Source of the DNA: Lysobacteraceae bacterium
GTDB taxonomy: Bacteria; Pseudomonadota; Gammaproteobacteria; Xanthomonadales; Xanthomonadaceae
Length of the DNA stretch: 64,000 nt
Reading direction: 5' to 3'
NCBI GenBank assembly: GCA_031263725.1
Contig: JAISFF010000036.1
Location: 1-64,000 of the forward strand
Shown: positions 1 to 64,000 of the stretch, one piece after another
Numbering within the stretch: the first letter of the stretch is position 1
Layout of the letters: each line of letters opens with the position of its first letter
The notes under the pieces: model-generated
The model's input: the letters and a program-made list of their open reading frames with translations, nothing else
Databases searched by the model: none
Told to the model about the DNA's origin: nothing
Translations under genes and position numbers: made by a program

Positions 1-219
1 AAAGCTCCGGCAGAGAAGTGGATCGCCGTCTTCTACAGGCCCTATGGCGATCAGGAGCCTTCCTTCCGTGTCTATGTGGACACACAAGAGGCGTTGAATA
101 CTCCGATTGAAAAAGCTTACGAACGCTTGCAGGCGCAGGAACTGGAACAGGCGCGACAGCGGACGCTTGAACAGCAGCAAGAGCAAAATCCTGTGCATAA
201 GGGGCCTACATTATCGTAG
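1..219 (+). CDS. C-terminal 72 residues of a possible XVIPCD-type T4SS effector (5' truncated)
   Basis: Frame 1 is open from the window edge to TAG at 217-219. The visible tail carries a motif reading VDTQEALNTPIEKAYERL followed by a Gln/Glu/Arg-rich helix (QEQ and QQQ runs). From memory, a V-T-A-x-TP(V/I)E-S/A-F-x-x-L motif followed by a Gln-rich tail is characteristic of XVIPCD, the C-terminal recruitment domain of Xanthomonadales T4SS antibacterial effectors. The protein would then be an effector whose toxic domain lies to the left of the window. Base composition is more AT-rich than the neighbours. Only the tail is visible, so the family call is an inference and the catalytic domain is unknown. 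Another Gln-rich C-terminus is possible. Confidence 0.5.
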   Translation, partial: KAPAEKWIAVFYRPYGDQEPSFRVYVDTQEALNTPIEKAYERLQAQELEQARQRTLEQQQEQNPVHKGPTLS

Positions 220-308
220 GGGTTGACAGGAATCAGGGTGCGCTATGATTTTCGGGTTTTCATCTGTCGTAAAATAAATGGCTTTGCAAGCATATATTTA
301 TTGCATTG

Positions 309-1760
309 TCAGTTGCCGCTGCGTCCGCGCGGACCGCGGTTTCCTCCGCCGGGACCCCCATTGCGGTTGCCGCGATTGCCGTTCCCCGCAGGACCGCGGC
401 TGCCGCCAGGTTTGTTGTGGCCCGTGGTTCCCGCCTTGCGGCGGCCTTGCGGGCGAGCGCCCGGATGGGCGCTGCCCGGAGACGCGTAGTCCGAAGGGAA
501 ACTCACGGTGTTGTCCGGATGCCCGTAAGCGCGCGGCTTGCGCGCGGCCGGTTTGCCTTTGCCCTTGGCGCCGGGACCGGCGTTGCGGTGTCCGCTGGGG
601 CCGGTGTCCACGCCATCGGGTACATACCAGGTACGGAATGCGGCCGGATTGCCATCGGGCAGCGGTTTCGGACCTTTCTGGCGGCGTTGCTTCAAGGGCT
701 TGTTCAATTGCTTGGCGGCGGCTTCGCCGGTGATGGTCAACCCGCCTTGCCGGCGCGGCTTGCCGCGACCGCGATCCTCGCGGAACGTGTCGAAGCGCCG
801 CAGTTCGCGGCCTTCGTCGGCAGTGTTGTGTCCGTTGATGTAGGCATTGCGGCCCTGGTCGCGGGAGACCTGCACGGTGGCCTTGGCGGCGCGGCGCTGG
901 CCGATGACAGGCTGCAGCGTCAGTGCCGACGGCGGACCTTCCTCCATTCCCAGTTTCTGGCGCAGGGATTCGACCTGCGTCGCCGGCAGTTCCTGCGACC
1001 GACCGCGCAGCAGTTCGCGCGGCAGCGCGATCTCGCCGTAACGGACCCGCTTGAGCCTGCTGACTTGGCAGCCCTGCGACTCCCACAGGCGGCGAACTTC
1101 GCGATTGCGCCCCTCCTTTACCACCACTCGGAACCAGTCATGCGAGTCAGTGCCGCCGATCCGCTCGATCTGGTCGAACTTCGCGGGGCCGTCGTCCAAC
1201 GCGATGCCGCGTGCGAGGCGATCGATCAGGTTGTCGGGAACGCTTTCCTGGCCTTCGGGCGCACGCACCCGGCAGACGTATTCGCGTTCGATCTCGAAGG
1301 ACGGATGCATCATGGCGTTGGCCAGTTCGCCATCCGTGGTCAGCAGCAGCAGGCCGGTGGTGTTGATGTCCAACCGGCCGATCGCGATCCAGCGCGCGCC
1401 TTTCAGCATCGGCAGGGCTTCGAATATGGTCGGACGGCCTTCGGGATCCTCGCGCGAGGTGATTTCGCCTTCGGGCTTGTTGTAGATCAGCACCCGCGCC
1501 GGCTCGGCCAGTGCCGAGGCGACGAACAGCTTGCCATCCATTTCGATGCGATCGCCGCTCTTGATCGTCTGCCCGACCTGGGCGACGGCGTCGTTGACCT
1601 TGACCATGCCGTCGGTGATGCGCTGTTCCAGTGCCCGTCGCGAGCCCAATCCCGCTTGTGCCAGCACTTTGTGCAGGCGTTCTTCCTGCTTTGGCTGGGC
1701 GGCGTCGCGTTTCAGCGTGAGCTTGTTCAAGGCGGGTTTTTGCAGGGTCGTATCGTTCAT
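309..1760 (-). CDS. rluB: 23S rRNA pseudouridine synthase RluB-like
   Basis: 483-aa RsuA/RluB/E/F-family pseudouridine synthase; RluB makes pseudouridine 2605 in 23S rRNA. An S4 RNA-binding domain spans about residues 28-85 (RLHKVLAQAGLGSRRA). The catalytic-loop motif GRLDINTTGLLLLT places the nucleophilic Asp near residue 131. The protein is much longer than a bare synthase: residues from about 340 onward form a basic Gly/Arg/Asn/Pro-rich tail, probably disordered and RNA-binding. The ATG at 1758-1760 overlaps the scpB stop as ATGA, so it is translationally coupled as the last gene of scpA-scpB-rluB. RluB rather than RluE/F is chosen from length and context. Confidence 0.92.
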   Translation of the reverse strand: MNDTTLQKPALNKLTLKRDAAQPKQEERLHKVLAQAGLGSRRALEQRITDGMVKVNDAVAQVGQTIKSGDRIEMDGKLFVASALAEPARVLIYNKPEGEITSREDPEGRPTIFEALPMLKGARWIAIGRLDINTTGLLLLTTDGELANAMMHPSFEIEREYVCRVRAPEGQESVPDNLIDRLARGIALDDGPAKFDQIERIGGTDSHDWFRVVVKEGRNREVRRLWESQGCQVSRLKRVRYGEIALPRELLRGRSQELPATQVESLRQKLGMEEGPPSALTLQPVIGQRRAAKATVQVSRDQGRNAYINGHNTADEGRELRRFDTFREDRGRGKPRRQGGLTITGEAAAKQLNKPLKQRRQKGPKPLPDGNPAAFRTWYVPDGVDTGPSGHRNAGPGAKGKGKPAARKPRAYGHPDNTVSFPSDYASPGSAHPGARPQGRRKAGTTGHNKPGGSRGPAGNGNRGNRNGGPGGGNRGPRGRSGN

Positions 1761-2755
1761 GCGGATGGCTCCGGCCGGTTTTCGGTATCGGCCTGGTATT
1801 CTTCGGTGTCGTCAGCCGCGGAAGCATCCGCTTCGGCGGTGTCGATCATGGTTTCGTCATCGATGCCGGAAGCATCGGCGGCGACACCTTCGACATGCGG
1901 ACTTCGGGTGGACGCCGTTTCAGGCATTGAGTCGGAGGATATATCGTCCGTGCCGGCTTCGTCCGGCGCGATCGCCGCCTCTGTGTGCTCGAGTTGCAAC
2001 GATGCGGCATTGGCGGGAATCGATGGCTCGCCACCCAGGGACAACTGCGGTTCAAGTTCGCCGATGTCCTTCAGATCGGACAGGGGCGGCAGTTCGTCCA
2101 GCCGCTTGAGGCCGAAATAATCAAGGAAGGTCTTGGTCGTGCCGAACAGGGCCGGCTTGCCGGGAACATCGCGATGGCCGACCACGCGGATCCAGTCGCG
2201 TTCCTCCAGGGCCTTGATGATATTGCTGCTGACGGCGACACCGCGCACTTGTTCGATTTCGCCGCGAGTGATCGGCTGGCGGTAGGCGATCAGCGCCAGG
2301 GTTTCCAGTGTGGCGCGGGTGTATTTGGTCTGGCGCTCGGTCCATAACCGTGCAACCCAGGGGTGCACTTCCGCCTTGACCTGGCAGCGGAAACCGGATG
2401 CGACCTCGACCAGTTCGATACCGCGCTCGGCGCAGGCGTCCTGCAACCGCTGCAGCGCGATTTCCACGCTATCGGCCGGCGCCGGCTGGTCTTCCGGGAA
2501 AAGCCCGTACAACTGCGTCAGCGTCAGCGGCTGGCTACTGGCGAGCAGGGCGGCTTCGACGATGCGATTGATCAACGGTTGGTCCATCGGGCTGGCTTCT
2601 GAACTCGGACGTACATCGGATGAGGTCGAATCGCCGCTGTCCTTATCGGGAAAAGACGGCGGGATTTCGGTATTGGAGTCTTCGGGTTTCAAAACGTCGG
2701 AATCATCGATATCGGGGTGGGAACAGGATGGAAGCCGGGTGCGGACCGCCGTCAT
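1757..2755 (-). CDS. scpB: Segregation and condensation protein ScpB
   Basis: 332-aa winged-helix subunit of the SMC-ScpAB (or MukBEF-like) chromosome condensation complex, cytoplasmic and nucleoid-associated. The conserved core starts around MDQPLINRIVEAALLAS and includes the ScpB signature LETLALIAYRQPITRGEIEQVRGV. The start at 2755 overlaps the scpA stop by 4 bp (ATGA), which favours it. The first 56 residues are acidic and Ser-rich, not part of the family core, and an internal ATG at 2585-2587 would give a conventional N-terminus. The C-terminal 110 residues are also acidic and variable. Function is from family knowledge. Confidence 0.93.
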   Translation of the reverse strand: MTAVRTRLPSCSHPDIDDSDVLKPEDSNTEIPPSFPDKDSGDSTSSDVRPSSEASPMDQPLINRIVEAALLASSQPLTLTQLYGLFPEDQPAPADSVEIALQRLQDACAERGIELVEVASGFRCQVKAEVHPWVARLWTERQTKYTRATLETLALIAYRQPITRGEIEQVRGVAVSSNIIKALEERDWIRVVGHRDVPGKPALFGTTKTFLDYFGLKRLDELPPLSDLKDIGELEPQLSLGGEPSIPANAASLQLEHTEAAIAPDEAGTDDISSDSMPETASTRSPHVEGVAADASGIDDETMIDTAEADASAADDTEEYQADTENRPEPSA

Positions 2756-3642
2756 TCGTATGAATCGACATCGTCGAATTCACTGGAAAACTGCAAAGGT
2801 TCATTGGTATTGCCCAGGGCCAGCGATTTCACGTAGATCGGCGCCAGATAGGTCTCCTGCACGATGTCCAGCAATTGCTCCTTGGCCAGTTCGAGCAGCG
2901 AAAGGAATGTGACCAATACTCCCAGTCTTCCTTCTTCGACCGCGAACAGGGACTCGAAGCGATGGAACTTGCCATCTTCCAGACACGTCAGCACTTCGCC
3001 CATCCGCTGCCGGACACTCAGCGCATCGCGACGGATCGCATGCTGGCTGAACAGGTCGGCGCGCTTGAGCACGTCGTGCAGGGCCAGCAGCATTTCCCGC
3101 AGGTCCAGCGGCGGCGGCAACCGTACCGTTGCGCGGTCGGGAACGAATGCCTGCACAGGCGTGGTGTCGCGGTCCTGACGCGGCAGCGCGTCCAGATCCT
3201 CGGCGGCCTGTTTGAAGCGTTCGTATTCCTGCAGACGGCGAACCAGTTCAGCGCGCGGGTCCGACTCATCCCCTTCGTCCGATATTGGACGGGGCAACAG
3301 CATACGCGATTTTATCTCCGCCAGGATCGCGGCCATCACCAGATATTCGGCCGCCAGCTCGAACCGCAGTTCCTGCATGACTTCGATATAACTGACGTAT
3401 TGCCGGGTGATTTCGGCCACCGGAATGTCCAGGATGTCCAGATTCTGGCGGCGGATCAGGTACAGCAACAGGTCCAGCGGACCTTCGAAGGCGTCCAGGA
3501 TGACTTCCAGCGCATCCGGCGGAATATAGAGATCCTGCGGAATCTGCAGTACCGGCTGCCCATGCACCAAGGCCAGCGGCATTTCCTGCTGCTGGGGCGC
3601 GAGCGGTTGCGGAATCGCTTCTTGCGTGGGTTCGGAACTCAT
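2752..3642 (-). CDS. scpA: Segregation and condensation protein ScpA
   Basis: 296-aa kleisin subunit that bridges SMC heads and binds ScpB. After about 45 variable residues comes the classic ScpA opening FEGPLDLLLYLIRRQNLDI, followed by helices with EYLVMAAILAEIKSRMLLP. The C-terminal winged-helix region (FLSLLELAKEQLLDIVQ) matches the SMC-cap-binding end of the family. It is the first gene of the scpA-scpB-rluB unit. No clear promoter was picked in the 476-bp upstream gap. Confidence 0.93.
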   Translation of the reverse strand: MSSEPTQEAIPQPLAPQQQEMPLALVHGQPVLQIPQDLYIPPDALEVILDAFEGPLDLLLYLIRRQNLDILDIPVAEITRQYVSYIEVMQELRFELAAEYLVMAAILAEIKSRMLLPRPISDEGDESDPRAELVRRLQEYERFKQAAEDLDALPRQDRDTTPVQAFVPDRATVRLPPPLDLREMLLALHDVLKRADLFSQHAIRRDALSVRQRMGEVLTCLEDGKFHRFESLFAVEEGRLGVLVTFLSLLELAKEQLLDIVQETYLAPIYVKSLALGNTNEPLQFSSEFDDVDSYE

Positions 3643-4118
3643 TTATCGAAGCCAGCGGCCTGTCCGGTTGGGTTGCGGCAACGTCGTATCTGGGATACGT
3701 GTTGCGGGTCGGCGCCTGGCAACCGGCGCAGACTGCGGTGGTGAATCCGGTTCGACTGCACGATGCGCCACGACCGACCACGGGTGGCGCATCGACATCA
3801 TCTGTTTTTTCGGGAGGATATCGTTCATGACCGAATACGGACGGGCAGCTCTGCCCTGGCGAAGCCGACTATCGATATAGCCTTCGACCGTTGTGTTCAA
3901 TCATGCGATGCCCACAGATTACGGGTAGACGAGGGCGCTTGTCCAGCCTGCTCCTGCGCACGGCGGTAACGGTTCATGTCCGATGGCGTCCGCTGGCGGG
4001 CGGGCCGGAATGGGTAGCCGGACCCATCGGCGGACTGTGGAACTGTCGGTGTCGAATGCCCGTTCGCGCGCCCGCGGTTCTAGAATTATGCGATTGATGC
4101 ATAGGGAGTCGATCGAAC
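3643..4118. other. 476-bp intergenic region with no recognised gene
   Basis: Divergent gap between scpA (minus) and the yciI-like gene (plus). Short open frames exist on both strands, but none has a recognisable domain or a convincing ribosome site. The right end carries an AGGGAG Shine-Dalgarno-like site 5' of the 4119 ATG. It presumably contains both promoters; none stands out strongly. Confidence 0.5.
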
Positions 4119-4418
4119 ATGTGGTATGCCATCGAGGGATATGACCGCAAGGATGCGTTGGCGCGGCGCATGGCCGTGCGACCGGCGCATCTGGCACGGT
4201 TGAGCGCGCTGCTCGACCAGGGCAGGCTGTTGCTGGCGGGCCCGTGTCCGGTGATCGATGCGGAAGATCCCGGACCGGCCGGGTTCAGCGGCAGCATCGT
4301 GATCGCCGAGTTCGAGTCGCTGGAAGCCGCCAACCGTTGGGCGCTGGAGGATCCGTATATGGAGGCGGGCGTGTACGCGCGGGTCGATGTGCGGCCTTTC
4401 AGGCAGGTATTGCCATGA
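4119..4418 (+). CDS. YciI family protein
   Basis: 99-aa protein of the YciI-like (ferredoxin-fold, dimeric alpha+beta barrel) family, whose biochemical role is generally unassigned. It has the typical opening [17 protein letters not shown], the conserved His in RPAHLARL, and [10 protein letters not shown] and the [16 protein letters not shown] motif. The length is normal. AGGGAG about 10 nt upstream supports the start. Its stop overlaps the ATG of the bolA-like gene (ATGA at 4415-4418), so the pair is co-translated. This YciI/BolA pairing recurs in Gammaproteobacteria. Confidence 0.88.
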
Positions 4419-4681
4419 GCCGGCTGGAACGCATCCGCGCCGCTCTGGAAGCGCGATTCGCGCCGGAACACCTGCAGGTCCGTGACGACAGTCACCGTCA
4501 TGCCGGACATGCCGGCGCCGCAGACGGGCGCGGTCATTTCAGTGTCGAGATCGTCAGCGCCGAATTTGCCGGAATCCCGCCGGTGGCGCGGCATCGCGCC
4601 GTCTATGCCGCGCTGCAAAACATGATGCGGACCGATATCCATGCGCTGGCTATCGATGCGCGCGCGCCCGGAGAGAAATAG
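4415..4681 (+). CDS. BolA family protein
   Basis: 88-aa BolA/IbaG-like protein. Members bind monothiol glutaredoxins and [2Fe-2S] clusters and act in iron-sulfur trafficking or as transcription factors. Visible: [15 protein letters not shown], the loop histidines in DDSHRHAGH, and [26 protein letters not shown], which matches the conserved F-G-x-x-x-v-x-R-h-R-x-v block. It starts at the ATG overlapping the stop of the YciI-like gene. Confidence 0.9.
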
Positions 4682-4842
4682 GTGCGTTCTGTACCGATGT
4701 CCAAGGTTCATCGGCGCATGCGAAAATGTGCGCAAAGGAACAGGCATTGATGAAGAAGGGCTGTGGCAGCGGGATCGGTGCCGGTCGCATGCGAGAGACC
4801 GGTTGCACGAGGGCGTCGCCGCTTCCATGATTGCGTTGATAC

Positions 4843-6510
4843 ATGACCAAGGCTGGGCTTGAGTTGAGGAATGAGCTGGTTCTTCGTCGTTTCCGCTGGT
4901 GGTTGCCGATCGTGGCGATCCTGACGCTGGGCGCCTGCGTCAAGCAGGACGACGAAGACGCGCATCGGGTCAAACCGCCGGTGATCCTGGTCGAGCCGGT
5001 CGTGCCGGAGACACAGGCCTTGCAGGAATTGCCGCCATTGTTCCAGGACATCCAGAAGCGTACGTTCCAGTACTTCTGGGATACCACCAACGAGCGCAAC
5101 GGCCTGACGCCGGACCGCTATCCTTCGCGGCCATTCGCCAGCATCGCCTCGATCGGGTTCGCCCTGACCGCCTATCCGATCGGGATCGAAAAGGGCTGGG
5201 TCAGCCGGCACCAGGCGACGGAGCGCACGCTGGTCACGCTGCGTTTCCTGCGCGATCTGCCGAAGGGCGGACAGCGTACCGGCAAGGCCAGCTATCACGG
5301 TTTCTACTACCACTTCCTCGACATGCAGGACGGCGTCCGCTACGACAGCTGGGTGGAACTGTCCAGCGTCGATACGGCGATCCTGATGATGGGGGTGCTG
5401 TTCGCGCAGGCCTATTTCGATGGCGACAGCTCCGAGGAGCGGGAGATCCGGCAGATTGCCGATACGTTGTACCGGCGCGTGGACTGGACTTGGCTGCAGC
5501 AGCGCAGTCCGTTGATTTCGATGGGGTGGTTCCCCGAAAGCGGTTTCATCGAGCACGACTGGATGGGCTACAACGAGGCCATGATGATGTACATCCTGGC
5601 GCTGGGTTCGCCGACCCATCCCGTCAGCCAGGATGCCTGGACCGTGTGGGCGCGCACGTACAACAACGACTGGGGCGTGTATTACGGCCAAGAGTATCTG
5701 TCCTTCGGTCCGATGTTCGGACACCAGTACAGCCATGTCTGGGTCGATTTCCGCGACATCCAGGACGAATACATGCGCGAGCATGGCACCGACTATTTCC
5801 TCAACAGTCGCAACGCCGCGCTGGCCCAGCGCGAATACGCGATCGTCAATCCGATGAAATGGAAGGGCTACGGCGAGAATGTCTGGGGCCTGACGGCCTC
5901 CGACGGACCGCAGCAGACGACGCAGCAATACGAGGGCGAGGAGCGGCAGTTCCGGCATTACTCGTCACGTGGCGCCGGTCTGCGCGAGAACTTCGACGAT
6001 GGCACCATCGCGCCCACGGCCGCCATATCCTCGATCGTGTTCGCGCCGGAAATTGCGATTCCGGCGACGCTGGAGATGCACAAACGCTACGGGGACTATC
6101 TGTACTCCAGTTACGGTTTCCTGGATTCGTTCAATCCCAGTTTCGAATACGACATCCCGCTCAAGACCGGACGCCTGATTCCCGAGAAGGGCTGGGTCGC
6201 CAGCGATTACATCGCTATCGACCAGGGACCGGTTCTGGCGATGATCACCAACTACCAGAACGAATTCGTCTGGAACGTGATGAAGAAAAGCCCCTATATC
6301 CGCACCGGCCTGGAACGCGCCGGTTTCCGGGGCGGCTGGCTGACGCCGGAAGGGCGGGAAGACGAGGAGGATGCGATGAGACCGAAACCGGATGCGGCGA
6401 CCGTCAGGGCGTTGGGCATGGCCGAGTCGCGCGCGTCCGCCGCCGCGGCGCAACAGCAGAAGGACGCGTCGGTGCAGCCGCCACAATCGCGTTCCTCGCA
6501 ACAGCAATAG
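4843..6510 (+). CDS. GH144/glycoamylase-like lipoprotein, probable endo-beta-1,2-glucanase
   Basis: 555-aa predicted lipoprotein of the glycoamylase-like family (PF10091, which includes GH144 endo-beta-1,2-glucanases). A hydrophobic segment ends in LTLGAC with the lipidation Cys at about residue 32. The mature protein opens with FQDIQKRTFQYFWDTTNERNGLTPDR, typical of the family, and contains ESGFIEHDWMGYNEAMMMYIL and SRGAGLRENFDDGTIAPTAA. The C-terminal 60 residues are Ala/Gln-rich. It directly precedes a sugar ABC importer, so it likely cuts extracellular or periplasmic beta-glucan into importable oligosaccharides. The start is uncertain: there is no good ribosome site at 4843, and TTG at 4864 is possible. 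Substrate is inferred from the family. Confidence 0.78.
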   Translation: MTKAGLELRNELVLRRFRWWLPIVAILTLGACVKQDDEDAHRVKPPVILVEPVVPETQALQELPPLFQDIQKRTFQYFWDTTNERNGLTPDRYPSRPFASIASIGFALTAYPIGIEKGWVSRHQATERTLVTLRFLRDLPKGGQRTGKASYHGFYYHFLDMQDGVRYDSWVELSSVDTAILMMGVLFAQAYFDGDSSEEREIRQIADTLYRRVDWTWLQQRSPLISMGWFPESGFIEHDWMGYNEAMMMYILALGSPTHPVSQDAWTVWARTYNNDWGVYYGQEYLSFGPMFGHQYSHVWVDFRDIQDEYMREHGTDYFLNSRNAALAQREYAIVNPMKWKGYGENVWGLTASDGPQQTTQQYEGEERQFRHYSSRGAGLRENFDDGTIAPTAAISSIVFAPEIAIPATLEMHKRYGDYLYSSYGFLDSFNPSFEYDIPLKTGRLIPEKGWVASDYIAIDQGPVLAMITNYQNEFVWNVMKKSPYIRTGLERAGFRGGWLTPEGREDEEDAMRPKPDAATVRALGMAESRASAAAAQQQKDASVQPPQSRSSQQQ

Positions 6511-6517
6511 GTCTATC

Positions 6518-7810
6518 GTGGCGCGTACCGTCCTCGCATGGTTGCTGATCGTCGTTTTCGGCACAGGCATGGCGGGTTGCTCGGAGCAACGCGACACGCG
6601 CACCACGGTCCGCTTCTGGGCCATGGGACGGGAGGCCGAGGTGGTGGCGCAACTGATCCCGGATTTCGAGCGCGAGAATCCGGATATCCGGGTCGAGATC
6701 CAGCAGATTCCGTGGACTTCGGCGCACGAGAAACTGCTGACCGCCTACGTGGCCGGTGGACTGCCGGATATCTGCCCGCTGGGCAATACCTGGATTCCCG
6801 AGTTCGCCGCGTTGAACGCGCTGGAACCGCTACAGCCACATGTGGACCGATCCTCGGTGATTCACGAGGCGGATTATTTCCCCGGTATCTGGGATACCAA
6901 TATCGTCGATGCCGGACTGGTCGGCATTCCCTGGTATGTGGATACCCGCCTGCTGTTCTATCGCCGCGATCTGCTGCGGGAGGCCGGCTTCGAGCGGGCG
7001 CCGCGGAGCTGGCCGGAATGGGAAGCGGCGATGGCCGCCATCGCGGCCGATGCGCCGCCGGGCCGGTATCCCGTTCTGATGCCGGTCAACGAGTTCGAGC
7101 AGGTGCTTTCCTTTGCCTTGCAGCAGGACGATCCGTTGCTGCGGGACGACGACCGTTACGGGAATTTCGAGAGCCCCGGCTTCAAGCGGGCGATGGGTTT
7201 CTACACCAATATGTTCCGGCAGGGCTGGGCGCCGATGATGTCGGAGACGCAGATCTCCAATGTCTGGGACGAGTTCGGCAAAGGGCATTTCGTCTTCTAC
7301 ATATCGGGGCCGTGGAATATCGGCGAGTTCAGGAAACGCCTGCCGGCTTCGGTGCAGGATCAATGGATGACGGCGCCCCTGCCTGGTCCGCGAGGACCGG
7401 GCGCGGGACTGGCGGGAGGGACCAGTCTGGTGCTGTTCCGTACTTCCGCACACAAGCCGGAAGCCTGGAAATTGACGGAATTCCTCTCGCGGCCGGATAT
7501 TCAACGGCGTTTCTATGCGCTGATCGGCAACCTGCCGCCCCGGCGCGGCAGCTGGGAGGACAGGCAACTGGAGAACGATCCTCATGTCCGTGCTTTCCGC
7601 GATCAGCTCGAACGGGTCAAGCCGACGCCAAAGGTGCTGGAGTGGGAGCGCATCGCCCAGGACATCCGGCTGAGCAGCGAGCGCATCGTGCGCGGCGGCG
7701 AGGATCAGGACCGGGCGTTGCACGATCTGAACGCGACGGTGGATCAGATTCTGGAGAAGCGTCGCTGGGTGCTGGACCGGCAGGCGGACGATGTGGAGGG
7801 CGGACCATGA
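6518..7810 (+). CDS. Sugar ABC transporter substrate-binding lipoprotein
   Basis: 430-aa family 1 extracellular solute-binding protein (MalE/UgpB type). It starts at GTG 6518; the signal VARTVLAWLLIVVFGTGMAGC ends in a lipobox, with lipidation at about residue 21. Then TTVRFWAMGREAEVVAQLIPDFERENPDIRVEIQQIPW, a typical carbohydrate-SBP opening, and late motifs GTSLVLFRTSAHKPEAWKLTEFL. It lies 7 bp after the GH144-like gene and overlaps the next permease by 4 bp, so the cluster is one operon. Substrate is probably the oligosaccharide released by the upstream hydrolase (inference). Confidence 0.9.
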   Translation: MARTVLAWLLIVVFGTGMAGCSEQRDTRTTVRFWAMGREAEVVAQLIPDFERENPDIRVEIQQIPWTSAHEKLLTAYVAGGLPDICPLGNTWIPEFAALNALEPLQPHVDRSSVIHEADYFPGIWDTNIVDAGLVGIPWYVDTRLLFYRRDLLREAGFERAPRSWPEWEAAMAAIAADAPPGRYPVLMPVNEFEQVLSFALQQDDPLLRDDDRYGNFESPGFKRAMGFYTNMFRQGWAPMMSETQISNVWDEFGKGHFVFYISGPWNIGEFRKRLPASVQDQWMTAPLPGPRGPGAGLAGGTSLVLFRTSAHKPEAWKLTEFLSRPDIQRRFYALIGNLPPRRGSWEDRQLENDPHVRAFRDQLERVKPTPKVLEWERIAQDIRLSSERIVRGGEDQDRALHDLNATVDQILEKRRWVLDRQADDVEGGP

Positions 7811-8685
7811 GGCGTTCGCTGCTCGGATGGGTCTTCGCCGGTCCAGCGGTGATCGTCATCGGCGTCTTTTTCGGCATACCGGTGGTTTTGGCGCTGTTGT
7901 TGAGCCTCACCGATTTCGATCTGTATGCCTTGGCCGATATCGGCAATCTGCGCTTCGTCGCCTTGCGCAATTACTGGGAGCTGCTGCGAACGCCGATTTT
8001 CTGGAAAGCGCTGGGCAATACCACGTATTTCGTGGTGGTCGGAGTCCCGCTGTCGATCGGGCTGTCCCTGGCCGCAGCGGTACTGCTCAATGCGCCGGTC
8101 GCGCGGCTGAGAGGTTTTTTCCGCACGGCGTTGTTCGCACCCGTGGTTACCACGCTGGTGGTGGTGGCGGTGATCTGGCGCTATCTGTTTCATACCCAGT
8201 ACGGTCTGGTGAACTGGGCGCTGAGCCATATCGGAATATCGCCGGTCGACTGGCTCGGCGATCCGCGCTGGGCCATGCCGACCATCATCATGTTCGCGGT
8301 GTGGAAAAACTTCGGCTACAACATGGTGATCCTCCTGGCCGGCTTGCAGGGGATTCCGCAGGATCTGTACGAGGCGGCGCGGATCGATGGCGCATCGAAG
8401 TGGCGGCAGTTCCGCCACATCACGCTGCCAATGCTGGGGCCGGTGTTGCTGGTGGTCGGTGTCATCACCATTTCCGGCTATTTCCAGCTGTTCGCCGAAC
8501 CTTATGTCATGACGCGCGGCGATCCGTTGCAGAGCACGGTCAGCGTCCTGTATTTCATGTACGAGGAAGGCTTCAAGTGGTGGAACCTGGGCCGCGCTTC
8601 GGCCGTGGCGTTCCTGCTGTTCCTGATCGTCCTGCTGGTGACCAGCCTGCTGACGCGCGCCGGACGGCGCAGGGGAATGGTATGA
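7807..8685 (+). CDS. Sugar ABC transporter permease (MalF/UgpA type)
   Basis: 292-aa inner-membrane permease with about six hydrophobic helices. The first is LLGWVFAGPAVIVIGVFF. The cytoplasmic EAA loop that docks the ATPase reads EAARIDGASKWRQFRHITLPML. The start ATG overlaps the SBP stop (ATGA). No ATP-binding subunit is encoded in this cluster, so a shared MsmX/UgpC-like ATPase elsewhere in the genome must power it. Confidence 0.93.
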   Translation: MRRSLLGWVFAGPAVIVIGVFFGIPVVLALLLSLTDFDLYALADIGNLRFVALRNYWELLRTPIFWKALGNTTYFVVVGVPLSIGLSLAAAVLLNAPVARLRGFFRTALFAPVVTTLVVVAVIWRYLFHTQYGLVNWALSHIGISPVDWLGDPRWAMPTIIMFAVWKNFGYNMVILLAGLQGIPQDLYEAARIDGASKWRQFRHITLPMLGPVLLVVGVITISGYFQLFAEPYVMTRGDPLQSTVSVLYFMYEEGFKWWNLGRASAVAFLLFLIVLLVTSLLTRAGRRRGMV

Positions 8686-9518
8686 GCCGCGAGGTTGGCG
8701 CATCCCGGTTCAATGCCGTGGCGGTCAATCTGTGCCTGTTGCTGCTGGCGCTGGTCAGCCTGGCGCCGCTGCTGTGGATGCTGTCGGTTTCCTTCATGCC
8801 CGCCGGGCAAGCCAGTGGATTCCCGCCGCCGCTGTTGCCGACCGACGCCACGCTGGAGAATTATAGGGAACTGTTTGCACGCGGGGGAATGGGTGGTTAC
8901 TTCCTCAACAGCGTGCTGGTGTCCTGTTCGGTCACGTTGCTGTCGCTGCTGTTCAACGCGATGGCCGGCTATGCGTTCGCGAAGCTGAAGTTTCGCGGCC
9001 GCGAGCGTACCTTCCAGATATTGCTGGCGGCGCTGGTCGTTCCCGGCCAGGTCGCGATGCTGCCGTTATTCCTGGTGATGAAGCAACTGGGGTTGGTGAA
9101 CAGCTTCGGCGGCGTGATCGTTCCCGGCATGGCGACGGTGTTCGGTATCTTTCTGGTGCGCCAGTACGCGCGCTCGATTCCTGACGAACTGCTGGAAGCG
9201 GCCCGGATCGATGGTGCCGGAGAAATGCGGATTTTTTTCCAGATCGTACTGCCGATGCTGAAGCCGGTTCTGGTGACATTGACCATCTTTACTTTCATGG
9301 CGGCATGGAACGATTTCATGTGGCCGCTGATCGTGTTGACCGATCAGGAACACTACACCTTGCCGGTCGCGCTGGCGGCGCTGTCCCGGGAACATATCCA
9401 GGATGTGGAAATGATGATGGCCGGCGCGGTTGTGACCGTGCTGCCGGTGTTGCTGCTGTTCCTGTTGTTGCAGCGTTACTATATCCAAGGCCTTTTGCTG
9501 GGGAGTGTGAAGGGGTGA
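8682..9518 (+). CDS. Sugar ABC transporter permease (MalG/UgpE type)
   Basis: 278-aa second permease with about six helices. The EAA loop is EAARIDGAGEMRIFFQIVLPML. Its ATG overlaps the stop of the first permease. The transporter half-operon ends here and is followed by the 120-bp tandem repeats rather than by an ATPase gene. Confidence 0.93.
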   Translation: MSREVGASRFNAVAVNLCLLLLALVSLAPLLWMLSVSFMPAGQASGFPPPLLPTDATLENYRELFARGGMGGYFLNSVLVSCSVTLLSLLFNAMAGYAFAKLKFRGRERTFQILLAALVVPGQVAMLPLFLVMKQLGLVNSFGGVIVPGMATVFGIFLVRQYARSIPDELLEAARIDGAGEMRIFFQIVLPMLKPVLVTLTIFTFMAAWNDFMWPLIVLTDQEHYTLPVALAALSREHIQDVEMMMAGAVVTVLPVLLLFLLLQRYYIQGLLLGSVKG

Positions 9519-9550
9519 GGAAGCGCGCTTGCGAGCCATTGGCTCGCGCG

Positions 9551-9910
9551 CTTCCGAACGCCCGGCCATGGATGGCCGGGCCGGAGTATCCGGAGCCGAG
9601 ATGCTGCGCCATGGATGGCATTGAGGATGTATGCAGCATGGGAGCGCGCTAGTGGGCACTGCTCGCTGCGCTTCCGAACGCCCGGCCATGGATGGCCGGG
9701 CCGGAGTATCCGGAGCCTAGATGCTGCGCCATGGATGGCATTGAGGATGTATGCAGCATGGGAGCACGCTAGCGGGCACTGCTCGCTGCGCTTCCGAACG
9801 CCCGGCCATGGATGGCCGGGCCGGAGTATCCGGAGCCGAGATGTTGCGCCATGGATGGCATTGAAGATGCATGCAGCACGGGAGCGCACTGGCGGGCACT
9901 GCTCGCTGCG
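9551..9910. repeat. Three tandem copies of a 120-bp repeat with internal palindromes
   Basis: Copies at 9551-9670, 9671-9790 and 9791-9910 are in exact 120-bp register and differ at only a few positions; the third copy is the most diverged. Each begins CTTCCGAACG and contains CCCGGCCATGGATGGCCGGG (9-bp stem, 2-nt loop), then a second hairpin with outer arms ATGCTGC/GCAGCAT and inner arms GCCAT/ATGGC. Another CTTCCGAACG occurs alone at 9961. The period is a multiple of three, so reading frames run through it, but the implied peptides look non-biological. It resembles a REP/BIME-type array lying between the permease and the glycanase gene. Confidence 0.95.
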
Positions 9911-10062
9911 ACGGTCATGCCTCGGAGGCCCTGAAAAGCAAAAGCGGGCGAGGGAACTGGCTTCCGAACGTCAGCCTCCAAGGGGTGGGATCGGCGACGG
10001 AAAAGCATCATTTCCGATCCAGCGGACCGGCTTCAGCCAAGATGAAAACAGGAGTCCAAGGC

Positions 10063-13000
10063 ATGAAACGAGCGTGGTCGATGAGCGAATCCGGAGTCTT
10101 TTCCTGGTGGAAGCGCTTTCCGCTGGTCGTGTTTACATTGCTCATATCGAGCCTGTCGGCGGCGGAGGCGTACATGCTGGACGATTTCTCTAATCCCTTG
10201 CAGTGGAAGGTCGTCACTTCCAATCAGGTTTCCGGCAGTCTGCATCAAGTCGATGGACCGAGCGGCAAAGCACTGTGTCTGGACTATGACTTCAACGGCG
10301 TATCCGGATACGTCGGCATCCAGCGCGACCTGCCCATCGATTATCCGGAAAACTATCAGTTCCGTTTCCAGTTGCGTGGCGACTCGCCGGGAAACGATCT
10401 GCAGTTCAAGCTGATTGATGACGGTGGCGACAACGTCTGGTGGGTCAATCGCACCCATTATGCGTTTCCGGTGCAATGGTCCGAGGTTCGCTACAAGAAG
10501 CGGCACATCGACAAAGCCTGGGGTCCGGACCCGGATCGGGTACTGCGGCATAGCCGGAAAGTCGAGTTCACGATCTACAACCAGGTCGGAGGAAGCGGTT
10601 CGGTCTGCTTCGGCGATCTGGTTTTCGAGGCGTTGCCGCCGGAGGACCGCTCGCCCTTGACGGTTACCGCGACCTCCCTGTCGCCGCCGCCCGTCGATCA
10701 TCCGGAGAGTTCACCGGCCCTGGCCGTGGATGGCGATCCGGACACCGCCTGGCATTCGGTCTTCGGAGACCGGGAAAACGATCGGCTCGTTCTGGATCTG
10801 GGAAAGATACGCGAGTTCGGCGGCCTGACCCTGGCCTGGGATACGACGCAACCCGTCGATATCTATTCGATCGAATTGTCCGCGGATGGACAGCAGTGGC
10901 AGGAGGTCTACGAAACCCTGCATGGCGGTGGGTTGGATCTGATTCCGCTGCCGGAATCTGCGGCGCGCTATATCCGCATTTCACCGATCGGAGGATTTCC
11001 CGGCTCCGGCTACGCATTGAAGGAGGCGGTGGTCGAACCGCTGGAATTCGCCGCAACCGCGAACGATTTCGTCCGCTCGGTGGCGCGATATGTGCCAAGA
11101 GGTTGGGTGCCAAGGGCATTCCGTGATGAGCAAACCTACTGGACCATCGTGGGCATCGACGGCGGTGACGCGCAGGGACTGTTGGGGGAGGATGGCGCCC
11201 TGGAAGTGGCCAAGGGCGGTTTCAGCATCGAACCGTTCGTGGATATCGGCGACCGCTGGATCACCTGGGCGGAAGTGCAGAGCACGCAATCCCTGCAGGA
11301 TGGGTACCTGCCCGTTCCCAGCGTCGAGTGGATGCATCCGCAATTCGGCCTGCGTGTCACCGCATTCGCACAGGGCGAAAGCGAACAGTCGCAACTGTAT
11401 GCGCGATACCGGTTGAGCAATCCGGGCCCGACGAAGCGGACATTGCGGCTGGGTCTCGCGATCCGGCCTTTCCAGGTCAATCCGCCGAGCCAGTTTCTCA
11501 ACACCATTGGCGGCGTCAGTCGCATCGATCAGATCGAAATCAAGGACAAGGCGGCTTGGGTCAATTTCCAGCCGCGGGTTTATTGCCTGCAACCGCCCCA
11601 GGCAACGGCGATACTGGCGTTCGACCCGCTGCCTGGGGAAAACCGGGACATTCCGTTCACGGTATGGCCGGGAGGCAAGCTGGGGATGGATACGGCCCTG
11701 CAGGGCCGGTACGGACTCTTGTCGGGAATGATGATCCATGCAATCGAACTGGAACCCGGGCAGTCGCGCGAGATCGATCTGCTGATTCCGTTGCGTGGCG
11801 GGATGCCGTTTCCGGGCGGGGAATGGGAACCCGATGCGCTTCAGCAACAGGTCGCGGAGCAGTGGCGGCGACGACTGGACCAGGTAAGAATCAACGTTCC
11901 GGCGGCCGGGCGGCCGCTGGTCGATACCTTGCGCACGGCAACGGCGCATATGCTGATTTCCCGAATCGGGCCACGCCTGCAGCCAGGGACGCGCTCGTAT
12001 TCGCGCAGCTGGATCCGCGATGGCGCGATGATTTCGGAGGGGCTGCTGCGAATGGGCTGCAGTGAGGTGGTCGCCGATTATCTGCGCTGGTACGCGCCCT
12101 ACCAGTTCAAGGACGGGATGGTGCCATGCTGTGTCGATGCGCGCGGCAGCGATCCGGTGCCCGAAAACGACAGCCATGGCGAACTGATATTCACGATTGC
12201 CGAACATTACCGCTATACCGGCGACCGCGAATTGCTGGCCGCGATGTGGCCGCATGTGCAGGGTGCGTTCGATTACATGGAGAAGCTGCGGCTCAGCGAA
12301 CGCACCGAGGCCAATCGCGCGCTGAATCCGGCGTTCTATGGGCTGATGCCGGTATCGATCAGCCACGAGGGCTATTCAGCCAAACCGATGCATTCCTACT
12401 GGGACGATTTCTGGACATTGCGCGGCTACAAGGATGCGGTCGACATCGCCCGCTGGCTGGGCAAGGAGAGCGATGCGGAGAGATTCGCACGCGCGCGCGA
12501 CCAGTTCGGCGAGGACCTGCATCGTTCCCTGCGGCTCGCTGCGCAGGCACATGCCATCGATTATCTGCCGGGTGCGGCGGAACTGGGGGATTTCGATCCC
12601 ACCTCGACCACGATCGCCCTGGCGCCGGGAGGCGAGCAGGCACGGTTGCCGCAGGATCTGCTGCACGGCACCTTCGAGCGGTACTGGGGGCAGTTCGTGC
12701 AGCGTCGCGACGGATTGCGCGAATGGAAGGATTACACGCCTTACGAGTGGCGCAACGTGTCGGCCTTCGTCCGACTGGGCTGGCGGCAGCGCGCCTGGGA
12801 GGCCAGCGGGTATTTCTTCAAGGATCGCGCGCCACAGGCCTGGAACCAGTGGGCCGAGGTGGTGACGCCGACGCCGCGCAAGCCGTTCTTCCTCGGCGAC
12901 CTTCCGCATGCCTGGGTGGCATCGGATTTCGTGCGCTCGGCCCTGGATATGTTTGCCTACCATCGGGAGTCCGACCAGAGTCTGGTGCTGGCCGCGGGCA

Positions 13001-13266
13001 TTCCGCCCGAATGGCTGGATGGCGACGGCGTTGCCGTGGAGGGACTGAGGACGGCTCATGGCAAGCTGAGCTATTCGTTGCGAAGGGAAAACGGGAGGGT
13101 CCATCTTCATATCGACGCAGGCATCGCTTTGCCGAATGGCGGTGTCGTTCTGCCTTGGCCCTATCCGGAAATGCCATCGGGACGGTTGGAACGGGGAGAG
13201 GCGGAATGGAACGGCCGCGAGCTGCGGCTGACACGGGTTCCGGCCGAAGTAGTGGTTTCGCCGTGA
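10063..13266 (+). CDS. Secreted discoidin-domain protein with an (alpha/alpha)6-barrel glycoside hydrolase-like domain
   Basis: 1067-aa exported protein. The signal region (LVVFTLLISSLSAAEA) ends near residue 36. About residues 37-195 form a beta-rich carbohydrate-binding-like module starting YMLDDFSNPLQWKV. About 198-345 is an F5/8 type C (discoidin)-like domain (SPALAVDGDPDTAWHS, LVLDLGKIREFGGL, ARYIRISPIG). About 600-1000 resembles an (alpha/alpha)6 glycosidase barrel (RSYSRSWIRDGAMISEGLLR, DSHGELIFTIAEHYRYTGD, PFFLGDLPHAWVASDFVRS). ATG 10063 is preceded by GGAG at 10051. It probably trims the oligosaccharides handled by the upstream GH144-like enzyme and importer. GH family and linkage cannot be read from the sequence. 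Confidence 0.75.
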   Translation: MKRAWSMSESGVFSWWKRFPLVVFTLLISSLSAAEAYMLDDFSNPLQWKVVTSNQVSGSLHQVDGPSGKALCLDYDFNGVSGYVGIQRDLPIDYPENYQFRFQLRGDSPGNDLQFKLIDDGGDNVWWVNRTHYAFPVQWSEVRYKKRHIDKAWGPDPDRVLRHSRKVEFTIYNQVGGSGSVCFGDLVFEALPPEDRSPLTVTATSLSPPPVDHPESSPALAVDGDPDTAWHSVFGDRENDRLVLDLGKIREFGGLTLAWDTTQPVDIYSIELSADGQQWQEVYETLHGGGLDLIPLPESAARYIRISPIGGFPGSGYALKEAVVEPLEFAATANDFVRSVARYVPRGWVPRAFRDEQTYWTIVGIDGGDAQGLLGEDGALEVAKGGFSIEPFVDIGDRWITWAEVQSTQSLQDGYLPVPSVEWMHPQFGLRVTAFAQGESEQSQLYARYRLSNPGPTKRTLRLGLAIRPFQVNPPSQFLNTIGGVSRIDQIEIKDKAAWVNFQPRVYCLQPPQATAILAFDPLPGENRDIPFTVWPGGKLGMDTALQGRYGLLSGMMIHAIELEPGQSREIDLLIPLRGGMPFPGGEWEPDALQQQVAEQWRRRLDQVRINVPAAGRPLVDTLRTATAHMLISRIGPRLQPGTRSYSRSWIRDGAMISEGLLRMGCSEVVADYLRWYAPYQFKDGMVPCCVDARGSDPVPENDSHGELIFTIAEHYRYTGDRELLAAMWPHVQGAFDYMEKLRLSERTEANRALNPAFYGLMPVSISHEGYSAKPMHSYWDDFWTLRGYKDAVDIARWLGKESDAERFARARDQFGEDLHRSLRLAAQAHAIDYLPGAAELGDFDPTSTTIALAPGGEQARLPQDLLHGTFERYWGQFVQRRDGLREWKDYTPYEWRNVSAFVRLGWRQRAWEASGYFFKDRAPQAWNQWAEVVTPTPRKPFFLGDLPHAWVASDFVRSALDMFAYHRESDQSLVLAAGIPPEWLDGDGVAVEGLRTAHGKLSYSLRRENGRVHLHIDAGIALPNGGVVLPWPYPEMPSGRLERGEAEWNGRELRLTRVPAEVVVSP

Positions 13267-13353
13267 GCGGCGGCAATCGCGCGACTGGAGAACCAGACCA
13301 TATTGGGTGAACGACTTGTAGCCCAGGCGAGGGCAGGTGGCTCGACTCGCGTC

Positions 13354-13989
13354 TCAATCCCACGAATTCGAATACACATGATCGCGGAACAGCTCAGGCA
13401 GGCCCGATACCTGCTTGAATCTCAGGACTTCGTCATCGTCCATGCCCAGTTCGCGGGCGACATCCGCTTCGCTCCAGCCGGCCTGCAACAGTGTTATCAC
13501 GATGTCGGTCATCGGCAGGACGCCGTGTACGCCGCGTGCCCGGTTGTGGCGGATGGTGGCGGCTACGCGGTCGGCCTCGCTGCTGCGATCGGCGCGAATG
13601 ACAACGACCGGCAGATAGCCACGCAACCGCTTGCGTATGCGCCCGGTCTTTCTGCCCACCCTCTGCCTGTGGAAGCCATCGACGACGACGTATTGCGCAT
13701 CCTCTTGCTGGTGCGTGACGATGGGCTGCGTGAATCCGTCGGTGCCGATGGAAAGCTCCAGCAGCTTCATTTCCGGCGGCGCCACGGTATTGGGGTTGTA
13801 ATCGTTTCCCGCAACTTGCTCGGCAGGTACCCATTGCACGCAATCGACCGGCTCCGCGGCAAACGGGCTGTGTTCACGCAGTCGCAGCCGCAGGCCGTTT
13901 AGGGCTTCTATCCGCTGTGCCAATGGCAGTGCATCGAGTTCCCGGAACAGGGCTTCGGCCCGTTCTATCAGATTTGCTACTTGCGACAT
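13354..13989 (-). CDS. IbrB-like protein with ParB/Srx-type domain
   Basis: 211-aa protein. About residues 50-120 form a ParB/sulfiredoxin-superfamily nucleotide-binding domain (VPAEQV, GFTQPI at about 85-90, VVVDGFHRQRVGR). A helix-turn-helix-like region follows at about 160-197 (TDIVITLLQAGWSEADVARELGMDDDEVLRF). This matches IbrB, the ParB-like partner of the PAPS-reductase-like protein IbrA; the pair was first described as activators of immunoglobulin-binding eib genes in E. coli, and the chemistry is unknown. The start is supported by AAGGAG just upstream. Last gene of the IbrA-like/GNAT/IbrB-like unit. Confidence 0.82.
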   Translation of the reverse strand: MSQVANLIERAEALFRELDALPLAQRIEALNGLRLRLREHSPFAAEPVDCVQWVPAEQVAGNDYNPNTVAPPEMKLLELSIGTDGFTQPIVTHQQEDAQYVVVDGFHRQRVGRKTGRIRKRLRGYLPVVVIRADRSSEADRVAATIRHNRARGVHGVLPMTDIVITLLQAGWSEADVARELGMDDDEVLRFKQVSGLPELFRDHVYSNSWD

Positions 13990-14419
13990 GCGCGCTCCTT
14001 GTCAAGGTGACCCAGTTTCCCCGGATGGATTGAATATGAAAGCCATGCGGTGTGCAGAACGGCGCGCATGTCCGTGGTACGCGCGTCGTGCATGCCAGGC
14101 CTGCATTGTCGATGTGATCGAGAACCTGCCGGCGCAACGCGCGGAACAGTCCATGTCCGCGCGCCTCGACGCGCAGGTAGGCATCACGTATGCGGGCGGA
14201 GTCGGCGAGCAGTTCCACGCTGATGAACCCCAGCACGCGGTTTTCCATTGCGTGACGGACAATGAACCAGCGATGGCGTGGCCCGTCGGTCAATGGATAG
14301 CCTCCGCAATCGCGACGTACCGTGGCACTGGCGAAAAAGCGCCCCATCTGGGCGAAGAATGCCGCTTCGTCATCGAATGACCGAAGCTGTTGGAATTCGC
14401 AATCCTCCAGCCGAATCAT
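13874..14419 (-). CDS. GNAT-like acetyltransferase, C-terminus overlapping the ibrB-like gene
   Basis: 181-aa frame. Residues 1 to about 143 look like a small GNAT N-acetyltransferase: FIVRHAMENRVLGFISVELLADSARIRDAYLRVEARGHGLFRALRRQVLDHI resembles the acetyl-CoA-binding strand-helix, with RGHGLFRAL in place of the usual R/QxxGxG/A pyrophosphate loop. It starts on an ATGA overlap with the IbrA-like gene. The last 38 or so residues are read antiphase inside the ibrB-like gene and look like spurious Arg/Ser/Pro-rich sequence, so the ancestral stop may have been lost. Substrate unknown. Confidence 0.65.
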   Translation of the reverse strand: MIRLEDCEFQQLRSFDDEAAFFAQMGRFFASATVRRDCGGYPLTDGPRHRWFIVRHAMENRVLGFISVELLADSARIRDAYLRVEARGHGLFRALRRQVLDHIDNAGLACTTRVPRTCAPFCTPHGFHIQSIRGNWVTLTRSAHVASSKSDRTGRSPVPGTRCTAIGTADRSPKRPAAATA

Positions 14420-15642
14420 TTGCCGTACTCTCCCTTGGCTATCATCGCCGCCGTATCGCGCTTGGAAAAACTGAATGACAGTGATCGAGCCATGTCCTGT
14501 TTGAGCAACGAAAGCGCCACGCGCCGCCAGGATGGTTGCGCCTTGCGGTTCTCCAGTTCCGGAACGCCGGCGTCAGGCCAGGCCGCAAGCGGATAGTCGT
14601 GTGACGCCCACCAGTTCATGAAGCTCTTGATACGGCGGACATAAACCTGGCGCAGCGTCGACGGCATGCTTTGCAGCAGGAACTGGCTATATTGTCGCCA
14701 GGTGCTGAAGGTCGGGGGCAGGCCCAGTCCGCCCCGATATCCCAGGAACCGTTGTCGGCAGTAGCGCGCCGCATAGTTCGCTCCCTGCACGCGTTTGACT
14801 ACCCGGAACCAAGTTTCGGGTTCCAGACGGTGGAACAGATCCAGTCCTTTGCGCTGATCGTCGCCGTAGGGCTGGCAGATGCGCATCTGCGAAAACGGCA
14901 CGCGCGCCAGATGCATATGGTCGTAGAGCCGGTTGTACGCATGACGGTGCTCGCCGGTGTAGCGCCACAGGTCCTCGAACTTCCAGTCGTAGATGGGGAA
15001 GAAGGTGACTGCACGGCTGCGTGATATGTTGCGGGTACTCCACGGGACGGGCGTTTGCGAGCCGGGCGGCATCCAGGCGCATTTCTTGGATTGCGCACGG
15101 TGTTTCACCGCCATGTAACGGTTCAGAGACTCATCGGAACGTATGCCGACGAGAATTGCCGTCGATACGTCGCGCGCCATCCACTCATTGAATTCCAAAG
15201 AAAATTCCTCGAATTCCATTCGATAGCGGTAGAAAGAAAAAAAATCCTGATCGCTGATCAGAGACGGATGCCGCGGCATCGGCCTGACCCAGTCCTGTTC
15301 GCGTCCGGGCTCCCAGGCGCACCAGAACGGCTCTTGCAGGCTGGATGCGTTTCGCAGATTGATGGGCAGACAGATCCACCACGGACGTACGTCTTTGCGA
15401 TCGAACATCTCCGTGACGTGCGCGATGGTGGACCGGTATTGCGCTTCCAGGTCGATGAAGAACGCATCGACAGGGCCGCGCCCTTCCTCGCGGGCAACTT
15501 CCAGTGCCAGATGCAGCGTGACCGAACTGTCCTTGCCACCGGAGAAGGCTACGCATACGCGCTCGAAGTGCCTGAAGATCAGGCGGATGCGCTCCTTGGC
15601 GGCGTCATGAACGTTGAGATTGCGGTAGCGCTTGCCTGCCAT
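14416..15642 (-). CDS. IbrA-like PAPS reductase-family (DUF3440) protein
   Basis: 408-aa ATP-pyrophosphatase-fold protein. The P-loop motif VAFSGGKDSS lies at about residues 31-40, followed by FFIDLEAQYRSTIAHV, as in PAPS reductase/DndC-type sulfurtransferase relatives. The C-terminal half (YGDDQRKGLDLFHRLEPETWFRVVKRVQGAN) matches the DUF3440 region of IbrA. It starts at ATG 15642 with AAGGAGAG 6 nt upstream. It is coupled to the GNAT gene (ATGA), then to the IbrB-like gene. Family members are predicted to activate a substrate with ATP. No Dnd or Ssp partners are present here. Confidence 0.85.
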   Translation of the reverse strand: MAGKRYRNLNVHDAAKERIRLIFRHFERVCVAFSGGKDSSVTLHLALEVAREEGRGPVDAFFIDLEAQYRSTIAHVTEMFDRKDVRPWWICLPINLRNASSLQEPFWCAWEPGREQDWVRPMPRHPSLISDQDFFSFYRYRMEFEEFSLEFNEWMARDVSTAILVGIRSDESLNRYMAVKHRAQSKKCAWMPPGSQTPVPWSTRNISRSRAVTFFPIYDWKFEDLWRYTGEHRHAYNRLYDHMHLARVPFSQMRICQPYGDDQRKGLDLFHRLEPETWFRVVKRVQGANYAARYCRQRFLGYRGGLGLPPTFSTWRQYSQFLLQSMPSTLRQVYVRRIKSFMNWWASHDYPLAAWPDAGVPELENRKAQPSWRRVALSLLKQDMARSLSFSFSKRDTAAMIAKGEYGK

Positions 15643-16495
15643 GTTGCATCTCTCCTTGCTCGTCGATCATGGGTTTGGCGCTTCTCCTGCTTGACCGGAG
15701 GGGAAACAAGCTTACCGAAGCATTGCGGCGGCAGGAGTGGCAGGCGTACGGATGCCTGTCATGACAAGTGCGGTGTCGACGCGTCCGAATAGTCGTTCGA
15801 TCGCGCCGGAACCACGTCCGCCGAATGGATGGCGAAGATACGGATTGCCCATCGCCGCGCTGCAGGCCTGAAAACGATACCGCTCGATTATAGGTGTACA
15901 TATGCATCGGCGCCAATCTGACAGGTATTGCTGCGGCAGACAACCCTGCATTCTGGAACGGAATGTACCGGCGGCCGATGGGGCATCGTCTGCGCACATG
16001 CGAAGCGGTGAGGTAGGCCGGATTGTGCCGGTATGTACTGCGAAATGCCCCATTCCTGCGCAGCAGGCCTGATTCATAAGCGCTGCGGTTTTGCTGCAAT
16101 TCCATGCCGCCGACCAGGCTTCGCGGCTTCTACAGTATGCGAACTTACAGTTTGATCGGGAACTGCCGGAGATTGAGGCCGTTCTCACGGGAAGTCGGCA
16201 GGTCGGTGAGCGTCAATGCGAATCCTGCCAACAGGACAGGCATGCAAGTTATCATGCAACACCGGAATTCCAATCGATGACAAACCCTCGCCCCACCTTC
16301 GGGCAAGCGCTCTTCAAGAGCGCCCACACATCATCCGTTCGTCCCTGATGGCATCCGTGGATGCCATTCGTTTCTGTATGTTTGGTATTTCATGTCATTC
16401 GGATTGGTTTTGGGTTGCTTTTCATTATGTCTTCTGAATTATCATTGGAATAAACATATTCAGATGTCTTGATTTTGAGTGGGATGTACCAGTGA
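15643..16495. other. 853-bp gap with no intact gene
   Basis: No frame on either strand shows a recognisable domain. It contains the presumed ibrA-like promoter at its left end, an arm pair AGCGCTCTT/AAGAGCGC around 16309-16324, a perfect short palindrome at 16348-16367, and an AT-rich stretch from about 16375 to 16480. Together with the adjacent Lrp relic it looks like eroded, formerly coding DNA. Confidence 0.5.
16348..16367. repeat. 20-bp palindrome (REP-like)
   Basis: ATGGCATCC-GT-GGATGCCAT is a 9-bp perfect stem with a 2-nt loop. Its core resembles the ATGGATGGCAT element within the 120-bp repeats at 9551-9910, so it may be a solitary member of the same repeat family. Confidence 0.5.
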
Positions 16496-16675
16496 AGCTC
16501 CGACGACATTGATCGTCACATTCTGCGCGAGCTTCAGCGCGACGGATGCATTGTGAATACGGACCTGGCCAGAAAAGGTAGGCCCGTCGTCGTCTCCATA
16601 TCTGCGAAGCGTGCGCCTGCTGGAAGATGCAGGAGTGATCGGACGCTATGCGGCGGTACTCAATCCGGATCGATC
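16496..16675 (+). pseudogene. Lrp/AsnC-family regulator remnant (frameshifted, 3' lost)
   Basis: From 16496 the frame reads SSDDIDRHILRELQRDG then IVNTDLARK, the helix-turn-helix opening of Lrp/AsnC regulators. After LARK the frame is lost; shifting by one base gives VGPSSSPYLRSVRLLEDAG then VIGRYAAVLNPDR, which is the rest of the Lrp DNA-binding domain (normally VGLSPSPCLRRVRRLEEAGVI). An in-frame TGA precedes the fragment, and nothing of the RAM ligand domain follows before thiC. So it is a dead N-terminal fragment with a one-base indel near 16575. Confidence 0.8.
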
Positions 16676-16702
16676 GGCGAAAAGGCGACACTGTCATGCT
16701 GG

Positions 16703-18788
<2,086 letters not shown>

Positions 18789-19074
18789 CCGGACAGTCTA
18801 GTGGCATCGGCGAGATTCGGGCAATGCCCGGAAAGGGACAGCGGCGCGTATGGCGGCTATCCGGTTCGGTGTCGGAGAGCTGAGCGAGAAATCCAAGGAT
18901 CGCGGATATCGGGCTGGCGGATCGTTTCCAGCCGGTGACAACCGGGGCCATGGCATCCCCGGATGCGTGGCTGCGCAGGACAGGACGGAAGCGGGAAGGC
19001 GGCGGCATCGTCAGGATCAGATGAAACGCCCGTATGACGATGTGGGAGGCGAATCCCTCGTCATCGCTTGTCGT
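18789..19074. other. 286-bp intergenic region
   Basis: Between the thiC riboswitch and the 3' end of the YhiN-like gene. It must hold the thiC promoter on the minus strand. No gene or clear repeat is seen. Confidence 0.4.
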
Positions 19075-20331
19075 CTATGGCGGTGATCCGGCGCACCAGG
19101 CGGCCGCGCCGCGGCCGGCACGCAGGCCGCTGGCAAAACAGGCGGTCAGCAGATAGCCGCCGGTGGGGGCTTCCCAGTCCAGCATTTCGCCGGCGCAGAA
19201 TACGCCGGGCAGGGAATGCAGCATCAACGATTCGTCCATCGCTTCCAGACGCACGCCACCGGCGCTGCTGATCGCCTCGGCCAGCGGGCGTGTCCGCAGC
19301 AGCCGCAATGGCAGATGTTTCAGTGTCGCGGCCAGCCGCGTCATGTCTTCGCCAGCCTGTTTGCCCAGAACTTCGTACACCAGCGCGGTCCTGACGCCGC
19401 CGATGCCCGCTTGCCGGCGCAGATGCTCGCTCAGGGAACGGCCGCCGCGCGGCTTGCCGAGGTCCGAGGCCAGCCGTTCCGGCGTGCGGCCGGGCGCCAG
19501 GTCCAGATGAAGCATGGCGTGGCCCTGCTGCACGATCCGTTCGCGCAGATCGGCGCAGAGCGCGTAGATGAGGCCACCTTCGATGCCATTGGCGGTGATC
19601 ACGCATTCGCCCTGCAGCGAGTGCGGGCCGTTCGCGTCCGTCCACTGTGCAACGACCGGCTTCAGTGGCGCGCCGGCATGGCGCTGTGCGAAGTGTTCGC
19701 TCCAGTCGATATCGAAACCGCAATTGGCCGGCTGCAATGGTGCGATGTCGATACCGCGTTGCCGCAGCATCTCCACCCAGCGCCCGTCCGAACCCAACTG
19801 CGGCCAACTGCCGCCGCCCAGCGCGAGTACCGTGGCGGTGGCGTCCGCGACGATCTCGCCCTGCGGGGTGGCAAAACGCAGTGCGCCGTCCGCGCTCCAG
19901 CCGAGCCAGCGATGCTGCACATGGAAGCCGACTCCGTTTTCGCGCAGCCGCCGAACCCAGGCGCGCAGCAGCGGCGCGGCTTTGCGATCCATCGGGAAAA
20001 CACGGCCGGAACTGCCGATGTAGGTTTCCACTCCCAATTCGTGCGCCCATCGGCGCAGGTCCTCGGCGCCGAAGTCGGCCAGCCATCGGCCGACCTGCGT
20101 CTGGCGTTCGCGGTAGCGGGTGACGAACAGATCGGGCGGATCGGAATGGGTGAGATTGAGCCCGCCCTTGCCGGCGATCAGGAACTTGCGTCCGACCGAT
20201 CCGTTGGCGTCGTAGACGCTCACCGGCAGTCCGACCGCACGCACGGCCTCGGCGGCCATCAGGCCGGCCGGACCGCTGCCGATCACCGCCACGCGCGGCG
20301 CGGATTTCAAGCCGTCGGACATCGTTGCCAT
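19075..20331 (-). CDS. HI0933/YhiN-like FAD-dependent oxidoreductase (TIGR03862-type)
   Basis: 418-aa flavoprotein. The N-terminal Rossmann motif RVAVIGSGPAGLMAAEAVRA is followed by GRKFLIAGKGGLNLTHSD, the signature of the HI0933/YhiN family. The C-terminal FAD segment PGVFCAGEMLDWEAPTGGYLLTACFASG is intact. The start at 20331 is preferred over 20388 because AAGG lies just upstream and the longer version would overlap the FKBP gene; 20322 is also possible. It lies 7 bp after the FKBP gene on the same strand. Physiological substrate is unknown for the family. Confidence 0.88.
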   Translation of the reverse strand: MATMSDGLKSAPRVAVIGSGPAGLMAAEAVRAVGLPVSVYDANGSVGRKFLIAGKGGLNLTHSDPPDLFVTRYRERQTQVGRWLADFGAEDLRRWAHELGVETYIGSSGRVFPMDRKAAPLLRAWVRRLRENGVGFHVQHRWLGWSADGALRFATPQGEIVADATATVLALGGGSWPQLGSDGRWVEMLRQRGIDIAPLQPANCGFDIDWSEHFAQRHAGAPLKPVVAQWTDANGPHSLQGECVITANGIEGGLIYALCADLRERIVQQGHAMLHLDLAPGRTPERLASDLGKPRGGRSLSEHLRRQAGIGGVRTALVYEVLGKQAGEDMTRLAATLKHLPLRLLRTRPLAEAISSAGGVRLEAMDESLMLHSLPGVFCAGEMLDWEAPTGGYLLTACFASGLRAGRGAAAWCAGSPP

Positions 20332-20338
20332 CGCCTTA

Positions 20339-20794
20339 TCAGTTCGGCTGCGCGTCCAGCAGTTCCACCTCGAACAACAGTGCGGCATTGGGTGGAATCA
20401 CGCCGCCGGCGCCGCTGGCGCCATAGGCCATGTCCGCCGGAATGATCAGGACGCGCTTGCCGCCGACCTGCATGCCGGCGACGCCCTCGTCCCAACCGCG
20501 GATGACGCGGCCACGGCCGAGCGGGAAAGCGAAAGGCGTACCGCGATCGAACGAGCTATCGAACTTGCGGCCGCGGTGATCGGTCACGCTCTCGTCGTAC
20601 AGGTAACCGGTGTAGTGCACGGTGACCTGCTGGCCCGCTTTCGCGGTCGCGCCCTGGCCGACGACCTCGTCGATGATGCGCAGCCCGGTGATGGGCGCGA
20701 CGGCGGAAGGGCTCTGCGGGACGGATTCGGTCGTCGCTGCGTTGGTGCAGCCGCAGACCAGCAGCAGCGTGAAAGCGATCGGTAGAAGGCGCAT
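20339..20794 (-). CDS. FKBP-type peptidyl-prolyl isomerase lipoprotein
   Basis: 151-aa envelope lipoprotein. The signal [16 protein letters not shown] points to lipidation at Cys16. Then a single FKBP domain: [50 protein letters not shown] and IPADMAYG, with [15 protein letters not shown] at the end. These include the aromatic residues lining the proline pocket. It probably folds periplasmic or outer-membrane proteins. The downstream flavoprotein follows in 7 bp. Confidence 0.93.
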
Positions 20795-20936
20795 GTTTCA
20801 ATCCTGGACGGGGAAATATCAAGACTAGCGCATTGACAAGGGACTTCGGAGTCATACGCCTGCGATATGCGTCCTGCGGACGGCGAACGGGCCGGAGAAT
20901 CCGGCGATAGGAGCATCCGCGGACGAGACGCGATGC

Positions 20937-21382
20937 TCAGGACTTCCGCGTCCACGGCGTGTGGGTCAATCCGGGCAGCATACCTTCCGGGCTGAGGAAA
21001 CGGGTGACGATCTCGCCCCACGGCTCGGTGCGCGTTTTGGCCAGCAGGGGATAGCCGGCCGCTTTCAGCGTGGCGGTGGCGCTCTCGATGTCGCTCACAT
21101 CCAGCTCCATCCGGGACTGCGGAACCGGCAGATCGGCCAGCCAGTCCGGAGTGCCGAAGCCGGGTTGCGCGGTGTGTTCCGGCGGCCGCAAGACGAAACG
21201 CCTGACGCCGTCGATGCGGTCGCTGTGCGGGTATCCCTGATTGCCCTGCATGCTTTCCAGAGAGGCGGATGCGATTGGTCCTGATGCAATGTGCGGCTGA
21301 ATTCCTGGCCGGCCGAGGTCGTGACGGGGCCGAAACCGGCGACGAACAACACTTCGATATCGGTGATCGGATCGGGTTGCAT
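20937..21382 (-). pseudogene. VOC/glyoxalase-fold protein gene, frameshifted
   Basis: The N-terminal part, starting at ATG 21380-21382, reads QPDPITDIEVLFVAGFGPVT, a typical VOC opening. The C-terminal part, with GYPHSDRIDGVRRF, FGTPDWLADLPVPQSRMELD and GEIVTRFLSPEGMLPGLTHT, lies in a different frame. The spacing between halves matches an intact family member, so a single-base indel around 21260-21310 splits the gene. Metal and substrate residues cannot be assigned confidently. It could be a sequencing error or a young pseudogene. Confidence 0.75.
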
Positions 21383-21533
21383 CGCGGCATCTCCGGATGC
21401 TGAGCGGCCAGGCAAGCATTGCGATATGACTAAGGATGCCCGTCTGAATGGACGAATCCGCGGCGTCCGAACAGGAAATGTGCGGATTTCTGAGCATTGG
21501 CGCTGGTCCTGTGGACGCAAAACCCGGATAATG

Positions 21534-21570
21534 CACAAAAGCCGGTCGGGGATTCCGTCCGGCTTTTGTG
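21534..21570. terminator. Bidirectional hairpin terminator, apparently orphan
   Basis: CACAAAAGCCGG and CCGGCTTTTGTG form a perfect 12-bp stem around a 13-nt loop that can pair further (CGG/CCG). With A- and T-rich outer arms it can terminate on either strand. No intact gene ends at it: the VOC relic runs away from it and purA starts 276 bp downstream. Confidence 0.7.
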
Positions 21571-21619
21571 CTGTCTATGGTTCGCGAACACCGAATGGCG
21601 GCATGGAAGTCGTCCCGGC

Positions 21620-21690
21620 GGGCATCCGGACCGGTTCGGCGCGGAGTATGCAATGGGTTGGTCAGTCATGGTGTTGCGCGCTCGGTGGAA
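21620..21690 (+). repeat. Decayed duplicate of the purA translation-start region
   Basis: About 70 bp here align without gaps to 21813-21883 at a constant offset of 193 bp. A 19-bp identical core, CGCGGAGTATGCAATGGGT, spans the ribosome site and start codon. This copy's frame begins MGWSVMVL, against MGQSVVVL in purA, then diverges. It is a broken extra copy of the purA leader and first dozen codons. Confidence 0.8.
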
Positions 21691-21698
21691 GCGAGTGA

Positions 21699-23138
<1,440 letters not shown>

Positions 23139-23182
23139 GCGATTCAGGAAAACCGGACAAGGCGGTTTGGGTAATCTCCCCA

Positions 23183-23445
23183 TGGGTTAGCTGACCTCGG
23201 AAGTGGAATTTTCTCGTACCCTGACTCGAGGAGGTTCCATGAAGAAGTCCCGTTTCACCGACAGCCAGATCATTGCCGTACTCACGCAGGCCGAGGCTGG
23301 CACGCCGATACCCGAGTTGTGCCGCGAACACGGCGTCAGTTCGGCCACGTTCCACGAGTGGCGCAGCAAGTTCGGTGGCATGGACGCGTCGCTGATGTCC
23401 CCGCTCTTGGTCAAGGGGCGCAGGATGTTGCGGCTGGAAGGTTGA
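23183..23445 (+). mobile_element. IS3-family insertion sequence relic (orfA 5' end)
   Basis: The frame from ATG 23239 reads KKSRFTDSQIIAVLTQAEAG, then TPIPELCREHGVSSATFHEW and RSKFGGMDASLM, the OrfA helix-turn-helix protein of IS3-group elements. It then degenerates to a short unrelated tail and stops at 23443-23445. The upstream bases 23190-23238, including CTGACCTCGGAAGTGGAATTTTC and the GAGGAGG ribosome site, look like the original left end. No orfB or right inverted repeat is present. It sits at the border between purA and the T6SS cluster. Confidence 0.85.
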
Positions 23446-23507
23446 GGCGTAACGGGATAGGCGGTTGTTCGGAGGCGGTCAATGCCTCACGCAGCGATGC
23501 CCCTATC

Positions 23508-23531
23508 CAAAAAAAACCCTCATGGCAGGGT
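23508..23531 (-). terminator. Intrinsic terminator overlapping the tssL stop codon
   Basis: On the minus strand ACCCT-GCCATG-AGGGT is followed by eight T (A-run 23509-23516). The tssL TGA (23520-23522) lies inside the hairpin. It ends the tssJ-tssK-tssL transcript. Confidence 0.8.
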
Positions 23532-24314
23532 GATGGTGATATGCGCGGTGCGCGCTGGAAGCTGTACCACATCCTGATAGGCGGCCAGTTGGGTATCGGT
23601 CTGGCGACCCAGCAGGGTGCTGAAAACGATATAGCCGAGCAGGCCGGCTACCGCCAGCACCAGCGCCGGCGCCCATAACGGCACCACGCGGCGGAGCGCA
23701 TGCGCGACATTGTCCGGTGTCGGCCAGTACGGGGCGAAACCCACCCGCTTGCCCTTGAGCAGGGCGATTTCGTCACCCAGACGGGCGGTCAGATAGCCCA
23801 GTTTCTCCAGTCCTTCGAGTCGGTACTTGCCTTCGAAACCAAGCAGCAGGCAGTAGTGGTAAACCTCCAGCGACGACAGCCGCGGCGCGCCCTGGGCGCG
23901 CAGGTCTTCCAGGCGATCGAAGAAGTGCTCGCCGGCCAGGTTCTCGCTGAACAGGCGCAATTGCAGCGGGCTGCGCTCCCAATCGTCGCGGATCGGCGAG
24001 GGTTGCGAGAGGATGGCCTCGTCCACCGCGGCGCAGAAGGCGTATTGGGCGGCGTAAATGTCTTCGGCGCAGATATCCAGTTTGGCAGCGCCGTGCTCGA
24101 CCTTGTCCAGGAACGATTGGATCGAGGTGACGAAGTGCTCGGCGTCGGTCGGCAACTGACCGCGCTTGAGCAGCATCAGGAGGTAGAAACCGTCTGCCAT
24201 CAGATCCAGCAGGCTGCGTGGGGCGTTGGGCAGAGCGCCGTCCGGACCGGGTCGGGCGTCGGCCCTGGACGGCACAGGGGCAGCGGCGGTGGATGGGTAC
24301 GATCGGTTCATCAT
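23520..24314 (-). CDS. tssL: T6SS membrane-complex protein TssL (DotU family)
   Basis: 264-aa inner-membrane protein of the TssJLM complex. The cytoplasmic DotU domain covers about residues 35-220 (SLLDLMADGFYLLMLLKRG, YAFCAAVDEAILSQPS, LEVYHYCLLLGFEGKYRL). The single transmembrane helix (APALVLAVAGLLGYIVFSTLLG) is near the C-terminus. There is no C-terminal peptidoglycan-binding extension; the separate OmpA-like protein at 43434 probably supplies that. Its ATG overlaps the tssK stop (ATGA). Confidence 0.95.
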   Translation of the reverse strand: MMNRSYPSTAAAPVPSRADARPGPDGALPNAPRSLLDLMADGFYLLMLLKRGQLPTDAEHFVTSIQSFLDKVEHGAAKLDICAEDIYAAQYAFCAAVDEAILSQPSPIRDDWERSPLQLRLFSENLAGEHFFDRLEDLRAQGAPRLSSLEVYHYCLLLGFEGKYRLEGLEKLGYLTARLGDEIALLKGKRVGFAPYWPTPDNVAHALRRVVPLWAPALVLAVAGLLGYIVFSTLLGRQTDTQLAAYQDVVQLPARTAHITITLP

Positions 24315-25642
24315 TGGGTCAGGGCGATGAGTTCGAGCTTGAGTTCACGAATGCCCGAAGGCACGTAAATGGTGATCGACTCGGCCTTGAGCATACGCTC
24401 GTAAAGCGGCCCGCGCGGCTCGATGGCGAAATAGTGGCTGCCGGGGCGGACGGGAATGGCGGCGGGCACCTGAGCGGCATGGGTGAGTTTGACGCCAGGC
24501 AAGGCCGACAGCACGAACTTGTCGACATCGTCCGGTGCGCCGACTTTGAAACGGGTGGGTACGCTTTGTACCAGTTCTGGACCGGGCAGATCGGCGGCTA
24601 CACCCAGGTAGAACGCGGAATGGGCGTCGATGCGCTGGGAATCGATCCGGCCCAGATGGAAGGAAGGCTTGACCTCGGTCAGGGCGATCGAGAAGTAGCG
24701 CTCAGAGATCACCGTGTCGAGCAGTTCACGGATCATCCTGAACAGGGTTTCGAAACCGGTCTGCGGCGTGGTGTGCTGATAAGTTGGCAGGTCGGCTAGC
24801 GTGTAGGCCTTGGAGAAGGTCATCAGCCCGCCGGCGACCCGGGCCAGCTCCTGGAACAGCCGCTCGGGCGACAGGCCCGGATGCCGGTACAGATGGGACA
24901 GCGAGGCAAAGGCCGCATTGGCGGTGTGCAACAGCCAGAACGAGGCGATGTCTCCCGAGCGGAACTCGACGATATGCTGGGAAACCTCCCGATGGGTGCC
25001 AAACAGGGCATCGGTCTTGGCTTGCAAGGCGTCGAGCAGTCTTCGCACATGCAGCAGCAGGGTAGGCGACGCCGACAGACTGACAAGTGGCGGGATGAAC
25101 TCGTCATCGAGTTCGAAACCGCCTGTCGACGTGCGCCGGATGCGGGCAACCGGCACGGTGCTGAACGCATCGCGAGGCTCGTCCTCGGTCAGCAGGCGGA
25201 CGGTTTTGCACAGGAAACCGAGCTCCGCCTCGTCGGCGTCAGTGTAGATATCCGGCGTGGAGCGCTGCGTTTGCACGAACCGTGTCGAGCCTTTTGCATC
25301 TGTGCCGCAGTTGCCGCCATGCGGCCGCAACAGAGGCAGGGCAAGGTAGATGGTTGTAGCCTGGGTTCCGTCGGCCAGTTCATTGAGCGAAAGCGCCTCG
25401 GGCAGTTCGTCGGCCTGGGGAGCAGCATACTGCTCGCCGTCGGGGAATATGGCGGCGACATCCAGAAGCCTGACGGTTCCGCTGGGCAGACTCAGCACGT
25501 CGATCCGGCAGTTGCGAAGTCCCCAGGCATAAGGATGCAGGGACGCCGCTGTCTGGCGCAGGCGCGCCTCGTGGTAGGCATCCTGTTGCTGGAAATGCTG
25601 GGGACGCAGGAACAGTCCCTCACCCCAAAATACCTTGCCCAT
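24311..25642 (-). CDS. tssK: T6SS baseplate protein TssK
   Basis: About 443 aa from ATG 25642, where MGKVFWGEGLFLRPQHFQQQDAYHE gives the normal TssK N-terminus. An upstream in-frame ATG at 25696 would add 18 atypical residues. TssK is the trimeric adaptor linking the TssEFG wedge to TssL/TssM. Visible family blocks are RLRQTAASLHPYAWGLRNC, HYFAIEPRGPLYERML and the C-terminal SITIYVPSGIRELKLELIAL. Coupled to tssL downstream. Confidence 0.94.
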   Translation of the reverse strand: MGKVFWGEGLFLRPQHFQQQDAYHEARLRQTAASLHPYAWGLRNCRIDVLSLPSGTVRLLDVAAIFPDGEQYAAPQADELPEALSLNELADGTQATTIYLALPLLRPHGGNCGTDAKGSTRFVQTQRSTPDIYTDADEAELGFLCKTVRLLTEDEPRDAFSTVPVARIRRTSTGGFELDDEFIPPLVSLSASPTLLLHVRRLLDALQAKTDALFGTHREVSQHIVEFRSGDIASFWLLHTANAAFASLSHLYRHPGLSPERLFQELARVAGGLMTFSKAYTLADLPTYQHTTPQTGFETLFRMIRELLDTVISERYFSIALTEVKPSFHLGRIDSQRIDAHSAFYLGVAADLPGPELVQSVPTRFKVGAPDDVDKFVLSALPGVKLTHAAQVPAAIPVRPGSHYFAIEPRGPLYERMLKAESITIYVPSGIRELKLELIALTQ

Positions 25643-25819
25643 CCGGATGTTGCCCTCGTACCTTTCGGTGCCGTTTGCCTGGATCTGGCGTGGCACGATG
25701 CCCGGCAGATCTCAACTTGACCCATGTCGGAACTCTAATTCGACTTGGCGTAAGCGGCTGCCGCAGCCTTATCGCTTAGCGTCGAAGAATACTACATAGT
25801 GTGAAATGTGGCGCATGGT

Positions 25820-26416
25820 TCATTCGCCGATGCACTTGGCAGTTGCAAGACTATGGGGTTCTTCATTCAATTGGGTGATCAGCGAGCCGCTCGTGCTGGT
25901 CAGGGCACAGGCATGGAGGCCAATCGTGATGCCCTTCTTGACCGACGCGGCGCTGTCAAAAGCGAGTCGCCAACGGTTCTGAGCAGGTGCGCGGAACAGC
26001 GCAACGATGCCAAGGACTTCGGCGTCGGCGGGCAGCCGCTCGGTAATCTCGTGGCGTTGCCCGGGTTGCAGGACGATTTCGGTAGTACCGATCAGGTCGT
26101 CGCCGAATGCAGCCCGCTCCGAGGCTTCATCCAGAAATGCGGAGAAGGGCGCCTGTTCGAAACGCTGCGCCTGACGCAGGCGGTAAATGCGAACGACCAC
26201 CGCAAGCGCCTGTCCATCATTGCCCGAATTGAGGTTGGCGCCCGCATAGAGGCTGACCGGAATCTCCTTCGGCGCGTCCGCCGCGCGCCGCAATCCAACG
26301 GCTTCCAGCACCTTTGCTAGCGGCCCTCCGGAGGGGCTTCCTCCCGAACTTGCGCAGCCTCCGAGGGCCAGGACCAGGGTAGCCACAATCATGGCACGGG
26401 CAATGCCTGTACCCAT
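25820..26416 (-). CDS. tssJ: T6SS outer-membrane lipoprotein TssJ
   Basis: About 198 aa from ATG 26416; a 26455 start is open but would lengthen the signal. The signal MGTGIARAMIVATLVLALGGC places lipidation at Cys21. The mature part has the TssJ transthyretin-like pattern EIPVSLYAGANLNSGNDGQALAVVVRIYRLRQAQRFEQAPF and LLPADAEVLGIVALFRAP-type strands. It anchors TssM to the outer membrane. First gene of the minus-strand tssJKL unit. Confidence 0.93.
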   Translation of the reverse strand: MGTGIARAMIVATLVLALGGCASSGGSPSGGPLAKVLEAVGLRRAADAPKEIPVSLYAGANLNSGNDGQALAVVVRIYRLRQAQRFEQAPFSAFLDEASERAAFGDDLIGTTEIVLQPGQRHEITERLPADAEVLGIVALFRAPAQNRWRLAFDSAASVKKGITIGLHACALTSTSGSLITQLNEEPHSLATAKCIGE

Positions 26417-26903
26417 CTGGGTCTTATACCGGAGGGTATCGCAAATTGTCATCACGTGATTCCTATTTGTACTGCGGGGACTTCGGACAGCTTCTTGGGG
26501 GGCTGTGCTGGCTCAGGCCTTGGCGGTTCCAAGCGTGATACACATGACTTAGGCATGATCGCAGGGGCTGAATCTGTGGGAAGCGTCTCAGTTTGAATTC
26601 GCCATTTCGTAGCCTGATGACAGGCGCATACCGCTAGTCATTTGAAATATATACATTTTATTTAACCGGCATTCCGATCAATTCGACGGTTTCGTGCCCC
26701 CGCCTGCGATGTCATTATCACCCTGACTTTGAACTTTGGCACGAGTGATATTTATCTTGCTTCTTGCTTCTTGCTTCTTGCTGTATTCGCTGTAATCTAG
26801 CACGGCATCTTTGGCGCGCTGCAGTAGCAACACTTGCTCGGTGCGGGACCAATTGCGATGGCATTTATGGATTTCGAACACTATCTCGTAGGGGTATGAG
26901 GGC
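26417..26903. other. 487-bp divergent, AT-rich T6SS control region
   Basis: Separates tssJ (minus) from the TPR lipoprotein-tssB unit (plus), so it must hold both promoters. Base composition is clearly more AT-rich than the flanks. It includes a 7-bp tandem repeat (CTTGCTT units, 26756-26785) and a possible 75-codon minus-strand ORF. No sigma54 -24/-12 pair was recognised. Confidence 0.5.
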
Positions 26904-26905
26904 AT
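26678..26905 (-). CDS. Possible 75-aa small protein, unknown
   Basis: Open frame starting on the same CATG used by the oppositely oriented TPR lipoprotein gene. It has mixed polar and hydrophobic composition (EIVFEIHKCHRNWSRTEQVL), and its middle (KKQEARSKI) is encoded by 7-bp tandem repeats. Codon choice is only partly like the neighbours. No domain is recognised. It may be a real small protein, a decayed fragment or chance. Confidence 0.25.
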   Translation of the reverse strand: MPSYPYEIVFEIHKCHRNWSRTEQVLLLQRAKDAVLDYSEYSKKQEARSKINITRAKVQSQGDNDIAGGGTKPSN

Positions 26906-27524
26906 GTGCGTAATTCGCTATTCGCCAAAGCTGGTATGGGTGCTGTTGCCGCTCGCACTTGTGTTGGTGGGGTGTGCCACGACCTCGGACTCGCGGGAAG
27001 TCCGCTCGCCTGCATTTGATCGCCTGATGGCCGCAGGCGATACGCAGTTGGCCAATGGCGCATTCGATGCGGCATTGAGCACTTACAAGGAGGCTGCCCA
27101 GGCGGATCCAACTAGGAAGGAGCCTTGGGTACGCAGTGCGCAACTGTATTTCGATAGTGGCAATTATGGGCGTGCGATCGCAGCGGCTGAAGAAGTCCTG
27201 CAGCGTGACCCCACTGATGCAGTGGCTGACAGCGTGCTGACCGTGGGAGGGTTGCGCATTGCCATCAAATCCCTGAACCGGCTCCAGGCCAATGGCACGC
27301 TTTCGAGTGAGACGGCCCGCCTGGAAGCCAGACAGCTGGCTGCTGTGATGCGGGCGACCTTGGACGATTCGGTGCTTGCCCCTGCGCCAGCCGCACGCAG
27401 GACTAATCGTCGCGCCCCTGCGGCTGCCACACCACCGCGGCCGCAACGGACAACTCCGGCTGAGACGCCGCCGGCAACTGACAATGATCCGTTCAGGAGA
27501 CTGCGTCAGTCGGGCAACAATTGA
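26904..27524 (+). CDS. T6SS-associated TPR lipoprotein
   Basis: 206-aa lipoprotein. The signal VWVLLPLALVLVGC points to lipidation at Cys24. About two tetratricopeptide repeats follow at residues 40-105 (RLMAAGDTQLANGAFDAALSTYKEAAQADPTRKEPW, QLYFDSGNYGRAIAAAEEVLQRDPTD), then a Pro/Ala/Thr-rich tail. It precedes tssB by 42 bp and so belongs to the sheath operon. The role is unknown; a TPR lipoprotein could scaffold or pilot assembly of the membrane complex (inference). Confidence 0.72.
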   Translation: MCVIRYSPKLVWVLLPLALVLVGCATTSDSREVRSPAFDRLMAAGDTQLANGAFDAALSTYKEAAQADPTRKEPWVRSAQLYFDSGNYGRAIAAAEEVLQRDPTDAVADSVLTVGGLRIAIKSLNRLQANGTLSSETARLEARQLAAVMRATLDDSVLAPAPAARRTNRRAPAAATPPRPQRTTPAETPPATDNDPFRRLRQSGNN

Positions 27525-27566
27525 TTCCCCATACCATTTCCTCGGTTGCATTGGAGAACAGTGATC

Positions 27567-28070
27567 ATGGCCAAGAAGGAAAGCGTTCAGAAGCGTCTGC
27601 AGAAGATACGTCCGCCACGCGTGCAGTTGACCTACGACGTGGAGAAGGGTGACGCGATTGAGGAGAAGGAGATCCCGTTCGTGGTGGGTGTGCTGGGTGA
27701 TTTCAGCGGCAACCCGGAACAACCGCTGTCCAGGATCAAGGATCGCAAGTTCGTCAATGTCGATCTGGACAATTTCGACGAGGTGCTGGAAGGCATGGCG
27801 CCTCGTGCCGTCTTTCGCGTATCCAACAAGCTGACCGAGGAAGGCGGCGAAATAGGAGTGGAGTTGAACTTCAAGTCGATCAACGATTTCCGCCCGGAAT
27901 CGGTGGTTGAACAGGTGGAGCCGTTGCGCAGGCTGCTCGAAGCGCGTTCGAAGCTGGCTGACCTCCGCAACAAGATCGCCGGCAACGAGAAGCTCGAGGA
28001 TCTGCTCAATGATGTGCTCGCCAACACTGAGCAGCTTAAGAAGCTGGGTCAGGCCGATTCGCAGGAGTAA
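27567..28070 (+). CDS. tssB: T6SS contractile sheath small subunit TssB (VipA)
   Basis: 167 aa. Family hallmarks are SVQKRLQKIRPPRVQLTYDVE, KEIPFVVGVLGDFSGNP, FVNVDLDNFDEVL and EIGVELNFKSINDF. TssB pairs with TssC to build the contractile sheath. ATG 27567 with GGAGAACAG upstream; tssC follows after 3 bp. Confidence 0.98.
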   Translation: MAKKESVQKRLQKIRPPRVQLTYDVEKGDAIEEKEIPFVVGVLGDFSGNPEQPLSRIKDRKFVNVDLDNFDEVLEGMAPRAVFRVSNKLTEEGGEIGVELNFKSINDFRPESVVEQVEPLRRLLEARSKLADLRNKIAGNEKLEDLLNDVLANTEQLKKLGQADSQE

Positions 28071-28073
28071 ACA

Positions 28074-29567
28074 ATGAGTGCAAACACCGCAGGTGATGCC
28101 GCGCAGGGCGTTGCGAGCACAGAAGAGTTCGGTTTGCTCGATCAGATCGTCGAGAAGAGCAGGGTCGCCAAGTCCCAGGTCGAGCATCAGCGGGCCAAGG
28201 ACATCATTTCCGAACTGGCCAAGGAAGTGCTGGATGGAACCGTGGTGGTTTCGGAAAGCCTGAGCCTAGCACTGGATGCGCGTGTTGCCGAACTCGACCG
28301 GATCATTTCCGAGCAGGTCAGCGCCATCATCCACGCCCCGGAGTTCCAGAAGCTGGAAAGCACGTGGCGCGGCCTGCGCTATCTGTGCGAACAGACATCA
28401 ACCGGCGCCTTGCTGAAGATCAAGGTCTTCAACTCGCCGAAGAAGGATCTGGTCAGGGATTTCAAATCCGCGATCGATTTCGACCAGAGCGCCCTGTTCA
28501 AGAAAGTGTACGAGGAAGAATTCGGCACCTTCGGCGGATCGCCGTTCGGTGCGCTGCTGGGCGATTACTACATTGGTCGCCAGCCGGAGGACATGTATTT
28601 CGTCGAACAGATGTCGCATGTCGCCGCCGCGGCCCATGCCCCGTTCATTTCGGCGGCTAAAGAGGACATGTTCGGTCTGGAGAGGTTCACCGAAATCGGC
28701 AAGCCGCGCGATCTGGCCAAGGTCTTCGACACCATCGAATACGCGAAGTGGAAGTCGTTCCGCGAGTCGGAAGACTCCCGCTATGTTGGCCTGACCTTGC
28801 CGCGTTTTCTTGGTCGCCTGCCGTACAACCCGAAGGATGGCACGACGGTTGAGGGTTTCAATTTCGTTGAGGATGTCGACGGCGGCAACCACGACAAGTA
28901 CCTGTGGTGCAACACGGCTTATGCGTTTGGGGCGCGCTTGACCAGCGCTTTCGAGGATTTCGGCTGGTGTGCGGCGATCCGCGGCGTGGAAGGCGGCGGT
29001 CTGGTCGAAGGGCTGCCGACCCATACCTTCCGGACCGACGACGGCGAAGTGGCGTTGAAATGTCCGACCGAGATCGCCATCACTGACCGCCGCGAGAAGG
29101 AGCTTAGCGATCTTGGCTTCATTCCGTTGGTGCACTGCAAGAACACCGACTATGCCGCGTTCTTTGGCGCGCAGTCCGCGCAGAAAACGAAAAAGTACAA
29201 CACCGACTCGGCCAATGCCAACGCGATCCTGTCGGCCCAGCTCCAGTACATTTTCGCGGTATCGCGCATTGCCCATTACCTGAAGGCGATGATGCGCGAG
29301 AAGATTGGCAGCTTCGCCTCTGCGGGCAACGTCGAGGACTTCCTGAACCGCTGGATCGCGCAGTACGTTCTGCTCGACGACAATGCGACCCAGGAAGCCA
29401 AGGCGCAGTACCCGTTGCGGGAAGCGTCGATCCAGGTTTCGGAGGTGCCCGGTAAACCGGGGGTCTACCGTGCTGTGGCCTTTCTGAGGCCACATTTCCA
29501 GCTCGATGAGCTGTCGGTCTCGCTGCGACTGGTCGCTGAATTGCCAGCGACCGCCAAAAAGTCCTGA
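28074..29567 (+). CDS. tssC: T6SS contractile sheath large subunit TssC (VipB)
   Basis: 497 aa, normal length. Conserved parts include HAPEFQKLESTWRGLRYL, YEEEFGTFGGSPFGALLGDY, the long central PRFLGRLPY region, GGGLVEGLPTHTF and the C-terminal ASIQVSEVPGKPGVYRAVAFLRPHFQLDEL. It forms the bulk of the sheath recycled by ClpV. A 157-bp gap with a hairpin separates it from hcp. Confidence 0.98.
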   Translation: MSANTAGDAAQGVASTEEFGLLDQIVEKSRVAKSQVEHQRAKDIISELAKEVLDGTVVVSESLSLALDARVAELDRIISEQVSAIIHAPEFQKLESTWRGLRYLCEQTSTGALLKIKVFNSPKKDLVRDFKSAIDFDQSALFKKVYEEEFGTFGGSPFGALLGDYYIGRQPEDMYFVEQMSHVAAAAHAPFISAAKEDMFGLERFTEIGKPRDLAKVFDTIEYAKWKSFRESEDSRYVGLTLPRFLGRLPYNPKDGTTVEGFNFVEDVDGGNHDKYLWCNTAYAFGARLTSAFEDFGWCAAIRGVEGGGLVEGLPTHTFRTDDGEVALKCPTEIAITDRREKELSDLGFIPLVHCKNTDYAAFFGAQSAQKTKKYNTDSANANAILSAQLQYIFAVSRIAHYLKAMMREKIGSFASAGNVEDFLNRWIAQYVLLDDNATQEAKAQYPLREASIQVSEVPGKPGVYRAVAFLRPHFQLDELSVSLRLVAELPATAKKS

Positions 29568-29662
29568 TGAGATGTTGCTTGCGGTAACGAGAGGCAGCAG
29601 CTTAGAAGGCCTCCGTTGTGCGGTACGTAACTGAACAAAACCAGTAAGTTGCAATTCTAACC

Positions 29663-29683
29663 GCCAGGCCGATGGCCTGCCGT
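29663..29683 (+). promoter_or_regulatory. Hairpin between tssC and hcp
   Basis: CAGGCC-GAT-GGCCTG forms a perfect 6-bp stem with a 3-nt loop (29665-29679), followed only by a short TTTC. It may be a weak terminator or a processing or stability element that lets hcp mRNA accumulate separately from tssBC. Confidence 0.4.
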
Positions 29684-29724
29684 CTTTCATTCACATGGAC
29701 GTACGGAACAAGGAAACCAGACTC

Positions 29725-30225
29725 ATGACACAACATGCATTTTTGAGTATCGACACCATCAAGGGCGAATCCCGCGACCAGAGCCACAAGGACTGGATCG
29801 AGATTGAGTCCTTCACCCAGGACGTGCTGCAGCCGCGTTCCGCCACCGCTTCAAGCGTTGGCGGCCAGACGGCCGCACGCGTTGAACTGTCGCCGATCGA
29901 GATCGTCAAGAAGATCGACCTTTCGACCACGGCCCTGCATCAGGCAGCCGCCAATGGCACCACCTTCCCGAAGGCTCAGATCGAGTTCTACCGCGCCGAC
30001 AAGGATGGCGATGCCATCAACTACTACCTGATTGAGCTTCTGAACGTGCTCGTTCATCGCGTCACTACGTCGGTGGGCGCCGATGGTGTGCCGCAGGAAG
30101 TGATCCAGCTGACCTTCGGCTCGATCAAGTGGACCTACCAGCAGCAGAAGCCGGAAGGCGGGCTGGGTGGCAAGACCGTTGCGCAGTGGAGTCCCACGCT
30201 CAACCGTCCGACCCACGGCGTCTGA
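29725..30225 (+). CDS. hcp: Hcp (TssD), T6SS inner tube protein
   Basis: 166-aa tube hexamer subunit. It starts at ATG 29725 (MTQHAFLSIDTIKGESRD) with AAGGA 10 nt upstream; an upstream ATG at 29695 lacks support. Conserved WIEIESFTQDV, HQAAANGTTFPKAQIEFYRAD, YYLIELLNVLVHRV and LTFGSIKWTYQ are present. It is flanked on both sides by hairpins, consistent with a highly expressed monocistronic species. Confidence 0.97.
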   Translation: MTQHAFLSIDTIKGESRDQSHKDWIEIESFTQDVLQPRSATASSVGGQTAARVELSPIEIVKKIDLSTTALHQAAANGTTFPKAQIEFYRADKDGDAINYYLIELLNVLVHRVTTSVGADGVPQEVIQLTFGSIKWTYQQQKPEGGLGGKTVAQWSPTLNRPTHGV

Positions 30226-30234
30226 TATTGTTCG

Positions 30235-30265
30235 ATGCGGTGACATGCGATGCATGTCACCGCAT
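30235..30265 (+). terminator. Perfect 14-bp hairpin after hcp
   Basis: ATGCGGTGACATGC-GAT-GCATGTCACCGCAT is a perfect 14-bp stem with a 3-nt loop starting 10 nt after the hcp stop. Only a short T-poor tail follows, so it is either a partial terminator or a 3' end-stabilising structure favouring hcp over tssE expression. Confidence 0.75.
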
Positions 30266-30387
30266 TTCGGTTATAGCGATAGGCCATCCATACCGAACGT
30301 GTTGTTGCCGTCGTTCACGCACCGGAAGGCTGAGAGCCAATGACGCATCGCTACGCCCCCATCGCCTATCGTATGGAGCAGAAGCGG

Positions 30388-30900
30388 ATGAATTCATTGT
30401 TGAAAGGATTCGAGCCCAGCCTGCTCGACAAGCTGCTTGATGACAGCCCAAAGCGCAGCGACTCGTCGAGCGTGTTCAAGTCCGTTTCGCTGGAGCAGCA
30501 CAAGGAATCGGTCGCGCGCGACCTGGAAGGCCTGCTCAACAGCAGGGCCGCTTTTTCCGAAGATGAACTCGAACGATATCCGAACTGCCGGAAATCGCTG
30601 GTGACCTATGGCCTGTGCGATTTTTCGGGCTTGAGCCTCGCCAATGCCTACGACCGGGCGAAGATTTGCCGTTCGCTGGAGCAGGCCATCGCGAGACATG
30701 AATCCAGGCTCGTCAATGTCAAGGTGTCGATCAATGCTTCGGGCCGGAGTGCCTCGGCGCTGCATTTCACGATCAGCGCATTGCTGAACATCCGGCCTGC
30801 CCGTGAGCCGGTCAGTTTCGATGCGCTGTTTCAAACCAATACCCAGCAGTATTCGGTCAGCCGCCTCCGTCGCGCGGCTTCATCCGGTTCGGGGAACTGA
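30388..30900 (+). CDS. tssE: T6SS baseplate protein TssE (gp25-like)
   Basis: 170 aa from ATG 30388 with GGAG 9 nt upstream; upstream in-frame ATGs at 30340 and 30373 are less likely. It has the gp25/lysozyme-like fold: SLLKGFEPSLLDKLLDD, HKESVARDLEGLLNSRAAF, YPNCRKSLVTYGLCDFSGLS and an RLVNVKVSIN block. It joins the sheath to the baseplate. The stop TGA overlaps the tssF start by one base. Confidence 0.93.
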   Translation: MNSLLKGFEPSLLDKLLDDSPKRSDSSSVFKSVSLEQHKESVARDLEGLLNSRAAFSEDELERYPNCRKSLVTYGLCDFSGLSLANAYDRAKICRSLEQAIARHESRLVNVKVSINASGRSASALHFTISALLNIRPAREPVSFDALFQTNTQQYSVSRLRRAASSGSGN

Positions 30901-32735
30901 TGGAGGATCTGCTGCCGTTCTATGAGCGCGAACTCGCCTACCTGAGACGGTACGGCAGCGAATTTGCTGATCGCTATCCCAAGATCGCCAGTCGCTTGCT
31001 GCTATCCGCCGACGGCAGCGAAGACCCTCATGTCGAGCGTCTGATCGAATCGTTCGCGCTGCTGAGCGCACGGGTCTCGAAGAAGATCGACGATGATTAC
31101 CCCGAATTCACCGGGGCGCTGCTCGAAGTCCTGTATCCGCACTACCTGAGGTCGTTTCCTTCGTGTTCGATCGCCTGGTTCGACATGGGACCTGCATTGG
31201 ACAAGTTGACCGCTCCGGTTGCCATCCCGCGCGGAACCTTCCTGCAGAGCCGGCAGGTGAAAGGCGTCAATTGCCGTTTCCGCACGGCCTACGATGTCGT
31301 CCTGGCGCCCGTTCGCCTGTCTTCGGCCCGGTATGTCGCGATTGCCGAGCCGCCCATGGCGATCACGCTGCCGGCCAACGCCGGTGCGCAGATATCGGTT
31401 ACCTTCGATCTTCTCGGTGACGATGCCTCGATCGGCGGTCTGGGCATGGAGCGGCTTCGCCTGTTCGCCGATGGCGAGCCGTCGTTCCGCGCCGCGCTAC
31501 GCGATGCGTTGACCCTGAGCGTGGTGAAGGCATATGTCGAAGCGGGCGAAAGCGGCAAGTGGATACCGGTCGAGGCGCCTTTGTTCAAGCCGGTCGGATT
31601 TTCCAACGAAGACGCGCTGATCGATTTCCCCGCGCGTTCGCATTCGGCCTACCGGCTGTTGACCGAGTTGTTCGCTTTCCCGGAAAAGTTCGGGTTCTTC
31701 GATATCGATCTTCGCAAGATTTCCGGGGTGTCCGGCAACCGGTTTACCCTTCATCTGGTACTGGCTGCGGGCCGTGGCGATATCGAAAACGGACGGATTC
31801 TGCAGGGTTTGTCCGCCATTCATCTGAGAACCGGCTGCACGCCGGTCGTCAATCTTTTCCCGGTCAATGGCGAGCCGATCCGGGTCACCCATCAGGCGCC
31901 CGGTTATCCAGTGATCGCCGACGCCAGGCGTGCGTATGCCTACGAGGTGCACTCCGTGGATGCGGTCAGGCGCATCCGGCAGACCGCGCAGGGCGAGCAG
32001 ATCACCGAGTTCCGCCCTTTCTACTCGCTGCACCATGCCGAACAGCCGGATAGAACCGGCCATTACTGGCTGCTGCACCGCGATGAGAATGTTGCCCGGC
32101 ACAGTCCTGGATACGAAACTGAACTGTCGTTCGTCGATCTCAACTTCAATCCCTCGTCTCCGCAGACCGATGTCATGAGCCTTCGGCTCACATGCAGCAA
32201 TCGCGATCTTCCGTCCATGCTTGCCTACGGGGTCGCCGGTGGGGATTTGACCCTCGACGGGGGCCACCCGGCGCGTTCGATCGCGATGATACGCAAGCCC
32301 ACGCCGCCTGCCAGTTTCGCTCATGGACGTGGAGCGCAATGGCGCTTGATCTCGCACCTGTCGCTGAACACGCTGTCGTTGACGCACGCGGGCCTGCCGG
32401 CATTGAAGGAAATGCTGCGGCTGTACGACATCGCCCGCTCCGCAGTGACCCGCCGTCAGATCGACGGCATCGTGGGGCTCTCCAGCGAACCGGCGACCCG
32501 TTGGCTGAGCGGGCGTCACTTCGCCAGCGTCGTTCGTGGGATCAAGATCATATTGACCGTCGACGAAAGCAACTTCGTCGGCACTGGGTTATCGGCGTTC
32601 GTGGGTGTGCTTGACCGGTTCTTCGGCCTGTATGTCAACGTAAACAGTTTCACCCAGTTGATTGTCGTTTCCAGCAATTCCGGCGAGATCCTCATTCAAT
32701 GCGAACCACGAAGCGGCGAATCGGCCTTGGCGTAG
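30900..32735 (+). CDS. tssF: T6SS baseplate protein TssF
   Basis: 611 aa, normal length (PF05947). The opening DLLPFYERELAYLRRYGSEFADRYPKIASRL and the following HVERLIESFALLSARVSKKIDDDYPEFTGALLEVLYPHYL are diagnostic. TssF forms the TssFG baseplate wedge. The start overlaps the tssE stop (TGATG), and its 3' end overlaps tssG by 37 bp. Confidence 0.97.
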   Translation: MEDLLPFYERELAYLRRYGSEFADRYPKIASRLLLSADGSEDPHVERLIESFALLSARVSKKIDDDYPEFTGALLEVLYPHYLRSFPSCSIAWFDMGPALDKLTAPVAIPRGTFLQSRQVKGVNCRFRTAYDVVLAPVRLSSARYVAIAEPPMAITLPANAGAQISVTFDLLGDDASIGGLGMERLRLFADGEPSFRAALRDALTLSVVKAYVEAGESGKWIPVEAPLFKPVGFSNEDALIDFPARSHSAYRLLTELFAFPEKFGFFDIDLRKISGVSGNRFTLHLVLAAGRGDIENGRILQGLSAIHLRTGCTPVVNLFPVNGEPIRVTHQAPGYPVIADARRAYAYEVHSVDAVRRIRQTAQGEQITEFRPFYSLHHAEQPDRTGHYWLLHRDENVARHSPGYETELSFVDLNFNPSSPQTDVMSLRLTCSNRDLPSMLAYGVAGGDLTLDGGHPARSIAMIRKPTPPASFAHGRGAQWRLISHLSLNTLSLTHAGLPALKEMLRLYDIARSAVTRRQIDGIVGLSSEPATRWLSGRHFASVVRGIKIILTVDESNFVGTGLSAFVGVLDRFFGLYVNVNSFTQLIVVSSNSGEILIQCEPRSGESALA

Positions 32736-33787
32736 CGCAGCAGTTGCTGCGGAGTCCGCATCGCTTCCAGTTTTTTCAGGCGCTGCGTATCCTCGAGCAC
32801 CTGTTCGTTCGTCAGGGAGTACGCGTCGAGGATGTCCTCGACAAGAGGGTGCGTTTCCACAACAGCCTGTCGCTGTCGTTTCCGGCTAGCGAGATCGAAT
32901 CGATCGACTCGTATTCGACCGATGATGTCCGGCTCGATCGCGAGGCCGCGATCGAGCATGCGGTCAGCATGGAGAGCGTCGGGAAAGTCCACCTCACTCC
33001 GGCGTTCAGTGGACTGCTGGGTATTTCGGGCGTACTGCCGCTGCATTACACCGAAATGCTTGCGCAGCGGGAAATCTACGAGCGTGACCGCACCGCGCGT
33101 GCATTCCTGGATATCTTCAACAACCGGGCGCTGGCCCTTCATTACCAGGCTTGGAAAAAATACCGCTTGGGCGTGCAATATGAACTGGATCGGCGGGAGC
33201 GTTTCCTTCCGTTGATCCTGGCCCTGTCGGGTCTGGGAATGCGTGCGCTTCGTGACCAGTTCGTCGATGGTCATGGCGACATCCACGATCAGGCGATCGC
33301 GCATTTTGCCGGCGGGATGCGCCAGCGCCCTGTTTCCGCCGATTTCCTCCAGCGGTTGCTGTCGGATTATTTTGTTGCTGATATCCGCGTGGAGCAGTTC
33401 GTCGGTGCCTGGTACCCCGTGCCGGAATCGGCGCGTACCCGGCTCGGTACCGGTAACGCTAGGTTGGGGTCGAGCGCATTGGCGGGCGGCCGGGTCTGGC
33501 AGCGCGACCTGAGGATGCGGCTGTGGATCGGTCCGCTGCGCAAGCGCCAGTTCGACGACTTCCTGCCTGGAGGGCAGGCGGCCAAGGCGCTCGCCAAATG
33601 GTTGACGCTGTTGACAGGCGCCTGCCTCGAATACGAGGTCCGGCTGATTCTGCGAGCCGAAGACGTGATCGGCGCCGGTCTCGACGCGCAGGACGGAGCG
33701 CGCCTCGGATGGGACTCCTACCTGGCATCGCGGCCGGAAACACAGGAACGCTCCGACACCCGTTACACCATCCATACCCTGCAATAG
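32699..33787 (+). CDS. tssG: T6SS baseplate protein TssG
   Basis: 362 aa (PF06996). Characteristic RFQFFQALRILEH, VRFHNSLSLSFPASEIES, FSGLLGISGVLPLHYTE, RDRTARAFLDIFNNRALALHYQAW and the late GGRVWQRDLRMRLWIGPL are present. It starts inside the last 37 bp of tssF in another frame, implying tight coupling. tssH follows after 44 bp. Confidence 0.96.
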   Translation: MRTTKRRIGLGVAQQLLRSPHRFQFFQALRILEHLFVRQGVRVEDVLDKRVRFHNSLSLSFPASEIESIDSYSTDDVRLDREAAIEHAVSMESVGKVHLTPAFSGLLGISGVLPLHYTEMLAQREIYERDRTARAFLDIFNNRALALHYQAWKKYRLGVQYELDRRERFLPLILALSGLGMRALRDQFVDGHGDIHDQAIAHFAGGMRQRPVSADFLQRLLSDYFVADIRVEQFVGAWYPVPESARTRLGTGNARLGSSALAGGRVWQRDLRMRLWIGPLRKRQFDDFLPGGQAAKALAKWLTLLTGACLEYEVRLILRAEDVIGAGLDAQDGARLGWDSYLASRPETQERSDTRYTIHTLQ

Positions 33788-33831
33788 AACACCCCCTGGA
33801 TTTTCACCTTTCTTCGGGACGAGCCAAACGA

Positions 33832-36624
33832 ATGAGCATCAATCTGAAGACACTGATCGGCAAATTGAACGATACCTGCCGACAAGCCGCCGAACGTGGC
33901 GCCAGCCTGTGCATGGCACATGGCAACTATGAAGTCGATCTCGAACACCTGTTCCTGGCGTTGCTGGAGCAGCCCGACAGTGATTTCGTACTGATTGCCC
34001 GGCGCAGCGGCATCTCTGTCGATGCCCTGGAGCGCGACTTGAGCGATGAAATCAGCCGGTTCAAGAATGGCAACACGCGCACGCCGGTATTCTCTCCGCA
34101 CTTGCCCACGCTGTTCGAACACGCCTGGCTGATCGCATCGCTCGATTCCGAAACCAGCCGGATTCGCGGCGGTCACCTGCTGCTGGCCCTGCTGACGGAA
34201 CCGGCGCTGGCCCAGTTGGCGCTGCGGGGATCGAACCTGTTCACCCGCTTCAAGCGGGACGAATTGAAGCACGACTTCGCCAAGTTGACCAAGGGGTCGA
34301 AAGAAGCGGGGCAGGGCGTCCGTTTCCAGGATGCACGCCTGCATGACAGCGCTGGCGAGGATACCTCCGATACCGCGGTCGCACCGCAATTGTCGAAGAC
34401 CCCGGCACTCGACCAGTTCACCGCCAACCTGACCCAACGGGCACGCGATGGGCATATCGATCCCGTCGTGGGCCGCGACGCGGAAATCCGCCAGTTGGTG
34501 GACATTCTGATGCGCCGTCGCCAGAACAACCCGATCCTGACCGGCGAGGCCGGTGTGGGCAAGACTGCCGTGGTCGAGGGACTTGCACGCAGGATTGCGG
34601 AAAACGATGTTCCAGACGTGTTGCAGGGCGTTGAACTGCATGTGCTGGACATGGGCTTGTTGCAGGCCGGCGCCAGCGTCAAGGGCGAGTTCGAGAACCG
34701 CCTGAAAAATGTCATCGATGAGGTCAAGAAGAGTCCGCACCCGATCATCCTGTTCATCGACGAGGCGCATACGATGATCGGCGCCGGCGGCCAGGCGGGG
34801 CAGAACGATGCCGCCAATCTGCTGAAACCCGCGCTCGCGCGCGGCGAACTGCGCACCATCGCCGCCACTACCTGGAGCGAATACAAGAAGTACTTTGAAA
34901 AGGACGCCGCGCTGGCCAGGCGGTTCCAGGTGGTCAAGGTCGAGGAACCCAGTGAAACGATCGCTGCGGCCATGCTGCGCAGCATCGTGCCGTTGATGGA
35001 AAAGCATTTCGGCATCCGTGTGCTGGACGAGGCCATCACTGAGGCCGTGCGCCTGTCGCACCGTTACATCAGTGGCCGACAGTTGCCGGACAAGGCGGTT
35101 GGCGTGCTCGATACTGCCTGTGCCAAGGTCGCATTGGGCCAGAGCGCAACGCCTGCGATTATCGAAGACACCCGCAGACACCTGGATCGCCTCGAAGCGG
35201 AAATCTCGGCGCTTGAGCGCGAAGTCGCTGGCGGCGCCCGTCACCACGACGAACGTCTGGCCGAATTACGCGATCGCCAGGCCAAGGCCAGTCAGTTGCT
35301 TGCCGACAATGAAGCGCGGCTCAAGCAGGAGACCGAGCTGGCCGGCCAGATCCGCGCACTGCGCGGCGAACTCGAACAGGCGGCCATTGCGGAAACCGGC
35401 CAGCCGGGTGGTGCGGCCGGTGGCGATGCCGGTGAGACACCCGCAGATGGTCAGCGCGTGTCCGCAGCGAAGCGCAAACCGACCAGGGCGGCGAAAAACG
35501 CGAAACCCGCCAAGTCGAAGGTTTTCGCCAGCCCGCAGCAGGACAGGCTGGAGCAGCTGTCCGCGCAACTGCGCGAGCTGCAGGGCGACACTCCGATGGT
35601 TCCATTGCAGGTGGACGGCACAGTGGTCGCGGAAATCGTTTCCGCATGGACCGGCATCCCGCTGGGACGCATGGTCAAGAATGAAATCCGTACGGTGCGC
35701 AACCTGCAGGGATTGTTGTCCGAACGGATCATCGGCCAGGATCATGCGCTGGACGCCATCGCCCAGAGGGTCCGCACCGCCAGCGCCAGGCTTGAAGATC
35801 CGAACAAGCCACGTGGCGTATTCATGTTTGTCGGTCCCTCCGGCGTGGGCAAGACCGAAACCGCGCTGGCGCTGGCCGACATCCTGTATGGCGGCGAGCG
35901 CAAGCTGGTCGCCATCAACATGAGCGAATACCAGGAAGCGCATAGCATTTCCGGCCTGAAAGGCTCGCCGCCCGGCTACGTGGGCTATGGCGAAGGCGGC
36001 GTGCTGACCGAGGCCGTGCGCCGCCAGCCCTACAGCGTCGTCCTGCTGGACGAAGTGGAAAAGGCGCATCCAGACGTGCTGGAGATGTTCTTCCAGGTGT
36101 TCGACAAGGGCGTGATGGATGATGCCGAAGGACGTGAGATCGACTTCCGCAATACCCTGATCATCCTGACCTCGAATGTTGGTTCGCCGCAGATCATGCA
36201 GGCCTGCCTGAACAAGTCCGCCGAGGATATCCCGTCGGCCGATGCATTGGCCGAGATCCTGCGCCCCGTCCTGGCGAAGCCGTTCAAGCCCGCCTTCCTC
36301 GGCCGTTTGAAGGTTGTGCCGTACTACCCGATCAGCGACGACGTGCTGGTCAGGATCATCGACCTCAAACTGGGCCGCATCCGTGACCGTGTCCAGGCCA
36401 ACCACCAAGCCGCGTTCACTTGGGACGACAGCCTGTCTGAAGCCGTTCTGGCGCGCTGCACCGAGGTCGACAGCGGCGCACGCAACGTCGATCACATCCT
36501 CAATGGCACACTGCTGCCTGAAATCGCCGAGACCGTTCTTGCACGCATGGCCGAGGGCGGCAAGGTCGACAGCATCAGGGTCACGGCGGACAAGAAGGGG
36601 GCATTCAAGTACAGGATCGTCTGA
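33832..36624 (+). CDS. tssH: T6SS AAA+ ATPase TssH (ClpV)
   Basis: 930-aa Clp/Hsp100 ATPase that disassembles contracted TssBC sheaths. It starts SINLKTLIGKLNDTCRQAAE with the ClpV-type N-domain. AAA1 Walker A GEAGVGKTA lies at about residue 238, with the Walker B region ILFIDEAHT. A middle coiled coil carries an insertion at about residues 530-570 rich in Gly, Ala and Lys (KRKPTRAAKNAKPAK). AAA2 Walker A GPSGVGKTE lies at about 668, then LLDEVEKAHPDV. The Lys/Ala linker looks variable. Confidence 0.97.
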   Translation: MSINLKTLIGKLNDTCRQAAERGASLCMAHGNYEVDLEHLFLALLEQPDSDFVLIARRSGISVDALERDLSDEISRFKNGNTRTPVFSPHLPTLFEHAWLIASLDSETSRIRGGHLLLALLTEPALAQLALRGSNLFTRFKRDELKHDFAKLTKGSKEAGQGVRFQDARLHDSAGEDTSDTAVAPQLSKTPALDQFTANLTQRARDGHIDPVVGRDAEIRQLVDILMRRRQNNPILTGEAGVGKTAVVEGLARRIAENDVPDVLQGVELHVLDMGLLQAGASVKGEFENRLKNVIDEVKKSPHPIILFIDEAHTMIGAGGQAGQNDAANLLKPALARGELRTIAATTWSEYKKYFEKDAALARRFQVVKVEEPSETIAAAMLRSIVPLMEKHFGIRVLDEAITEAVRLSHRYISGRQLPDKAVGVLDTACAKVALGQSATPAIIEDTRRHLDRLEAEISALEREVAGGARHHDERLAELRDRQAKASQLLADNEARLKQETELAGQIRALRGELEQAAIAETGQPGGAAGGDAGETPADGQRVSAAKRKPTRAAKNAKPAKSKVFASPQQDRLEQLSAQLRELQGDTPMVPLQVDGTVVAEIVSAWTGIPLGRMVKNEIRTVRNLQGLLSERIIGQDHALDAIAQRVRTASARLEDPNKPRGVFMFVGPSGVGKTETALALADILYGGERKLVAINMSEYQEAHSISGLKGSPPGYVGYGEGGVLTEAVRRQPYSVVLLDEVEKAHPDVLEMFFQVFDKGVMDDAEGREIDFRNTLIILTSNVGSPQIMQACLNKSAEDIPSADALAEILRPVLAKPFKPAFLGRLKVVPYYPISDDVLVRIIDLKLGRIRDRVQANHQAAFTWDDSLSEAVLARCTEVDSGARNVDHILNGTLLPEIAETVLARMAEGGKVDSIRVTADKKGAFKYRIV

Positions 36625-36848
36625 CCGCGAGAATCGGCCCTTGCGTTTCGCACGGCAACGGAGTTGCAGACCTGTTGCCTGCAGTCGATGCCGGTGATGG
36701 TATCGGCGGGTGGACAGTTGCGAAATGCGGTCTGCAGTTCCAGCGAGCCGCGGCCGGGCAGGTTGACCGGATCTTCCGATTCGTGTTCCAGCGGTTCGTC
36801 CGCCAGGGCATCGAGCGACCCGGACGCGCTATTGGCCGCCAGCGGCTG
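36625..36848 (-). pseudogene. Out-of-frame continuation of the T6SS membrane protein gene
   Basis: Read one base out of phase with the upstream ORF, the minus strand encodes LAANSASGSLDALADEPLEH, then LPGRGSLELQTAFRNCPPAD and TITGIDCRQQVCNSVAV. Codon third positions are strongly G/C, as in real genes here. Three cysteines suggest a folded periplasmic C-terminal domain. The frame stays open into the antisense of tssH, so the true end is not clear. Either a real frameshift or a homopolymer sequencing error at 36848-36853. Confidence 0.6.
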
Positions 36849-37527
36849 GGGGGACTTCGCCCTTGATGTGCCCGAGAAGAATCCGCATCAATTCCGATCC
36901 TTCATCTTGTGCGCTGGAAGGTACCGGGGTGGTGATGATGGAAGGCGCGCACGTGGGTGCCGCTGTGACTGTGCCGGCGGACGGCGTTGATGCCGGAACT
37001 GACGCAGCCCGGTCCGTCGGTGGGCGCGGTTGTGTCAGGGTGGCCAGAGGCGCCGTATCCCCGCGCACGGCAGGTACCACGGGAACTGTTGGCGAGGCGC
37101 GGTTGCGTCCCGCTTCCAGCATGGCCAGCGGATCGCCGGTGGACGGGGCGCGTTCGGTTGGCAACAGCACAGCGGCGGCGGTGGCCAACCGTTCACCTGT
37201 GTCTTGTGTGGCCTCGAGGAGCGGTTCAGTCGGTCGGGCCGGCGCTGCAGGCACGGTGGATGCGATCCGCGATTCGCTCACTCGCTGGCGGCGACCATCG
37301 AACAGAAGGCATGTCGCGGCAATCGCCACTGTCAGTATCACGAGGCTCGCCAGTGGAATCCAGACGTATTTGCGTGTTATAGGAAGGGCTGCCGGTGCCG
37401 CGCCCTTGCCGGTAACGCCGGGGCCGGCGCTTTCGAGAATGCATGGGGACGGTTGGTTCGAAGAAACAGGACCCGCATCGGCCTTGAACAGGCTGGGGCG
37501 GGCGGGCTTGGCGTCATTGTTGTTCAA
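36829..37527 (-). CDS. T6SS-cluster single-span membrane protein, frame-broken at its 3' side
   Basis: Annotated frame is 232 aa. About 50 cytoplasmic residues, one transmembrane helix (WIPLASLVILTVAIAATCLLF, about 52-72), then a long Pro/Ala/Thr-rich periplasmic stretch. The visible stop at 36829 comes just after a run of six G (36848-36853, six C on the coding strand). Removing one base there opens a further GC3-rich frame (next entry). No family is recognised. It lies between tssH and the M15 peptidase, opposite to both, and could be a periplasmic accessory factor of the secretion system. Confidence 0.6.
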   Translation of the reverse strand: MNNNDAKPARPSLFKADAGPVSSNQPSPCILESAGPGVTGKGAAPAALPITRKYVWIPLASLVILTVAIAATCLLFDGRRQRVSESRIASTVPAAPARPTEPLLEATQDTGERLATAAAVLLPTERAPSTGDPLAMLEAGRNRASPTVPVVPAVRGDTAPLATLTQPRPPTDRAASVPASTPSAGTVTAAPTCAPSIITTPVPSSAQDEGSELMRILLGHIKGEVPPAAGGQ

Positions 37528-37584
37528 GCGGAGCCTCCCTCGTCCAGATGCAGGATCGATGAATTTTCCGATTCATTTTATCCC

Positions 37585-38478
37585 TTGTACGATGACCGTC
37601 AACGATCACTTTTTCACCGGATTCTGCAGACTGTGATCCCGATATGGCTGGCACTGTTTTTTCTGTTTTCCAGCGTTGCTGTCTGGGTGCTGTTTTTTGA
37701 AGATGTCCGCGCGCTTGTGTTTAGAGGCGTAAGGAAGGTTTACCGAGCCATCGCGGATGCGTTGGGTATGGGGAGGACGCGTTTGTCCGCCGGGCTCGGC
37801 AATGCTGCCGCCAAGGCGCGCGGCGAAGGCGGCAGGGTACTGGGCGGGTTGTGGGCGCATCGCGGCATTGTGGCGGCCACGGCGGCGTTACTGCTGCTGC
37901 CGGTGTCGCTGGTGCTGGTATTGCGCCAGAACGTGACGTTGGAAGGGTTCGAGACGACGCAGCGCCAGCATGACAGTGTACTGGTACAGGAATTGCTGCG
38001 CGGAGAACGCCTGATCCCGCCGTCCGCGCCGCCGCCGGAAGTGTTCATGACCCGGGAGGTCGAGATCGTGCGTCCGATGACGGCCACAGCCGACCGCAAA
38101 TGGGAAAATCTGGACGCGGAATTCACCCAGGCACTGCTGGCGGTCTACGTCGTCATGAAGGAGCGACATGGTTATGAAATGGTGCTGGTCGAAGGCTATC
38201 GCAGCCCGGCCCGGCAGAATCAGTTGGCCGCTCGCGGCCGGCATGTGACCCGTGCCACGGCCGGCCGGAGCTGGCACCAGTACGGGCTGGCCGCGGACAG
38301 CGCCTTCATGCGCGATGGCCGGTTGGTGATCTCGGAACGCGATCCCTGGGCGATGCGCGGCTATCAGTTGTACGGTGAAGTGGCCAAGGAAGCCGGCCTG
38401 GTCTGGGGCGGGGACTGGCGGAGCATCAAGGATCTGATGCATGTGGAATTGCGTCGTCCGGGTGTGATGCCGCATTGA
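37585..38478 (+). CDS. Membrane-anchored M15-family peptidoglycan peptidase (T6SS-associated)
   Basis: About 297 aa. Two transmembrane helices (VIPIWLALFFLFSSVAVWVLFF; GIVAATAALLLLPVSLVLVL) precede a VanY/M15-type metallopeptidase domain. The zinc motif SWHQYGLAADSAF supplies His and Asp, and a late MHVEL supplies the third ligand. Start codon uncertain: TTG 37585 or GTG 37633 are the in-frame options, neither with a good ribosome site. The placement just upstream of tssM suggests a cell-wall-opening enzyme for the T6SS membrane complex, the role reported for TagX in Acinetobacter (functional parallel only). Confidence 0.78.
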   Translation: MYDDRQRSLFHRILQTVIPIWLALFFLFSSVAVWVLFFEDVRALVFRGVRKVYRAIADALGMGRTRLSAGLGNAAAKARGEGGRVLGGLWAHRGIVAATAALLLLPVSLVLVLRQNVTLEGFETTQRQHDSVLVQELLRGERLIPPSAPPPEVFMTREVEIVRPMTATADRKWENLDAEFTQALLAVYVVMKERHGYEMVLVEGYRSPARQNQLAARGRHVTRATAGRSWHQYGLAADSAFMRDGRLVISERDPWAMRGYQLYGEVAKEAGLVWGGDWRSIKDLMHVELRRPGVMPH

Positions 38479-38645
38479 GGCCTGTTATCGTAACGGGTCT
38501 CAACGGGGAGGCGGGCAAAGGGTTCTCGCATGTCTGGACCGCGATCATTGTGTTGGGTGACAAACTTGGCCATGATGGAGCGGTCATGTCCGCTTCCAGT
38601 GAGTCTGATATCGCTGGCGTATTCCTGGTTATGGGTATCTGATTA

Positions 38646-41600
38646 ATGAGCAGACTCAGATATTTTCTGACCGATTACAGAACCCTGGTGGCGCTCGGCG
38701 TGATCGTGGTGGGGCTGGTGCTGTTCTTTGGGGTCGATGGCGCCGCGCAGACCGGTCTGTGGCTGCTCGTCGGCGGGGCAGCGTTTCTGCTGCTGTGGGC
38801 CCTGATCTGGGGCATCAAGCGGCTGCGGGCGCGGCGTGCGGGTGCGCGCCTGGACGATATGGTGCGCAATCAGGCCGATCAGATAACAATCACTGCGAAA
38901 CCGGCGGTGCGGGCCGATACCGAAGCTCTCAGGGAGAAGATGCTCGAGGCGGTCAGATCCATCAAGAGTTCGCGGCTGGGGCATACGCATGGCAAGGCGG
39001 CGCTCTACGAGTTGCCCTGGTATGTCATCATCGGTAACCCGGCCGCGGGCAAGAGTACGGCGATCCTGAACTCGGGGTTGCAGTTTCCGTTCGAGGACAG
39101 CCGCAGCAACGTGATCCAGGGCATTGGCGGCACCCGCAACTGCGACTGGTATTTCACCACCGAAGGGATTGTGCTGGATACGGCAGGCCGCTACTCGGTC
39201 AGCCTCGAGGACCGGCCCGACTGGTTGGCTTTCCTCGATTTGCTGAAGAAGAACCGGCCGCGTGCGCCGATCAATGGCGTGATCCTCGCTGTCAGTATCG
39301 CCGAGCTGACCGTCAGCAAGCCCGAATTCGCCGTCGAGCTGGCGAAAAACCTGCGCCAGCGCATGCAGGAGCTGACGGAACGGCTTGAAGTGTTCGTGCC
39401 GATCTATGTCGTGTTCACCAAGGCCGACCTGATTGCCGGATTCTCCGACTTCTTCGCCAACCTCGATCCGGCCGAGCGCGAGAACGCCTGGGGGGCGACG
39501 CTGCCCTTCGACATCAAGGGCGAGACTGATGCGCTGGCCGCGTTCGACAGCCACTTCGATGTGCTTGTGGAAGGATTGAAGGAGATGGCGTTGTCGCAGC
39601 TGGCGCTGCGGCGCGGACGCGACCAGGGTCCCGGCCTGCTGGCCCTGCCGCTGGAGTTCAGTGCGATCAAGCCGGCCTTGCGGACTTTCGTTGCGACCTT
39701 GTTCGAGGAGAACCCGTACCAGTTCAAACCGGTGTTCCGCGGGTTCTATTTCACCAGCGCGATCCAGGAAGGCCAGTCGGTTCAGCGTGCGTCCGGGCGC
39801 ATTTCCAGGCAGTTCGCGCTGACGCCTGATGCGCCTGAGGCGGGCCGCCCGCTGGCCAGCGAGACTGGCTACTTCCTGACCGGCCTTTTCCGCAGGGTGA
39901 TTTTTGCCGACAAGTTACTGGTGCGGCAGTATTCCAATCCGAAGGTCGCCCGCATGCGCTACGTGGCCTTCCTCGGTGCGGTGGCATTGCTGGCGGTGGT
40001 CCTGGCGGGGTGGGGCTGGTCCTACACCAGCAACCGCCAGTTCGTCTCCAATGTCACCGCCGACCTCGACATGGCCGTGCAGGTCCAGGAAGGGGCCTTC
40101 GACCTGAAATCCAGAATCGACGCGCTGCTGATCCTCCAGCAGCGGTTGGAGCAGCTCGAGCATTACCGCAGGGAACGCCCGATCTCGATGGGATTCGGGC
40201 TGTACCAAGGCGACAGGATCGAACGGAAATTGCGCCAGGAATACTTCAACGGCATGCGCCAGATCATGGTACGGCCGGCAGCCGAGAATCTCGAGTCGTT
40301 CCTGACGCAGGTCGTCGGCAGCCGCGAGGCGATCACCGCAGCTTCCGCCGCTGGCAGCCCGCTGGAGACCGCGCAGCCGGCCACGGTATCCGCCGGCGAG
40401 CGGCTTTACCAGGAAGCCTCGGCGACCAACCTGGATGATGCCTACGACGCCCTGAAGGCATATCTGATGCTCGGCGACCGGAACCGCGTCGAGGCGGCTC
40501 ATCTGAACTCCGAACTCACGCGCTTCTGGCGGACCTGGCTCGAAGCCAATCGTGGGCAGATGACCCGGGAAGACATGGTGCGCGATGCGGAGCGCCTGTT
40601 ATCGTTCTACGTGGCCCATTCCAGCGCGCCGGAATGGCCGCAGATCGAGACCAAATTCGCGCTGGTGGACGATAGCCGGCAGATTCTGCGCGATGAAATG
40701 AAGGGGCGTCCCGCACTTGAGCGCGTTTACAACGACATCAGAACGCGCGCGGCGACCCGGTTCCCGACCATTACTGTGAACTTCCTGGTCGGGGAGCAGC
40801 GCAACAATGGCGCGATCACCGGCAACTATGCGATTTCCGGGGCGTTTTCGCGTGATGCGTGGGAAGGCTACGTCAGAGCGGCGATCAACGAAGCCTCGAA
40901 TACCCAGCTCAATACGGCTGACTGGGTGCTGGATACCAGCGTGGCTACCGACCTGACCATTGCCGGCAGTCCGGAACACATCGCCCAGGAACTGACCACG
41001 CTGTACAAGAACGAGTATGCGCGGGAATGGCGGCATTTCATCGAAGGCGTGGCGGTGGCGGAGTTCGGCAACTTCGACTTCGCCGTCCAGCGAATGAACA
41101 GCATCGGCGATGTGCGCGACTCGCCGCTGCGCGCGCTGCTGGAAGCGGTCAACCGCAATACGATCTGGGACAACCCCCAAGCCGAGAGCGAAGTGGTCGG
41201 GGTGGCGCGGCGCGGCTTCATCGCGTGGTTCGAGCGCGTCATCATGCGGCGCAATCCGACATCGATCCAGGTACAGATCGACCCTGAAACCGGTGCACGG
41301 GTACCCGCGCCGCCTGGCCCGATTGGACGCGAGTTCAGCGGCTTCGCGCGGTTGACGCTTGAGCGTGACGGCAATGCTTCACTGCTTGACTCGTACTTTG
41401 AAGCCTTGAGCCGTATCCGCACCCGGCTCAACACGATCAATACCCAAGGCGCGCCTGGTCCGGGAGCGAGCGCGTTGATGCAGGAAACGCTGTCGGCATC
41501 GCCGGAATCCGAGCTGTCGGTGGCGTTGAAACTGGTCGACGAGCAGATGCTTGACGGCATCGAGAACTCGCAGCGGCAACTGCTGCGGGCGTTACTGCTG

Positions 41601-42452
41601 CGGCCGCTGACGCAGACCTACGTGGCGTTGGTCAGGCCGGTCGAGTCGGAAATCAACCAGGTCTGGTCGGCCCAGGTCTACCAGCCGTTTCAGGCGGGGA
41701 TCGCGCAGCGTTACCCGTTCTCGCCGAGCGCCTCGGTGGAAGCGATGCAGGCCGATATCGAGCAGGTGTTCGGACCCAACGGCAGTATTGCCCAGTTCAG
41801 CACCAATACCCTCGGCAGTCTGGTGACGCGCCGTGGCAATGTGCTGGAACCGGCCCGGTGGGCGGGCATCGGCATCACCTTGTCGCCGGAGTTCACCAAC
41901 AGCTACGCCCGGTGGGTGGCCCCCATCGGGCAGGCTGGTTCGTCCGGCGGCGGCCCGTCGGCAGGAAGCGGTCCGGGTCGCATGTTCCGGATCCAGCCTC
42001 AGCCCGTGCCAGGATTGAATGAGTACACCATCGAGATCGATGGCCAAGTGATGCGGTACCGGAATACGCCGCCGCAGTGGCACAACTTCCGCTGGCCAGG
42101 GCCGGGCGTGCGGGGTGCGCGCATCAATGCGGTGACCGCGAATGGCGTGGCGGTGGAATTGCTCAATGCGCCGGGTGACCAGGGGCTGGGGCGGATGTTC
42201 GACGCTGCGACAACGACGGAGCTTGCCGGAAACCGCTTCCAGTTGTCTTGGCGGCAGCAGGATGGGGTCGCGGTCACCGTCCAGCTTGAAATCATCAGTG
42301 CGCCTGTTGAATCAGTGGCCTCGGCGGCGTCGGTTGGCGGTTTGTCGCCGAGCACGATGCGCGGCCTCGCCTTGCCCGCCCGGGTGGTTGGTGGGATGGC
42401 GGTTCCAGCAGTGCCGGCTGTGGCATCCGGTGAATCCGGCCGCACGGAGTGA
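38646..42452 (+). CDS. tssM: T6SS inner-membrane protein TssM (IcmF)
   Basis: 1268 aa, full length. Two N-terminal transmembrane helices (ALGVIVVGLVLFFGV; GLWLLVGGAAFLLLWALIWG). The cytoplasmic GTPase-like domain has Walker A GNPAAGKST at about residues 129-137. A third helix (VAFLGAVALLAVVLAGWGWS) near residue 445 precedes the large periplasmic domain that contacts TssJ. IcmF and DUF1215-type regions are intact. It is followed by tagF after 4 bp. Confidence 0.97.
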   Translation: MSRLRYFLTDYRTLVALGVIVVGLVLFFGVDGAAQTGLWLLVGGAAFLLLWALIWGIKRLRARRAGARLDDMVRNQADQITITAKPAVRADTEALREKMLEAVRSIKSSRLGHTHGKAALYELPWYVIIGNPAAGKSTAILNSGLQFPFEDSRSNVIQGIGGTRNCDWYFTTEGIVLDTAGRYSVSLEDRPDWLAFLDLLKKNRPRAPINGVILAVSIAELTVSKPEFAVELAKNLRQRMQELTERLEVFVPIYVVFTKADLIAGFSDFFANLDPAERENAWGATLPFDIKGETDALAAFDSHFDVLVEGLKEMALSQLALRRGRDQGPGLLALPLEFSAIKPALRTFVATLFEENPYQFKPVFRGFYFTSAIQEGQSVQRASGRISRQFALTPDAPEAGRPLASETGYFLTGLFRRVIFADKLLVRQYSNPKVARMRYVAFLGAVALLAVVLAGWGWSYTSNRQFVSNVTADLDMAVQVQEGAFDLKSRIDALLILQQRLEQLEHYRRERPISMGFGLYQGDRIERKLRQEYFNGMRQIMVRPAAENLESFLTQVVGSREAITAASAAGSPLETAQPATVSAGERLYQEASATNLDDAYDALKAYLMLGDRNRVEAAHLNSELTRFWRTWLEANRGQMTREDMVRDAERLLSFYVAHSSAPEWPQIETKFALVDDSRQILRDEMKGRPALERVYNDIRTRAATRFPTITVNFLVGEQRNNGAITGNYAISGAFSRDAWEGYVRAAINEASNTQLNTADWVLDTSVATDLTIAGSPEHIAQELTTLYKNEYAREWRHFIEGVAVAEFGNFDFAVQRMNSIGDVRDSPLRALLEAVNRNTIWDNPQAESEVVGVARRGFIAWFERVIMRRNPTSIQVQIDPETGARVPAPPGPIGREFSGFARLTLERDGNASLLDSYFEALSRIRTRLNTINTQGAPGPGASALMQETLSASPESELSVALKLVDEQMLDGIENSQRQLLRALLLRPLTQTYVALVRPVESEINQVWSAQVYQPFQAGIAQRYPFSPSASVEAMQADIEQVFGPNGSIAQFSTNTLGSLVTRRGNVLEPARWAGIGITLSPEFTNSYARWVAPIGQAGSSGGGPSAGSGPGRMFRIQPQPVPGLNEYTIEIDGQVMRYRNTPPQWHNFRWPGPGVRGARINAVTANGVAVELLNAPGDQGLGRMFDAATTTELAGNRFQLSWRQQDGVAVTVQLEIISAPVESVASAASVGGLSPSTMRGLALPARVVGGMAVPAVPAVASGESGRTE

Positions 42453-42456
42453 GGCC

Positions 42457-43437
42457 ATGATGGAAGTGACCCTGCCTGTCAGTTTTTTCGGCAAACTCCC
42501 GAGCCGGGGGGATTTCGTCAAGACCTCCGACAGTCACCCGTTGATGATTCTGCTGGATCGCTGGGCAGGCAATGGCCTGGAACTGTTGAGCAGCAACAGT
42601 GACTGGAAACGCTTGTACGACGAATCCAGGCCGTTCAGTTTCGCTTTCCTCGGGTCGCGCAGCAGGCTCGCGATCGCAGGCTATTTCCTGCCCAGCGCGG
42701 ATTCGTCGCAACGGCGGTTTCCATTCCTGTCGGCCACCCGCCTGGAAATCTCCGCGCCGCTGGATTTCATCGCGCGCAGCCCGCTGGCGTTCTCGCGGCT
42801 GTGGACCACGCTGGCACGGCTGAGCCAGCAGGTGGTTCAGGCGCAGGAGCCTGCCGAGCAACTGCGTGGCATGTCCGAGGCCGAGCTCCAGATCGACGCC
42901 GCGCCCACCGCTTACGATGCCTGGTTCTTTGATTTTCTGGATACCCAGTCCATCGGTTCCGTCCAGGACATGCTGCAGTCGGCCGGACATTCGCAGCTGA
43001 TGATGAAATGGGCGCTGCCCGCATTGGGCCTGCTGCTGCAGCCCGCATTGACCGGCACCGCGGGGCAGATCGAAAAGGCGTTGTCGCTTCCGCTGTCGGC
43101 CGATCCACTGTACCGGGCCATGGTCGCTACGTTCTGGCTGGATCTGATCTCCGGATTCCTCGAACACTCGGACTATGAGCTGGCCCTGTTGATCCAGGAT
43201 TCGGCTGCGCCAAGACTGGTCATCGGCTTCAATGGCGCTGATGGCGCGATCCTGCGCGGATTGCTGGACGAGAGCGTAGGCCGCGAGCAACTGATCCGGG
43301 TGGATGACGCCGAGTGGGTCAAGGACCAGTTGGAGAATGATTACGCACTCAACAAACTGGTCGGCTATCTCGATCGGGATGAATTTTCGCTGCGGTCCGC
43401 GCGGCAATTCTTCCGCGAGACATTTCTGGGGGCATGA
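42457..43437 (+). CDS. tagF: T6SS-associated protein TagF
   Basis: 326 aa (DUF2094/TagF). Diagnostic opening VSFFGKLPSRGDFVKTSDS and FAFLGSRSRLAIAGYFLPSADSSQRRFPF. TagF acts as a post-translational brake on T6SS in Pseudomonas, where it counteracts the PpkA-Fha pathway. No ppkA, pppA or fha gene is present here, so its partner is unknown. The stop overlaps the ATG of the OmpA-like gene. Confidence 0.92.
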   Translation: MMEVTLPVSFFGKLPSRGDFVKTSDSHPLMILLDRWAGNGLELLSSNSDWKRLYDESRPFSFAFLGSRSRLAIAGYFLPSADSSQRRFPFLSATRLEISAPLDFIARSPLAFSRLWTTLARLSQQVVQAQEPAEQLRGMSEAELQIDAAPTAYDAWFFDFLDTQSIGSVQDMLQSAGHSQLMMKWALPALGLLLQPALTGTAGQIEKALSLPLSADPLYRAMVATFWLDLISGFLEHSDYELALLIQDSAAPRLVIGFNGADGAILRGLLDESVGREQLIRVDDAEWVKDQLENDYALNKLVGYLDRDEFSLRSARQFFRETFLGA

Positions 43438-44219
43438 ACATGCGCATACGCGAATTGGGCTTGATGGCGGCGGGACTGGTTCTCGCGGCAACGCTTGCGC
43501 CGTTGCGGGCACAGGCGCCGGCGCCGGTGGTGATCGAAGGGGTCGTTCCGGACGAAGCCACCCGGGCGACATTGCTGACCAGTCTGCGGGAGCTTTACGG
43601 CGCGGACCGGGTGGTTGACCGTCTACGGATCGATAACGTTGTCGCACTGCCCAACTGGGCCGGGAACATCGCCAAGCTGGCCAGCCAGGAGCTGCGCCAG
43701 GTATCTCCCGGCCAGTTGGATGTCAACGGTAACAACGTGCGGATCAGCGGCCAGGTGGCCAACGAGACACAGCGCCAGAACGTCTTGAACCATGTGTTGA
43801 CTTCGCTCAACAGCACATACACCGTCAACGGCAGCGGCCTGCGGGTGGGCGGATCGCCGCAATTGCTGATTGATGAGATTCTGGTCAACCGTATCGTCGA
43901 GTTCGAGAGCGGCAGCGCCACCCTGACGCCGGTTGGCTTGGCGGTACTGGGTGAACTGCTCGAACCCATGCGGCAACTGGGCGATTCACGGGTCGAAATC
44001 ATCGGCCACACCGACAATGTCGGGCGTCTTGGTGCCAATGTGGCGTTGAGCCGGGCGCGAGCCGAGACGGTGCGTGCGTATTTCCGCCAGAACGGCATCC
44101 CGGATGGGGCAATGAGCGTGTCCGGAGCGGGGCCGGATCAACCCGTTGCCGACAACGGTTCCATCGAAGGGCGCGCCCGCAATCGGAGGATCGAGTTCAG
44201 AGTGCGCGACCCGCGCTGA
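43434..44219 (+). CDS. OmpA-family peptidoglycan-binding protein of the T6SS cluster
   Basis: 261-aa exported protein. The signal peptide ends around PLRAQA (about residue 24). A BON-like region follows (VVIEGVVPDEATRATLLTSLR and ISGQVANETQRQNVL). From about 155, an OmpA/MotB domain has HTDNVGRLGANVALSRARAETV and ARNRRIEF, giving the Asp/Arg pair that binds diaminopimelate. It probably anchors the TssJLM complex to the cell wall in place of a peptidoglycan-binding extension on TssL (inference). Convergent with tssA, 4 bp apart. Confidence 0.88.
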   Translation: MNMRIRELGLMAAGLVLAATLAPLRAQAPAPVVIEGVVPDEATRATLLTSLRELYGADRVVDRLRIDNVVALPNWAGNIAKLASQELRQVSPGQLDVNGNNVRISGQVANETQRQNVLNHVLTSLNSTYTVNGSGLRVGGSPQLLIDEILVNRIVEFESGSATLTPVGLAVLGELLEPMRQLGDSRVEIIGHTDNVGRLGANVALSRARAETVRAYFRQNGIPDGAMSVSGAGPDQPVADNGSIEGRARNRRIEFRVRDPR

Positions 44220-44223
44220 TGGA

Positions 44224-45294
44224 TTAATGGTTCGAACCCTGGCTGGAATCGTCCACATCCAGCAGTTCCTGGAGCTGGGTCAGGATATTGTCGTCCTTGA
44301 TGACCCTTCTCAGCCATTCGTGCAGCGGCATTTCGCCCCAGCGGGCGGCTTTGTCGGCCAGATACGCGACCGGACTGTGCGGCTCGGTCCGGCGGAAGAA
44401 CTCGGCGACGCGACGCAGCTGCAACAGTGCTTCCCGACGGGAATTGAGCGGGCCGTTGCCGGAGCCGGACTCCTGGGGATCGCCTGAAACCGGGCCTGTG
44501 ATGTCTGTATCGCCATCGTCGCCGATAGCCTCGCCGTCATCCTGAAGGAACATTCCCGCATCCCGTGCCGAACGTTGAACCAGATTGGCCAGAAACGGCA
44601 ACTGCTCGCGTGCAGCGCTGAAACTGGGGCCGTCGACGCCAAGGCGAAGGTCGACGGCTGTCTCCAGCGACTGCAGAGCCTGCTGGCAATCGAGCAGGGC
44701 GTCGATCAGTTCCCGATAGAAATCATGCGATGTCGTGCGGCGCGCGTTTTCAAGTACCTCCAGCGACGGCAGGCCATCGTTGGCGGCCGCCTGCTCGTCT
44801 GGGTTCTTCTGCCTGCGTCTGGCGGTCTCGAAATGCAGGTATCCGAATCCGCCATGCTGGCCTTGGGTCAGCGGGATTTCCTTCATCCAGTCGATCGAAT
44901 GGGTTAGCAGCCAACTGAAGTTGCCGATCCGCTGCTCGTAGTCGCCGTCCTCGGCGGTGGGGTAGAGCGTGTCCCAGTACTGATCGCACAGGCCGGCGAC
45001 CAACCGGTATCCGAGAGCCAGCCCCCGGAACCCGTATGTACGCGCCGCCGCTTCCGCGAACCACACGCCCAATTGCAGATCCTTGCTGCGCTCCTTCAGC
45101 AGTTGCGAAGATTGTTGCAATACCGCTGGCCAGTCTGCGGATTTCAGATCGGTGACCCATTCGCCCTGCTCAAGGGTCGGGTCATCACTGCGTCGGGCGT
45201 CTTGGATACGGTCGTATTCAAGCGAGAATGAAAGATCGTCACCGCACGGCCGCTCGGGTGAGATCAGAACAAGCAGGTCGTCCAGTTCCACCAT
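44224..45294 (-). CDS. tssA: T6SS baseplate/tail cap protein TssA (ImpA N-terminal)
   Basis: 356 aa from ATG 45294 (MVELDDLLVLISPERPCGDDLSFSLEYDRIQDA); an open frame to 45411 adds non-family residues. The ImpA_N domain shows ADWPAVLQQSSQLLKERSKDLQLGVWFAEAAARTYGFRGLALG and GLCDQYWDTLYP. The C-terminal third (REALLQLRRVAEFFRRTEPHSPVAYLADKAARW) matches the short TssA type. TssA primes baseplate and tail assembly. It is transcribed convergently toward the OmpA-like gene. Confidence 0.94.
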   Translation of the reverse strand: MVELDDLLVLISPERPCGDDLSFSLEYDRIQDARRSDDPTLEQGEWVTDLKSADWPAVLQQSSQLLKERSKDLQLGVWFAEAAARTYGFRGLALGYRLVAGLCDQYWDTLYPTAEDGDYEQRIGNFSWLLTHSIDWMKEIPLTQGQHGGFGYLHFETARRRQKNPDEQAAANDGLPSLEVLENARRTTSHDFYRELIDALLDCQQALQSLETAVDLRLGVDGPSFSAAREQLPFLANLVQRSARDAGMFLQDDGEAIGDDGDTDITGPVSGDPQESGSGNGPLNSRREALLQLRRVAEFFRRTEPHSPVAYLADKAARWGEMPLHEWLRRVIKDDNILTQLQELLDVDDSSQGSNH

Positions 45295-45650
45295 GGCTGA
45301 CAGTATCCTCGAACGGGATATGCTGATTCTAGCTTGCATCGGCCCCGATTGCAGCGTGTGGCGGCGGGGCCCGCATCGAGATAGCCGATCGGCCGATTTG
45401 TCCAGGATCACCCTGCGTCCCGTTAGCGTTGGGGGCCATCATCAGTCCCTCGGCTGAGCGGAGGACTGCGGACCGGCTTTGCTTTCCGCATGGTCAAGGA
45501 ACCCTGGCACTCGCACATGTGCAAACGATAGCGCTTTTGACGGGGTGTCCCATGTGTTGGCGGATCTTGACACGCGGCTCCTCTGCCATTGCTTGCCCCA
45601 GCCGATGAGTCCATAATTGATATGCAGCCTTGCGATGGCTGTATGGTTTT
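45295..45650. other. 356-bp non-coding stretch upstream of tssA
   Basis: Holds the tssA promoter on the minus strand. No convincing ORF, tRNA or repeat was seen on either strand. Confidence 0.4.
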
Positions 45651-45662
45651 TCTGTTACAATT

Positions 45663-45778
45663 CAAATGATTAGGCAATGATCGCCAGTCTCCTTTGGGGA
45701 GTCGATCGTATAACAGCTCATGGCTTAATCAAGCATGAGAAAAAGATGAAAAGTCCGCGCTGCGGGCTTTTTATTTTG
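45663..45778 (+). ncRNA. Candidate small RNA ending in an intrinsic terminator
   Basis: Three successive hairpins in about 115 nt: (1) GATCG...CTCC-TTTGG-GGAG...CGATC at 45680-45708; (2) CTCATG-G-CTT-AATC-AAG-CATGAG at 45718-45740; (3) the terminator AAAGTCCGC-GCT-GCGGGCTTT followed by TTATTTT at 45751-45778. No protein gene on the plus strand leads into this terminator. The upstream promoter is not obvious. Alternatives are the tail of a lost gene or an element protecting nuo from upstream transcription. Confidence 0.4.
45751..45778 (+). terminator. Intrinsic terminator upstream of the nuo promoter
   Basis: 9-bp stem (one G-T wobble), 3-nt loop and a T-rich tail TTTATTTT on the plus strand. 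It ends whatever is transcribed rightward through 45663-45750 and insulates the nuo operon. Confidence 0.85.
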
Positions 45779-45824
45779 GGAGCCAGGGAAAACAGCGTGC
45801 GTGACGTTGGAACGACTAAAAAAG

Positions 45825-45854
45825 TTTACTCCTGAGTTCGCAAACCGCTACAAT
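45825..45854 (+). promoter_or_regulatory. Predicted sigma70-type promoter of the nuo operon
   Basis: -35 TTTACT (45825-45830), an 18-bp spacer and -10 TACAAT (45849-45854). It lies between the 45778 terminator and nuoA, and it would produce a leader of about 255 nt (45862-46118). Confidence 0.5.
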
Positions 45855-46118
45855 CCTCTGGCTCTGATGCGGATCGATCGAACAGCGTTGGATCGATATC
45901 GCAGTATGCGATTCAGACGCGAAAGCCCCTTTATTCGCAGGTGAATCGATAGTTTGGCAAGTGGTCGCTGCGAAGGGCGCAGGTCGTTCTTCGAAGTGAG
46001 GTGACATGGCCCTTGCCTCGGTGAGCACAACGTTATCGCGACGTGAAGCTGATCGAGCGAGGCGCACCCACGCCTGATACGGGTTTCGTATCGGCAGAGG
46101 CATAGAGAGAACCATTAC
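45855..46118 (+). other. Long 5' leader of the nuo operon
   Basis: 264 bp without a supported ORF between the predicted promoter and the nuoA GTG. It contains several GATCGAT repeats and a CGATAC/GTATCG pair near 46075-46095. Nothing matches a riboswitch that I recognise. Confidence 0.35.
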
Positions 46119-46475
46119 GTGTTGGCTCAATATCTCCCGACCCTGTTGTTCCTGATTGTCGCCACGGGTCTTGGCATACTGCTGGTTGTCATAGGGCGCA
46201 CCCTGGGGCCGACCCGGCCCTCTCCGGAGAAACTGTCTCCTTACGAGTGCGGCTTTGAAGCATTCGAAAATGCGCGCATGAAGTTCGATGTGCGCTATTA
46301 CCTGATCGCCATCCAGTTCATCGTCTTCGACCTGGAAATCATCTTCATCATGCCGTGGACGCAGGTATTCCGTGAGCTGGGGCCGCGCGGCCTGATCACC
46401 ATGGGACTGTTCGTCGGAATGCTGTTCCTCGGCTTCATCTATGTCTGGAAGAGGGGAGCGCTGGAATGGGAGTGA
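46119..46475 (+). CDS. nuoA: NADH-quinone oxidoreductase subunit A
   Basis: 118-aa membrane subunit of complex I with three helices. Conserved [16 protein letters not shown] and [26 protein letters not shown] (the first as [13 protein letters not shown] in this protein). The start is GTG 46119, with TTG 46122 as an alternative. The 3' end overlaps nuoB by 10 bp. First gene of the operon. Confidence 0.97.
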
Positions 46476-47053
46476 GCCAGACTTTCGGCACGTTCGGCCG
46501 GTTGATGAACAACCCGTATCCGGAAGGGCGGCTGGACGACATCCTGCGTCCCGACGGTGACAATCCGCTGCTCGAGAAAGGCTTCGTCACCACCAGCGTC
46601 GATGCGTTGATGAACTGGGCGCGGACCGGATCGATGTGGCCGGTCACGTTCGGCCTGGCCTGCTGCGCCGTCGAGATGATGCATTCGAGCACGCCGCGTC
46701 TGGACATGGACCGCTTCGGCGTGTTCTACCGGCCGACGCCGCGCCAGTCGGATGCGATGATCGTCGCCGGTACCCTGACCAACAAGATGGCGGCCGCGTT
46801 GCGCAAGGTCTATGACCAGATGCCGGAGCCGAAGTGGGTGATCTCGATGGGCAGCTGCGCCAATGGTGGCGGCTACTACCATTATTCCTACGCCGTCGTC
46901 CGTGGTTGTGACCGGATCGTGCCGGTCGATGTCTATGTCCCCGGATGTCCGCCGACGGCCGAAGCGCTGGCTTACGGCATTCTGCAATTGCAGAAGAAGA
47001 TCTGGCGGACGCAAACCATCGCCCGTAAACCCAAACGATCGGCGGAGCCATGA
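46466..47053 (+). CDS. nuoB: NADH-quinone oxidoreductase subunit B
   Basis: 195-aa subunit carrying the N2 [4Fe-4S] cluster that reduces quinone. The tandem cysteines are in [23 protein letters not shown], with further ligands in GSCANGGG and [11 protein letters not shown]. Overlaps nuoA by 10 bp and nuoC by 4 bp. Confidence 0.98.
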
Positions 47054-47811
47054 CAGAGCAGACATCCTCTTTCAGCGAACGCCTCCGGGCCCGTTTTCCC
47101 GGCATGGCCGTTTCCGTGGCGCAACCGCGTGGCGAAGTCACGCTGGAAGTTGCCGCCAGTGCGTGGCACGGAACCTGTCGGTTGCTGCGTGACGAATTCG
47201 GCTTCGAGCAGCTCAGCGATCTGTGCGGGCTTGATTACCTCGGTTACGGCAGCGACGAATGGGATACCGGGAAGGCGACCTCGGCGGGTTTCAGCCGTGG
47301 CGTGGAAGGCAAGTCGACCGGGCGTCTGGCCTGGGGCGACAAACTGAGCATGGAAGACGATCAGAAGATCGTGCCGATACCGGTGCCGCAGCGCCGTTTC
47401 GCGGTCGTTGCGCAGCTGATTTCCTATCAGCGCAACCAGCGGCTGCGGGTGCGTTGCCGTGTCGATGACAACGAATTGCCCGTGGTCGATTCGATCACCG
47501 ATATCTGGCCGGGCGTCAACTGGTTCGAGCGCGAGACTTTCGATCTGTTCGGCATCGTGTTCCGGGGCCATCCGGATTTGCGCCGGATCCTGACCGACTA
47601 CGGTTTCGTGGGGCATCCGTTCCGCAAGGATTTCCCGTTGATCGGCAATGTCGAAGTACGTTACGACGAGGAGAAGCAGCGCGTGATCTATGAGCCGGTC
47701 GCCTCGGTGGTGCCCAGGGTCGGGGTGGCGCGCGTGGTTCGCGAGGACGCGCGTTATCAGACGGCGTTCGAAGACGAAAAGCAGCGCAATCAGGGAGGAA
47801 CGGAGAAATGA
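47050..47811 (+). CDS. nuoC: NADH-quinone oxidoreductase subunit C
   Basis: 253-aa peripheral-arm subunit (30-kDa type), separate from NuoD rather than fused as in E. coli. The signature [21 protein letters not shown] and [24 protein letters not shown] is intact. It overlaps its neighbours by 4 bp on both sides. Confidence 0.97.
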
Positions 47812-49118
47812 ACGAGTCCGTCCGCCAGTCCGGTCAGGCGTTCGCCAGCAATCCTGCGGAACGCCAGCAGGAAATCCGTAATTTCACGGTCAACTTCGGT
47901 CCCCAGCATCCGGCCGCGCACGGTGTGTTGCGCCTGATCCTGGAAATGGACGGCGAGATCGTGATGCGCGCCGATCCGCATATCGGCCTGCTGCATCGCG
48001 GAACGGAAAAGCTGGCCGAATCCAAGACCTTCAACCAGTCGATCGGCTATATGGACCGGCTGGACTACGTTTCGATGATGTGCAACGAGCATGCCTACGT
48101 GCGCGCGATCGAAGCGTTGCTGGGCATCGAGGCGCCGGAGCGTGCGCAGTGGATCCGCACGATGTTCGACGAGATCACGCGCATCCTGAACCACCTGATG
48201 TGGCTGGGTTCCAACGCGCTCGATCTCGGCGCGATGGGCCTGATGCTGTACACCTTCCGCGATCGCGAAGAGCTGATGGACGCCTACGAGGCGGTATCCG
48301 GCGCGCGCATGCATGCTGCGTACTACCGTCCGGGCGGCGTATACCGCGACCTGCCGGATCACATGCCCAAGTACAAGGAATCCCCTTGGCGCAAGGGCGC
48401 CAAGCTCAAGCAGATGAACGCGGCGCGCGAAGGCACGATGCTCGACTTTCTTGAGTGGTTCACCCAGGTCTTCCCGGGCCGGGTCGACGAATACGAAACC
48501 CTGTTGACCGACAACCGCATCTGGAAGCAGCGTACCGTCGATATCGGCATCGTTTCTCCGGAAATGGCCAAGGCGTGGGGCATGACCGGCGCCATGCTGC
48601 GCGGTTCCGGCATCGAATGGGATCTGCGCAAGAAGCAGCCCTATGCGCGCTACGATCGGGTCGAGTTCGATGTGCCGATCGGCAGCAATGGCGATTGTTA
48701 CGACCGCTATCTGATCCGCATCCAGGAGATGCGCCAGTCTAACCGCATCATCAGGCAGTGCATCGATTGGTTGCGCGCCAACCCGGGGCCGGTGATCGTC
48801 GAGGACCTGAAGGTCGCGCCGCCCCGCCGCGAGCAGATGAAGCGCGACATGGAAGCGCTGATCCATCACTTCAAGCTGTTCAGCGAGGGCTACTGCGTTC
48901 CCGTCGGCGAGACCTACCAGGCAGTCGAAGCGCCCAAGGGCGAGTTCGGCTGCTACCTGGTGTCAGACGGCGCCAACAAACCTTTCCGGGTTCACCTGCG
49001 TGCACCGGGTTTTGCGCATCTGTCCTCGATCGATGCGGTGGTGCGTGGCTACATGTTGGCGGACGTGGTGGCCATGATCGGAACTTATGATCTCGTGTTT
49101 GGTGAGGTGGATCGATGA
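47808..49118 (+). CDS. nuoD: NADH-quinone oxidoreductase subunit D
   Basis: 436-aa 49-kDa subunit forming the quinone site with Nuo[35 protein letters not shown] and the C-terminal [10 protein letters not shown]-type block ([33 protein letters not shown] in parts) match the family. Four-bp overlaps at both ends. Confidence 0.98.
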
Positions 49119-49642
49119 AAGCCACTGGTAATTTCGAAAGTGCCCGCAACGCCGATCCGATGGTCGTGCTCAGCGACGAGACGCGCGCCCGTATCGACCA
49201 TTGGTTGACCAAGTTTCCGGCCGACCGCAGGCGTTCGGCGGTGATCCAGGGCCTGCATGCGGCGCAGGAGCAGAATGGCGGCTGGTTGACCGACGAGCTG
49301 ATCGCGGCCGTGGCCAACTACCTCGAACTGCCGCCGGTGTGGGCATATGAAGTGGCCACCTTCTACACCATGTTCGAAACCACGCCGGTCGGCCGCCACA
49401 ATGTGGCGATCTGCACCAATATCAGCTGCTGGCTCAATGGCGCCGAAGACCTGGTCAAGCACGCCGAAAGGAAACTGGGCTGCAAGCTCGGTGAAACCAC
49501 CGCCGATGGCCGGGTCTATCTGAAGCGCGAAGAAGAATGCGTGGCCGGCTGCAGCTGTGCGCCGGTGGTCATGGTGAACGGTCGCTACCACGAGCGCATG
49601 ACCCCGGAGAAAGTCGATGAATTGCTGGACGGGCTGGAGTGA
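49115..49642 (+). CDS. nuoE: NADH-quinone oxidoreductase subunit E
   Basis: 175-aa [2Fe-2S] (N1a) subunit of the NADH module. The cluster ligands lie in ICTNISC and [15 protein letters not shown]. The family motif [13 protein letters not shown] is present. The 3' end overlaps nuoF by 4 bp. Confidence 0.97.
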
Positions 49643-50982
49643 GCGACGACATGGCACATCATGAGACGACAGGTCCGGTAGGCCCGCCGCCGAAAGAGCA
49701 CCAGGTGGTCTATACCACGCTGCATTTCGACAAGCCCTGGTCCTATGAGAACTATCTGAAGACCGGCGGCTACCAGGCGCTGCGCAAGATCCTCGGAGAG
49801 AAGATCGCACCGGAGCAGGTGATCGAGATGGTCAAGCAGTCGGGCCTGCGCGGGCGCGGCGGCGCGGGCTTTCCGACCGGCCTGAAGTGGAGCTTCATGC
49901 CCAAGGGCGTCATGCAGAAGTACATGCTCTGCAATTCCGACGAATCGGAGCCGGGCACCTGCAAGGATCGCGACATCCTGCGTTACAACCCGCATTCGGT
50001 GATCGAAGGCATGGCGATCGCCTGCTATGCCACCGGTACCACGGTCGGCTACAACTACATGCGCGGCGAGTTCCATCACGAGCCGTTCGAACACTTCGAA
50101 GAGGCGTTGAAGGAAGCCTATGCCAATGGCCTGCTGGGCAGGAACGTCCTGGGCAGCGGCGTCGATATCGACATCTATGCCGCGCTTGGCGCTGGCGCGT
50201 ACATCTGCGGCGAAGAAACCGCGCTGATGGAATCGCTGGAGGGCAAGAAGGGACAGCCGCGCTTCAAGCCGCCGTTCCCGGCCAGTTTTGGCCTGTATGG
50301 CAAGCCCAGCACGATCAACAACACGGAAACCTATGCTTCGGTCCCCGCGATCATCCGCAATGGCCCGGAGTGGTTCCTGGGGTTGAGCAAGACCAAGAAC
50401 GGTGGCCCGAAGATCTTTTCGGTTTCCGGCTGCGTGCAGCGCGGCGGCAATTTCGAGGTGCCGCTGGGCACCACGTTCGATGAGCTGCTGGAGATGGCCG
50501 GCGGCCTGCGTCCGGGCCGCAAGCTGAAGGGCGCGATTCCCGGCGGTGTATCGATGCCGGTACTGCGTGCCGGGGAACTGGCGGGCTTGCAGATGGATTA
50601 CGACACGCTGCGCAATCTGGGCACCGGCCTGGGTTCGGGCGCGATCGTCGTGCTGGACGACAGCGTGTGCTGCGTCAAGTTCACCTGCCGCATTTCGCAG
50701 TTCTTCCACAAGGAATCCTGCGGACAGTGCACGCCCTGCCGCGAAGGCACGGGCTGGATGCATCGGATCCTGGAGCGCATCGTCGCCGGCAAGGGCACGA
50801 TGGCGGATCTGCACCAGTTGCGCATCGTGGCTGGCCAGATCGAAGGCCATACCATTTGCGCCTTCGGTGAAGCGGCCGCCTGGCCGGTGCAGGGTTTCCT
50901 CCGCCAGTTCTGGGACGAATTCGAGTATTACGTGAGGAACGGCCGTTCCATGGTTGACGCGAAACTGGAGAAAGCGGCATGA
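49639..50982 (+). CDS. nuoF: NADH-quinone oxidoreductase subunit F
   Basis: 447-aa FMN- and NADH-binding subunit. FMN loop [17 protein letters not shown] motif [17 protein letters not shown]3 [4Fe-4S] ligands [12 protein letters not shown] with a later HTICAFGEA. It starts with GTG 49639 on the 4-bp overlap with nuoE; ATG 49651 is an alternative. Confidence 0.98.
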
Positions 50983-53216
50983 GCGCGCAGCCAGTGAATC
51001 CCAATATTCCACCGGATCATGTTGGCATCGAAATCGACGGCAGGCCGTTGGTGGTGCCGAAAGGCACGATGATCGTGCAGGCTGCCGACAGGGCCGGCAT
51101 CCCGGTTCCGCGTTTCTGCTATCACGAGAAGCTGTCGATCGCGGCGAACTGCCGCATGTGCCTGGTCGAGGTGGAGAAGTCGCCGAAGACGGTGCCGGCC
51201 TGCGCTACGCCGGTCAACGACGGCATGAAGGTGTTCACCCGCAGCGAGAAGGCGTTGAAATCGCAGCGTGGCGTGATGGAATTCCTGCTGATCAACCATC
51301 CGCTGGATTGCCCGGTCTGCGATCAGGGCGGCGAATGCGAACTGCAGGACACCTCGCTGGGTTATGGCCGCGCCTACAGCCGCTTCGTCGAACAGAAGCG
51401 CGTCGTGCCCGACGAGGATATCGGCCCGCTGGTGGCCACCGAGATGACGCGCTGCATCCAGTGCACGCGCTGCATCCGCTTCACCGCCGAGATTGCCGGC
51501 ACCTGCGAACTGGGCGGCATGTATCGCGGCGAGAACCTGCAGATCGGCACTTACGACGGCAAGCCGCTGACGACCGAACTTTCGGGCAATGTCGTCGATG
51601 TCTGCCCCGTGGGCGCGCTGACCAACCGGGTATTCCGGTTCAGGGCGCGTCCCTGGGAACTGATCGCGCGCGAGTCGCTGGGCTATCACGACCCGATGGG
51701 TTCCAACCTCTATCTGCACATGCATCGCAACCAGGTCGTGCGCGTGGTACCGCGTGACAACGAAGCGGTCAACGAATGCTGGCTGTCCGATCGTGACCGC
51801 TATTCGCATCAGGGCCTGTATTCCGATGACCGCGCGTTGCAGCCGCTGAAGAAGGTCGGCGATACCTGGCAGGAAGTCTCCTGGAACGAAGCCCTGGCTT
51901 CGGCGGTCGGGATACTGCGGCAGCATCGCGGCGACGATCTCGGCGTGCTGGTGCATCCGGCCACCTCCAATGAAGAAGGCATCCTGCTGGCCAAGCTCGC
52001 CGAGGGACTGGGCACGGGCAATCTGGATCACCGCATCCAGAACCGCGACTTTTCCGATGGCGCCGTTGCCGAACCCTTCGCATTGCCGCTTGCCGATATC
52101 GAGCAGGCCGATGTGGTCGTATTGGTCGGTGCGCAACTGCGTCATGAGCTGCCGTTGCTGCACGCGCGCCTGCGCAAGGCGCAGCGCAAGCACAACACGC
52201 GGATTCATGTGCTCAACCCGGTCGATTTCGATTTCACTTTCGAACTCGCTGGCAAGCACATCGTGCCGCCGTCCAGATTCGCGGAAGTGCTGGCCTCGGC
52301 CGGATTGCGCGATGCGTTGAAGGGAGCGGTGCGGCCGGTCGTGATCGTGGGCGGCATTGCCGAGAACCATCCGCAGGCGGCTTCCATCCGCGCGGCAGTA
52401 CGGGATTTCGCCGCCGCCGCCAACGCGGCGCTATGCCGTATTCCGCAAGGCGCCAACGCCGTTGGCCTGGCCCGCAGCGGAGTATTGCCGCGGGTACGCG
52501 ATGTGGCGGGCATGCTGCGCGAGCGCAGGGCGGCCTACGTGCTTTATGGCATCGAACCAAGCCTGGATTTCGCCGATACCGCCGGCGCGCTGAAGGCGCT
52601 GAAGACGGCCAGAGTGGTGGCTTTCAGCCATTACGCCTGTGCTTCCACCCGTGATGTGGCGGATGTGATCCTGCCCATCGGCGCGTTGCCTGAAATCGAA
52701 GCGACTCTGACCAATCTCGATGGACGGGATCAGTCCGCACGTGCCGGCGGCACACTGCCGGGATCGGTTCGGGATGGCTGGCGCGTACTGCGCGCGCTGG
52801 GCGGCGAACTCGAACTGCCCGAGTTCGAATTCAACGATTTGTCCGCTGTACGGGCGATGCTGAAGAATGTTTCCAGGGTCGAACCGAGCAAGGGCGCTGC
52901 GCCGGCCGCATCCGGCGAGGGGCTGGAACTGGCGGTTGCGCCGGGCATCTATCGGACCGATGCGATCGTGCGTCGCGCCGCCGCGTTGCAGGCGCATCCG
53001 TTGAACCGGGCACCGGGTATCGTGATGAATCCCGAGGACGCGGCCGCTGCGGGTATCGAAGCCGGCAAGATGGTCAAGGTTTCTTCCGGCGCCGGCGTGG
53101 CGACATTGCCGGTCCGGCTGGATACGCGCATCGCCCGCAACGTGGTCTGGGTCGAAAGTGGCCATGGCGCGACATCTCCGCTGGGCGGGGGCTGGGTCAA
53201 GGTGGTGAACGCATGA
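50979..53216 (+). CDS. nuoG: NADH-quinone oxidoreductase subunit G
   Basis: 745-aa 75-kDa subunit. The N-terminal ferredoxin region has [19 protein letters not shown] and PACATPV, followed by [18 protein letters not shown], and [12 protein letters not shown] for the further [4Fe-4S] ligands. The C-terminal two-thirds is molybdopterin-oxidoreductase-like. The length is shorter than E. coli NuoG but typical for Xanthomonadales. Confidence 0.97.
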
Positions 53217-54304
53217 ACGAACTCCTGCTTTCGGCGATAGCGCCTGTACGCGGCTGGTTCCTCGGCCTGGGCGATTGGGGCATCGCGCTCTGGTTGCTGC
53301 TGCTGATCGTGCTGATCCTGTTGCCGGTGATCATCGCGGTGGCGTTCTTCACATTGTGGGAACGCAAACTGCTGGGCTGGATGCACGTCCGTCACGGGCC
53401 GCTGTATGTCGGCATGGGCATCTTCCAGCCGTTCGCCGACACCTTCAAGCTGCTGATGAAGGAAATCTTCATCCCCGCGAATGCGCACAAGGTGCTGTAT
53501 CTGGTCGCACCGGTGGTCGTGGTGCTCGCCGCGTTCTCGGCTTGGGCGGTGATTCCGTTCGATTACAGGATCGTGCTGTCCGATGCCAATGCCGGCGTGC
53601 TTTATCTGCTCGCGATGACCTCGCTCGGCATCTACGGCATCATCATCGCCGGTTGGGCCTCGAACTCGAAGTACGCCTTGCTGGGTTCCATGCGTTCGGC
53701 GGCACAGATTATCAGCTACGAAATCGCCATGGGTTTCGCACTGGTGGGCGTGATGATCGCGGCCGGCAGTCTGAACATAACCGGGATCGTGATGGCGCAG
53801 GCCGGCAGCAAGGGATTGTTCGACTGGTTTTGGCTGCCGTTGTTGCCGTTGTTCGGCGTCTACTGGGTATCGGGCGTGGCCGAAACCAACCGTTCTCCGT
53901 TCGATGTGGTCGAAGGCGAGTCGGAAATCGTGGCCGGACACATGGTCGAATACCCGGGTGCGCTGTTCGCGATGTTCTTCCTCGGCGAATACGCGAACAT
54001 GCTGCTGATCAGCTTCCTGATTTCGCTGTTCTTCCTGGGCGGCTGGCTGAGCCCGTTGCAGGGATTGATCGCCACCGACATCTCGCCGTGGATCAACTGG
54101 ATCTGGAGTGGCGGCTGGCCGTGGCTGTTCCTCAAGGTGTTCTTCTTCGCCAGCTCGTTCATCTGGTTCCGTGCCAGCTGGCCGCGCTATCGCTATGACC
54201 AGATCATGCGGCTGGGCTGGAAGATCTTCATTCCGTTGACCATTGCCTGGATTGCCGTCACCGCGTTGATGGCTTTCTACGGCGTATTCGACAAGGGCGT
54301 TTGA
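53213..54304 (+). CDS. nuoH: NADH-quinone oxidoreductase subunit H
   Basis: 363-aa eight-helix membrane subunit joining the two arms at the quinone tunnel. [39 protein letters not shown], and [22 protein letters not shown] carry the conserved charged residues. Overlaps nuoG by 4 bp and nuoI by 1 bp. Confidence 0.98.
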
Positions 54305-54798
54305 TGATGAATAAAGTCGTTCATTACTTCAAAAGCCTGCTGCTGATCGAGATGATACAGGGCTTGGGCGTGACGTTCCGGTATCTGTTCCGTCCGAAGT
54401 ACACGCTGATGTACCCGATGGAGAAGTTCCCGCAATCGCCGCGTTTCCGTGGTCTGCACGCGCTGCGCCGTTACCCCAACGGCGAAGAGCGCTGCATCGC
54501 CTGCAAGTTGTGCGAGGCGGTGTGTCCGGCGCTGGCCATCACCATCGACTCGGGACCGCGCGCTTCCGACGGCACGCGCCGCACGACCCGTTACGAGATC
54601 GATCTGTTCAAGTGCATCTTCTGCGGCTTTTGCGAAGAGAGCTGCCCGGTGGATTCGATCGTAGAGACGCACGTGCTCGAATATCACTTCGAGAAGCGTG
54701 GCGAAAATATCATCACTAAGCCGCAGTTGCTGGCCATCGGTGATCGGCTCGAAGCCGAAATCGCCGCGCGCCGCGCTGCCGATGCTCCTTACCGGTGA
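54304..54798 (+). CDS. nuoI: NADH-quinone oxidoreductase subunit I
   Basis: 164-aa 2x[4Fe-4S] (N6a/N6b) ferredoxin-like subunit. Motifs [12 protein letters not shown] and [12 protein letters not shown]; an N-terminal amphipathic segment ([16 protein letters not shown]). It starts at ATG 54304 overlapping the nuoH TGA; the next ATG at 54307 is possible. Confidence 0.97.
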
Positions 54799-54805
54799 GG
54801 TTGCG

Positions 54806-55453
54806 ATGGACTGGCCATTGATCGCATTTTATGCATTCGCCGTCGTTGCGGTGATTTCCGCAGGCGCCGTGATCAGCATCCGCAATCCCGTCAATGCGGT
54901 GTTGTGCCTGATCCTGACCTTTTTCTCGGTGGCCTGCATCTGGCTGCTGGTCGGGGCCGAGTTCCTCGGACTGGCGCTGGTGCTGGTCTATGTCGGCGCG
55001 GTGATGGTGCTGTTCCTGTTCGTGGTGATGATGCTGGACATCGATGTCGCCAAGGTCCGCGAGGGGTGGGTGCGATACCTGCCGGTGGGTCTGGTCGTGG
55101 CCGTGGCGATGCTGGTGCAGATCCTGATCCTGATCGGTGTGCGCTCGCGGATGGCATCGCCATTCCCGGCCAACCAGGCACTGGAAGCGGCCAATACCTC
55201 CAACACCAAGTGGCTGGCGCATGAGCTGTTCACCCAGTATCTGCTGTCGTTCGAGTTCGCGGCAGTGATCCTGACCGTGGCGGTGATCGCGGCGGTGATG
55301 CTGACGCTGCGCAAGCGCGAAGGCATACAGGCGCAGAAGCCGGGCGATCAGGTCCGCGTCAAGGCATCGGAGCGCCTGCGGATGGTGTCGATGCCGGCCG
55401 AGCGGGCCGTGCGCTTCGACGCCACCAAGAAGCCGGAAGGAGAGGGCCAATGA
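54806..55453 (+). CDS. nuoJ: NADH-quinone oxidoreductase subunit J
   Basis: 215-aa membrane subunit with five helices. VISIRNPVNAVLCLILTFFSVACIWLL and LVYVGAVMVLFLFVVMMLDID match ND6/NuoJ. A charged cytoplasmic tail follows the last helix. It starts at ATG 54806 with GGTGAGG upstream. The stop overlaps the small ORF start (ATGA). Confidence 0.96.
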   Translation: MDWPLIAFYAFAVVAVISAGAVISIRNPVNAVLCLILTFFSVACIWLLVGAEFLGLALVLVYVGAVMVLFLFVVMMLDIDVAKVREGWVRYLPVGLVVAVAMLVQILILIGVRSRMASPFPANQALEAANTSNTKWLAHELFTQYLLSFEFAAVILTVAVIAAVMLTLRKREGIQAQKPGDQVRVKASERLRMVSMPAERAVRFDATKKPEGEGQ

Positions 55454-55614
55454 GTCTCATGCACTGGCCCGTCTTGTCCATGACGGTTCTGGTTCCCCTG
55501 GCACTGATGCTTCCGGTCGTTCCGCTGGCGGCGAAGACCTCGGACAAAGACTCGAAGCCGGGCCGTCAGACGTATGTCGCGGCGGAGCCGAACACGCAGG
55601 GGAGTGAACAATGA
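55450..55614 (+). CDS. 54-aa small membrane-type ORF between nuoJ and nuoK
   Basis: The frame [20 protein letters not shown] continues [18 protein letters not shown] and a polar tail ending GSEQ. One hydrophobic segment (about residues 7-29) could be a signal peptide or a transmembrane helix. Its ATG overlaps the nuoJ stop and its stop overlaps the nuoK ATG, so it fills the gap exactly with 4-bp couplings, as all other nuo genes do. That is strong context for translation. No canonical complex I subunit corresponds. Confidence 0.6.
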
Positions 55615-55916
55615 TTACATTGGGTCATATGCTCGCGCTCGGCGCGGTGCTGTTCTGCATCAGCCTGGCCGGTATCTTCCTCAACCGGAAGAACGTCATC
55701 GTGTTGCTGATGTCGATCGAGCTGATGCTGTTGTCGGTCAACATCAACTTCATCGCATTCTCGCGTCAGCTGGGCGATCCCGCCGGACAGCTGTTCGTGT
55801 TCTTCATCCTGACGGTGGCGGCCGCTGAGGCCGCGATCGGTCTGGCAATTCTGGTTGCCCTGTTCCGCACGCGCCGCACGATCAACGTCGGCGAAGTGGA
55901 TTCATTGAAGGGCTAA
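55611..55916 (+). CDS. nuoK: NADH-quinone oxidoreductase subunit K
   Basis: 101-aa three-helix subunit (ND4L). Conserved [27 protein letters not shown] carries the key Glu, and [17 protein letters not shown] the second. AGGGGAG sits upstream of the ATG. nuoL starts 16 bp later. Confidence 0.98.
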
Positions 55917-55932
55917 GGCACGGACTGACGGC

Positions 55933-58020
55933 ATGGAACTGACACTCTCCAAATACATACTGCTGGCGATCGCGCTGGCTCCACTGCTGGGTAGCATCGT
56001 CGCGGGCCTGTTGGGGCGTCCGATCGGCCGCAAGGGCGCGCAGTACGTCACCATCCTGGGCGTCGCGGTCAGCTGCGGGCTGTCGTGCTGGGTGCTGTAT
56101 CAACTGGTGGTCCAGGGCTACGCGCCGTTCAACCAGAACGTCTACACCTTCTTCGAAGTGGGGCAGGTGTCGGCCAATGTCGGTTTCATGGTCGACAAGC
56201 TGACCGCGATGATGATGGTGGTCGTCGCTTTCGTCTCGCTGCTGGTGCATATCTACACCATCGGCTACATGGCCGACGATCCAGGCTATCAGCGCTTCTT
56301 CAGCTACATCTCGCTGTTCACCTTCTCGATGCTGATGCTGGTGATGAGCAACAACTTCCTGCAGCTGTTCTTCGGCTGGGAAGCGGTGGGTCTGGTTTCG
56401 TACTTGCTGATCGGCTTCTGGTTCAAGAAACCGTCCGCGATCTTCGCCAACATGAAAGCGTTCATGGTCAACCGCGTCGGCGACTTCGGCTTCCTGCTCG
56501 GCATCGCGGCCGTGGTCTGGTTCTTCGGTACGCTGGATTACGCGACGGTCTTCTCCAAGGCGTTTCTGCTGCCGGATATCCAGATGACGGTTCTGAACGT
56601 CGGCGGCCACGAAGTGACCTGGAGCGTGGCGACCGTCATCTGCATCTGCCTGTTCATCGGCGCGATGGGCAAGTCGGCGCAGGTACCGCTGCATGTGTGG
56701 CTGCCCGACTCGATGGAAGGCCCGACTCCGATCTCGGCGCTGATCCATGCGGCGACGATGGTGACGGCGGGCATCTTCATGGTGGCGAGAATGTCGCCGC
56801 TGTTCGAACTGTCCGAGGCCGCATTGCAGTTCGTGCTGTTCATCGGCGCGACGACGGCCTTTTTCACCGGCCTGATCGGCATCGTCCAGAACGACATCAA
56901 GCGCGTGGTGGCATATTCGACCCTCTCGCAGCTGGGTTACATGACGGTCGCGCTGGGCGTCTCGGCCTATTCGGCGGCAGTGTTCCATCTGATGACGCAT
57001 GCCTTCTTCAAAGCGCTGCTGTTCCTGGCGGCGGGCTCGGTCATCATCGGCATGCACCACGAGCAGGACATGCGCAGGATGGGCGGTCTGCGCAAGTACA
57101 TGCCGATCACCTACATTACCTGTCTGATCGGCACGCTGGCCCTGGTCGGTACTCCGTTCTTCTCGGGCTTCTATTCCAAGGACTCGATCATCGAGGCGGC
57201 GCAGCATCATGCCACCCACTCGTCGAGCTGGATTGCGACCTATGGCTATTGGGCGGTTCTGGGCGGCGTGGTCATCACCAGTTTCTACAGCTTCCGTTTG
57301 CTGTTCATGACTTTCCACGGCAAGGAGCGTTTCCGCGGGCAGGCCCATGACGATCACGGCCACGATGGTCATGGCCATCATGGCGCGCACGAGCCGCATG
57401 AATCTCCGTGGGTGGTGACGCTGCCGCTGATCCTGCTGGCGATTCCGTCGATCGCGATCGGCTTCTTCACCATCGGTCCGCTGTTGTTCGGTGTTGATTG
57501 GCATGGACACAGCGATGTGGTCACCGTTCCCGGGCAGGCCATGACCTTCTTCACCGGCGCGATCGATTTTGCCGATCCGGCGCGCGATACCGTCGCCGCT
57601 CTGAAGGAAACGTTCCATGGCTCCGTGGCATTTGCCCTGCACGGACTCGAGGCATGGCCGTTCTGGCTGACGGTGATCGGATTCGTGCTGGCATTGTGGC
57701 TGTACCTGTTGCAGCCGGCGATGGCGGGCACGATGCGCAAGGCGTTCAAACCGGTCGTGCGGATCCTCGAAGAGAAATACGGTTTCGACAAGCTGTGGAT
57801 CAATGGCCTGGCGGGCGGCGGATTGCTGCTGGGCAGGATCGCGCGGTTTATCGATAGCAAATTGATTGATGGGGTAGTGGTCAACGGAAGTGCGCGGGTG
57901 GTCGGTTTCGCGGCAAGCTTGTTGCGGCGGACCCAGTCGGGCTATGTCTACCACTACGCCTTCGCGATGATCGTCGGGTTGATCGCCCTGATGGCGGTCT
58001 TGATGATCTATTGGCACTGA
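55933..58020 (+). CDS. nuoL: NADH-quinone oxidoreductase subunit L
   Basis: 695-aa antiporter-like proton-pumping subunit (ND5) with about 16 helices and a C-terminal lateral helix. SNNFLQLFFGWEAVGLVSYLLIGFW, GKSAQVPLHVWLPDSMEGPTPISALIHAATMVTAGIFM and VQNDIKRVVAYSTLSQLGYM are diagnostic. A His/Asp/Gly-rich loop (DDHGHDGHGHHG) lies at about residues 473-486. Confidence 0.98.
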   Translation: MELTLSKYILLAIALAPLLGSIVAGLLGRPIGRKGAQYVTILGVAVSCGLSCWVLYQLVVQGYAPFNQNVYTFFEVGQVSANVGFMVDKLTAMMMVVVAFVSLLVHIYTIGYMADDPGYQRFFSYISLFTFSMLMLVMSNNFLQLFFGWEAVGLVSYLLIGFWFKKPSAIFANMKAFMVNRVGDFGFLLGIAAVVWFFGTLDYATVFSKAFLLPDIQMTVLNVGGHEVTWSVATVICICLFIGAMGKSAQVPLHVWLPDSMEGPTPISALIHAATMVTAGIFMVARMSPLFELSEAALQFVLFIGATTAFFTGLIGIVQNDIKRVVAYSTLSQLGYMTVALGVSAYSAAVFHLMTHAFFKALLFLAAGSVIIGMHHEQDMRRMGGLRKYMPITYITCLIGTLALVGTPFFSGFYSKDSIIEAAQHHATHSSSWIATYGYWAVLGGVVITSFYSFRLLFMTFHGKERFRGQAHDDHGHDGHGHHGAHEPHESPWVVTLPLILLAIPSIAIGFFTIGPLLFGVDWHGHSDVVTVPGQAMTFFTGAIDFADPARDTVAALKETFHGSVAFALHGLEAWPFWLTVIGFVLALWLYLLQPAMAGTMRKAFKPVVRILEEKYGFDKLWINGLAGGGLLLGRIARFIDSKLIDGVVVNGSARVVGFAASLLRRTQSGYVYHYAFAMIVGLIALMAVLMIYWH

Positions 58021-58039
58021 CCTGAACGGTGGATACGAC

Positions 58040-59605
58040 GTGGCGAACTGGCCTTTGCTAAGCATTCTTATCTGGCTGCCGATCCTGGGCGGCGCAGTGG
58101 TTCTTCTGTTCGGCAAGCAACGCGCCGAGGCCTCGCGCTGGGCGGCGCTGGTGGTGTCGCTGCTGACCCTGGCGTTCAGCATCCCGCTGTTGACGGGACT
58201 CGATCACGGCGATGGCGGTATGCACTTCAAGGAAGCGCATGCCTGGATATCGACCTGGAACATCAACTATGCGCTGGGCGCCGACGGCATTTCGGTCGCG
58301 TTGATCGTGCTGACCACGATCACCACCGTACTGGCGCTGGTCGGCGCATGGCGTTCGGTCGACAAGCGCGTCAATCAGTACATGGCTTCGTTCCTGTTCC
58401 TCGAAGGCATGATGATCGGCGTGTTCGCGGCCACCGATGCGATTCTGTTCTATGTCTTCTTCGAGGTGATGCTGGTGCCGATGTTCCTCATCATCGGTAT
58501 CTGGGGCGGCCCGCGCCGTATCTATGCGGCGATCAAGTTCTTCCTGTACACCTTCCTCGGCTCGGTGCTGATGCTTGTCGGCTTGATCTATCTGTACATG
58601 AAGAGCGGCAGCTTCGCGCTCGGCGACCTGTATCAGCTCAAGCTCAGCGCCACCGAGCAGACCTGGCTGTTCTTCGCCTTCTTCATCGCCTTCGCGGTGA
58701 AGGTGCCGATGTTCCCGGTGCATACCTGGCTGCCGGATGCGCACGTCGAGGCACCGACCGCGGGTTCGGTGATCCTGGCCGCGGTGATGCTGAAGATCGG
58801 CGGCTACGGCTTCATCCGCTTCAGTCTGCCGATCGTTCCGGACGCTGGCGCCGAATGGGCCTGGCTGGTGATCGCGCTGTCGCTGGTGGCGGTGATCTAT
58901 GTCGGCCTGGTCGCGCTGGTGCAGGATGACATGAAGAAGCTGATCGCGTATTCGTCGATCGCGCACATGGGCTTCGTCACGCTCGGCATTTTCGTCGTGT
59001 TCGCGCTGGTCCGGAACGGCAGCTTCCCGATCAGCATCGTGGCCGGGGGCATGACTTCGCCACCGCAGCAAGGCATCGGCACCGATGCCGCCATTCTCGG
59101 ATTGCAGGGCGCGATGGTGCAGATGATCTCGCATGGTTTCGTATCCGGCGCGATGTTCTCCTGCGTCGGTATCCTGTACGACCGCATGCATACGCGCCGG
59201 ATCGGCGACTACGGCGGCGTGGTCAATGTCATGCCGTGGTTCGCCACTTTCGCGATGCTGTTCTACATGGCCAATGCCGGTCTGCCGGGTACCAGCGGAT
59301 TCGTCGGCGAATTCATGGTGATCCTGGCCAGCTTCCAGGAACACCCGCTGGTGGCCCTGGGCGCCGCCACGACCCTGGTCATCGGCGCGGCATATACGCT
59401 GTGGCTGTACAAGCGCATCTTCTTCGGTGAAGTGGCCAATCCGCAGGTCGCCGCGCTGAAGGACATCAATGGCCGTGAAATGTTCGTACTGCTGGTGTTC
59501 GCCGCAGGTGTGCTGCTGATCGGCCTGTGGCCCAAGCCGCTGACCGACCTGATGGAACCGTCGATTGTGGAATTGGCGGGCCTGCTGACCCAGAGCAAAC
59601 TGTAG
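58040..59605 (+). CDS. nuoM: NADH-quinone oxidoreductase subunit M
   Basis: 521-aa antiporter-like subunit (ND4), about 14 helices. GADGISVALIVLTT, FFIAFAVKVPMFPVHTWLPDAHVEAPTAGSVILA and VQDDMKKLIAYSSIAHMGFV are typical, and the late GLPGTSGFVGEFM is present. GTG start at 58040. Confidence 0.98.
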   Translation: MANWPLLSILIWLPILGGAVVLLFGKQRAEASRWAALVVSLLTLAFSIPLLTGLDHGDGGMHFKEAHAWISTWNINYALGADGISVALIVLTTITTVLALVGAWRSVDKRVNQYMASFLFLEGMMIGVFAATDAILFYVFFEVMLVPMFLIIGIWGGPRRIYAAIKFFLYTFLGSVLMLVGLIYLYMKSGSFALGDLYQLKLSATEQTWLFFAFFIAFAVKVPMFPVHTWLPDAHVEAPTAGSVILAAVMLKIGGYGFIRFSLPIVPDAGAEWAWLVIALSLVAVIYVGLVALVQDDMKKLIAYSSIAHMGFVTLGIFVVFALVRNGSFPISIVAGGMTSPPQQGIGTDAAILGLQGAMVQMISHGFVSGAMFSCVGILYDRMHTRRIGDYGGVVNVMPWFATFAMLFYMANAGLPGTSGFVGEFMVILASFQEHPLVALGAATTLVIGAAYTLWLYKRIFFGEVANPQVAALKDINGREMFVLLVFAAGVLLIGLWPKPLTDLMEPSIVELAGLLTQSKL

Positions 59606-59616
59606 TAAGGAAGATG

Positions 59617-61080
59617 ATGATGACTTTGCCTGTCATGCCCGCCTCCGCCGATGTGCTTCCGCTGTTGCCAGAGCTGGTGCTGGTCGGTGGCGCCTTCGCC
59701 TTGCTCATGCTGGATCTGTTCGTCAGTGATCGCCATCGGATCGTGACGCATCTGCTGTCGCTGATCGTGTTGGTGGTGGTGCTCGGAATGCTGCTGACCG
59801 GAACGGGACACGGCGGCGATGCGCCGATCATGGTCTTCAACGGCATGTTCGTGCGCGATACCGCCGCGGACGTGATGAAGCTGGCGATCGTGTCGCTGAG
59901 CCTGATCACACTGATCTACGGCTGGAGCTATTGGCGCGAGCGCAACCTCTACAAGGGCGAGGTGCCGGTACTGATACTGTTCGCTACTGCCGGCATGATG
60001 ATGCTGGTATCCGCCGGCAATCTGGTCATGGTGTACCTGGGCCTGGAACTGCTGGCGCTGAGTTCCTATGCGCTGGTCGCGGTGGATCGTGACAACGGCC
60101 GCGCCACCGAGGCGGCGATGAAGTACATCGTGCTGGGTTCGCTGGCATCGGGCCTGCTGCTGTACGGCATGTCCCTCATCTACGGCGCCACCGGCACACT
60201 GGATCTGCAGGGCATTCACGCGGCAGTGGAAGGCTCCACCGAACGCACGCTGCTGTTGACCGGTACCGTCTTCATGATCGCGGGCGTCGCCTTCAAGCTG
60301 GGCGCCGCGCCTTTCCATATGTGGTTGCCTGATGTCTATCAGGGATCCACTGCTCCGATCGCATTGTTCATCAGTTCGGCGCCGAAGCTGGCGGCTTTCG
60401 GCATGGCATGGCGTTTGCTCGACAACGGAATGGGGCCTCTGGAGGATCACTGGCGCTGGCTGCTGGTCGGACTGGCGGTGGTTTCGCTGGTCGTGGGCAA
60501 CCTGATGGCGCTGATGCAGAGCAATCTCAAGCGCATGCTCGCGTATTCGACCGTTTCCCATATCGGCTTCCTGCTGATGGGACTTTCCGGCGGCGACGGC
60601 GCGGGTTATTCGGCGGCGTTGTTCTATGCCATCAGCTATGCGTTGATGTCGGCCGCGGCGTTCGGCGTGATCATCGCTCTGTCGCGCCAGGGCGTGGAAG
60701 TGGAAACCCTTGACGATCTCAGGGGACTCAATCTGCGCAGCCCCTGGATGGCGGGACTCATGCTGTGCGTGATGGCTTCGTTGGCGGGTATTCCCCCATT
60801 CCTCGGTTTCTGGACAAAGCTGACCGTGTTGAGCGTGGCCATCAACGGCGGTCTGCTGTGGTTCGCGATCCTGGGCGTGATTTGTGCCGTGATCGGCGCT
60901 TTCTACTACCTGCGCGTCATCAAGGTGATGTATTTCGACGAACCGACCGGCCCGACGCTGTTCCGCAACGGCGATCGTCTGTTCGGCGTGGTATTGAGCG
61001 TCAATGCGTTCGGTCTGCTGATTCTGGGCCTGGCCTGGAATCCGATCATGTTCTGGTGCCGGCAGGCATTCGGCGGATAA
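59617..61080 (+). CDS. nuoN: NADH-quinone oxidoreductase subunit N
   Basis: About 487-aa antiporter-like subunit (ND2). LVMVYLGLELLALSSYALVAVDRD, GVAFKLGAAPFHMWLPDVYQGS and MQSNLKRMLAYSTVSHIGFLLMG are present. Three consecutive ATGs (59614, 59617, 59620) follow AAGGA at 59607-59611; the second or third has the better spacing. Last gene of the operon, with a terminator 23 bp after its stop. Confidence 0.97.
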   Translation: MMTLPVMPASADVLPLLPELVLVGGAFALLMLDLFVSDRHRIVTHLLSLIVLVVVLGMLLTGTGHGGDAPIMVFNGMFVRDTAADVMKLAIVSLSLITLIYGWSYWRERNLYKGEVPVLILFATAGMMMLVSAGNLVMVYLGLELLALSSYALVAVDRDNGRATEAAMKYIVLGSLASGLLLYGMSLIYGATGTLDLQGIHAAVEGSTERTLLLTGTVFMIAGVAFKLGAAPFHMWLPDVYQGSTAPIALFISSAPKLAAFGMAWRLLDNGMGPLEDHWRWLLVGLAVVSLVVGNLMALMQSNLKRMLAYSTVSHIGFLLMGLSGGDGAGYSAALFYAISYALMSAAAFGVIIALSRQGVEVETLDDLRGLNLRSPWMAGLMLCVMASLAGIPPFLGFWTKLTVLSVAINGGLLWFAILGVICAVIGAFYYLRVIKVMYFDEPTGPTLFRNGDRLFGVVLSVNAFGLLILGLAWNPIMFWCRQAFGG

Positions 61081-61102
61081 GCGTTCGCGAAGCACGTTTC
61101 GG

Positions 61103-61136
61103 AAAATGACGGCTTTCGGGTCGTCATTTTTGTTTT
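61103..61136 (+). terminator. Intrinsic terminator of the nuo operon
   Basis: AAAATGACG and CGTCATTTT form a 9-bp stem around a 10-nt loop, followed by TTGTTTT. Confidence 0.9.
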
Positions 61137-61383
61137 GCCGGTGCGTTCGACGATGACCGCGGAGGGTGGCGCCATCCGGATGATCGGAATGAAGTGCGAC
61201 CCGCCTCCAGGCCTGCCTGCGAAATGATTGCCGCGATGGAGGCCTGCTTGAATCTATCGATGCGATAACCGATTCTGATTCTGACCAGCCGCGCGGCTCA
61301 TTTGCATTCGTGCAGGGCGATGCCATGTCAGAGAGCCCGCGCCGTTGGAATCAGGCATGTTGCAGTCGTGATGCAAGGATGGC

Positions 61384-61412
61384 TTGCAATAAGGCGGCCT
61401 GTTGGTCATAAT
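61384..61412 (+). promoter_or_regulatory. Promoter of the tRNA-fMet-rimP-nusA-infB unit
   Basis: -35 TTGCAA (61384-61389), a 17-bp spacer, -10 CATAAT (61407-61412), and the tRNA 5' end at 61424. Near-consensus spacing and position for a stable-RNA promoter. The 250 bp before it hold no gene. Confidence 0.75.
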
Positions 61413-61423
61413 TGGAAACTTGC

Positions 61424-61500
<77 letters not shown>

Positions 61501-61601
61501 AAGCTTTGACCGGGAATGTTTTCCAGTTCCAGGATTTCCGGTTGCGAGCTCGGGCTTGCGAAAACGGTCCATTGTTTTCGCACCGATCCAGCAATATCGG
61601 A

Positions 61602-61632
61602 CAAGGGGCCCAATGCGGCCCCTTGTCTTTTT
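61602..61632 (+). terminator. Terminator between tRNA-fMet and rimP
   Basis: ACAAGGGGCC-CAATGC-GGCCCCTTGT followed by CTTTTTT: a strong 10-bp intrinsic terminator 64 bp upstream of rimP with no obvious second promoter after it. In E. coli the equivalent metY-rimP-nusA-infB operon also has leaky terminators at this point, so readthrough may be regulated by NusA (inference). Confidence 0.88.
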
Positions 61633-61695
61633 TGTTCCAGGCAAAGCTTTCCCCGCGCGGGGTTCCGCGCCAACGGCGACAGGATCGAGCAGACG

Positions 61696-62232
61696 GTGAA
61701 CGACAAGGCAAATGAAATTGCCGAATTGCTGGCACCTACCGTTCAGGCGGTGGGGCTGGATCTGCTGGGCATCGAATATCTGCCCGGAGCCAGTGGTGCG
61801 TTGCTGCGTCTGTACATCGATGTGCCGGAAGCGGAGCGCGGAGAACGTGCGGTTTCGATCGAGGACTGCGAGACGGTGAGCCACGAGGTGTCCGCGCAAC
61901 TGGACGTGGCCGATCCGATCACCGGGCATTACACGCTGGAAGTGTCCTCGCCGGGAGTGGATCGTCCGCTGTTCACGCTGGCTCAGTTTTCCGCCTTCAT
62001 TGGTTTCCAGGTCAGGGTGACCTTGCAACTGCCTCGGGAAGGACGCCGCCGCTTCCAGGGCGTGATCCTTCGCGTGGAGAAGGCGGCGATCGTGCTGCGC
62101 GCGGATGGGCAGGACGTGGAATTGGCGTTCGACAACATAGAAAAGGCCCGGCTGGTTCCTGATTGGGAAGCGCTGGGCATGGCACCCAAACCCAAACCCG
62201 GTTCGAAAGCGGCGGGTTCGGGGAAACACTGA
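61696..62232 (+). CDS. rimP: Ribosome maturation factor RimP
   Basis: 178-aa factor for 30S maturation. GTG start at 61696 (VNDKANEIAELLAPTVQAVGLDLLGIEYL). SIEDCETVSHEVSAQLDV and HYTLEVSSPGVDRPLF form the N-domain, and KARLVPDW closes the C-terminal SH3-like domain. A basic Pro/Lys/Gly tail is added. nusA follows after 54 bp. Confidence 0.95.
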   Translation: MNDKANEIAELLAPTVQAVGLDLLGIEYLPGASGALLRLYIDVPEAERGERAVSIEDCETVSHEVSAQLDVADPITGHYTLEVSSPGVDRPLFTLAQFSAFIGFQVRVTLQLPREGRRRFQGVILRVEKAAIVLRADGQDVELAFDNIEKARLVPDWEALGMAPKPKPGSKAAGSGKH

Positions 62233-62286
62233 CAATTACTTTCCAACAAGTCGGCGGCCAATGAGCCGCACGCAGAGTGATGAGAG

Positions 62287-63792
62287 ATGAGTAAGGAACT
62301 TCTGCTGGTCGTAGACGCTGTAGCCAACGAAAAGGGTGTGCCGCACGAGGTGATTTTCGAGGCGATCGAGGCTGCGTTGGCTTCCGCGGCCAAAAAGCGT
62401 TATGCCAACGAAGATGTTTCGGTGCGTGTCACGATCGATTCCAAGGACGGCAGCTACGAGACCTTCCGTCGTTGGGAGGTGGTTGCCGACGATGTAGTGA
62501 TGGAGTCGCCCGATCGGCAGATCCGTCTGATGGACGCCGTGGACGAAGCCGATGGCGTCGAAGTCGGCGACTATATCGAAGAGCAGATCGAAAATCCCGA
62601 GTTCGGACGTATCGCTGCCCAGGCTGCGAAGCAGGTCATCGTGCAACGCGTTCGCGAGGCCGAGCGCCAGCAGGTCGTCGATACGTGGAAGGATCGCGTC
62701 GGCGAGCTGATCACCGGCGTGGTCAAGCGTGTGGAGCGCGGCAACGTCTATGTCGACTTGGGCGGAAACGCCGAGGCGTTCATCCCCAAGGACAAGGGCA
62801 TTCCGCGCGACGTGTTGCGTGCCGGAGACCGCGTGCGCGGCTATTTGGCCGAGGTGCGGAACGAACCGCGCGGTCCGCAGTTGTTCATCAGCCGGGCCGC
62901 CCCCGAATTCATGATTGAGCTGTTCAAGCTCGAAGTACCCGAAGTCGGCCAGGGGCTGGTCGAAATCAAGGCCTGTGCCCGCGATCCGGGCGATCGCGCC
63001 AAGATCGCCGTATTGGCGCATGACAGCCGCACCGACCCCATCGGCGCCTGCATCGGCATGCGCGGATCGCGCGTGCAGGCTGTGTCCAACGAGCTCAACG
63101 GCGAGCGCGTCGATATCGTTCTCTGGAACGAGAATCCGGCGCAGTTCGTCATCAACGCGATGGCGCCGGCCGAGGTCCAGTCGATCATCGTCGATGAGGA
63201 AAAGCATTCGATGGATCTGGCGGTCGCCGAGGACCGGCTGGCGCAGGCGATCGGCAAGGGCGGACAGAACGTGCGCCTGGCAAGCCGCCTGACCGGTTGG
63301 CAGCTCAACGTCATGACCGCCGATCAGGTCCAGGCCAAGAGCGAGGCCGAGCAGGCCGCGGCGCGGCGTCTGTTCATGGAAAAGCTGGAAGTCGACGAGG
63401 AAATCTCCGCGATCCTGGTGGCCGAAGGCTTCAATACGGTCGAGGAAATTGCCTATGTGCCGGTCGGCGAGCTGTTGGCGATCGAGGGTTTCGACGAGGA
63501 TATCGTCGAGGAGCTGCGTGCCCGCGCCCGCGACGCGCTGCTCAACGAAGCACTGGCCGTGGAGGAAGGCGTCGGCGATGATGCGCCGTCGGAAGACCTG
63601 CTGGCGCTGCCGGGCATGGATGAGGAGCTCGCCAACACCTTGGCGCGGCGCGGCATCCATACCAGCGAGGATCTGGCCGAGCTGGCCGCGGATGAAATTC
63701 TGGATGTAGACGGTGTGGACGAGGAGCGCGCCGCGGCGCTGATCCTGGCGGCCCGCGCCGAGGAGATCGCCAGACTGGAGCGTGGCGAGTAA
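62287..63792 (+). CDS. nusA: Transcription termination/antitermination factor NusA
   Basis: 501 aa. N-terminal RNAP-binding domain (MSKELLLVVDAVANEKGVP), S1 domain (about 135-200, ITGVVKRVERGNVYVDLGGNAEAFIPK), two KH domains (CIGMRGSRVQAVSNELNGERVDIV; AIGKGGQNVRLASRLTGW) and two C-terminal acidic repeats of E. coli type (VEEIAYVPVGELLAIEGFDED; SEDLAELAADEILDVDGVDEE). Length is as expected. Confidence 0.98.
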   Translation: MSKELLLVVDAVANEKGVPHEVIFEAIEAALASAAKKRYANEDVSVRVTIDSKDGSYETFRRWEVVADDVVMESPDRQIRLMDAVDEADGVEVGDYIEEQIENPEFGRIAAQAAKQVIVQRVREAERQQVVDTWKDRVGELITGVVKRVERGNVYVDLGGNAEAFIPKDKGIPRDVLRAGDRVRGYLAEVRNEPRGPQLFISRAAPEFMIELFKLEVPEVGQGLVEIKACARDPGDRAKIAVLAHDSRTDPIGACIGMRGSRVQAVSNELNGERVDIVLWNENPAQFVINAMAPAEVQSIIVDEEKHSMDLAVAEDRLAQAIGKGGQNVRLASRLTGWQLNVMTADQVQAKSEAEQAAARRLFMEKLEVDEEISAILVAEGFNTVEEIAYVPVGELLAIEGFDEDIVEELRARARDALLNEALAVEEGVGDDAPSEDLLALPGMDEELANTLARRGIHTSEDLAELAADEILDVDGVDEERAAALILAARAEEIARLERGE

Positions 63793-63913
63793 TCCCAGCT
63801 TTCCGTCGCGATCGCGAGGAAAGCCGGTACCGGGATGTACCGAGTTGGAACGTACCGTGTTTTGAACCGGCCCCGGATGTTCCGGGGATTTGCACCGAGG
63901 TCACAGGATCCGA

Positions 63914-64000
63914 ATGTCGCAGCAAACTACCATTCGCAAGCTCGCAGAACTGGTCAATACGCCGGTCGATAAGCTGTTGGAACAACTGGCCGAGGCCGGA
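63914..64000 (+). CDS. infB: Translation initiation factor IF-2 (5' end only)
   Basis: The first 29 codons, [20 protein letters not shown] and on to LLEQLAEAG, match the conserved N-terminal IF2 assembly domain. It continues past the window edge. It is 121 bp after nusA, the standard neighbour. Confidence 0.95.

Follow-up and report, generated by a model that had tools for sequence, protein, structure and literature searches.

A GNAT acetyltransferase gene between ibrA and ibrB: a recurrent three-gene cassette on mobile elements

The gene pair ibrA/ibrB is widespread in phages, plasmids and prophages, and its chemistry is uncharacterised. In the stretch of DNA analysed here (the window, 64,000 nucleotides of a Lysobacteraceae bacterium), a gene for a GNAT-type acetyltransferase lies between the two. 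The locus raises the question of whether this third gene is a true partner of the pair and, if so, what the three proteins might do together.

The cassette and its three proteins

A sequence-only reading of the window had proposed a PAPS-reductase-fold protein with DUF3440, an acetyltransferase and a ParB/Srx-fold protein, and all three ORFs were found where it had placed them, as intact, overlapping minus-strand genes in the order ibrA, GNAT, ibrB (15642-13354). The IbrA-like protein (P0001, 408 aa; 14416..15642, minus strand) consists of a PP-loop/PAPS-reductase-like domain and DUF3440. The GNAT acetyltransferase (P0002, 181 aa; 13874..14419, minus strand) has a core of about residues 1-145, and the third gene encodes an IbrB-like ParB/Srx protein (P0003, 211 aa; 13354..13989, minus strand). 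An ATGA start/stop overlap joins ibrA and the GNAT gene (14416..14419, minus strand), an identical junction being present in 16 of the 34 triplet loci, and the GNAT and ibrB frames overlap by 116 nt (13874..13989, minus strand), as also occurs in relatives with 181-aa GNATs. The genes had been described as fused into one translationally coupled unit. Fusion is ruled out by the separate, overlapping ORFs, and coupling stands in so far as the overlapping frames are consistent with it. The arrangement goes beyond chance because the gene order, and often also the ATGA junction, recurs in other genomes. A candidate sigma-70-like promoter (TTGGCG-18-TATAAT; 15887..15916, minus strand) was located ~245 bp upstream of ibrA by consensus match only, and the match is no better than shuffled expectation.

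P0001 matched PAPS_reduct (PF01507, E = 2e-16) and DUF3440 (PF11922, E = 5e-26), both above the Pfam cut-off, together with phrog_2302 (E = 5e-80), and it aligned over its full length with 71 relatives. Across these 72 diverse IbrAs, the PP-loop SGGKDS (residues 34-39) and the GIR(S)DES motif (GIRSDESLNR in the window protein, 166-175) were invariant or almost so. Among the cysteines, C256, which lies in the motif RICQPYGDDQR of DUF3440 (254-264), was near invariant (71/72), and C91 was common (63/72). In structure comparison, the predicted model (pLDDT 86) was nearest to the PAPS domain of FAD synthase, APS/PAPS reductases and CysD (Z 13-15); the nearest folds to the model are thus those of enzymes forming or using adenylated substrates (adenylated sulfate/FMN). 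Some IbrAs (L014 3995-5380; L117) have a C-terminal extension, VRKSVKPVYAYLRKQYQAYL..., that is absent from the window IbrA. The IbrB-like protein matched phrog_2159 (E = 2e-67) and, below the Pfam cut-off, ParB_N (E = 6e-5). Its conserved boxes are NDYNPN, DGFHR and TIRHNRARG, and its C-terminus is helical. It thus retains the DGxHR box, which is predicted to bind nucleotides; we take its DGFHR to be comparable to the DGQHR of DndB.

The assignment of P0002 needed other checks because Pfam barely recognises this protein by itself (best E = 0.008). Most members of a family alignment of 33 relatives gave clear GNAT matches, and the AlphaFold model of P0002 calculated with the family alignment has a GNAT fold with a pLDDT of ~96 over residues 1-140, for which Foldseek returned ordinary GNATs such as ElaA, RimI and NatD. 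In the family alignment, R87 and G90 of the acetyl-CoA motif RxxG are conserved at >90%, and the motif, of the RxxGxG/A type, ends in F instead of G/A. By its model, P0002 has a standard GNAT fold and is a predicted acetyltransferase; its last ~35 residues (from ~147), encoded in the ibrB overlap, probably form a disordered tail. The cassette GNATs are a separate subfamily, with the alignment signature FF/FY..MG.FFAS..VRRE.GYP..D....W. Nothing pointed to a Mom-type GNAT as in phage Mu: none of the 33 GNATs matched the Mom-like phrog_1384, which had no match in the genome either.

Other features were noted in the window. Between the cassette and thiC, an apparent AsnC/Lrp-type regulator remnant (16435-16700, plus strand), read across frames as DRHILRELQRDG...NTDLARK...RVRLLEDAGVIGRYAAVLNP, is probably a decayed gene, and a TPP riboswitch lies upstream of thiC (18666-18790, minus strand; Rfam RF00059, 68.7 bits). 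A 120-bp tandem repeat (9522-9910; 3.2 copies, 93% matches) is located between transporter and glycosidase-like genes and was found at the same place in the relative L192. Sequence reading also identified a type VI secretion gene cluster (23520-45411) with DotU/TssL-, TssK-, TssC-, TssF-, TssG-, ClpV-, TssM- and TssA-like ORFs.

Recurrence, co-divergence and mobility of the triplet

When viral contigs were searched with IbrA, the same triplet was recovered in L006 (identity 73% for IbrA, 56% for GNAT and 74% for IbrB), along with further loci that have a GNAT-sized ORF between ibrA and ibrB. A wider IbrA search yielded 80 viral and 80 cellular loci, in which the three proteins were then scored by HMMs. 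The GNAT gene was located between ibrA and ibrB in 33 of the 148 distinct ibrA loci with ibrB, the window included, and upstream of ibrA in one further locus (L013). It adjoins ibrA in every triplet locus, and the loci span about eight phyla as well as several phage contigs. The named carriers are Achromobacter, Bordetella, Serratia, Pseudomonas aeruginosa PA7, Dyella, Lysobacter, Sphingomonas, Pseudothauera, Dactylosporangium and Streptomyces, accompanied by MAGs labelled Acidobacteria, Desulfovibrio relatives, Synergistota, Armatimonadota, Bacillota and Deltaproteobacteria. The neighbourhood survey thus bore out the expectation that the GNAT is conserved with IbrAB. In the reverse direction, GNAT queries of the viral contigs returned five loci, all with the order ibrA-GNAT-ibrB; four of these contigs were known already through IbrA or as near copies (L175 and L020 are the same contig), and L176 was new and divergent. 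The single P0002 sequence found no relatives among the viral contigs, and tblastn with the window's own GNAT gave no match in named phages and plasmids. A Rhodovastum plasmid reached via IbrA does carry a divergent GNAT, and these blanks in phages and plasmids therefore reflect divergence. Among 369 genomes of the class, with up to ten candidates scored in each, the GNAT subfamily was detected in the window genome only and ibrA in two. IbrA/IbrB homologues are abundant, with matches in 594 records of plasmids and 211 of phages, and the earlier statement that IbrA and IbrB are phage-associated and biochemically uncharacterised was supported.

The GNAT is missing from most phage and enterobacterial ibrAB loci, and close relatives of the window cassette also lack it (L093, with 80% identical IbrA, L104, L113 and L114). 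The GNAT is thus dispensable, being found in a minority of ibrAB loci and missing even among close relatives. Its presence and absence on the IbrA tree requires at least 10 changes, gains or losses, on the starred branches. E. coli genomes gave only partial matches to the Serratia cassette DNA, none spanning the cassette, and the ten matches listed were annotated IbrB-like. In L114 (Aureimonas), a different ORF of ~95 aa occupies the gap between ibrA and ibrB (~5073-5360) in place of the GNAT. The order of the pair itself is not fixed in phages: L041, L048, L050, L059 and similar phage loci have ibrB upstream of ibrA, at a distance of ~0.4-0.6 kb that is filled by other sequence. Just upstream of ibrA at L018 (3600-3998), a conserved small protein, MKASLKIEAIGDD...GRKDYTHSNRKGSRGVFVHYLLESGY, was observed; it recurs in 24 viral or cellular ibrA loci, L018 counted, and is possibly another optional partner.

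Where the GNAT is present, it diverges with its neighbours. In 33 triplets, the pairwise distances of IbrA correlated with those of the GNAT (r = 0.89, Mantel) and of IbrB (r = 0.88). The dN/dS of the GNAT core was 0.05-0.33 in seven pairs, and below 0.3 in six of the seven. The GNAT is thus under purifying selection and co-evolves with IbrA. Recurrence in other loci and purifying selection rule out a pseudogene or local oddity, a possibility that the sequence-only reading had set beforehand as one that would count against it. Co-divergence, selection, GNAT queries that find only triplets and a signature of its own together indicate that the GNAT is a dedicated partner.

The cassette moves horizontally: it is absent from 59 relatives of the window genome and present in prophages and plasmids; the lone ibrA match in one of these relatives (9e-4) was a short PP-loop match. 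In L006 and L106 it lies between prophage tail genes, and by sequence reading it is near a conjugative ATPase in L096 and near an integrase in the GNAT-less close relative L104. In phage loci it is located beside an SNF2-type helicase, and phage copies of ibrAB without the GNAT belong to replication/recombination modules that also encode primase, YqaJ and RecT. The flanks of the window cassette showed no clear repeats of the kind that mark a mobile element, and a fixed empty insertion site was not found in the relatives searched, where the flanking thiC and glycosidase gene are not close neighbours. At three GNAT-positive loci, the adjacency to defence genes is suggestive: the Rhodovastum plasmid triplet is flanked by MzaB/MzaC and, on its opposite side, by type IV Cas5/Cas7 together with a CysH-like protein, the triplet of an Acidobacteria MAG neighbours a retron III-A RT and PRTase, and the Sphingomonas triplet has an LmuA-like neighbour. 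The neighbours in most cellular loci were unremarkable, and a PADLOC search of 105 neighbouring ORFs gave mostly scattered single matches, of which those to DpdJ and BrxH are probably general helicases. The window cassette itself gave only weak partial matches to PADLOC models (DndC, BrxP and two others).

A candidate modification pathway and its rivals

From the observed sequence and fold evidence we infer, tentatively and at somewhat under an even chance, a mobile three-enzyme operon for an ATP-driven modification by IbrA that is positioned by IbrB and completed by GNAT acylation; the activities, the order of steps, the substrate and the biological role are all part of this reading. The PP-loop of IbrA (SGGKDS) would cleave ATP to AMP and PPi, adenylating or activating the target. 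IbrB, with its DGxHR box intact, would bind nucleic acid through its ParB/Srx fold and position or gate IbrA, and the GNAT would transfer an acyl group from acetyl-CoA to the product, a new amine or thiol being the likeliest acceptor, or else to an intermediate of the pathway. IbrB and the setting of the phage copies among replication genes make DNA or a nucleotide the most likely substrate. Such a cassette would serve to mark or mask DNA, for self-marking or anti-restriction, or would be directed against other elements; as it encodes no restriction partner, there is no evident restriction-modification cycle. A narrower proposal, possible but doubtful, is that the triplet makes an undescribed acylated DNA or nucleotide modification, in which a base or nucleotide is adenylated or rebuilt by IbrA, directed to DNA by IbrB and acylated by the GNAT. 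If this were true, mobile elements would gain a new means to mark or hide DNA. The earlier suggestion of a dedicated modification pathway stands to the extent of a reasonable reading, the GNAT being conserved, co-evolving and selected; its other suggestion, a defence or counter-defence role, is hinted at by the neighbours in a few loci only. A dedicated, co-evolving GNAT probably narrows the options for ibrAB to a function that uses ATP and acetyl-CoA and yields an acylated product, and the compact three-gene operon makes that function directly open to mass spectrometry.

Alternatively, the GNAT may modify proteins, by regulatory acetylation of IbrA, IbrB or a host or phage protein, with IbrAB doing the rest without it. 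The fact that ibrAB loci can do without the GNAT fits this explanation, as do the protein acetyltransferases RimI and NatD among the top structural matches, GNAT fold matches being unspecific. However, the window GNAT matched no protein-acetyltransferase family model above cut-off, and co-divergence is equally expected for an enzyme acting on small molecules or nucleic acids; since both roles predict it, sequence cannot separate them, and we regard the protein modifier as unlikely. A regulatory function, with IbrAB co-activating the expression of prophage genes and the GNAT as an accessory of a regulatory cassette, is improbable. IbrA and IbrB were historically annotated as prophage co-activators, the source of the ibr name, and the E. 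coli K-12 homologues ybdNM adjoin the gene of the LysR regulator CitR, which represses them (PMC9068703), but the PP-loop catalytic motif, intact in 72 diverse IbrAs, would be needless for a pure co-activator, and the settings, from phage replication modules to plasmids, have no regulated neighbour in common.

The neighbours described above (Mza with type IV CRISPR on a plasmid, retron III-A and LmuA) and the position of L006/L106 between prophage tail genes, typical of morons, would suit a stand-alone anti-phage defence system on mobile elements. Such neighbours occurred at just 3 of ~26 cellular or plasmid loci inspected, however, the cassette has no recognisable effector (nuclease, toxin) and falls in no PADLOC family beyond weak DndC similarity, and many phages carry ibrAB themselves; this makes a defence system quite unlikely. 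Least probable, and by our estimate very much so, is a sulfur-assimilation or sulfonucleotide side pathway serving auxiliary metabolism. The IbrA fold resembles PAPS reductase and CysD, and a phage AMG annotation exists, but the sole near-invariant cysteine, C256, lies in the DUF3440 motif, the DndC-like cysteine set is not conserved and the partner of IbrA is a ParB/Srx protein and no sulfur enzyme. An ATP-driven modification with acylation by the GNAT is the reading we prefer.

Relation to known systems

The ibrAB pair is known already; for the triplet with GNAT, no published description was found in the open-access literature. The window genes have full-length homology and the same order as E. 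coli ibrAB (K-12 ybdN/ybdM; COG3969/DUF3440 and ParB-like), with the PP-loop domain preceding DUF3440 and ibrB downstream on the same strand. The window IbrA shares ~41% identity with enterobacterial plasmid copies, and the E. coli and Klebsiella ibrAB copies inspected are without GNAT, whereas the window pair has it in between.

Dnd/Ssp phosphorothioation likewise combines a PAPS-reductase-fold enzyme (DndC) with a ParB-family protein (DndB). The cassette differs in being small and in having a GNAT, and DndD (TIGR03185) had no match over cut-off in the genome; DndE (TIGR03184) had none in the genome, and its control gave no match anywhere either. C280 of DndC is needed for its [4Fe-4S] cluster (PMC11662687). 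The DndC-type [4Fe-4S] cysteines are not conserved among the 72 IbrAs; with only C256 near invariant and C91 common, a DndC-like [4Fe-4S] enzyme is unlikely. These results, the missing DndD and the cysteine set, rule out Dnd membership.

In Dpd and BREX-related capture (BRC) systems, a ParB-like ATPase or a GNAT is tied to DNA modification (PMC12839542): the ParB-like ATPase DpdB takes part in inserting preQ0 into DNA, and candidate DNA-modifying BRC systems include GNATs. GNAT/TGT modules and DpdB are both treated in this survey of BREX-like systems from 2026, in whose text IbrA was not found. Unlike Dpd/BRC, the cassette is without a TGT homologue, PglZ or a translocase.

The Rhodovastum atsumiense plasmid RHOApd (RefSeq WP_150041046.1 and neighbours) carries a locus for which no description as a system was found. 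Its order DUF3440-GNAT-hypothetical-ParB comprises the same families in the same order, and its GNAT matches the subfamily HMM with E = 1.5e-28. Unlike the window cassette, it has an additional ORF of ~90 aa separating GNAT and ibrB, its ibrA is preceded by an HTH gene, and Mza and type IV CRISPR are its neighbours. The CysH-like protein associated with type IV CRISPR, of which one lies beside a triplet locus, is likewise an uncharacterised, plasmid-borne member of the PAPS-reductase family; it has 265 aa and, beside Cas genes, is without the ParB and GNAT partners that accompany IbrA in the cassette.
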